Assembly: GCA_902825965.1 (NCBI GenBank)
Contig: CADEDA010000029.1
Coordinates: 1 to 33,906, forward strand
Source: an uncultured Gemmatimonadota bacterium
Lineage (GTDB): Bacteria; Gemmatimonadota; Gemmatimonadetes; Gemmatimonadales; Gemmatimonadaceae
DNA: 33,906 nt
Direction: 5' to 3'
Shown piece after piece: positions 1-33,906 of this stretch (position 1 is its first letter; each line of letters begins with the position of its first letter). Below the pieces are notes generated by a model. It saw only the letters and a program-made list of their open reading frames with translations, was not told the origin of the DNA and did not search any database. The position numbers and the translations under genes are program-made.

Positions 1-1252
1 GGCCGGCGCGAGAAAACAACGCGCCGTGGAACACGTGGTATGCTGCTGAAGCCCGCTGGTCACAGCGCAGCCCACCCGCCGCTGCGAACAGGGGGCGCGC
101 CGTGGGGAGCGCGAACTCCGCACGCGAGTTGAACGCGTTCGGCGCTGCTGCCTGCATGCCGGGCGAACCAGGCAGCAACGGCCCGAGCGAGGCAATTTCC
201 ACCGCTGGGGTACCCAAGTGCGGGGTTCCAAGCGCGATGCTCCCCGCCACGAGGTCTCCGGAATCGCGTGCGTCGACCACGCGAGCAACAAGCCCTCCGG
301 TGGAATGCCCCACGAGCACTACACTACGGGGCATTGGAAGTGGATTGAGGATGCGCAGCTGTTCGAGGACGTAGTCACCGAGTTCCGCGGGATCGCGATC
401 CGTGTTCAACCGCAGGACGACGATGCGCGCGTCGGGACGCTCTTCACGAAGCGCCGCGATCAAGTCCGGCCACGTTTTCGCCGACGGATCGTATCGTCCC
501 CAATCGAGGAGTGACTCGACCGGGAACTCCGTGTCCGTGACGAAGCGGTAGGTGTCACAAACGAGGTACTCCTGCAACCCATGCAACAGTACAATGGTAG
601 GCGCCGTGTTCGACGAACCCGACTGCACCACCCGAGACTGCTCTACGTCACTGCACGGGATCGTGGTGCGCCGCATGAGCGAGATGGCGCTCGCCGAGGT
701 CATCGAGAAGCGCACCACGACTGACTCGGCGGCCTTCGCAACAGCGAAGAAGCGGAGCGCACGCCGCGACGTGCCGGCGTGCCCCACCACGGCAACAGGC
801 GCGACGTGCGCCGAGGAAGGATCTCCGTTGTCAACGTGCGCCCAGACCCGAAGGCCCTCAGGAATCGCGCTCGGCGCGACGAGCGTGACCTGCGCGCGAA
901 TCGAATCAGCTCCACCGGGAGCGAGCGCGATACGAAACTGCGTCGAGCCCGAGATCGGGGCCGCGGCGTTTCCGCGGCCCTCGGAGAGCGTCAGCGCAGC
1001 GCTATAGGGCTGGCCTGACGGAACCTCCACCGTCGATCCACTGCTAAAGGTCGCGGTTCCCCCATTCCCCGTCACCGCGAGCGCGACCGTCTCCAGGCTC
1101 GAGCCACGCGGGCGGTCGTCCACGTCTGCGCGCTCGGGCTCATCGGCGCCGACGCACGAGGTGGAAACCACGAGGCTGACAGACGCGAAGAGCCCGAGCG
1201 AAAAGCGGCGGAGCAGACGAATCAGCGGTTCAACCGGGTTCCTGGATGCCAT
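1..1252 (-). CDS. Secreted alpha/beta hydrolase (lipase-like), 3' part cut by window edge
   Basis: Read on the minus strand from an ATG at 1252, the frame stays open for 417 codons to the left edge, so the C-terminus is missing. A GGAGG-like ribosome site lies about 4 bases upstream. Residues 11-33 form a signal sequence: basic RLLRR, a hydrophobic stretch, then a cysteine at 33 (STSC), a poor lipobox, so secreted or lipid-anchored is undecided. Residues 50-200 look like a beta-rich domain with no family I recognise. The hydrolase part starts near 218 with VLLHG (oxyanion region) and has the nucleophile elbow GHSTGG (Ser317), then GTPHLGTP, typical of lipases and esterases acting on acyl esters. 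The catalytic Asp and His must lie partly beyond the edge. The substrate cannot be told. It is divergent from the helix-turn-helix gene at 1514. Confidence 0.85.
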   Translation of the reverse strand, partial: MASRNPVEPLIRLLRRFSLGLFASVSLVVSTSCVGADEPERADVDDRPRGSSLETVALAVTGNGGTATFSSGSTVEVPSGQPYSAALTLSEGRGNAAAPISGSTQFRIALAPGGADSIRAQVTLVAPSAIPEGLRVWAHVDNGDPSSAHVAPVAVVGHAGTSRRALRFFAVAKAAESVVVRFSMTSASAISLMRRTTIPCSDVEQSRVVQSGSSNTAPTIVLLHGLQEYLVCDTYRFVTDTEFPVESLLDWGRYDPSAKTWPDLIAALREERPDARIVVLRLNTDRDPAELGDYVLEQLRILNPLPMPRSVVLVGHSTGGLVARVVDARDSGDLVAGSIALGTPHLGTPAVEIASLGPLLPGSPGMQAAAPNAFNSRAEFALPTARPLFAAAGGLRCDQRASAAYHVFHGALFSRAG

Positions 1253-1513
1253 GTTGCCTCCGTTTGTATTTACCCGGTCATTTCGCATTAATTATGCCAC
1301 AGGCGATATAATCCCACATTTTTCCCGCGTGTGGACCTGTCAATGTGACCTTAAACCCATTAAACTCGTGATCTACATAGACTTGCGGAACTCCAAGTGT
1401 CGAGTATCATTGGTCCATACAGTTTAATTTCAACGTCACTGGGATATATCGTACGTGGTGCGTGCGCACACTGCTGCGCTACCGCGTCGCCACCGAGCAC
1501 GACACGAGGCGCC
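1253..1513. promoter_or_regulatory. AT-rich divergent intergenic region
   Basis: This 261-base spacer separates two divergent genes and is visibly richer in A and T than its surroundings, with runs such as GCATTAATTATGCC and GGATATATC. Promoters for both directions should lie here. I could not pick a -35/-10 pair with good spacing on either strand. The plus-strand gene has a GAGG ribosome site at about 1505-1508 ahead of the ATG at 1514. Confidence 0.5.
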
Positions 1514-2635
1514 ATGAAGGGACGACCACGAACACCACCCTCGGCCTTCGCCAAAGCCGTCGCGCGCTTCTACACGGTGCAGTGCGAAGACGAATCGCTC
1601 TACGCGCGGCCGCTTGCCGCGATTTCGGCTGACGTAGGACTAACGAAGAGCACCCTGAGTCGACTGATGTCCGGGGCGCAACAGGCAACGCAGGCACAGC
1701 TGAAGAACGTTGCCGAGAATCTGGGCGCGAGATACGGACACAGAGCGGATCTGATCTTCGACCTCTATTTTTCGGTGCTCCCAGCCGACGACCCGCAGGC
1801 GATCGCGCTGTTCGTCGAGTTCCGCGAGCCGCCCGAAGCCAGCAAGGATGACGATACTGAGGGGAAGCGGCTTCTCGCCGAGGTCTCCGCGCTCATTGAG
1901 GCCGGGATGCATTACGCGATGCTGGCCCCACCTATGTCTGGAGCGCCGAGCGTCGGTGAGCCGTCCGCCGGGGCGGCAAGATCAAGCGACGCGCCCTCAC
2001 CGGGTGCTGCTGATTCCGGGGACCCGATCGTCGCGTATCTACATACGATCCATGCACAAACGGTGCTGACCTATACGCGAATCCGCCGCACCGCGATCGG
2101 GCGCGTCGTCCGGCGCTTCCTCGACCGGACGAACCAGCTTGCCGCCCGAAGCGATGAACTCATTGCAGCCGCGAGGGAGGTGGACAAGCGAATTCGACTG
2201 TACTCCTTCCACCAGGCGATTCCCTCCACCACTCCGGCGGTCGGATACAAGGTGCATTTACGCGTCAGACGGGATCCGCGAAGTGGCTCGTCCCACCGGG
2301 AGCGTTGCGACTGGAACCCTGTGCACGGACTACCTGAACATGCGCCGCTCTCACGGTTGCTCCCGCGCGCGCGCCGCGACGAAGAGATCCGAGCACTCAT
2401 TTGGCGCTACTTCCACGTCGTCGCCTTCTTCGAAATGCATGGTGCGCTTCCACAGGACAGCGCTGAAATGGCCAACTTCGCATCTGAGTTGCTCGCGAGC
2501 GAACGACCAAGCACACATCAATGGATCCCGTACGAACCGCGAGAATCCACCGTCGAGGTGGTAAAGGCATGCCTCCACAGCGCCAGCGCGGCGAGCGATT
2601 TCCTTACTCAGTCCCAACAACGGAGCGATCCTTGA
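1514..2635 (+). CDS. Helix-turn-helix protein of unknown function
   Basis: This is a 373-residue protein. The ATG at 1514 is chosen because GAGG lies 5 bases upstream; the frame is open further back to 1397 but without such a site. Residues about 32-70 read as an XRE-like helix-turn-helix: PLAAISADVGLTKSTLSRLMSG followed by a helix NVAENLGARYG. Residues 140-170 are a low-complexity Ser/Pro/Ala/Gly linker. The remainder (170-373) is mostly helical and charged and I do not recognise it. The next gene starts inside the stop codon (TTGA at 2632-2635), so the two are translationally coupled. Either a transcription factor controlling its partner or a DNA-binding subunit is plausible; the sequence does not decide. 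Confidence 0.75.
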   Translation: MKGRPRTPPSAFAKAVARFYTVQCEDESLYARPLAAISADVGLTKSTLSRLMSGAQQATQAQLKNVAENLGARYGHRADLIFDLYFSVLPADDPQAIALFVEFREPPEASKDDDTEGKRLLAEVSALIEAGMHYAMLAPPMSGAPSVGEPSAGAARSSDAPSPGAADSGDPIVAYLHTIHAQTVLTYTRIRRTAIGRVVRRFLDRTNQLAARSDELIAAAREVDKRIRLYSFHQAIPSTTPAVGYKVHLRVRRDPRSGSSHRERCDWNPVHGLPEHAPLSRLLPRARRDEEIRALIWRYFHVVAFFEMHGALPQDSAEMANFASELLASERPSTHQWIPYEPRESTVEVVKACLHSASAASDFLTQSQQRSDP

Positions 2636-3381
2636 TTTCCGCGCTCGAAGGGCAGCTGCAGGCGGCCGGCACCTCCGCACGGTTCTGGCTCACGCCCCTG
2701 TTGAACCACTCGGCCTCCGCGAGTTCCGCAGCACGTGTCGTCGAGCAGTTCTATTTCGTGAACCGAGCGTTTGTGCTCGGCCTCCCATTTTACCTTCGAA
2801 CGTTGGCGAAGGAACTCAACCGACCGTGGGATACCTCACAGAGCGCGGATCGTGAGGAGCTGGAGGAGGTGTTTGCGGCCGTCGCCAAGATCCTTGCGGA
2901 CGAAAGTCAGGCCGGAGGCGTGCACGGCGGAAGATTCCTTCATCACAACCTCTTGCTCCGGCTCGCGGAGCCATTCGGTGCTGACGCCGAAGGACTGCGC
3001 ACGGGGCGCGTGACGCCGACGGCCGCTACCACGCGCGTGGTGCACCAGATTCACTCTAGCCTGACCGATCCATGTCATATCGCCGGAGTCGCGGCAATCG
3101 CCGCAGTGGAACGAATCGCATTGCCGATGATCCTGTCGATGAAGGACTTCTTCGTGAGCGCGGCGCCCGCGTCCGGCCAATCTCCGCCCTCTGCCCATCA
3201 GCTCGAACACCTTGACCTGCACATCGCACTCGAGGTTGATCACGCGAATGAGACGCAATCGTTGGTTTCCATGGTGAGATTCAATGGTGACCTTGAGGCC
3301 GTGGCGAGGTCACACGCGCATGGCGTCGTCCAGTCATTTCATGATTTCTGGCTCCAGTTTTCGGTCGGCGCCGAAGGCTGA
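2632..3381 (+). CDS. Possible heme-oxygenase-like diiron oxidase (TenA/UndA-like fold)
   Basis: The likely start is a TTG at 2632 with GGAG at 2622-2625, giving 249 residues and a 4-base TTGA overlap with the gene upstream. An earlier ATG at 2521 would overlap that gene by 115 bases and is less likely. The protein is all-helical. Putative metal ligands sit in the helical order of heme-oxygenase-like diiron proteins: Glu38 (VVEQFYF), His104/His105 (LHHNLLLRL), Glu160 (AAVERIALP), then His197, Glu201 and His204 (LHIALEVDH). Members of that superfamily do oxidative C-C or C-N chemistry on small molecules or carrier-bound substrates. The assignment rests on fold-like pattern and ligand spacing only; a TenA-like protein without metal is the main alternative. 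Confidence 0.5.
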   Translation: MISALEGQLQAAGTSARFWLTPLLNHSASASSAARVVEQFYFVNRAFVLGLPFYLRTLAKELNRPWDTSQSADREELEEVFAAVAKILADESQAGGVHGGRFLHHNLLLRLAEPFGADAEGLRTGRVTPTAATTRVVHQIHSSLTDPCHIAGVAAIAAVERIALPMILSMKDFFVSAAPASGQSPPSAHQLEHLDLHIALEVDHANETQSLVSMVRFNGDLEAVARSHAHGVVQSFHDFWLQFSVGAEG

Positions 3382-4235
3382 CTGCTCTCCCGCAGGATGA
3401 CACGCGGACCCAGCAGCGGCGGTCGGTGCGAAGACGGGCGAGCCTGCTCTCGACTTGTCGACCCGAAGGTAGCACAGACGAGACTCGATCCGCGCGGGTC
3501 CGGTGCAGAGCCTACCTGAGGTACGCCCGGGACTCTCGTTGGGCGTCGAAGGGCCCATCCCGCAGTCCCCGCGGGCAGCACAGGCGTGGACCAGCGAGCG
3601 GAGGCGAGGAGCCCGGCATCGCAGCAACCCCGCCCGCGTCGACGAGCTTGTTCTGATCTGAGCGGAGAATGAGCCGTCCTCGATACGGCGTTCGGAACCG
3701 AGTGCAGCGGGATGCGAGTTCAGGGACAGGTACGCCCTGTCAGCGAACACCAGCGCGGGCGACCTCGCACACGCCGCGCACGGCAAGCGCGACGCGACCC
3801 CGGTCGAGGAGCGGGGTGAGCACGACCGACCTTCCCATTAACCCGTGCCCTCGATCGCATCGACACCGAGGAGTTCGCCACTATTTGAGGCCTTTCGGGC
3901 AAGACATCCTTCTCGCCGGCCTGCTGCCACACCCGGCGCGCATCCTCAGTTCGGCCAATCGGGCCCTCGCGCGGGCATGGTGTTCCCACTGTCTCCCTCC
4001 GGAACAGAGTCAACGCACCAGGAGAGGCGCCGGCCGCAAGCCGCACGCGGCGCGTCGGCGGTCGCGAGAGTTCGCCCCCCCCTGAGCCTGACCCGCGTTG
4101 GAGAGCGCGTGGATACGACCGTTAACTGGCACATACTCGCCGGCGACGTGCCAATGCGATGCGATCGCAGGTCGCGGTATTGCACCGTCCGACGTGACCA
4201 CGGGACCGACAGGTCGAGCGGGCGCGCATTCAGGC
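3382..4235. other. Long stretch with no convincing gene
   Basis: About 850 bases between the oxidase-like gene and the repeat array. Frames here are short or have compositions typical of chance reading of GC-rich DNA (Arg, Pro and Ser rich), and none has a good ribosome site with a recognisable domain. Part of it may be a decayed transposase, listed separately. I see no RNA gene or clear terminator. Confidence 0.6.
3600..3760 (-). pseudogene. Possible remnant of an IS5-like transposase
   Basis: On the minus strand one frame reads PALVFADRAYLS near 3759-3724 and RRIEDG near 3690-3673. This spacing recalls the region around the second catalytic Asp of IS5-type DDE transposases (ADxAYxS followed by a GIxDGI-like segment). 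No start, no first Asp region and no terminal repeats are seen, and the frame loses resemblance on both sides. This is a weak similarity by eye and may be chance. Confidence 0.2.
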
Positions 4236-4592
4236 GCCGTTGCAACGTAGCAAGGTGACGAAACACAGCAGAAAGACGCCGTTGCGGAGCAGGAAGCCGC
4301 CGTAGCAGCACAGGAAGGCGATGTAGCACGGCAGCAACACGACGTGGACAAGGAGCGAGGTGACACGGACGGACCGCCAGCCGAACGAGAACGGCAGCAA
4401 GCCGACTTGGCAGGTCAGCCAGGCGACGTGGATGGACCGGAAGCCGACCTGGCACAGCAGCCAGTCGACGTGGACCAACCGAAAAGCGACCTGTACCGAC
4501 CGATGGGCGACCCAGACCAACCGGCGGGCGACCTAGACCAACCGAAAGACGACGTCGCCGGCCTGCAAAGCGAGGTGGACAGCCGCCGGTCG
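4236..4592. repeat. Tandem 21-bp repeat, 17 degenerate units
   Basis: Seventeen consecutive 21-base units can be laid out without gaps from 4236 to 4592, many beginning GAC(G/C)T. In the plus frame each unit encodes a heptad of the type D-V/L-x-x-Q/P-x-x, for example DVARQQH, DLAQQPV, DVDQPKS and DLDQPKD, ending in a stop at 4596-4598. The first unit carries a TAG at 4248-4250 where the other units tend to have CAG (Gln), and the only later start is a GTG at 4344 without a clear ribosome site. The opposite strand is open too and reads as R-L-x heptads. It may be a decayed coiled-coil gene or a minisatellite. Confidence 0.75.
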
Positions 4593-4607
4593 CCCTAGAT
4601 TCGACGC

Positions 4608-5696
4608 ATGCGCACAACGCTACCCCCTCGCACGCCGACGCGAACCCGCCGCGCGCTGCCCGCCGCACTGCTCCTGACCGTCCTCCCCGCCTGCGAGCAG
4701 CCCGCCGCGCGCCGGGTCACCATGATCAGCTGCAACGCGACACTCCTCACCGTCGCCCAGGGCCCGGACAGCGTCCTGCGGCGTGTCGCGCTCGACACCG
4801 TCCCGGCGCTCAACATGGTGCAAGGTGGCCGTTGGGATGGCTGTCCCGTCGAGGCCGTCGCGTTCGACCCCGTCCGGCGAGTGGCCTTCCTCGTGCTGCC
4901 CGACCGGGCGTCCGACGACGGTGGCAAGCGCTATCACATCGCCGCCGTCCAGTTGCCGGCGCTCGAGGTGCTCGCGCGCTTCGACCTCGCCGACCAGCTG
5001 CCCACCCGCATGGAGTTCGACGCGGCGCGTGATCGGGTGCTGTTGGAGCTGCCGGAGGCGACCTCGCTGGCACTCTCCAGCCCCACCCTCACCGAGCTCC
5101 AGCGGAGTCCCGAGAGTCTTCCCCGCGATGGCGCCGCGCGCCCGGCCGCCCAGCTCTCGCCGACCCAGCACGCCACCGCCCAGCGCCTGCTCGGCGCGGA
5201 TTCCGGCGGCTACTATGCCTGGCCCGTCGCCACGTCGGACACGCACGTGTTGTTCGCCCTGCGCCTGCGCGCGGACTCGGCGCAGCGGTCGTCGGTGCTG
5301 GTGCTGGCGGAGGCGACCCGGGGCGGCGCGGCGGCCACCGTGGCGTATCCGGTGTTCGAGACGGCGCGCGGGCGCCTGACCCTGCTCGCGGACGGGCGAC
5401 ACGTGGTCGTGCAGGAGGTCGATCGCCCCATGTCCGGCCCCGCCTCGCCGATCCGCGTGACCGGCCGTGTGCAGTTCGCGGACGCGGTGAGCGGGCGTGT
5501 CCTGGGGGAGGTGCGGGACGAGCGACTTGCCGGGCCGTTCGAGCTCGTCGCGCCCATCTGCAGTTCGCCCGACGGCGAGCGCCTGTACCTGCGCAGTGCC
5601 GGGTCGGGCCTGGGGGTGCTCGTCGTGCCCATGCGGCGGTTCGTGGTGTTGCCGGCGGCTGGGCCGGTGGATCCGTCGACGGCTTGCATGTTCTGA
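4608..5696 (+). CDS. Lipoprotein, probable beta-propeller-like repeat protein
   Basis: A 362-residue protein with a basic N-terminus, a hydrophobic stretch (ALPAALLLTV) and a good lipobox LPAC with Cys29, so a lipid-anchored envelope protein. The remainder has recurring beta-strand segments with phrases such as VEAVAFDPVRRVAFLVLP, MEFDAARDRVLLELP and ICSSPDGERLYLRSAG. This resembles YVTN/WD-type propellers, in which each blade pairs a value with a data-point phrase. No catalytic residues are evident and the function is unknown. It begins just after the repeat array and is convergent with the ATPase gene ending at 5729. Confidence 0.8.
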   Translation: MRTTLPPRTPTRTRRALPAALLLTVLPACEQPAARRVTMISCNATLLTVAQGPDSVLRRVALDTVPALNMVQGGRWDGCPVEAVAFDPVRRVAFLVLPDRASDDGGKRYHIAAVQLPALEVLARFDLADQLPTRMEFDAARDRVLLELPEATSLALSSPTLTELQRSPESLPRDGAARPAAQLSPTQHATAQRLLGADSGGYYAWPVATSDTHVLFALRLRADSAQRSSVLVLAEATRGGAAATVAYPVFETARGRLTLLADGRHVVVQEVDRPMSGPASPIRVTGRVQFADAVSGRVLGEVRDERLAGPFELVAPICSSPDGERLYLRSAGSGLGVLVVPMRRFVVLPAAGPVDPSTACMF

Positions 5697-5728
5697 AGGC
5701 GGTCGGCTCCAAGGAGCCGCGCGAAGCG

Positions 5729-7726
5729 CTAGAGCCGCTCCACCCCCAGCGACGCCAGGTACTCGAACGTCTCGTCGTAATACGCCGGCACCCGCGTATG
5801 GTCACCCGCATCCCCCGGCGGCACAAACACCACCATCCCCTGCCGCGCCCGCGTGAGCAGCACGCGGTACGCATTCAGCAGGTAGCGCTGGTCCGCCTCC
5901 TTGTGGACCCGCTTCCACGCCCCGCCGTGGAACTTCCGGTGCAGCCACTCGCCGCGGCTCATTCGCAGGTCGGCGTCCCAGGTGGCACAGATCCAGTCCA
6001 GCTCGAGGCCCTGCACCTGGAACTCCGTGGCCGCGTCCTCGAGGTAGAACGACGACCGTGTGTCGTCGCGCTCGTCGAGGAACCAGTGGACCGGATCGAT
6101 GTCCACCCGCACGTCGATCGCGTGTGGCTTGAGCCGCTCGGCCTGTGACGAGGCGACGAGGCCGTAGCGTTCGCTCCCGCGGGCCTGTGCGCGCACCCAG
6201 GCCTTCGCGCGGTCGAGATCGCGGGTGATCACGAGCGGATACCGCGGGCGCAGCTCCTTGTACAGCGCGCGCGCCGCATCGTGATCGTGGTCCAGCACCG
6301 CCTTCACGAATCCAGAGACCCGTTCGGCGCGGAATGAGCGCATGGAGACCGAGAGATGCAGGTCGTCGCTCCAGACCACGTGGGCGCGGCCGCTGAGGGC
6401 CTTGATGGCCTCGCCCGCGCCGAACTCGGTGTCGGTGAGCCGGCTGGAGATGTAGACATGCCAGTGCGGAAAAGCATCCCGCACCGCGTCGAGCCAGGCC
6501 TGAATGCCGGCCTCGCCGTCGTGGATCTCCTGCCCGCCGCCCACCAGACACACCGCCACCGCCCAGTCGGGGTGGCGATCCATATAAGAGAGCTGGAACT
6601 CGGGCTCCGACATCTTGAAGTCCGGGATCCCCTTCTTGCCCTTCATGAAGCGCGCGGTCTTCTCGCGATTCCAGGCGCGTTGCGCTTCGTCGAAGACGAC
6701 CACGTGGTCCACCGGCGGCGCGTTTGGGTCTCGAATGCCGTCGTCGCGGAAGTGGTGCACGTTCTGGATGAACGGCTTCACCTGCTGCCCCACTTCCTTC
6801 TTGGTGACGCGCTGCTTCTCGAGCTTGAGCCGCGTGACCTCGTCGCGGGTGAGTGCCTCGTGCAGCACCTTCACGAGCGGGCCGTTGCCTGAGAGGAAGA
6901 CGGCGTGGGTCGGATCCTCCGTCACGGCGCGCCGGTGCCGAGTGGCGATGTTGAGCCCAACGAGCGTCTTCCCCGCCCCGGGGACACCGGTGACGAACAC
7001 GATGGCCTTCCACCCGTTCCGCTGCGCTTCGGCGATCACCTGCTCCACCGTGCGAGACGTGACGCCGAGGTTCTTGGCGCTGGCGGAGCTTCGGGAGATG
7101 GCCTCGACCGAGTGGCGCGCGTAGAGTGCGCGCGCGGCCTGGACGATGGTCGGTGTGGGTTCGTACGCCGCTCGGCCCCACGTCTCGCCGTCCAGCGCGG
7201 GACCATCAGCGCGGGCGATTGCGTCGAGCACTGCTTTCCGAAGGCCCTCGGCGTTCACGCGCCGAGGTGGGCGCACTCCGTCGGCGTGGGGCGCGGGCCA
7301 ATCGGCGTCGGACCGGGTTGCCTCGGTTGCGACCAAGAGCGGGAAGATTGAGGCGCTGTGGCTGCCCCGGTGGAAGTTCTTCAGGTCGAGGGCGTAGTCC
7401 CACGCCTGCTCGAGGTCTGCCGGCAAGTACTTGGTCGCGCCGACCTTGAACTCGATGGGGATGACTGCGCTGCCGCTGACTACGACGGCGTCGATTCGGC
7501 TGCCAAGTCGGGGGACGTCGAACTCGAGGAAGAGGTGGCCCGACACTCCAGCGACGGCAGTGCGCAAGAACTCCACTTCGTCAGCCCATGCGCGGACTTG
7601 CGCGGGGTCGACGGCTCCGCGGCTAGCCTGGGTGAGTGCTCCTACGATCTCGTTGGCGGAGGTCGGGAGGAAGGACTCGATGGGGGCGGCGTAGTAGGCG
7701 GAGGTGCGGGAGGCGGTGTCGGGCAC
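5729..7726 (-). CDS. PD-(D/E)XK domain fused to DUF2075 helicase-like ATPase
   Basis: A 665-residue protein from a GTG at 7726 with a weak purine-rich site upstream. Residues 60-100 carry a PD-(D/E)XK-type nuclease core: Asp79 in SRIDAVVVSG and Glu92-x-Lys94 in IPIEFKVG. The second part is a DUF2075 (superfamily 1-like) motor: Walker A GVPGAGKT at 247-254, Walker B-like VVVFDEAQRAW at 342-352, the AVCLVGGGQEI motif, and near the C-terminus FQVQGLELDWICATWD and NAYRVLLTRARQGMVVFVP. DUF2075 proteins occur widely in defence loci. Predicted role: nucleic-acid translocation coupled to cleavage. It is the last gene of the minus-strand defence run, 84 bases after its upstream neighbour. Confidence 0.85.
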   Translation of the reverse strand: MPDTASRTSAYYAAPIESFLPTSANEIVGALTQASRGAVDPAQVRAWADEVEFLRTAVAGVSGHLFLEFDVPRLGSRIDAVVVSGSAVIPIEFKVGATKYLPADLEQAWDYALDLKNFHRGSHSASIFPLLVATEATRSDADWPAPHADGVRPPRRVNAEGLRKAVLDAIARADGPALDGETWGRAAYEPTPTIVQAARALYARHSVEAISRSSASAKNLGVTSRTVEQVIAEAQRNGWKAIVFVTGVPGAGKTLVGLNIATRHRRAVTEDPTHAVFLSGNGPLVKVLHEALTRDEVTRLKLEKQRVTKKEVGQQVKPFIQNVHHFRDDGIRDPNAPPVDHVVVFDEAQRAWNREKTARFMKGKKGIPDFKMSEPEFQLSYMDRHPDWAVAVCLVGGGQEIHDGEAGIQAWLDAVRDAFPHWHVYISSRLTDTEFGAGEAIKALSGRAHVVWSDDLHLSVSMRSFRAERVSGFVKAVLDHDHDAARALYKELRPRYPLVITRDLDRAKAWVRAQARGSERYGLVASSQAERLKPHAIDVRVDIDPVHWFLDERDDTRSSFYLEDAATEFQVQGLELDWICATWDADLRMSRGEWLHRKFHGGAWKRVHKEADQRYLLNAYRVLLTRARQGMVVFVPPGDAGDHTRVPAYYDETFEYLASLGVERL

Positions 7727-7810
7727 GCCTTATGTTGAGGGCGTGCACGGGAGATCGCCAGGTGCCGGCTCCATTGCGACAATCGCGGTCTGCCGGTGCT
7801 GCCAGTCGGT

Positions 7811-8863
7811 CTAGGCCGGCGTCGTGAGGAACTGCAATGCCTTCTTCGGCGGCTGAGGGAAGTGGTACCCGCCGTGCTCACGATACGAGCGGCTCTCGAT
7901 GACGTTCGGAAAGACGTCATAGAACTCATGCTTGGTGAGCGAGAACGTCCCAACCGGCGTCTCAACTGCAAACCGGTCGCCTAGAGCCAGCGGCTCGATA
8001 AGATCACGCTTGAAGTGCAGGCGCGTCGCACGATACGTCAGTGCGATCGGTCCGGAGTCACCCGGCACGGCAGCGGCTGGTGGTCGGACAGTTGCGCGTC
8101 GGGCGGCTGGCTTGCTAAGAGCGGTGTCCTCAGGTGGATCAGACGCGGACCGAGCGATTGAGATCCGCACATCCCCATTCGCTCGCGCGAGGCCACGGTC
8201 ATCCACGCCGCCGAGCTGAAGGAACTCCTTCCACACCTCCCCGTACCGCTCAGCATGTCGGGCCGCCATATATCCGATCACTCGTGCATCCCCGCCCCAT
8301 CGCTGCCAGTCGGTCTTTGGCAAGAGGAAGTAGTTGACTGGATGGATGTTGCGGATGAAGCGTCGGGTAAGCTCGACGCGACCCCATCGGGTGAAGTCCG
8401 TGTCGCGATCCTTCACGTCGAAGATGTGGGCGATGTGCCAGCCGGAGTCCGCCGGCGTGGACGCCGAGCGCTTGGCGACATCGAACATGTGGCATGGGAT
8501 GGTTTCAAATACTTCGCGCGTAGCACCCGGCGATATACAGTGACCGGCGGCGAGCGCGGCGTAGGTCCACCACGCGGGGGCGTTGTCGGTGGCGACGAAC
8601 GAGTAGCCGTCGGCGGCCGGGGATTGCGCGCGGCGTTCGGTGCCGCGGACCTTGCGTAGGAGAAAGTGCGGGCGTTGGGACGCAAGATTGCGCTTGAGGG
8701 CGTTGTGGAACTCGCGTACTAGAGTGGCGTCTAGTGCTGCGGGTTCTAGATGCTCGCGGTAGAGAGCGTCGAGGGACCCTTCGAATGCGAGAGGCGCTGG
8801 ACCAATCTTAGCACGCTCTCGCAGCGCGGTCCGGGCGGCGGCCGCGGAAGTCAGTATCGCCAT
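7811..8863 (-). CDS. Unknown protein with an HNH-like motif
   Basis: Likely 350 residues from ATG 8863; the frame is open to 8968, but that would overlap the upstream gene by about 55 bases. I do not recognise the family. The best clue is residues 142-177: GWHIAHIFDVKDRDT, then RRFIRNIHPVNYFLLPK. The order His143/His146, Asn172, His174, Asn177 resembles a beta-beta-alpha-metal (HNH) nuclease core. Residues 245-275 are a low-complexity Ala/Pro/Arg linker, followed by a small beta-rich C-terminal domain (about 275-350: FAVETPVGTFSLTKHEFYDVFP). It sits between DUF4268 and DUF2075 genes on the same strand, so a defence role is inferred from context. There is no clear ribosome site. Confidence 0.7.
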   Translation of the reverse strand: MAILTSAAAARTALRERAKIGPAPLAFEGSLDALYREHLEPAALDATLVREFHNALKRNLASQRPHFLLRKVRGTERRAQSPAADGYSFVATDNAPAWWTYAALAAGHCISPGATREVFETIPCHMFDVAKRSASTPADSGWHIAHIFDVKDRDTDFTRWGRVELTRRFIRNIHPVNYFLLPKTDWQRWGGDARVIGYMAARHAERYGEVWKEFLQLGGVDDRGLARANGDVRISIARSASDPPEDTALSKPAARRATVRPPAAAVPGDSGPIALTYRATRLHFKRDLIEPLALGDRFAVETPVGTFSLTKHEFYDVFPNVIESRSYREHGGYHFPQPPKKALQFLTTPA

Positions 8864-8913
8864 TGCAATGGATAGAGACTGAGGCTGAGTGGGTATCCGA
8901 AGGTCTCGAGTAC

Positions 8914-9849
8914 TTACGCCATCTCTTGAGCGATCGCGCGGAACTTCAGTAGTTGCTTTGTCATCCACTCAAACAGTTCCGCACGCGCGGGCTCTTCGGC
9001 CATCACACGCTCCTTATCGTACTGTCGGTAAACCGCGACTCGGCTGGCCTTGCGGTGATCTAGTCGCTCCCAGCTAATCGTCTCCCCGGCGAATTGCCTC
9101 TCGATCTCCGATCGCCGTGCAAAGAGCGAGTCAAATTGCCGTTTGTTCTCGTCGTTTGCAAAATAAAGCTCCACTCGCATCCGGCTCTCTTTTGCCATGG
9201 AGACGTTTGTTTCGACCCCACTCCTCCCGTTCGAGAACTCCAGCCAGTTCACTCGTCTTGCGGAACGGCCAGCTGCCCAACCATGACCGTTCACCTCGAG
9301 ATAGGCGAGATATTGACGCCAGAACTGAAGACGCATGCGGTGCCGTGGAGCTTCACTTTGCTCGACGATGTCTGAAAGCTCGTTTTCAAACTCGCTTGGT
9401 GCCACTTCGACCACAAAGTCAAGAGCGGGTGCAGAACCGTTGATGCTGAGGGCACGCGGGCGCACCAGATAGAGCCCGACACGTCCAGCGAAGTTCTGAT
9501 TCAGCCAGTCTGCAGCCGCCCGGTGTTCGTCCCGTACCTCACCAGCGACCCAGACAACAATCTTGGCATTGAGGCCGCCCGCGTACGCCAGCAGCTGGCC
9601 GAAATGTGAGTGATCCGTCTTCTCCAGCTGGTTCTCGATCACGACCAGATCTTCAGTCTCAGCCACGCGTCCGAGGATGTCCAGCTCATAGTCACCCACG
9701 CGACTCTCGGTCGAGTCGACCTCTACCTCGATTCCGAGCGCCTCGGACAAGAGATGAATGTTTGCGGCAAGCCAAGGCGTAAAATCGCGTTCCTCGTGCG
9801 GAAAGACCTCGCGAAGCGTTAGTGTCTTAAGTGTTCCGATGTTTGGCAT
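8914..9849 (-). CDS. DUF4268 family protein, PD-(D/E)XK nuclease-like
   Basis: A 311-residue protein. The N-terminus (LREVFPHEERDFTPWLAANI, then a GDYELDILG strand) and the VVIENQLEKTDHSHFGQLLAYAGGL motif are characteristic of DUF4268 proteins. The putative catalytic set is Asp57 in YELDILG and Glu72-x-Gln74, a PD-(D/E)XK variant with Gln in place of Lys followed by conserved Lys77. Residues 180-311 are the helical/beta C-terminal DUF4268 part (HRMRLQFWRQYLAYLEVNG and later VELYFAND). Such proteins are common in restriction-rich loci; their exact target is not established. It starts 9 bases after the stop of the Mrr-type gene, so they are probably one transcript. Confidence 0.85.
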   Translation of the reverse strand: MPNIGTLKTLTLREVFPHEERDFTPWLAANIHLLSEALGIEVEVDSTESRVGDYELDILGRVAETEDLVVIENQLEKTDHSHFGQLLAYAGGLNAKIVVWVAGEVRDEHRAAADWLNQNFAGRVGLYLVRPRALSINGSAPALDFVVEVAPSEFENELSDIVEQSEAPRHRMRLQFWRQYLAYLEVNGHGWAAGRSARRVNWLEFSNGRSGVETNVSMAKESRMRVELYFANDENKRQFDSLFARRSEIERQFAGETISWERLDHRKASRVAVYRQYDKERVMAEEPARAELFEWMTKQLLKFRAIAQEMA

Positions 9850-9858
9850 TCCCTTCTC

Positions 9859-10743
9859 CTATTCCGGTGCCAAGAAGTACACGGCCTGCAACGGCAACCT
9901 TCTCTGATCCTGATCCGGCATCTTCGGATAGTTCGCCACCCACAGGTCGAACAGCCTCTCGAGGTCGATGAGGGTGACCTTCCGAGTCGCCTGCAGCCGC
10001 GCCTCTTCGCGCGCGTCCTTCGTGAACCCTCCGAGTGACACGTACAGCCCAACATCGTCATTGCCGAGAGTCGCAAGGAAGGATCGCAGACCGTCAACGC
10101 TGATGGGCGCCACCTGCCGCTTGACCTGCACCTTGATTCGCGGAGACCGGGTACCAAGGGGGTCTGGGGCCGCGACGAGGTCCACGCCGCCGTCCTTGCC
10201 CGGGGGAGCGGTCCAGACGATGTAGTAGCCGAGCGCGCGGAGGAGGGCGGCCACGAGATCCTGAAAGTCGTAAGGGTTCATCGCGCCGATGAAGGCTTGG
10301 ACCTCGGTCCAGGACGACTCTTCAGCCTCCTCCAAAGTGATTGACGCGACCTTAAGAGCTTGCCTTTCCTCGTCTGCCGCCTCGTCCGCATAGGCTGGCT
10401 GCTGACGCTTCCACTGCTGAAAGAGCGCGACTGCGGCCTTGTAGAACTCCTCTGGGTCGCGGAGTCGGTCGTAGGCTTCCTTGCCCTCCGCGGTGACAGA
10501 CCAGCGGCCCTTCTGCTTGAGGAGCCAACCGGCTTTTACGCAGTCTACGGTGGCGAAGCGGACGATCTTCTCGAACCGGCGACCGCCGGACTCGTACTCG
10601 CCGGCCTCGTAGGGGGTGAGCTGCGTCTTTGCTTCGAGCCTCGTGAGTGCTTCGCGCGCGGGGAGGCCGTCGGGGGCGGCGAGTAGGAGGTCGAAGAGTA
10701 GGCGAAGATGTTCGCCGGTGCGGCGGCGGGTGACTTGGGCCAT
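9859..10743 (-). CDS. Mrr-type restriction endonuclease
   Basis: A 294-residue protein from ATG 10743. Residues 1-95 form a winged-helix-like N-terminal domain (GEHLRLLFDLLLAAP, KAGWLLKQKGRWSVTAEGKEA) as in Mrr_N proteins. Residues 155-265 are the Mrr catalytic domain: FQDLVAALLRALGY, GKDGGVDLVA with Asp188, and KVQVKRQ with Gln206-x-Lys208, the D-QxK version of the PD-(D/E)XK site typical of Mrr. Mrr enzymes often cut methylated or otherwise modified foreign DNA, as type IV restriction. The local methyltransferase hsdM could in principle place marks it must tolerate. It lies 55 bases downstream of the HNH gene and 9 bases upstream of the DUF4268 gene. Confidence 0.9.
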   Translation of the reverse strand: MAQVTRRRTGEHLRLLFDLLLAAPDGLPAREALTRLEAKTQLTPYEAGEYESGGRRFEKIVRFATVDCVKAGWLLKQKGRWSVTAEGKEAYDRLRDPEEFYKAAVALFQQWKRQQPAYADEAADEERQALKVASITLEEAEESSWTEVQAFIGAMNPYDFQDLVAALLRALGYYIVWTAPPGKDGGVDLVAAPDPLGTRSPRIKVQVKRQVAPISVDGLRSFLATLGNDDVGLYVSLGGFTKDAREEARLQATRKVTLIDLERLFDLWVANYPKMPDQDQRRLPLQAVYFLAPE

Positions 10744-10798
10744 GGCTCAAGGTACAGGCGTGTACAAAGGCCAGCCATAGCCCTCGGAAGCGCCGAAC

Positions 10799-11737
10799 CT
10801 AGCCGAGGAAGACCTTGTCCCGGTGCCACTCCAGCAGCTGCCGGTCCGGCGGTGGGTGGCCGGCCGTGGGTGCCGCTATTCGGGTGCGATCCATGGCGTA
10901 GTACGTCTTCCCGTTCTGCCATGTCTCCCGAAGGCTCTCGCCAACCCTGAACTCGTAGTCCGGCGTGACCGTGACGTACCCGGCATCGAAGAGCTTGTGC
11001 AGGTCCGCGCGGAGCAGGAGCCCGTTCTCCAAGCGATGCTCGCCGCCGAGTGCGTAGGGCTTGATGTGCGCAGCTTCCAAAACGGGGACGCTATGTTCGC
11101 GCGTGACGGCGCAGGCGCCGTTGTAGGCGTCCCGGACGGCAAAGCTGAAGAGTCCCTGCCCGAGGCGCGGTGTCACCTGAACCGGGCTTCCGTATCGCGG
11201 CTGTGGCTCGGCAGCGCGATCAACGTTCCAGCGGGTGTTCGCTATGAGTGCACGCGCCATACACTCATCCAGGACCCGCCGCCCTTCGCCAGTCGTGACA
11301 TCGTAGCGCTTGCCGACCTGCACTCCCGTCACGGGCCAGTCGGCGGGGGCGTCGACCAAGTCGGACTCGGGGAAGAACACTGGCGCCGCGAGCATGATGC
11401 AGCCGATGGTGAAGTCTTGGCGATCGGACTCACCGGGTGCTCGCAGTCGTCGGAGGCGGTCGAGCAACTCGGCAAAAGTCGCCGCGCCATTCATCGGGCC
11501 AAAGGTCTCCCATGCGAGACGCGCAGAGAGGATTTCGTGCCGTTGGAAGAAGCCGAAGCCAGCAATCTTGCGCTGGGGCGCCCTGAGCTTGAAGAAGAAC
11601 GGCGCACCCGGTTCGACGGCGCGAAAGGCGCGACCGCCGTTCGGCTGCCAGAAGTTGACTTCATCGACGTTCGGCTGGCGTGAGAGGAATCCGTGCCACT
11701 CGGGGTCGGTGAGGGCGATGAAGCCGAGGGTGCTCAT
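10799..11737 (-). CDS. HNH endonuclease with N-terminal PUA-like domain
   Basis: A 312-residue protein. The C-terminal part is a standard HNH nuclease (HNH_2 type): GACAVTREHSVPVLEAAHIKPYALGG, then RLENGLLLRADLHKLFDAG, giving His224, Asn238 and His247. Residues 10-130 (DEVNFWQPNGG, GAPFFFKLRAPQRKIAGFGFF, LAWETFGPMNGA) resemble the PUA-like EVE/ASCH group. Members of that group recognise modified bases and are often fused to nucleases. A modification-dependent (type IV-like) restriction role is therefore inferred, not shown. It is the first of five co-directional nuclease-like genes and follows the broken lipoprotein frame by 30 bases. Confidence 0.85.
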   Translation of the reverse strand: MSTLGFIALTDPEWHGFLSRQPNVDEVNFWQPNGGRAFRAVEPGAPFFFKLRAPQRKIAGFGFFQRHEILSARLAWETFGPMNGAATFAELLDRLRRLRAPGESDRQDFTIGCIMLAAPVFFPESDLVDAPADWPVTGVQVGKRYDVTTGEGRRVLDECMARALIANTRWNVDRAAEPQPRYGSPVQVTPRLGQGLFSFAVRDAYNGACAVTREHSVPVLEAAHIKPYALGGEHRLENGLLLRADLHKLFDAGYVTVTPDYEFRVGESLRETWQNGKTYYAMDRTRIAAPTAGHPPPDRQLLEWHRDKVFLG

Positions 11738-11767
11738 GGACGGTGGCGAGAGATGACGCTGGCGGGG

Positions 11768-12175
11768 CTACGGCTCGATGGTGAAGGCGAGTGTGTTGCC
11801 ATTGTTCGTCGCCTGCAGGCGCTCGCCGTCCTGCAGGATTTTGAACCTGACGGCGCCCATGAGCGCCACCTGTCCGGAGTTAATGACTACCGAGAGCGTG
11901 TCCCCGCTGATCGTACCTACGAGCGCGGCCTCATCGCTGGGAATGCCCGTGCGGAATCGATACTAGCCTTCGACGGTCGAGCCAGTCTGGACGATCATCA
12001 TTCGCGAGTCAACGAAACAGGCCACCAACGCGCACGAAGGATCCGTACTGTATGTGGTCCTGCCGGACCAGAAGCCGGTCAGGTCGTACTCCTTGGGCTC
12101 CGCCGATGAACTGCATGCACTCGCAACGATGGCTGCCGTTAGGAACACATCCCTTTCGGCTCGAAGCAATCTCAT
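11768..12175 (-). pseudogene. Small lipoprotein broken by an in-frame TAG
   Basis: From ATG 12175, with an AGGAGAG ribosome site just upstream, the frame reads a lipoprotein signal (FLTAAIVASAC lipobox) and YDLTGFWSGRTTY, a lipocalin-like or META-like opening. It meets TAG at 11963-11965 after 70 codons. The same frame continues coherently without any other stop for 64 codons, YRFRTGIPSDEAAL to GNTLAFTIEP, ending at TAG 11768-11770. The unbroken protein would be about 135 residues, so one nonsense change (for example CAG to TAG) appears to have split it. A short secreted product of about 70 residues could still be made. It lies between hsdR and the HNH gene on the same strand and has no obvious defence role. 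Confidence 0.7.
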
Positions 12176-12220
12176 GATCTCTCCTCTCACATTGAGCTGA
12201 CTGGCGAACATCGGCCCGAG

Positions 12221-15200
12221 CTATGCCAAGCGCGCCCTCGCTTCCACCGCCTCGATCGTCGCGAATAGCCGAACAACGTCCGCTTCAGCAAACAGCCCTT
12301 CCGGACCCCTCGGCGAGAGATCAGTGAAAGGCGACTCGTACAGCCGCGCCGCCGGCATGGCGCCGTGGGCCGTAAGGTGGTCGACCACCAGATTAATGAA
12401 TTCGAGCTGGTTCGCCGAAAGCGTGCGCCCCGCGATAAACCCGGCCATCGCTTCCTTCGCCGCCTCGCGTTCGAGGCCGATAAGCGACCGCACGAACGGC
12501 CCAAGCCCACGTCCGTCTTCGGCGGCCTGCTTAATCTCTTCAGGCGCACCAACTCCGCTTTCGGCGAGCATGCGTTCGAGCTCTGCAAGATCCTGCGCTG
12601 TCAGAGGCTTGTTCCGATGCAGCTTCGCAATTGCCACGTGCTCCAGATGTCCGCGCAGAAACGCCTGAGCCTTTGCCCGGAACTTCGCCGCATTGGCTCC
12701 AACGCTGAACCCGGGAAGCTGAACCGCCTGCTCTTCCCCGAGCTGGTCCTCGAAGTCGGTGTAGATCGGACGGCGCTGCCTTTTGTCGATGAACTGCACG
12801 AGCCCACGAAGCCGCCGACGCATCCGCTCGAGCATGGGCACCGTGACGTCCTGCCACCACTCGTCCGACAGCAAGTCCTGAATGAGCGCCATCTGGTCCC
12901 GCACCATCGGGATCGAGTCCTTCTCCGACAACAAGGCGGCTATCGCCTTCACCTTGTCGCGCAGACGCTCGAACCCGTGATCGGTAGTCAGCACCGCCAA
13001 CTGCAATCGAAGCGCAAGCAGGTCGAAGCGCTTCGCCTCCTCTTTCTCGGCGTCAATCTGTGAGGGAAGCCCTGCGATCTCCTGCGACAGCTTCGCTCCG
13101 ACATCGGGCGTGAGCGTCACCCATGCCTCAGGCTTGGAGAACGTCTCCACGAGACGCCGATGCGGCCGCACGATGAAGTTGTCGCGGTTCATCGCCGCCA
13201 CTTCGGTGCGCAACTGCTCGACGACGGCACGGCGTACTGCATCATCAGTGGACGGGTCCACGTACGATTCGTTGGGCTCCTTCACCAGACCTCGCGCTTC
13301 CGTGGCCTCTTGGGCTCCGATGGCCACGATGAGTTCAAGGCGCGCATCGAACAGGCGCTTACCGAGCGACGCTCCGACGCTACCATCACTTGCCGCAAGG
13401 TTCTGGCTGAAGAACTCGAGGTTCTGACAGTAGTCGAAGACGTAGAAGAACTTCTTGTGCTCACCTGGCCCGAAAAGGTCGGGGCACAGGCGAGTGCCAC
13501 GTCCCAGCATCTGCCAGAACTTGGTCTTCGATCGGACTAGCTTGAAGAAGACGAGGTTGACGACCTCCGGCACATCGATGCCGGTGTCGAGCATGTCCAC
13601 GGAGATTGCGATGTGTGGGGCCTTCTCCTTGTTGGAGAAGTCGTCAATCAGGCTCTGCGCATACTCAGTCTTGAACGTGATGACCCGCGCGAACGACCCC
13701 TTGAGATGCGGGTAGTTCACATCGAAGCGCTCGGCGATGAACGCGGCGTGTTCCTGATTCTTGGCGAAGACGATCGTCTTGCCGAGTCGGTCGCCGCCAG
13801 CCACCTTGGCGCCGCGAGTCATCAGGTGCTCGAGAACCTTGTCGACCGTGTCCTTGTTGAAGAGCCATCGATTGACAGCCTCCGCCTCGACCCGATCGGG
13901 GACCGCGCCATCCTCATCCCACTCAAGGGCATCCCACTCGTCCTTGTCGTCTTCGGAGAGCTCGTCATAGCGGATGCCCTCGCGCTGGAACTTGAGCGGC
14001 ACCGACACGGCCTGCGGGGGCACCAAGAACCCGTCGCGCACTGCCTCTTCCAGTGAGTAGGCATCCGTAGGGACGCCGTCTTCGAGGTCGAAGAGCCCGT
14101 AGGTGTTTCGGTCGACCTCGTCCTTTGGGGTGGCCGTTAGCCCGACTAGGAACGAATCGAAGTAGTCGAAGATGGCCCGATACTTCTGGAACACCGACCG
14201 GTGTGCCTCGTCGATGATGATAAGGTCGAAGTGGCCCACCCCGAACCGTCGCTGCCCGTCCGCCGCCTCATCGATGAGGCCCATCATTGTCGGATACGTG
14301 GAGACATACACTCGGCTATCGATGTACTTCTCCGTGACCAGGTTCACCGGCGGGGTGTCGGGCAGGAACGACTTTATCGCGTTTGCCGCCTGATTGACCA
14401 AGGCCACCCTATCGGCGAGGAACAGGATGCGCTTGGCCCAGTTGCATCGCATCAGCAGGTCGCACAGCGCGATGACGGTGCGCGTCTTCCCCGAGCCCGT
14501 GGCCATCACCAGCAGCGCCCTGCGGTCGTGGTCGCGCTCGAAGGCCTCGGCAACACGTCGAATGGCCCGCGTCTGGTAGTGGCGCTCGACGATGGACGCG
14601 CTGACCGGCGCCTCGCCCAGAGGCCGGCGCGTCGTGCGCCGCTGGATCAGGAGCTCGAGTTCCGCCTTCTTGTGGAAGCCCTGCACGCGCCGTGGCGCGT
14701 AGCGGACGTCATCCCAAAGCCAGTGGTCGTAACCGTTGGAGTAGAAGATGACCGGGCGCTGCCCGAACATCTTCTCGAGGCAGTCGGCGTAGAGCTTGGC
14801 CTGCTGCTGCCCGGCCCGCGGGTCGCGGCGTGTGCGCTTGGCCTCGACCAGGCCCAAGGGCCGGCCGTCGTCGCCCCAGAGCACGTAATCCACGAAGCCC
14901 TTGTCTTGGCCATTCGGCATCCCCGCGACCTCGAACTCCCGATCGCGCGCCTGATCGAGGGGCCAGCCGGCCTCCTTGAGCAGAAGGTCGATGAAATAGT
15001 CCCTGGTCTCGGCTTCCGAGTAGTCGTGCGTGTCCGGTACGGCTGCCGCGGACTGCTTGGCCGTGGCTACCTCGGCGCGTAGCCGCTGCAACTCGTCGTC
15101 GAGGTTGGCCTTGTCGACCAGCAGCGCCGCGAGGTTCTCGTCCTTCGACCGCAGGCTCGCCTCGAGCGCCTGCAACTGCTCGGCAGTCGCTGGGGACGCC

Positions 15201-15634
15201 CGCTGCGGGCGAGGAAGAGCGTCAGGGTTGAACGTAAGCCCGGGCGCAGGACGGTCACCGCGGGCGTAGGTGCGGGCGAACCAGAAGGCGACATGGAACA
15301 GCTCGCGGACGGCGACCAAGGCGTCCGCCTCCGGGACCTGCCGGTGCCCGTGTACGGCACGATTGCCGAGCGTGTTGATGACGCGAGCTTTGCTGAAGAC
15401 GGCCTCCCCAGCCACATGCTTGAAGGTCGGCTCGTGGATGAGCGCGGAGAGGTTGTCCTGATACGGCAACCGAAGGGAAGCGTCGTGCTTGAAAGCCCAG
15501 GCGACCGCGAGTTCGAGGGCGCGCCGCGCGTAGAAGCACGCTGTTCTCGCATCCGAATGAACGGACTGTTCGGCACGCGCCGCGGATTCAAACATCGAAC
15601 TCCAATGAGTTCTCAGAAACTCGAACTGACTCAT
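12221..15634 (-). CDS. hsdR: Type I restriction enzyme, endonuclease/motor subunit HsdR
   Basis: A 1137-residue protein, normal length for HsdR. Domains in order: a DUF4145-like helical domain (about 1-125), a coiled coil (152-197), the HSDR_N nuclease core with Asp249 (KGFVDYVLWG) and Glu264-Ala-Lys266 (LVEAKRT), then a superfamily 2 motor with Walker A MATGSGKT (377-384), DEAH box IIIDEAHRS (472-480) and motif III VGLTATP (497-503). Motif VI-like QMLGRGTRL and an EcoEI-type C-terminal region follow. It pulls DNA through the HsdM-HsdS complex and cuts at a distance from unmethylated sites. The ATG overlaps the stop of the unknown gene upstream by 4 bases (ATGA), so translation is coupled. 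Confidence 0.97.
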   Translation of the reverse strand: MSQFEFLRTHWSSMFESAARAEQSVHSDARTACFYARRALELAVAWAFKHDASLRLPYQDNLSALIHEPTFKHVAGEAVFSKARVINTLGNRAVHGHRQVPEADALVAVRELFHVAFWFARTYARGDRPAPGLTFNPDALPRPQRASPATAEQLQALEASLRSKDENLAALLVDKANLDDELQRLRAEVATAKQSAAAVPDTHDYSEAETRDYFIDLLLKEAGWPLDQARDREFEVAGMPNGQDKGFVDYVLWGDDGRPLGLVEAKRTRRDPRAGQQQAKLYADCLEKMFGQRPVIFYSNGYDHWLWDDVRYAPRRVQGFHKKAELELLIQRRTTRRPLGEAPVSASIVERHYQTRAIRRVAEAFERDHDRRALLVMATGSGKTRTVIALCDLLMRCNWAKRILFLADRVALVNQAANAIKSFLPDTPPVNLVTEKYIDSRVYVSTYPTMMGLIDEAADGQRRFGVGHFDLIIIDEAHRSVFQKYRAIFDYFDSFLVGLTATPKDEVDRNTYGLFDLEDGVPTDAYSLEEAVRDGFLVPPQAVSVPLKFQREGIRYDELSEDDKDEWDALEWDEDGAVPDRVEAEAVNRWLFNKDTVDKVLEHLMTRGAKVAGGDRLGKTIVFAKNQEHAAFIAERFDVNYPHLKGSFARVITFKTEYAQSLIDDFSNKEKAPHIAISVDMLDTGIDVPEVVNLVFFKLVRSKTKFWQMLGRGTRLCPDLFGPGEHKKFFYVFDYCQNLEFFSQNLAASDGSVGASLGKRLFDARLELIVAIGAQEATEARGLVKEPNESYVDPSTDDAVRRAVVEQLRTEVAAMNRDNFIVRPHRRLVETFSKPEAWVTLTPDVGAKLSQEIAGLPSQIDAEKEEAKRFDLLALRLQLAVLTTDHGFERLRDKVKAIAALLSEKDSIPMVRDQMALIQDLLSDEWWQDVTVPMLERMRRRLRGLVQFIDKRQRRPIYTDFEDQLGEEQAVQLPGFSVGANAAKFRAKAQAFLRGHLEHVAIAKLHRNKPLTAQDLAELERMLAESGVGAPEEIKQAAEDGRGLGPFVRSLIGLEREAAKEAMAGFIAGRTLSANQLEFINLVVDHLTAHGAMPAARLYESPFTDLSPRGPEGLFAEADVVRLFATIEAVEARARLA

Positions 15635-16584
15635 TTGTCCGCCCAGAATTCCACGATCCTCTTTCTGAGAGAACGCGCCATACTGCGCCAGCTCATGAGG
15701 GGCTGCGAGGCCGACACAGCACGCTCGGGAACCCTACTCCTCGTCGGACTGAGCGGTGTCGGATCAGGGAACAGCGCGGTGAGGTCGAGTGAATGATCGA
15801 TATAGGGAACCAGTCCAAGTAGCATCAAGGACACCCCAGCTAAGTCGCGATCATCCAGCTCTCTATTGACCGCTTTCGGATTTCCAGAGTGACCTAGACC
15901 CGGATAGTCGGAGCGGAATCCGTAGATTTGTCCTGCTGCAGACTTTAGAGTTTGATGTGGCCACGAGGCTCGCTTACATAGCTCACCGAGTGTGCCGCCA
16001 CCGCCACTAACCCGAATGTTGGCGAGCCCTTCGACGAGAATGAACTGCTTGGCCAAGAACGCCTTGATGCGACCTTCTGTGCGCTCATACCTAAGGTCTC
16101 GAAGCGACTCTTCGAACTCACTGTGCAGCTTAGCCAGATGAGCATCAGATTTGCTTGTCACCCTGATGTGATGGACGACAGTCGTAACCAAACCCGGAAG
16201 AGTGGGACACAGAATACACGGCCTTCGCAAGTCGTATCGCAGGCTGTACTTTTCGATGAACGCAGCGAGCAGATTGAAATACACATTCGAGACCTCGTCG
16301 CCGCCGAGCTCCTCCAGTGAATCGAACGCGAATTCGAAGAAACGAACCAACTCGGCTTCGCCCAGAAAGTCGGTCGAAACCGTAGTGTCGAAAGCCTCGC
16401 GACTCTCCATTGGATTCGCGACCACTTCGACGAGCTGCTGCGCGGACGGCTGACTACGAAAAGCTCTCACCAGATCGCGATACAGGTCGCAATAGACAGT
16501 ATCAGAAACCTCGCTACGCTCGCTAAGCGGTTCCCAGATGTTCTGCCGCGTCTCGGCCCACACATGGACAAACTCGCCACGCAT
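15631..16584 (-). CDS. Unknown accessory protein between hsdS and hsdR
   Basis: A 317-residue protein that I cannot place in a family. It starts 2 bases after the hsdS stop and overlaps the hsdR start by 4 bases, so it is an integral part of the operon. The protein is mostly helical (DLYRDLVRAFRSQPSAQQL, LVRFFEFAFDSLEELGG). Residues 118-126 contain LRRPCILCP with a CxxC pair. Residues 219-236 read QIYGFRSDYPGLGHSG, which recalls the R...GxGH(G) signature near the C-terminus of abortive-infection and HEPN-like proteins, with Arg224 and His232. That resemblance is weak; R-x7-H is longer than the usual R-x4-6-H. A regulator of the nuclease or a second, abortive effector are both possible. Confidence 0.85.
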   Translation of the reverse strand: MRGEFVHVWAETRQNIWEPLSERSEVSDTVYCDLYRDLVRAFRSQPSAQQLVEVVANPMESREAFDTTVSTDFLGEAELVRFFEFAFDSLEELGGDEVSNVYFNLLAAFIEKYSLRYDLRRPCILCPTLPGLVTTVVHHIRVTSKSDAHLAKLHSEFEESLRDLRYERTEGRIKAFLAKQFILVEGLANIRVSGGGGTLGELCKRASWPHQTLKSAAGQIYGFRSDYPGLGHSGNPKAVNRELDDRDLAGVSLMLLGLVPYIDHSLDLTALFPDPTPLSPTRSRVPERAVSASQPLMSWRSMARSLRKRIVEFWADK

Positions 16585-16586
16585 AT

Positions 16587-17780
16587 CTACAGACTTCCTT
16601 CAAAGGCACGAGCCTGCAACGATGCGAACAGTGAATCGAGCGCGAACGCCTGCTCGCTCTTCAGATCCGATAGCGCCTCAAGCTTTCGAATTGCCCTCTC
16701 GAACTGCTTCTGTCGGCTCGGAGGAGGCAGGATGACTTCAAGATGCTCGATCGCATCCTTCGTGATGGCTTCTCTCGTGGCTCCTGCCCCGGCTAGACGA
16801 AGCAAACGCCTCTTAAACGAAGGATAGAGTAAGCATCTTTCTAGAAACACGGCACAGAAGCTCTCAGTCGGTCTAATAATCGCTACATGCTGATTCACCC
16901 GCGCCGGAAGCAAATCGGACGGCGCTCGACAGACTCTGGCGACACTCGCTCCTGTGATGTTGAGCAGGACATCTTCCTCATGAACAGATACGCCGTTGAG
17001 CTTCTCAGCTTGGTGTTCGTCGATGAAGGTCAAGCCTTGTCGAGAGAAGTAGCCATCTCGCACATTCATACTTCTGATTAACGAGATCCCGCTCGTCTTG
17101 TAGGACGGCTCGCCACCTGCAGGCGTCGCTCCACTTCCGATTTTTGTCGTATGCTCACCAAGCGGCACCTCTGGCCACCCCATAGGATTGGTCGCGGGGT
17201 CGCCGAACATGTCGAGAAAGATGGACTGAGCGATGGCGTCAAGCTGAGCGAGCGCGACGCGGCGCTTTGCCCGCAACGCATCGGCCTGATCGAGGACGGC
17301 CACGATTCGCCGCTGCTCGTCGATCGGGTAGGAAGGGATCCGGGACTCAAGAACAATCCGATCGGATACGGCTGGGTAGCTCGCCCCCGTTGCCTTCCGC
17401 ACCATATCGGCAATGAACCAGGGGCTTCGAACCCAATGGTACAGGAACCGACTATCGAGGTGCTCGCCAGGGCGAAGTACGCAAAAGCCCGTGGATGCGG
17501 TAGCTCCGTCCAGATGGGCAGGAACTTGAGCGACACCATTCAAGTTGGGACGGACGGTCGAGACAAGTACGTCACCTGCTCGTACGAGCTGTCGCGCCCG
17601 GCTCGGAGCCTCCGAACACGGAAGCTCTCGCTCACCCGTAACGGCTTTCGTCTCCTGATCGACTGCGCTCAAGTCGATGTAGGTGAACGATCCGTCCGGG
17701 TCGTCTCGCTCCGGGTTCCACGAACGCACCTCGCCAACGAGTTCGGCCATCGGCAGGTGGCCAGTGGTTCCACTTCTCAT
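16587..17780 (-). CDS. hsdS: Type I restriction enzyme, specificity subunit HsdS
   Basis: The start is the ATG at 17780, which overlaps the hsdM stop by 4 bases (ATGA) and gives 397 residues; the frame is open to 17837 but the overlap start is better. It has the usual double layout: target recognition domain 1 (about 10-150), helical conserved region 1 (DEQRRIVAVLDQADALRAKRR and LDAIAQSIFLDMFGDP), target recognition domain 2 (about 200-340, opening WPEVPLGEHTTKIGSGATPAG), and helical region 2 (QKQFERAIRKLEALSD and SLFASLQARAFEGSL). It sets the bipartite DNA target for both methylation and cutting; the target cannot be read from the sequence. Confidence 0.95.
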   Translation of the reverse strand: MRSGTTGHLPMAELVGEVRSWNPERDDPDGSFTYIDLSAVDQETKAVTGERELPCSEAPSRARQLVRAGDVLVSTVRPNLNGVAQVPAHLDGATASTGFCVLRPGEHLDSRFLYHWVRSPWFIADMVRKATGASYPAVSDRIVLESRIPSYPIDEQRRIVAVLDQADALRAKRRVALAQLDAIAQSIFLDMFGDPATNPMGWPEVPLGEHTTKIGSGATPAGGEPSYKTSGISLIRSMNVRDGYFSRQGLTFIDEHQAEKLNGVSVHEEDVLLNITGASVARVCRAPSDLLPARVNQHVAIIRPTESFCAVFLERCLLYPSFKRRLLRLAGAGATREAITKDAIEHLEVILPPPSRQKQFERAIRKLEALSDLKSEQAFALDSLFASLQARAFEGSL

Positions 17781-19330
17781 CCGAGCATCCCCTCCAACTC
17801 CTTCATCCCCCGTTGGATCTCCTCTTCCAGTTGCCACAACTCAGCGAGGATGACCTTCGGCGGCCGGTGCGCCACCGCCTCCTGGACGACTTCCTTGTAG
17901 CGGTTGAGCGACAGATCGTAGCCCTGCGCTGCAATGTCAGCCTTGGACACACAGAAGCTCTGCGCTGTCCGCGGGCGCTCGCGCTCGCTGCCGTTTCTCT
18001 GGCTCCACCGGGCAACGACGTCCGGCAGGTTGTTCTTCCCGTGCTCGTCGTCCGTCAGCGCGATCCGCGGCGCGGCGCCCAGCTTGTCATCCGAAAGTAG
18101 TGGCGTCCGCTTGTCGTCGAGACTCCAGCCGTCGGCCTCGATGTCGTAGAACCAGACGTGCCCGGTGCCGCCGGAGTTGGTCTTGGTGAAGAAGAGAATG
18201 GCCGTCGAGACGCCCGCGTATGGCTTGAACACACCGCCCGGGAGAGAGACGACGGCGTCAAGCTTCTGCTCCTCCACAAGGACACGCCGCAGCTCCCTGT
18301 GCGCCTTGCTGGAGCCGAAGAGTACCCCATCGGGCACGACGACCGCCGCGCGCCCGCCGGGCTTGAGCAGTCGCAGGAACAGCCCGAGAAAAAGGAGCTC
18401 GGTCTTCTTCGTCTTAACAATCTGCAGCAGGTCCTTGGCCGTGTTCTCGTAGTCGAGACTCCCGGCGAATGGCGGATTGGCCAGGACGAGCGTGTACTTC
18501 TCCTCCTCCCCGGCGTGGTCCTGTGCCAGCGAGTCGCGGTAGCGGATGTCCGGGCCCTCCACGCCGTGCAGCAGCATGTTCATGCTGCCGATGCGGAGCA
18601 TCGTGTTGTCGAAGTCGAACCCGTGGAACATCCGGTGGTGAAAGTGGTCCCGCTGCGCCGCATTGTGCAGCAGCGTGGGATGCCGCTCACGCAGATACTC
18701 ACCGGCCGCCACCAGAAACCCGGCCGAGCCGCACGCCGGGTCGCAGATGACGTCGGTGGGCTGCGGGGCCGTGAGCTCGACAATCAGCTGGATGATGTGC
18801 CTTGGCGTGCGGAACTGCCCGTTCTGCCCGGCGCTCGCAATCTTGCCGAGCATGTATTCATACACGTCGCCCTTGGTGTCGCGGTCGTCCATGGGTAGGT
18901 GGTCGAGCAGATCCACCACCTTTGCCAGCAGCGCGGGCGTGGGGATGGTAAAGCGCGCGTCCTTCATATGATGCGCGTAGGTGGAGTCCGCACTCCCCAG
19001 CTGGCGCGGCAGGTCCGAGCGCAGGAAGGGGAACACATGCTCCCCCATCACGACGAACATCTCGCTCGGCGCGAGGTGCTTGAGGCGCGACCAACGGAGG
19101 TCCTCGTAGGGCCGCCCCTTCGGGTCTTTAGCCTCCGCGAAAATGCGGCGCTCCATTGGCTTCTTGAGCCGAGTGGCCTTGTTCTCCTCCAACGTGTGGA
19201 GGTCGTCGAGGCGGCGGATAAACAGCAGGTAGGTGATCTGCTCGATCACCTCCAAGGGGTTCGCGATGCCGCCGGTCCAGAAGGCATTCCAGAGCTGGTC
19301 GATCTGGGTCTTGATCGGGCCGGTAATCAC
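17777..19330 (-). CDS. hsdM: Type I restriction enzyme, N6-adenine methyltransferase HsdM
   Basis: A 517-residue protein. Start GTG at 19330 with a strong AAGGAG site 9 bases upstream. Helical N-terminal domain (LWNAFWTGGIANPLEVIEQI and YLLFIRRLDDL). The catalytic part has the SAM-binding motif CDPACGSAGF (about 196-205) and the adenine methyltransferase motif NPPF (285-288). Two copies with HsdS form the modification enzyme, which marks host DNA and licenses HsdR to spare it. First gene of the hsd operon; about 170 bases separate it from the toxin gene upstream, so it probably has its own promoter. Confidence 0.97.
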   Translation of the reverse strand: MITGPIKTQIDQLWNAFWTGGIANPLEVIEQITYLLFIRRLDDLHTLEENKATRLKKPMERRIFAEAKDPKGRPYEDLRWSRLKHLAPSEMFVVMGEHVFPFLRSDLPRQLGSADSTYAHHMKDARFTIPTPALLAKVVDLLDHLPMDDRDTKGDVYEYMLGKIASAGQNGQFRTPRHIIQLIVELTAPQPTDVICDPACGSAGFLVAAGEYLRERHPTLLHNAAQRDHFHHRMFHGFDFDNTMLRIGSMNMLLHGVEGPDIRYRDSLAQDHAGEEEKYTLVLANPPFAGSLDYENTAKDLLQIVKTKKTELLFLGLFLRLLKPGGRAAVVVPDGVLFGSSKAHRELRRVLVEEQKLDAVVSLPGGVFKPYAGVSTAILFFTKTNSGGTGHVWFYDIEADGWSLDDKRTPLLSDDKLGAAPRIALTDDEHGKNNLPDVVARWSQRNGSERERPRTAQSFCVSKADIAAQGYDLSLNRYKEVVQEAVAHRPPKVILAELWQLEEEIQRGMKELEGMLG

Positions 19331-19339
19331 TCAGTACTT

Positions 19340-19345
19340 CTCCTT
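19340..19345 (-). promoter_or_regulatory. Ribosome binding site that fixes the hsdM GTG start
   Basis: AAGGAG on the minus strand, 9 bases before GTG 19330-19328. It is one of the clearest ribosome sites in the island and supports a GTG rather than a later ATG start for hsdM. Confidence 0.75.
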
Positions 19346-19500
19346 GAGAGGAATGCGCTGTCCGGGGCGGCACTGACCGCGAACCGTCCACAGCTCGGTG
19401 CGCGCGGCCAGCGACCTCCCCAAAGTAGCAGCGTCTCACAAGGGGCGGATAGTACCACGGCGAAGGAGCGACAACGCCGTTTCAGAGGCCCTGGCGACGA

Positions 19501-20481
19501 CTAGGTGAAAACCGACTGCCGCGACACGATGCCGTGATAGGCGAGGCAGTCTTCAACGAGAAGCTCCACCTCGACGCGCTTGGGGTTTCCTGCGAAGGGC
19601 TGTTCCCAAGTCTGCGGAGGCTCTTTCACGCCGCTCTCGTAGAACAGCTCCGTGCCGGTATCCGCGTCCACGATTCTGAGCGCCATGCGATAGTCACCGC
19701 GCCGGCGGAAGACCCGAAAGAACACCCTTCCCTCGGTCAGTCGGACTTCCTCTACATGGAAGCCCTGTTCGCGATAAAAGAGACCGCGTCCGACTGGGAC
19801 GATCCTGATTCGGTCGGACCACTTTGCGGCGTCCGCGCCCAAGACATGAAGCAGCGTTTCACGCTCAGCACCGGTGCGACACACGACCAGCTTGAGCGCA
19901 TCCAGCTTCAGCTCCTTCGCCTTCACGATTTCGGCGTGGCGACGGAACTTGAGCTCGTCTTTGCCAGGCGGTGTGCAATACGGTCCGTCGTGGTAGACCC
20001 ACTGCATGGGGATCGAACGCAGGAACTCAGCGTCGTCGCCCATCCGGTACCGAGCCGCGTTCGCCATCCCGCCGTCAGTGAACGAGACCCCCTGCATCGT
20101 GAGAACTGTCGACAGGTCGAAGAGCAAAAAGACCGGAACTGGGCAATGCTCGGAGGTCGGGGGGATCTCAGCCGTACGTCGGATTCCCTCCATCATGTAC
20201 TGCGTCGGAGTGAGCGGACGGAAAAAGAGACGCACCCAGTCGTGCGCGTGAGGGGTCTGCTGGATCACACTCTTGTTCGCCGCGTCGTAGAACTCGATCT
20301 CTCGCGCCTGGCACTCCTTGCGGCTCAGCAGCATGCCGGAGCGGAGTATGGCCGCAATCGAGATCAAGTTGTCGAATCGAAACGCGAACTGTGGCCACCA
20401 CGCTCGGCGCTTATCCTTCCCGATCTGCGAGGGTAGATTCGCGATCCACTCGCGTATCGCGTCGGCGTCCGGCTTCAGCAA
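19501..20481 (-). CDS. darT: DarT-like DNA ADP-ribosyltransferase toxin (DUF4433) with C-terminal extension
   Basis: A 326-residue protein starting at a TTG at 20481, 3 bases after the antitoxin stop; the next ATG (MLLSRKE) is about 50 codons in and would remove part of the fold. DarT features: FRFDNLISIAAILRSGMLLS near the N-terminus, VRLFFRPLTPTQYMMEG (Arg88, NAD-binding region), VPVFLLFD, VSFTDGGMANAARYR, and KFRRHAEIVKAKEL with the likely catalytic Glu184. Known DarT enzymes ADP-ribosylate single-stranded DNA in a sequence-specific way, stop replication and limit phage. Usual DarT proteins end near 210-230 residues; here about 90 more follow, a beta-rich tail (GRVFFRVFRRRGDYRMALRI). The TTG start and overlap-like spacing suggest reduced, coupled translation. 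Confidence 0.88.
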   Translation of the reverse strand: MLKPDADAIREWIANLPSQIGKDKRRAWWPQFAFRFDNLISIAAILRSGMLLSRKECQAREIEFYDAANKSVIQQTPHAHDWVRLFFRPLTPTQYMMEGIRRTAEIPPTSEHCPVPVFLLFDLSTVLTMQGVSFTDGGMANAARYRMGDDAEFLRSIPMQWVYHDGPYCTPPGKDELKFRRHAEIVKAKELKLDALKLVVCRTGAERETLLHVLGADAAKWSDRIRIVPVGRGLFYREQGFHVEEVRLTEGRVFFRVFRRRGDYRMALRIVDADTGTELFYESGVKEPPQTWEQPFAGNPKRVEVELLVEDCLAYHGIVSRQSVFT

Positions 20482-20484
20482 GAA

Positions 20485-21399
20485 TCAAACCGAGAGTGCG
20501 AGCGAGCGCTGTGAGTCCGGCAAAGACGACGGAACGACTTGTAGCGCATGCGTCCGAGTATGGAACGCGAAGTTCTCATACGACTCCGACGTCTCGACGA
20601 CCGCGATATACGAGAGCTCCGCCATGATGGGAAACACGAACGGCGCCTCGCGACTGTCGAGTGACAAGGACGTTGCGATGCCGTGTGCGCTCAGGTCTCG
20701 CCACAACTGCAAAAGGCTCTGCTTCTCGATCAAGAACACCTTACCGGCGGAACGTATCCGAATGGCCTCGCTCGGCCGCTCGGGTGGGTGCACGGGCTCC
20801 GCCGTGTACGGTGTCTGCTTCCTGAAGGTCTGGAAGACCGACTTCCGCTGAAGGACGTCGAGGATGTCCCGCCAGACCTCTGGGAATGGCAGCATTCGGG
20901 GCTCCCGATGCAGCCAATCGCGGACGCTGCGCTGCGATCGGTGCTCGGCGACCGCTCCCTTGGCGAGAGGCGGGTACATGTAGACCGGGATCGGGAGCTT
21001 CCGGAGATACGATTCCATCAACGGGCGTACATCAGCGTAGTCCAATTCACCGTTCCCGCAGCCGAGTGGTGGGAACGCTACCGAATGAACGCCTGCATCA
21101 GCATAGCTGCGCACGAACGTGTCGAGGCCGGCTTCGATGTACTCCAGCTTGGACGGCCGTCGCCAGTCCTGCTTCGTCGGGAAGTTCAGGATCTTCTTGT
21201 GGCGCGTCTGGAAGTAATGCAGCGTGCCGATTTTGAGCTTCCCGTCCAGGCAGAGCTGGTGGTACTCGTCGAACATCTCGGGGAAGTACTCCTTGAACTG
21301 GAGGGCGATTCCCTTCCCCATCGCCCCCACCGTATTGACGGTGTTGACGAGAGTCTGCGCGGGCGACTCGAACAAGTTGCCCTGAACGTACGAGATCAT
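20485..21399 (-). CDS. darG: DarG-like antitoxin, macrodomain DNA ADP-ribosylglycohydrolase
   Basis: A 304-residue protein. Residues 1-150 are a macrodomain of the DarG type: ISYVQGNLFES, NTVNTVGAMGKGIALQFK (19-36), NFPTKQDWRRPSKLEYIE (72-89, the segment bearing the lysine used for hydrolysis in this group), and FPPLGCGNGELDY (109-121). It removes ADP-ribose from DNA and so reverses the toxin. The C-terminal half (180-304) would be the toxin-binding part of DarG. It precedes the toxin gene by 3 bases, the reverse of the toxin-first order of the classic darTG operon. There is no clear ribosome site before ATG 21399. First gene of the minus-strand defence run. Confidence 0.92.
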   Translation of the reverse strand: MISYVQGNLFESPAQTLVNTVNTVGAMGKGIALQFKEYFPEMFDEYHQLCLDGKLKIGTLHYFQTRHKKILNFPTKQDWRRPSKLEYIEAGLDTFVRSYADAGVHSVAFPPLGCGNGELDYADVRPLMESYLRKLPIPVYMYPPLAKGAVAEHRSQRSVRDWLHREPRMLPFPEVWRDILDVLQRKSVFQTFRKQTPYTAEPVHPPERPSEAIRIRSAGKVFLIEKQSLLQLWRDLSAHGIATSLSLDSREAPFVFPIMAELSYIAVVETSESYENFAFHTRTHALQVVPSSLPDSQRSLALSV

Positions 21400-21633
21400 T
21401 TTGGCATCGCGGTTGGGGAGAGCCTTGGCCGAGGATACCTGCTTTTTCTGCTACCCGCAAGACGTTTTCATAGCCGTTCCCCGCTTCGAGCGGCTGCGAG
21501 CGAGTTCAGCACAACTCGACGCTGAACCGACTCCGTGCGGGGTGCACGGCAGTGTAAGGCGCTTCTCCGGCTCGCCGTGACGGTTCCGTCGCGGTGGCAA
21601 CCCAAACGCCGCGAAAGCGATGTAACGCATGAA

Positions 21634-21666
21634 GGGCTCACTCCCCGCAATCGCGGAGGTGAGCCC
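21634..21666 (-). terminator. Hairpin downstream of tRNA-Pro, probable terminator
   Basis: An 8-bp perfect stem pairs 21634-21641 with 21659-21666 (GGGCTCAC/GTGAGCCC), and an inner 4-bp stem (CCGC/GCGG) closes on a 4-base loop. It starts about 20 bases after the tRNA 3' end on the tRNA strand. The following T-run is short, so it may act as a processing or Rho-assisted end rather than a strong intrinsic terminator. Confidence 0.55.
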
Positions 21667-21686
21667 CCTACTCAATCGACAACCCA

Positions 21687-21760
21687 TCGGGACGGCGGGA
21701 TTCGAACCCGCGACCCCCTGAACCCCATTCAGGTGCGCTACCGGGCTGCGCTACGTCCCG
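21687..21760 (-). tRNA. tRNA-Pro (anticodon GGG)
   Basis: A 74-base minus-strand cloverleaf: acceptor stem CGGGACG/CGTCCCG, D-arm GCGC/GCGC, anticodon arm CCTGA/TCAGG with loop ATGGGGT (anticodon GGG), T-arm GCGGG/CCCGC with loop TTCGAAT, and discriminator A. CCA is not encoded. The 3' end points at the defence island on the left. Confidence 0.97.
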
Positions 21761-21943
21761 TCCTCACTCCACACCACCCCTTCCCGATCCAACCCCACCA
21801 GAAAAGAGCAGCCCAAAGCCAAGACAGACCAAAGAATGTAGCCACCCCAACCCCCCGCGTCTACGCCCCTAACCCCTTGCCGCCACAAAACCTCCCGCCC
21901 CTCCACCCTCAAGCCCCCCGCCCCGCCAGCCGAAGCTTCCAGC

Positions 21944-22555
21944 ATGACCCCTGCCGCCGCCCGCGCTCTCCAGCCGCTCCTCGCCGCCGAGTGGCCCGCC
22001 GCCGACGACACCGAGGCCCTCACACGGCAGCTCGAGCTCGCCACCCTGGCCGCGCTCTCCGTGGGGATCGGACCCCGCGCCGAGCCGCCGCACCGCGACT
22101 CGCCCGCCCGCTACCCCGGCCCCTACTCCGAGTCGCCCTCCGCCCGCGAACGCGCCCGCACGCGCAATCGCACGCCGGTGATGCCCGTGCTGCTGCTGCC
22201 CCTGGAGCGGCCGTTCATTCCCGGCGATATGGTCGCCACGCTGCGCAAACTCCGCGAGTCGTTCCGCGTGGTCGCCACCTGCGATGGCGGCGTGCTCGAC
22301 CCGGCCTCGGCCACGGTGGTCGATCATGTGATCTCGCTCTGGCGCGACCCCAAGGGGTTCAAGCACGCCGTGCGCGAGATCGCCAGGCTGCGGCCCGCGG
22401 TGGAGCTCTACCTCACCATCGGCGGGGCACGGGAGGTCACGGCGCTCGCAGGGCTGCGGCTCGCGCCCGCGCAGCTCTTCTCCAGTCGTTCGGGGCCGGC
22501 GCTCATCGAGGAGATCCGCCAGGCCGCTGGGCTCGCTACTGCCGCACCGCGTTAG
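21944..22555 (+). CDS. Hypothetical protein
   Basis: A 203-residue frame from ATG 21944. I do not recognise it. The first third is Ala/Leu-rich helix followed by a Pro/Arg/Ser-rich linker (about 45-75). The second half looks like a folded alpha/beta domain (VMPVLLLPLERPFIPGDM, FRVVATCDGGVLDP, VVDHVISLWRDP, VELYLTIGGAREVTAL). The regular alternation of strands and helices supports real coding. There is no good ribosome site. Its 3' end overlaps the convergent hydrolase gene by 20 bases. Confidence 0.6.
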   Translation: MTPAAARALQPLLAAEWPAADDTEALTRQLELATLAALSVGIGPRAEPPHRDSPARYPGPYSESPSARERARTRNRTPVMPVLLLPLERPFIPGDMVATLRKLRESFRVVATCDGGVLDPASATVVDHVISLWRDPKGFKHAVREIARLRPAVELYLTIGGAREVTALAGLRLAPAQLFSSRSGPALIEEIRQAAGLATAAPR

Positions 22556-24074
22556 GCGAGAGGTTGCCCACGCGGTCGATGGCGTTCACCACCACGCCGT
22601 CCACGTCCGGCGTCGTGATCGTCAACGTGCGCTGACTCGCAGGAAGCAGGCGGTCATACCACAGGGCGTTCGCGCGCCAACGCACCAGCCACCAGTAGGC
22701 CTCGGGGTCGGCGCTGATGCTCACCTGCAGGGCACCCAGTGACTCGCTCACCGTGAAGTCCGGCTCCCGCGGACTCTGGGCGTCGAGCCAGGTGGTCGCC
22801 GGCGGCAGGGCGCGGCGCTCGTACAACCCGCCTGCCCCGCGCAGCGCCGTCACGAAGCCGCCGCGGTCGGTGCGCACACTGCTCGCGTTGTACAGGATGC
22901 TCCCGGTGGCGTTCCCCGGAGCGCCGCCCGCCGCGCCACTCTGCGCGCGCACCATCGCGATCTGGTTGGGGATCTCGCTCGGCGCGAACGCCGACCCGGT
23001 GCCGTCGCTGATGCGGTAGCTCGCCAGCCCCGGCCACAGGTGCCGGCGCTGGGTGTTCTGCTGGCCCCACCACTGCAGCAACGCAGGGAAACTCTGCCCG
23101 GTGCTCGCGATGCTCCAGTAGAGCTGCGGCGCGAAGTAGTCTACCCAGCCCTGTTGCAGCCAGTAGCGCGAGTCGGCGTAGATGCTCGCGTAGGCGTCGA
23201 GGCCCACCACACCCGGCGGGTTGCCCGGGCGCCAGATGCCGAACGGGCTCACCCCCACCCGCACGGTCTGCCGTGTGGCGTGCGACTCGGTGTACAGCCG
23301 CTGCACGAAGCGATTCACGTTCGCCCGCCGCCACTCGGCCCGCGACAGCGAGCCGCCACCGGCGAGGAAGTCGGCGTAGCCGGCGCTGTCGGGGAAGTCG
23401 AGGCCCGGGCAGGTGCTACTCGGGTACGGATAGAAGAAGTCGTCGATGTGTACGGCGTCCACGTCGTAGCGCGTGATCACGTCACGCACCACGTCCATCG
23501 CGTGGTCCTGCACGTCGTCCTCGGCCGGGTCGAACCACAGCTGGGTGCAATAGCGCCGCGTGAGGTCGGGGCGCGTCTTGGCCAGGTGTGTGGCGGCGAG
23601 GGTGAGGGTGTCGCTGAGGTTGGCGGCGCGGAACGGGTTGAACCAAGCGTGCAGCTCCAGCCCGCGCTGGTGCGCCTGCTGCACGGCGAACGCGAGCGGG
23701 TCGTAGCCCGGGCTCACACCCTGCGTGCCGGTGAGCGAGCGCGCCCAAGGCTCGAGGGCGCTCTGGTACAGCGCATCACCCGCGGCGCGCACCTGCAGGA
23801 TCACGGCGTTGAGGCCCGCGGATTCGGCGGTGTTGAGCAGGGCGATCAACTCGTTCTGCTGCGCCGTGGCACTCATGCCTGCCGCACTGGGCCAGTCGAT
23901 GTTGGCCACGGTTGCGATCCACATGCCGCGGAACTCGCGCTGCACGTTGGGGACGATCAGTGGATCGACGTCGCCGGGGCCGGTGGGGCCGTCCACCGAA
24001 CACGCCGAGAGCATGGCCGCGGAGAGCATGGCCATCATCCGCGCGCGAAGGCGTGAGCCGCTCCCCGACACCAT
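22536..24074 (-). CDS. GHL10-type glycoside hydrolase lipoprotein
   Basis: Start ATG 24074, sharing its A with the TGA of the rhomboid gene (TGATG), giving 512 residues. Signal sequence with lipobox LSAC, Cys25, so a lipid-anchored envelope protein. Residues 46-400 match the glycosyl hydrolase-like 10 family (PF02638, YngK-like): REFRGMWIATVANIDWPS (46-63), GLNAVILQVRAAGDALY, LHAWFNPFRAAN, YDVDAVHIDDFFYPYP with the acidic pair Asp211-Asp212, VGVSPFGIWRP, and WVDYFAPQLYW. The C-terminal 90 residues look like a fibronectin-III-type beta domain. The family acts on peptidoglycan-like or other polysaccharides, but its substrates are not well settled. Last gene of a three-gene overlapping operon. 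Confidence 0.92.
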   Translation of the reverse strand: MVSGSGSRLRARMMAMLSAAMLSACSVDGPTGPGDVDPLIVPNVQREFRGMWIATVANIDWPSAAGMSATAQQNELIALLNTAESAGLNAVILQVRAAGDALYQSALEPWARSLTGTQGVSPGYDPLAFAVQQAHQRGLELHAWFNPFRAANLSDTLTLAATHLAKTRPDLTRRYCTQLWFDPAEDDVQDHAMDVVRDVITRYDVDAVHIDDFFYPYPSSTCPGLDFPDSAGYADFLAGGGSLSRAEWRRANVNRFVQRLYTESHATRQTVRVGVSPFGIWRPGNPPGVVGLDAYASIYADSRYWLQQGWVDYFAPQLYWSIASTGQSFPALLQWWGQQNTQRRHLWPGLASYRISDGTGSAFAPSEIPNQIAMVRAQSGAAGGAPGNATGSILYNASSVRTDRGGFVTALRGAGGLYERRALPPATTWLDAQSPREPDFTVSESLGALQVSISADPEAYWWLVRWRANALWYDRLLPASQRTLTITTPDVDGVVVNAIDRVGNLSPNAVRQ

Positions 24075-24856
24075 CACTGGGTCCACGACTTCCGGTCGTC
24101 CGGCGGGACGAAGTTGCTCAGGAACAGCTTCTCCTGCGGCGTGAGGCTGCCGATCCCCTCGGCGCTGATCTTGTCGAGGATGCGATTCACCTCGTCGCGC
24201 GAGAGCTGGTGAACGCCCTCGAGGTTCACCTTGTCGAGGTTGGCGCGGATGGCCTTCTCGGTCTGCTTGGGCACGGAGTTGACCTTCCGGCGGAACGCCT
24301 TGCTCGACGAGTAGTGATCGAGCGCCCACAGGTAGAGCCAGGCGCCGAGGTAGCCGCCCAGGTGCGCGAAGTGTGCGACGCCCGTGCTGCGGCCACCGGC
24401 ACCGGACCAGAGGTCGTACAGGCCGTAGAGCAGCACCATCAGCCAGGCCTCCACGGGCACGGCACCGAACAGGTAGATGATGGTGCGCGGCCAGAACCAC
24501 GCGAACGCGAAGCTCACGCCCACGGTGGCGGCCGAGGCGCCGATGGTGGGGGCGTTGGAGAGGAACGCGGTGCCCAGCCCACCCACCAAGGCGGCGATGA
24601 GGTACATGGTGATGAAGCGGTTGGAGCCGATGTGCGACTCCACCCGCGGGCCGAACATGAACAGGCCGAGCATGTTGAAGAAGATGTGCCCGATGTTCGC
24701 GTGCAGGAACGCGTAGGTGAGCAGGGTCCAGGGTGCGGTGAGCACGTCACCGGGCACGAGGACCATCCAATTGATGACGCCGGGCAGCGTGCGCAGCTGC
24801 ATGAGGCCGAACATCACGACGTTCACGATGATCAGTCGCGTGACCCACGGTGTCAC
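24074..24856 (-). CDS. Rhomboid-family intramembrane protein with GASA in place of GxSG
   Basis: A 260-residue protein with six predicted membrane helices in residues 1-180. Rhomboid marks: HxxxN pair in HANIGHIFFNMLGLFMFG (His57, Asn61), serine motif GASA (106-109, Ser108) and the histidine in HFAHLGGYLGA (His165). The Gly after Ser in the usual GxSG is Ala here, so the Ser-His dyad is present but the active-site turn is altered. The C-terminal 80 residues are cytoplasmic and end in the DUF6576-like segment (ILDKISAEGIGSLTPQEKLFLSNF). It overlaps the kinase gene upstream by 4 bases and the hydrolase gene by 1 base, so all three are translationally coupled. Confidence 0.92.
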   Translation of the reverse strand: MTPWVTRLIIVNVVMFGLMQLRTLPGVINWMVLVPGDVLTAPWTLLTYAFLHANIGHIFFNMLGLFMFGPRVESHIGSNRFITMYLIAALVGGLGTAFLSNAPTIGASAATVGVSFAFAWFWPRTIIYLFGAVPVEAWLMVLLYGLYDLWSGAGGRSTGVAHFAHLGGYLGAWLYLWALDHYSSSKAFRRKVNSVPKQTEKAIRANLDKVNLEGVHQLSRDEVNRILDKISAEGIGSLTPQEKLFLSNFVPPDDRKSWTQ

Positions 24857-26814
24857 TTCGGTCGCTCCACTTCTTCGGGGGTGGCCCGCCGGCGCTTCTG
24901 GGCGATGCGCAGGCGCTCGACGATGGCGTCGACGGCGGCGAGTTCGTACGGCTTCTCCAAGACGGGCACGTCGATGCTGGCGAGGAAGTTGGCGGCCTGG
25001 TCGCCCACCACGTCACCGGTGGAGATGACGAAGCGCGACACCAGCTGCGGGGTCCGCGCGAGCACCCGCGAGTACAGCTCCGGGCCGTCGATGCCCGGCA
25101 TCCGCAGGTCGCAGAGGATGGCGACGTACTTCTCCGCGGCCCCGTCGGTGGACAGCAGGCGATCCCCCTCGAGTCCGTCGTGCGCTTCTTCCACGGCCCA
25201 GCCGCGCCGCTCGAAGAACCTACGCAGCGCGCGGCGGATCGGTTCCTCGTCGTCCACGATGAGCAGCGTGGGGGCGTCCACCACCTGCGGGGCCGAGCGG
25301 CGCGTGGGCGGGATGCTGGTGCGCGGCAGCGGTGGCGGCGGGAGCTCCAGTGGCACCTCGGGCACGGGCAGGCGCACGGTGAACGCCGCGCCCGACTGGT
25401 CGGTGCGATTGGTGGCGCTGAGGGTGCCGCCATGCTCCTGCACGATGCCCAGCGACACGGAGAGCCCCAGTCCCACACCCTGCCCGGTGGTCTTGGTGGT
25501 GAAGAACGGTTCGAAAAGCCGCGGCAGCACCTCGGGCGCGATGCCCGGCCCGTCGTCGAGCACGGTGATCTCGTAGAACCCGTCGCGCTGGCCCGCATAC
25601 AGGCGCACGGTGCCACCGGCGCCGGTGGCCTGCGCGGCGTTGGTGAGCAGGTTGGTGATCACCTGCTCCAGGCCCGCGCGGTCGAGCAGCAGTGCCACGT
25701 CGCCGTCGGCGATCTCGGCGTCGAGCCGCACGCCCTCGCCGAGTCCGGGGCGCAGGGCGCGCACGGCGGCCGAGAGGATGGGACCGGGCGCCTCGGGCAC
25801 CCGCGGGCGATGCCCACCGCGGCGCGCGAAGGTGAGCAGGTCGCGCACGATCACGCGGCTGCGCAGCGCCTGCGCGCGGATCACCTCGAGGGCGGAGCGG
25901 CGCTCGGGGTCGGCTTCACCGAGGATGAGGTCCTCGGTGAAGTTGAGGATGGCGGCGAGCGGGTTGTTCAACTCGTGCGCGACACCACTCACCAGCTGGC
26001 CCAGCGCCTCGGCGCGTTCGGCGGCCGCCACGCGCGCCCGCAGCGCGATGGCCTCCTGCTCGGCCCGCACGCGGCGCGTGATGTCCACCACGACCACGGC
26101 GATGCCGATCACGCTGCCGTCGGCGTCGCGCATGGGCGAGGCGTGCAGGCGCAGCTGGATGTCCTGTCCCGTGTCCTGGTTGGGATAGGCCCACTCGTAG
26201 GTGACGTCCTCGCCCCAGAGTACGCGCGTGAGCTGCGTGACGTGTGGCTCGCCCTGGGTCTCGGGGAACAACTCGGCCGGCGTGTAGCCGATCCAGTTCT
26301 GCGGCACGAGTCCCGTGGTGCGCACCCAGCGGCCGAACAGCCCGGCGATGCGCATGTCGGTGTCGATCACGAAGAACGCGCGATCGAAGGCCGAGACGAG
26401 GTTGCGGAAGCGCTGGTCGCTCTCGCGCAGCGCCTGCGTGCGCAGTTCCTCCTCGGTGGTGTCGCTGGCGAAGACGAGGATGCCGGTGGTCAGCCCGTCG
26501 TCGATGAACGGGATGAGGTGCACCAGCGCCTGCCGCGCCTCGCCGTCGCGGCGGAGGTAGTGCAGCGTGAAGTCGGTGCGATGGCCGGCGACGGCCTGGT
26601 CGATGGCGAGCGACGCGTTCTGATGTTCATCGGGATGGATGAACGCCGAGAAGTGCGCACCGATGAGCTGTTCGTGATTGAAGCCGGTGTGGAACGCGGC
26701 GGCCGGATTGGCCCGACGCACGCGCCCGTCGGGCTCGAGGGTGAGCACGACGAATGGGGCCTCGCGGAACAACGCCTCGGCGAAGACCGGATCGGTGGTG
26801 GCGTCCCACATCAT
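24853..26814 (-). CDS. Soluble PAS hybrid sensor histidine kinase with receiver
   Basis: A 653-residue protein without membrane helices. Two PAS domains (about 10-125 and 130-250), a short coiled linker, HisKA with His280 in LVSGVAHELNNPLAAI, and HATPase_c with N-box NLLTNAAQAT, DDGPGIAPEVLPRLFEPFFTTK and GQGVGLGLSVS. A Pro-rich linker follows (486-505), then a receiver (514-640) with acidic pair Asp521/Asp522, phospho-acceptor Asp569 (ILCDLRMPG), Ser598/Thr599 and Lys621 (LEKPYE). All residues needed for kinase and receiver are present. Two ATG codons stand in a row at 26814 and 26811 with no Shine-Dalgarno sequence, so translation may start near a leaderless 5' end. First gene of the rhomboid/GHL10 operon, divergent from the PilZ gene. 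Confidence 0.95.
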   Translation of the reverse strand: MMWDATTDPVFAEALFREAPFVVLTLEPDGRVRRANPAAAFHTGFNHEQLIGAHFSAFIHPDEHQNASLAIDQAVAGHRTDFTLHYLRRDGEARQALVHLIPFIDDGLTTGILVFASDTTEEELRTQALRESDQRFRNLVSAFDRAFFVIDTDMRIAGLFGRWVRTTGLVPQNWIGYTPAELFPETQGEPHVTQLTRVLWGEDVTYEWAYPNQDTGQDIQLRLHASPMRDADGSVIGIAVVVVDITRRVRAEQEAIALRARVAAAERAEALGQLVSGVAHELNNPLAAILNFTEDLILGEADPERRSALEVIRAQALRSRVIVRDLLTFARRGGHRPRVPEAPGPILSAAVRALRPGLGEGVRLDAEIADGDVALLLDRAGLEQVITNLLTNAAQATGAGGTVRLYAGQRDGFYEITVLDDGPGIAPEVLPRLFEPFFTTKTTGQGVGLGLSVSLGIVQEHGGTLSATNRTDQSGAAFTVRLPVPEVPLELPPPPLPRTSIPPTRRSAPQVVDAPTLLIVDDEEPIRRALRRFFERRGWAVEEAHDGLEGDRLLSTDGAAEKYVAILCDLRMPGIDGPELYSRVLARTPQLVSRFVISTGDVVGDQAANFLASIDVPVLEKPYELAAVDAIVERLRIAQKRRRATPEEVERPK

Positions 26815-26894
26815 ATAGAGGGGGAATCTACACCGTTCCGGCCCGAAGGAACGCCGACAGTCAAGTACAGCGTGACAGCGCCGAGACTGGACAC

Positions 26895-27284
26895 GTGGAC
26901 CCTCAAACCGACGCCTCCAATCGTCGCACCTACTATCGCGTCGAGTACCCGGCGAGCGACCGTCCGCGGTTCACGGCGGGGGCGCTGCGCGGGGAGGTGG
27001 AGGACTGCTCGGAGACGGGTGTGCGGGTGTTCCTGCCCAACGGGATCCCGGCCGACATCGGTGTACTGGTGGGTGACCGCATGGCCGCGACCATCCGGTT
27101 CGCGCGCGGCGAGATGGCCGACGTGGAAGGTGTGGTGGTGCGGTTCGACGGCAAGGCGCTGGCGTTGCGGCTCGACACGGCACGCATCCCGTTCGGGAAG
27201 ATCCTGCGCGAACAATGGTGGTTGCGGCAACGCTATCCCTGGCGCGATGCCAGTGGCCTGAACACCAGTGGCCTAAACCGATAG
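26895..27284 (+). CDS. PilZ domain protein, c-di-GMP receptor
   Basis: A 129-residue single-domain protein from GTG 26895. The frame is open further back, but an earlier start would run into the divergent kinase gene. The full c-di-GMP motif is present: RxxxR as Arg11-TYY-Arg15, then D-x-S-x-x-G as DCSETG (37-42). The rest is the beta-barrel (VRVFLPNGIPADIGV, MAATIRFARGEMADVEGVVVRF). It should bind c-di-GMP and pass the signal to a partner. 24 bases separate it from the hybrid kinase gene downstream, suggesting one transcript. Confidence 0.92.
   Translation: MDPQTDASNRRTYYRVEYPASDRPRFTAGALRGEVEDCSETGVRVFLPNGIPADIGVLVGDRMAATIRFARGEMADVEGVVVRFDGKALALRLDTARIPFGKILREQWWLRQRYPWRDASGLNTSGLNR
27250..27279 (+). 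repeat. Two near-identical 15-base units at the PilZ C-terminus
   Basis: CCAGTGGCCTGAACA and CCAGTGGCCTAAACC lie head to tail and encode SGLN twice just before the stop. It is a small slippage duplication extending the tail of the PilZ protein. Confidence 0.7.
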
Positions 27285-27305
27285 CTTAGCGGGCCGATAC
27301 TAAGC
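27284..27305 (+). promoter_or_regulatory. Inverted repeat between PilZ stop and kinase start
   Basis: GCTTAG at 27284-27289 and CTAAGC at 27300-27305 flank a 10-base loop and end 3 bases before ATG 27309. There is no Shine-Dalgarno sequence in the space. In RNA this would fold over the ribosome-loading zone of the next gene; as DNA it could be an operator. A 6-bp repeat can arise by chance. Confidence 0.35.
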
Positions 27306-27308
27306 GCG

Positions 27309-30300
27309 ATGCCTACCTCCTCGCGCCCTTCGATCGCGGTGCAGTCGCTGGACGATGACACCGCCAAGTTCCCGTCGTGGGTGCTGCCGGCGGTGATCGT
27401 GCTCGCCCTGCTTGCGGGAGCGGGCGCCCTTGCGACCTATGCCGCCGGCAGCCAGCGCGAGCTGGGCGGTCGGTTGTCGGCGGGGCTCACGTCGAGCCAG
27501 CAGGCCGTGACCCTGTGGGAGCGCGAGGAACTCGCGCGGGCCCTCTCGTGGGCGGACGACGCCGCGGTGAGTGGCTCACCGGGGTCGATGCCGCCCACGC
27601 TGACGACCTTTGCGCGCAATGCAGCAGCGACGGACGGCATTCGCGCCGTGGCGTTGTTCACGCCGCAGGGTGCGTTGATCACGTCCACGGCCCCTGCCCT
27701 GCTCACGGACCCCGTGCTGGGGCAGCGTGTGGCCGCGGTGCAGCGTGCGCGTGCGGGTACGGCGAGTGTGGCCGGGCCGATCTGGCCGGCGAGTTCACGC
27801 GACGGTGGTGGTGCTGGTGGCGGCGGCGAGTGGCTGATGATCAGCGCTGCGCCGGTGCGTGATGCGGGCGGCGCGGTGAGCGCGGTGCTCGCGTTCTTCT
27901 ACGATACGGACGCCCCGCTGCGTCGCCTGCGGTTCACGCTGGGGCCGGCGTCGGGCAAGGACGTGTATCTCATCGACGAGACCGGTGCGGTGCTCTCGAC
28001 GATCGGCGCGGACGAACGTGCGCTGGTGTCGGGCACCGGTGCGTCGTTGCTCGATGGCAGCCGGACACCGGCGTCGCGCAGCGAGAGCGGCGTGGCGGCG
28101 GGTGGGTACACCAATCCGGCGGGGTCGCGTGTGGTGGGCGCATGGGGCACGGCGGAGCCGCTGGCGGCGCGCGTGGTCTATGAGATCGCGGGCAGCGGCG
28201 CGGACGCGGCGCTTGCGGTGCCCCCCAACGTCGGATTCGGCCTTGCGGCGCTGTTGGGCATTGCGGCGCTGCTGGTGGTGGTGCTCGCGCGTAGTGGCCG
28301 GCACAAGCGCGGCGGCAGCGCGGCGGGTGAACTCGCCGTGGTGGTGGAGTCGGCGCCCAACGCGGTGCTGGTGGCCAACGATCAGGGCGTGATCACGCGC
28401 GCGAACCGCAAGGCGACGCAGTTGCTCGATGCCGACGCCAGCGAGCTGGTGGGGTCGTCGGTGGACCGCTGGATCGAGACGGGTGCGCCGTTCAAACCCG
28501 AGCGGTTGTCGGCCTGGCTGGAGGGCGCGGCCAAGGGCGCCAAGGCGCGCCGCGGCGACGGTGCGCATGTGGGCGTGGATGTGCGCGTGGGCTCGGGTGA
28601 TGCCAACGGCAAGCGCATCTACGTCGTGGTGCTGGTGGACGGCCTCTCGGCCCGCGGCGCGGAGAAGACCCTCAAGGAAGCCCGCGAAGAGGCGGAGCGG
28701 ACCCGCAAGAGCCAGCAGGAGTTCCTGGGCCTGGTGAGCAACGAGATCCGCACGCCGATGTCGCGCGTGGTGGGCATGGCCGGGCTGCTCAAGGACACGC
28801 CGCTCAGCGACGTGCAGCGCGGGTACGTGGAATCGATGATGCGCTCGTCGCAGCTGATGATGACGTTCGTGACCGACGTGATCGACCTGAGCAAGATCGA
28901 GAGCGGCACCTTGCAGCTGGTGGAGGCGCCGTTCGACCTGCGCGTGGCGGTGAGCGAGGTGGCGGAACTCTGCGAGCACCAGGCGACGATGGCGCAGACG
29001 CGGATCGACGCGCGGATCACGGAGAAGACGCCGATGTGGGTGATCGGCGACGCGTCGCGGCTGCGGCAGGTGCTGATCAACCTGGTGGGCAACGCGATCA
29101 AGTTCGCGCCGGGCGGGCGCGTGGAGCTCAAGCTCGACGGCACCCGCGACGGCACCGAGGTGCAGTTGCTGGTGCAGGTGAAGGACAACGGTCCGGGCAT
29201 GGACCAGGAGAGCGCGCGGCGCCTGCTGGCCAAGGACCACAGCACCGTGAGCAAGCTCGCGGGTGGCGGCCTGGGGATCAGCATCTCCAAGCACCTCGTG
29301 GAGCTCATGAAGGGCAAGCTCGAGGTGAAGACGTTGCAGGGCGAAGGCACGACGTTCTTCTTCACGCTGGCCCTCAAGGCCACCGAAGGGGCGATGGAGG
29401 CGGCCGAGCCGGCGACCACGCGGGTGCTGGCGGGTGCCCGCGCCGTGGTGGTGGAAGGCTCCGCCGCCGACGCCAAGGTCACGCGCGAGTGGCTGCGCAG
29501 CTGGGGCATGCGCGTGGAGTCCATGGCGACGCCCGAGGAAGCGCTGGCGCACATGCGGAAGGCAGCGTCGGAGGGCGACCCGATCGAAGTGGCGATGGTG
29601 GACCGCCAGACGCTGGGTGACCACGGCGACGCGTTCGCGCGCAAGCTGCGTGCGGAGCCGGGCATCGCCGGCACGGGCCTGCTGATCTCGGCGAGCACGC
29701 CGGACCCGCAGGACGTGGAGGCCTTCAGTGCGGCCGGCTGCGACGCGATGCTGGTGCGTCCGTTCGGCGCGCAGGCGCTCTCGCGCACGCTGGCGGCCGT
29801 GGTGCAGAAGCCCAAGGAGCAGCGTGGTCGCGGGCCGATGATCCGTGGCGAGACGCTGGGTCCGCCGGCCGCCAAGGGCGCACACGAGAAGGTCGACGGG
29901 CACATCGCGATCGTCGAGGACGCTTCGGTGCGCCGCGCGGCGGCGCCGGAGGTGATCGAGGACACGCGCCTGCGCGTCCTGCTCGCGGAGGACAACCGCG
30001 TGAACCAGATCATCGCGACCAACCTGCTCAAGAGCCTGGGTTGCCGCGTGGAGGTGGTGAACGACGGCGCCGAGGCGGTGCGGACGGCGGCACGGCACGA
30101 GTTCGACGTGATCTTCATGGACATCCAGATGCCGCACATGGATGGACCGGCGGCGACGTCGCTGATCCGCCGGCTCGCCGCGCCGTTCGGGCGGGCGCAC
30201 ATCATCGCGATGGGCACCTCGGCCAGCCCGGACGAACACGACCGCTACTTGGCGGCCGGCATGAACGACGTGGTGGTGAAGCCCCTCACCCCCGAATCCG

Positions 30301-30362
30301 TCGCGGCGGCGCTGGAACGGCGCCCGGCGGGCCTGGACCGAGTAGCCACGGGCGCCGCCTAG
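27309..30362 (+). CDS. Membrane hybrid histidine-kinase homologue lacking the phospho-accepting His
   Basis: A 1017-residue protein. Membrane helix 25-46, periplasmic sensor domain about 48-305 (beta-rich, dCache-like appearance), membrane helix 307-327, PAS domain about 340-450, coiled linker, then HisKA: EFLGLVSNEIRTPMSRVVG. Position 478, where this family has His (SHEIRTPM), is Asn (AAC at 28740-28742). The HATPase_c domain keeps N-box NLVGNAIKFA (591-600), DNGPGMD (626-632) and GGGLGISIS (652-660). Receiver 1 (706-832) lacks the acidic pair and has Arg817 for the conserved Lys, though Asp765 remains. Receiver 2 (888-1003) is intact: AEDN, Asp938 in FMDIQMPHMDG, Lys991. It cannot autophosphorylate at the usual site and probably acts as an allosteric scaffold, or as a phosphate target through receiver 2. 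Confidence 0.95.
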   Translation: MPTSSRPSIAVQSLDDDTAKFPSWVLPAVIVLALLAGAGALATYAAGSQRELGGRLSAGLTSSQQAVTLWEREELARALSWADDAAVSGSPGSMPPTLTTFARNAAATDGIRAVALFTPQGALITSTAPALLTDPVLGQRVAAVQRARAGTASVAGPIWPASSRDGGGAGGGGEWLMISAAPVRDAGGAVSAVLAFFYDTDAPLRRLRFTLGPASGKDVYLIDETGAVLSTIGADERALVSGTGASLLDGSRTPASRSESGVAAGGYTNPAGSRVVGAWGTAEPLAARVVYEIAGSGADAALAVPPNVGFGLAALLGIAALLVVVLARSGRHKRGGSAAGELAVVVESAPNAVLVANDQGVITRANRKATQLLDADASELVGSSVDRWIETGAPFKPERLSAWLEGAAKGAKARRGDGAHVGVDVRVGSGDANGKRIYVVVLVDGLSARGAEKTLKEAREEAERTRKSQQEFLGLVSNEIRTPMSRVVGMAGLLKDTPLSDVQRGYVESMMRSSQLMMTFVTDVIDLSKIESGTLQLVEAPFDLRVAVSEVAELCEHQATMAQTRIDARITEKTPMWVIGDASRLRQVLINLVGNAIKFAPGGRVELKLDGTRDGTEVQLLVQVKDNGPGMDQESARRLLAKDHSTVSKLAGGGLGISISKHLVELMKGKLEVKTLQGEGTTFFFTLALKATEGAMEAAEPATTRVLAGARAVVVEGSAADAKVTREWLRSWGMRVESMATPEEALAHMRKAASEGDPIEVAMVDRQTLGDHGDAFARKLRAEPGIAGTGLLISASTPDPQDVEAFSAAGCDAMLVRPFGAQALSRTLAAVVQKPKEQRGRGPMIRGETLGPPAAKGAHEKVDGHIAIVEDASVRRAAAPEVIEDTRLRVLLAEDNRVNQIIATNLLKSLGCRVEVVNDGAEAVRTAARHEFDVIFMDIQMPHMDGPAATSLIRRLAAPFGRAHIIAMGTSASPDEHDRYLAAGMNDVVVKPLTPESVAAALERRPAGLDRVATGAA

Positions 30363-30416
30363 GCGCATCTTCTCCCCATGTCCGGTTCCGCGGGACGGCC
30401 ATCGGGGGAGCGCAGG

Positions 30417-32708
30417 ATGCCGCGACCTGAACAGGTCGCGGTGGAGGCCGAGTCGGCGCTGCTCAAGAACCTCGCGCGCCAGGTGCCGGGGGTCATCTAC
30501 ACGTTCCGGCTGTTCCCCGACGGGCGCTCGTGTTTCCCGTTCGCCAGCGACGCGATCTGGGATGTGTACGAGGTGCGCCCCAGCGACGTGGTGCACGACG
30601 CGACCGTGGTGTACGGGCGCGTGCATCCGCTGGACCTGCCGGCGGTCTCGGAGGCCATCAAGCTCTCCGCCGACACGCTCGAGCCCTGGCGGCAGCAATA
30701 CCGCGTGATCCTGCCGGTGCGCGGCGTGCGCTGGCTGAGCGGCGTGGCGCGGCCCGAGCGGCTGGACGATGGCAGCGTGCTCTGGCACGGCTTCATCACC
30801 GACATCACCGAGCAACGGAAGGCGCTGGAGGAGCTCGAAGCGAGCGAGGCGCGCCTGCGCGTGCAGCTGGAGCACGCCCCCGAGGCCATCGTGGTGGTGG
30901 ATGTGGGCACCGGGAAGTTCATCGAGGCCAACCCCGAGTGTCAGCGCCTGTTCGGCCGCTCGCGTGAGTCGCTGCTGCGGTACGGTCCGGCCGAGCTGAG
31001 CCCGCCGTACCAGCCGGACGGCCGCACCAGCGAGGACGCGGCCCAGCACTACATCGGTGCTGCGCTGCGCGGCGAGACGCCGCGGTTCGAGTGGGTGCAC
31101 CTCGACGCCAAGGACCGCGAGATCCTCGTGGAGGTGCGGCTGGTGCGCCTGCCCTCGGCCGGCAACCCGCTCATCCGCGGCAGTCTCACCGACGTGACCG
31201 AGCGGCGGCGTGCGGAGTCCGCCCTGCTGCTGCGCGACCAGGCGATCGCCACCTCACTCAACGGCCTGGTGATCGCCGACGGCGACGGTGCGGTGTCGTA
31301 CGTGAATGAGGCCTTTGCGCGGATCGTGGGAGTGGCGGAGCCCTCGGCGCTGCTGGGCACGCGGGTGGCCTCGCTGGTGGGCGAGCGCACCGCCGCGATG
31401 ATCCTCGACACCGTGCGCGAGAGCCGGCACTGGGCCGACGAGTCCACGCTGCTGCGGATCGACGGCAGCCGGGCGATGGCGCGCATCGCGGCCAACGGCA
31501 TCCTCGCACGCGACGGGACGTTGGAGCACCTGATGCTCTGGGCGGCGGACATCACGGAGGAGAAGCGCCTGCAGGAGCAGTTCCTGCAGTCGCAGAAGAT
31601 GCAGACCGTCGGGCGCCTGGCGGGCGGCGTGGCGCACGACTTCAACAACCTGCTCACCGTGATGAAGGGCTACCTCGACGTGGTGGACTCGGAGTTGCCC
31701 AAGGACTCGCCGGTGCGGGCGGACCTGGCCGAGGTGGGCCGCGCCGCCGACACGGCGGCCGGACTCACGCGGCAGTTGCTGGCGTTCTCGCGCAAGCAGA
31801 TCCTCGATCCGCGGCCGATCAGGCTCTGCGAGGTCACGCGGCAGATCCGCAGCATGCTGCAGCGCCTGATCGGCGAGGACATCGTGATCGACGTGCAGGA
31901 CGATCCGGACCTGTGGTCGGTGCGGTTCGACCGCGCGCAGGCGGAGCAGATCCTGCTCAACCTCGCCGTGAACGCCCGCGATGCGATGCCGCACGGTGGC
32001 ACGCTGACCATCGCGCTGCGCAATGTCGCCGCCGCAGAGCCACGCGCCGGCGGCCGCGACTGGGTGGAGCTCGAGGTGCGCGACACGGGCAGCGGCATGT
32101 CGGCCGAGGTGCGGGCGATGCTGTTCGAACCGTTCTTCACCACCAAGGCCGTGGGCCGCGGCACGGGGCTCGGCCTGGCGATGGTCTACTCCGCGGTGAC
32201 CGAACACGGCGGGCAGATCTCCGTGGACTCGGTGATCGGGCGCGGATCCACGTTCCGCATCCTGCTGCCGCGCTACCGTGGCAAGGACGCCGCCGACGAC
32301 GGGGCGGAGACCGTCGCGCTGCCGCGCGGGCAGGAGACGATCCTGCTGGTGGAGGACGAGGACGCGATCCGCGCGCTGGCCAAGCGGGTGCTCACGGACC
32401 ACGGCTACGAGGTGCACGCCTTCGCCAACGGCCGGCGCGCGCTGGAGGCCTTCCCTGCCCTGGCGGATCGGGTGCGGCTGATCGTCAGCGACGCCGTGAT
32501 GCCGGAGATGAACGGCCGCGAGCTGGCCGAGGCCGTGCGGGCCACGCATCCGGGGATCCGGATCCTGTTCGCGTCAGGCTACGCGGAAGACGTGATCGCC
32601 CCGCGCGGGGTGCACGAGGTGGCGGAGGACTTCCTGCCCAAGCCCTACACGCCGGCCACGCTGGTGCGCCGCGTGCGCGAGGCGCTGGACCGGCCGCAGC
32701 TGATGTAG
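30417..32708 (+). CDS. Soluble PAS hybrid sensor histidine kinase with receiver
   Basis: The start ATG 30417 is preferred because GGGGAG lies about 9 bases upstream; an ATG at 30378 in the same frame lacks a site. 763 residues. Three PAS domains (about 20-135, 145-265, 275-385; the first PAS_3-like, ending WHGFITDITEQRKALEEL), then HisKA with His407 in LAGGVAHDFNNLLTVMKG and HATPase_c with ILLNLAVNARDAMPHGG, DTGSGMSAEVRAMLFEPFF and GRGTGLGLAMVYS. The C-terminal receiver has VEDEDAIR, VSDAVMPEMNG with the phospho-Asp, and LPKPYTP. This HDFNN kinase type commonly transfers phosphate to its own receiver. It follows the His-less homologue by 54 bases and ends 4 bases from the convergent aminotransferase gene. 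Confidence 0.95.
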   Translation: MPRPEQVAVEAESALLKNLARQVPGVIYTFRLFPDGRSCFPFASDAIWDVYEVRPSDVVHDATVVYGRVHPLDLPAVSEAIKLSADTLEPWRQQYRVILPVRGVRWLSGVARPERLDDGSVLWHGFITDITEQRKALEELEASEARLRVQLEHAPEAIVVVDVGTGKFIEANPECQRLFGRSRESLLRYGPAELSPPYQPDGRTSEDAAQHYIGAALRGETPRFEWVHLDAKDREILVEVRLVRLPSAGNPLIRGSLTDVTERRRAESALLLRDQAIATSLNGLVIADGDGAVSYVNEAFARIVGVAEPSALLGTRVASLVGERTAAMILDTVRESRHWADESTLLRIDGSRAMARIAANGILARDGTLEHLMLWAADITEEKRLQEQFLQSQKMQTVGRLAGGVAHDFNNLLTVMKGYLDVVDSELPKDSPVRADLAEVGRAADTAAGLTRQLLAFSRKQILDPRPIRLCEVTRQIRSMLQRLIGEDIVIDVQDDPDLWSVRFDRAQAEQILLNLAVNARDAMPHGGTLTIALRNVAAAEPRAGGRDWVELEVRDTGSGMSAEVRAMLFEPFFTTKAVGRGTGLGLAMVYSAVTEHGGQISVDSVIGRGSTFRILLPRYRGKDAADDGAETVALPRGQETILLVEDEDAIRALAKRVLTDHGYEVHAFANGRRALEAFPALADRVRLIVSDAVMPEMNGRELAEAVRATHPGIRILFASGYAEDVIAPRGVHEVAEDFLPKPYTPATLVRRVREALDRPQLM

Positions 32709-32712
32709 GCGT

Positions 32713-33906
32713 CTAGCCGCGGGCCGCGAGTGTGGTGAGCGCCGCAACGAGCTTGGCGGCGTCGGCGGGGGTGTTGTAGAGCGTGGGGGTGACACGCACG
32801 CAGTCGCCGCGGGCGAGGCCCGAGCGCGCCACGGTGAAGATGCCGAACTCGTCGTGCAGGGCCTTCACCACGGCCTGGTTGGCCTCGCGTGTGGTGCCGC
32901 CACGCAGGCGAAAGCCGGTGATGGCGCCCACCAGCTCGGGATCGTCGGGTGTGAGTACATCGACACCGGGGATCCTGCGGGCGGGCACGGCCCACTGGTT
33001 GCGCAGGTAGTGCACCCGCGCCGCCTTGCGCTCCACGCCGATCTGCGCCTGGAAGTCGAGTGCGTCGGGCACGCTGAGGATCGCGGCGAAGTCGGTGGTG
33101 CCGGTGTGGATGCGCGAGTCGATGCGCTCCAGCGGGCCCTCGTCGCCGTGCGCGCGGTCGATCGACATGAGGTGCTGCGGGTCGATGTACAGCGCTGCGA
33201 CGCCCACCGGTGCGCCCACCCACTTGTGCAGGTTCACGCCGATGAAGGGAGCGCCGAGCTGCTTGAGGTCGAGCGGCACCTGGCCGAACGAGTGTGCGGC
33301 ATCGCAGACCACATCCACGCCGCGGGCCTTGGCCAGCGCGACGATGTCGCGCACGGGATGCAGCAGGCCGGTCTTGTTGTTGCAGTGCGTGGTGAGCAGC
33401 AGGCGGGTCTTGGGATTGGCCGCGAGGGCGGCCTCGTACGCCTGCAGGATGCCCGCCTTGGTGGCAGGCTCCGGGATGTCGAGCGTGACCACGCTGGCCC
33501 CTCGCCGGGCGGCGAGGGCGTTCATGGCCGACTGCATCGCCGGATAGTCGAGGTCGGCGTACATCACCACGTCGCCCGGCTGCACGCGGTTGTACTGCCC
33601 GATGAGCGTCTGCAGCGCCTCGGTGGCGTTGCGGGCGAAGGCGATCTCGCCCGGGGCGACCCCCAGTGCGCCTGCGGCGCGGGCACGCGACTGCTCGAAC
33701 AGCGCCGGATAGTCGCGCCGCGCGAAGTACGAACTCTCGCGGTTCACGCGATCGACGTGCCGGTGGTACGCCTCAAGCACTGGCGTCGCCATCATGCCGA
33801 AGTACCCGGCCTCGAGATTGGTGACGCGGTCGGTCACGCGGTACTGTTCGGCGACGGCGCGCCAATAGGTCTCGTCCTGCGCGACCGCCTGGGGCGAACC
33901 GGCGGG
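32713..33906 (-). CDS. Class V aminotransferase-fold PLP enzyme, 5' end cut by window edge
   Basis: The frame is open to the right edge: 23 codons precede the GTG at 33837 and read DETYWRAVAEQYRVTD, continuous with the N-terminal helix of such enzymes, so the true start lies outside. 397 residues are visible. Fold-type I features: TNLEAGYFGMM, FARNATEALQTLI, DVVMYADLDYPAM, LLLTTHCNNKTGLLHPV, VDVVCDAAHSFGQVPLD (cofactor-binding Asp) and GVNLHKWVGAPVG with the PLP lysine. This resembles isopenicillin-N-epimerase-like and cysteine desulfurase-like members of aminotransferase class V. The bacterial epimerase-like proteins often carry a Tat signal that would be beyond the edge. The substrate is unknown. 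Confidence 0.92.
   Translation of the reverse strand, partial: PAGSPQAVAQDETYWRAVAEQYRVTDRVTNLEAGYFGMMATPVLEAYHRHVDRVNRESSYFARRDYPALFEQSRARAAGALGVAPGEIAFARNATEALQTLIGQYNRVQPGDVVMYADLDYPAMQSAMNALAARRGASVVTLDIPEPATKAGILQAYEAALAANPKTRLLLTTHCNNKTGLLHPVRDIVALAKARGVDVVCDAAHSFGQVPLDLKQLGAPFIGVNLHKWVGAPVGVAALYIDPQHLMSIDRAHGDEGPLERIDSRIHTGTTDFAAILSVPDALDFQAQIGVERKAARVHYLRNQWAVPARRIPGVDVLTPDDPELVGAITGFRLRGGTTREANQAVVKALHDEFGIFTVARSGLARGDCVRVTPTLYNTPADAAKLVAALTTLAARG

Follow-up and report, generated by a model that had tools for sequence, protein, structure and literature searches.

The window (the whole stretch of 33,906 nucleotides analysed here, from an uncultured Gemmatimonadota bacterium) carries a run of five genes on its minus strand. 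From the open reading frames, their transcription order is PUA-like/HNH, Mrr, DUF4268, UNK (our label for a gene without a family) and DUF2075 (Table 1). The intergenic gaps measure 55 bp between HNH and Mrr, 9 bp between Mrr and DUF4268, 50 bp between DUF4268 and UNK and 84 bp between UNK and DUF2075, which verified the frames, order and spacing of 9 to 84 bases given in the original prediction. Upstream of the run, on the same strand, lie the DarG/DarT and type I genes. The prediction had also placed the five genes beside a type I system, and a complete one is indeed near; however, HsdR and HNH are separated by 483 bp (11738-12220) holding a broken lipoprotein-like reading frame with an in-frame TAG, which means that the run does not directly continue the type I operon. 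Inside that operon, the gene between HsdS and HsdR overlaps HsdR by 4 bp.

Table 1. Genes and other features of the window, with loci elsewhere that pair HNH with a MazG-like gene
Feature	Position	Strand	Length (aa)	Description and support
DUF2075	5729-7726	minus	665	PD-(D/E)XK nuclease + SLFN-g3/DUF2075 SF1 helicase; GTG start
UNK	7811-8863	minus	350	Family-less in libraries scanned; ATG start
DUF4268	8914-9849	minus	311	PD-(D/E)XK-like (D...ENQ) + DUF4268; Pfam DUF4268 1.3e-24; PADLOC PDC-S11
Mrr	9859-10743	minus	294	Winged-helix Mrr_N + Mrr_cat nuclease; Pfam Mrr_cat 3.1e-23, Mrr_N 3.4e-08
PUA-like/HNH	10799-11737	minus	312	PUA/EVE-like N-terminus + HNH_2 nuclease; Pfam HNH_2 E 2.4e-12
Type I R-M	12221-19330	minus		Complete HsdM/HsdS/HsdR set (Pfam, PADLOC)
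HsdR	12221-15634	minus		
Gene between HsdS and HsdR	15631-16584	minus	317	Matches no known family
HsdS	16587-17837	minus		
HsdM	17777-19330	minus		
DarT	19501-20481	minus		Pfam DarT 1.1e-19
DarG macro-domain gene	20485-21399	minus		Pfam Macro 4.7e-17
tRNA-Pro (GGG)	21687-21760	minus		3' end faces island; ARAGORN
HNH + MazG-like	L163:7119-8413			
HNH + MazG-like	L164:6661-7958			
HNH + MazG-like	L165:6905-8324			
HNH + MazG-like look-alike	L017:12241-13535			

The composition of the window changes near the tRNA-Pro gene. GC content is about 0.59-0.65 across most of the stretch below it, compared with about 0.70 beyond, the exception being the DUF2075 end (0.68-0.72). The tRNA-Pro gene is likely the border of an island, and no direct repeat of its 3' end was found on the far side within the window. 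Altogether, the locus is most likely a low-GC mosaic defence island of a known kind, with the five-gene run as its nuclease-rich end. Among the five genes, GC3 was 0.80 for HNH, 0.79 for Mrr, 0.64 for DUF4268, 0.72 for UNK and 0.87 for DUF2075, and this spread (0.64-0.87) points to separate origins.

The first gene product of the run is probably a type IV modification-dependent nuclease, judging from its sequence. Its HNH part (residues 188-270) resembles that of VcaM4I (PDB 6YEX; E 2.8e-05 in a PDB sequence search), an EVE-HNH modification-dependent endonuclease (PMC7897488) of the same length and probably the same reader-nuclease layout. Unlike in VcaM4I, the N-terminal half shows no sequence match to an EVE domain in Pfam or the PDB; a reader domain is likely in this half. 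Full-length relatives, approximately 40-50% identical, were found by tblastn without other window genes in eight loci, and in three of these a MazG-like nucleotide pyrophosphohydrolase gene (Pfam) directly follows HNH, overlapping it. HNH nuclease and MazG may constitute a recurrent pair of their own, and the window HNH has no MazG-like neighbour.

The Mrr protein carries a D...QxK motif (GGVDLVA...KVQVKRQ), with both Mrr_N and Mrr_cat above the Pfam cut-off. It shares the winged helix and catalytic domain of E. coli Mrr, and both are encoded near a type I system, but it belongs to a different subfamily, its best PADLOC matches being PDC-S02 models. The DUF4268 protein is a full-length match (residues 1-310) to PADLOC PDC-S11 (PDLC04911, 1.3e-95), a single-gene candidate, and its gene has a GGAG ribosome-binding site of its own. 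DUF4268 occurs in GmrSD fusions (PMC4619093); neither of the GmrSD domains, DUF262 and DUF1524, was found in the window protein with Pfam. The gene was present in 21 of 395 phylum genomes, and its relatives were mostly solo in the 25 loci examined (20 phylum loci with wide flanks and five plasmid loci). The position 9 bp after Mrr was seen only in the window: tblastn revealed no DUF4268 near the Mrr relatives (0/6 loci) and no Mrr of the window's family near the DUF4268 relatives (0/25). Mrr and DUF4268 thus find no support as a unit, which the original prediction had favoured on the basis of their 9-base gap. The close Mrr relatives are instead found within type I R-M operons, much as Mrr goes together with hsd genes in the E. 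coli immigration control region.

UNK had no match in Pfam, NCBIfam, PADLOC or PHROGs, nor in viral contigs or phages, and the most prudent label for it is an undescribed family. Although a longer GTG frame overlaps DUF4268, homology to relatives starts near the ATG at 8863. The protein comprises an N-terminal domain with the pattern TDN...GWxxAH...R...PxN and, apart from it, a C-terminal module (residues 273-348, about 75 aa). Alignment with a distant relative (L142) revealed invariant residues that include TDN (92-94), GW (141-142), A145, H146, R171, P175 and N177. The H...R...PxN spacing falls in a strand-helix-strand-helix region according to the model and the alignment, and this motif suggests a putative HNH or His-Me finger site. 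The gene had initially been called HNH-like, a label with which the motif agrees but which neither profile nor fold searches support. None of the seven UNK members matched an HNH-family profile in Pfam, and the UNK profile, run against PDB sequences, returned chance matches only. Two AlphaFold (AF2) models (pLDDT 81.6 and 86.4) gave no significant Foldseek or VIA-align match, and Foldseek found nothing significant with either the complete model or its N-terminal domain by itself. An HNH fold was therefore not adopted for UNK. A weak match (Z ~3) linking the C-terminal module with portions of PvuII and RecU was not counted as evidence.

UNK is rare, with six copies in five genomes among 179 genomes of the host family (one copy lacking the C-terminal module) and one further copy in a Chloroflexota genome. 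A DUF2075 gene lies directly downstream on the same strand in three of the six family copies, namely in the window, in L002 (37 bp) and in L016 (12 bp), and every family genome that holds both genes has a DUF2075 directly downstream of a UNK copy, at 12-84 bp. The probability of three such pairs among six copies arising by chance was estimated at P ~3e-07 under a model that allows DUF2075 only 50 island slots in each genome and ignores shared descent, taking as independent copies that may not be so. No DUF2075 was found near the other three family copies or the Chloroflexota copy (4/7 UNK loci); in the latter, two other SF1 helicase genes follow at 344 bp. Two UNK copies without DUF2075 lie amid VRR-NUC, HNH and UDG-family genes (L014:5563-10339 and L004:7709-11496). 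In the DUF2075 tree, the window copy falls in one clade, and those of L002 and L016 belong to a second, though not as sister branches. UNK-linked DUF2075 genes in two clades imply either repeated origin of the pairing or its frequent loss. In L016 the pair appears decayed, with the UNK C-terminus lost and an in-frame TGA in DUF2075.

The DUF2075 protein matches Pfam SLFN-g3_helicase (1.7e-77) and, over residues 9-665 with the same domain order, the PADLOC candidate PDC-S41 (6.7e-270); its N-terminal D...EFK nuclease motif and its GVPGAGKT motif are conserved in our alignment. It was detected in 25 of 395 genomes from the phylum, about 22 of them from the host family. Neither UNK nor its module is present in 20 of 24 phylum DUF2075 loci, and the closest relatives of the window copy (60-65% identical) lack UNK. 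PDC-S41 is defined in PADLOC as a single gene, whereas UNK precedes it here and in two other loci. UNK and DUF2075 can plausibly be regarded as a two-gene unit and a new variant of PDC-S41. In the literature searched, no paper dealt with PDC-S41 or linked DUF2075 to phage defence. The pair is moderately supported, and no description of it was found in those papers or in the libraries scanned.

The UNK module also occurs in other settings. In L017 (8578-13535), a fusion of a DUF6998-like domain with the UNK C-terminal module is followed on the same strand by DUF4145, DUF2075, PUA-like/HNH and MazG-like genes, with gaps of 156, 77 and 55 bp, the last between DUF2075 and HNH. The DUF6998-like domain falls below the Pfam cut-off and has a PD-(D/E)XK-like motif. 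The L017 HNH gene is 43% identical to that of the window, and 8 bp downstream of it lies a 117-aa gene resembling the MazG-like genes of the other loci. Three constituents of the run in the window thus recur in L017 in a different order, and the locus counts as a fourth one in favour of a link between UNK and DUF2075. On a Bacteroides fragilis plasmid, the module is N-terminal and the second half of the protein looks, by eye, like the UNK N-terminal domain, a permuted order.

Our analysis somewhat favours a mosaic island in which HNH, Mrr and DUF4268 are separately acquired, self-contained nucleases, as DUF2075 would also be in most genomes, and UNK with DUF2075 forms a two-gene unit. The prediction that solo systems had been collected together thus holds in part, in that relatives of HNH, DUF4268 and DUF2075 mostly stand without the other genes of the run, but UNK with DUF2075 recurs, as had also been proposed. 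Judged by their families, HNH and Mrr would sense modified DNA and cut it as type IV enzymes do, complementing the type I system as a cutter of unmodified DNA. The UNK protein would either recognise the target or process it, its C-terminal module acting as an exchangeable part for docking or DNA binding, and the DUF2075 protein, with its PD-(D/E)XK nuclease and SF1 helicase, would translocate and cut. The data show the identities of the genes, their order and the recurring adjacency of UNK and DUF2075, whereas an anti-phage function, type IV activity, the target and a physical interaction of the two products are inferred from families. More tentatively, and with a somewhat smaller chance of being right than wrong, the pair may represent an undescribed defence system in which an exchangeable partner bearing the shared ~75-aa module serves a common PD-(D/E)XK-helicase effector, the module having moved between different putative nuclease domains, that of UNK in the window and a PD-(D/E)XK-like one in L017.

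Five independent single-gene systems, with the adjacency of UNK and DUF2075 reflecting mere shared residence in defence islands, would be the strongest alternative, although we consider it rather unlikely. DUF2075 is found mostly without UNK, UNK lacks DUF2075 in four of seven loci, PADLOC classes both DUF4268 and DUF2075 as single-gene candidates, and GC3 differs among the genes, including between UNK and DUF2075 in the window; the direct pair is, moreover, known from three loci only, in one of which (L016) both genes look broken, which also counts against a two-gene unit. What this alternative explains poorly is the consistent adjacency, on one strand and within 12-84 bp, in every family genome with both genes.

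It seems quite improbable that Mrr, and perhaps DUF4268 too, serves the adjacent type I R-M system as an accessory instead of working as an enzyme in its own right. Of the closest Mrr relatives in a sample of 298 phylum genomes, four (L137-L140) are embedded in type I operons, flanked by HsdS and HsdM, and a fifth (L136, 68% identical) adjoins an HsdM-like gene; DUF4268 relatives are near type I genes in four phylum loci and on a Marinitoga plasmid. However, HsdM proteins of the four operons are 82-95% identical to one another, so these operons are mutually related and reflect few independent events. In addition, HNH and the 483-bp gap set the window Mrr apart from the operon, and in Ideonella a relative is found behind a different R-M locus. 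In one of the four operons (L138), a PIN-domain gene accompanies Mrr between hsdS and hsdM.

A modification-sensing system of three to five genes, with HNH, Mrr, DUF4268 and UNK as reader nucleases served by a DUF2075 motor, had been raised in the original prediction and now appears very improbable: the single strand, the short gaps, the lack of promoter- or terminator-like sites between the genes on the coding strand and the union of UNK module, DUF2075 and HNH in L017 would fit it, but HNH is absent from 23 of 24 DUF2075 loci outside the window, the regular neighbour of HNH, where there is any, is the MazG-like gene missing here, and GC3 varies from gene to gene. All five genes were found together in no second instance among the loci read, L017 being a partial exception, and the pairings HNH+Mrr, Mrr+DUF4268 and DUF4268+UNK were absent from every other locus by tblastn with the window proteins, a search that relatives too distant for tblastn would escape. 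Absences were called by tblastn because our custom gene caller is incomplete, missing for example the window HsdS and, once, the L017 HNH gene. One five-gene machine was rejected for this lack of recurrence, with relatives of HNH, DUF4268 and DUF2075 mostly found without the other four.

The mosaic island favoured here is of a known kind, with an analogue in the E. coli immigration control region. That region combines hsdRMS with mrr, mcrBC or gmrSD (PMC12707154). Both are variable islands in which a type I R-M system lies beside type IV nucleases, including Mrr, together with toxin-antitoxin genes. The window differs in phylum, anchors and gene set, adding DUF4268, UNK and DUF2075, and in its tRNA-Pro border. 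A defence island mixing type I with type IV-like nucleases is the ordinary part of the locus, and the testable novelty is a family without an entry in the libraries scanned whose gene recurs in front of that of a Schlafen-group-3 helicase-nuclease. Should the pair prove real, it would offer a way to find out what is recognised by DUF2075 defence candidates. In three other DUF2075 loci, all from one genus (L075, L079 and L084), a small conserved open reading frame of 68-77 aa lies about 50 bp upstream of DUF2075.
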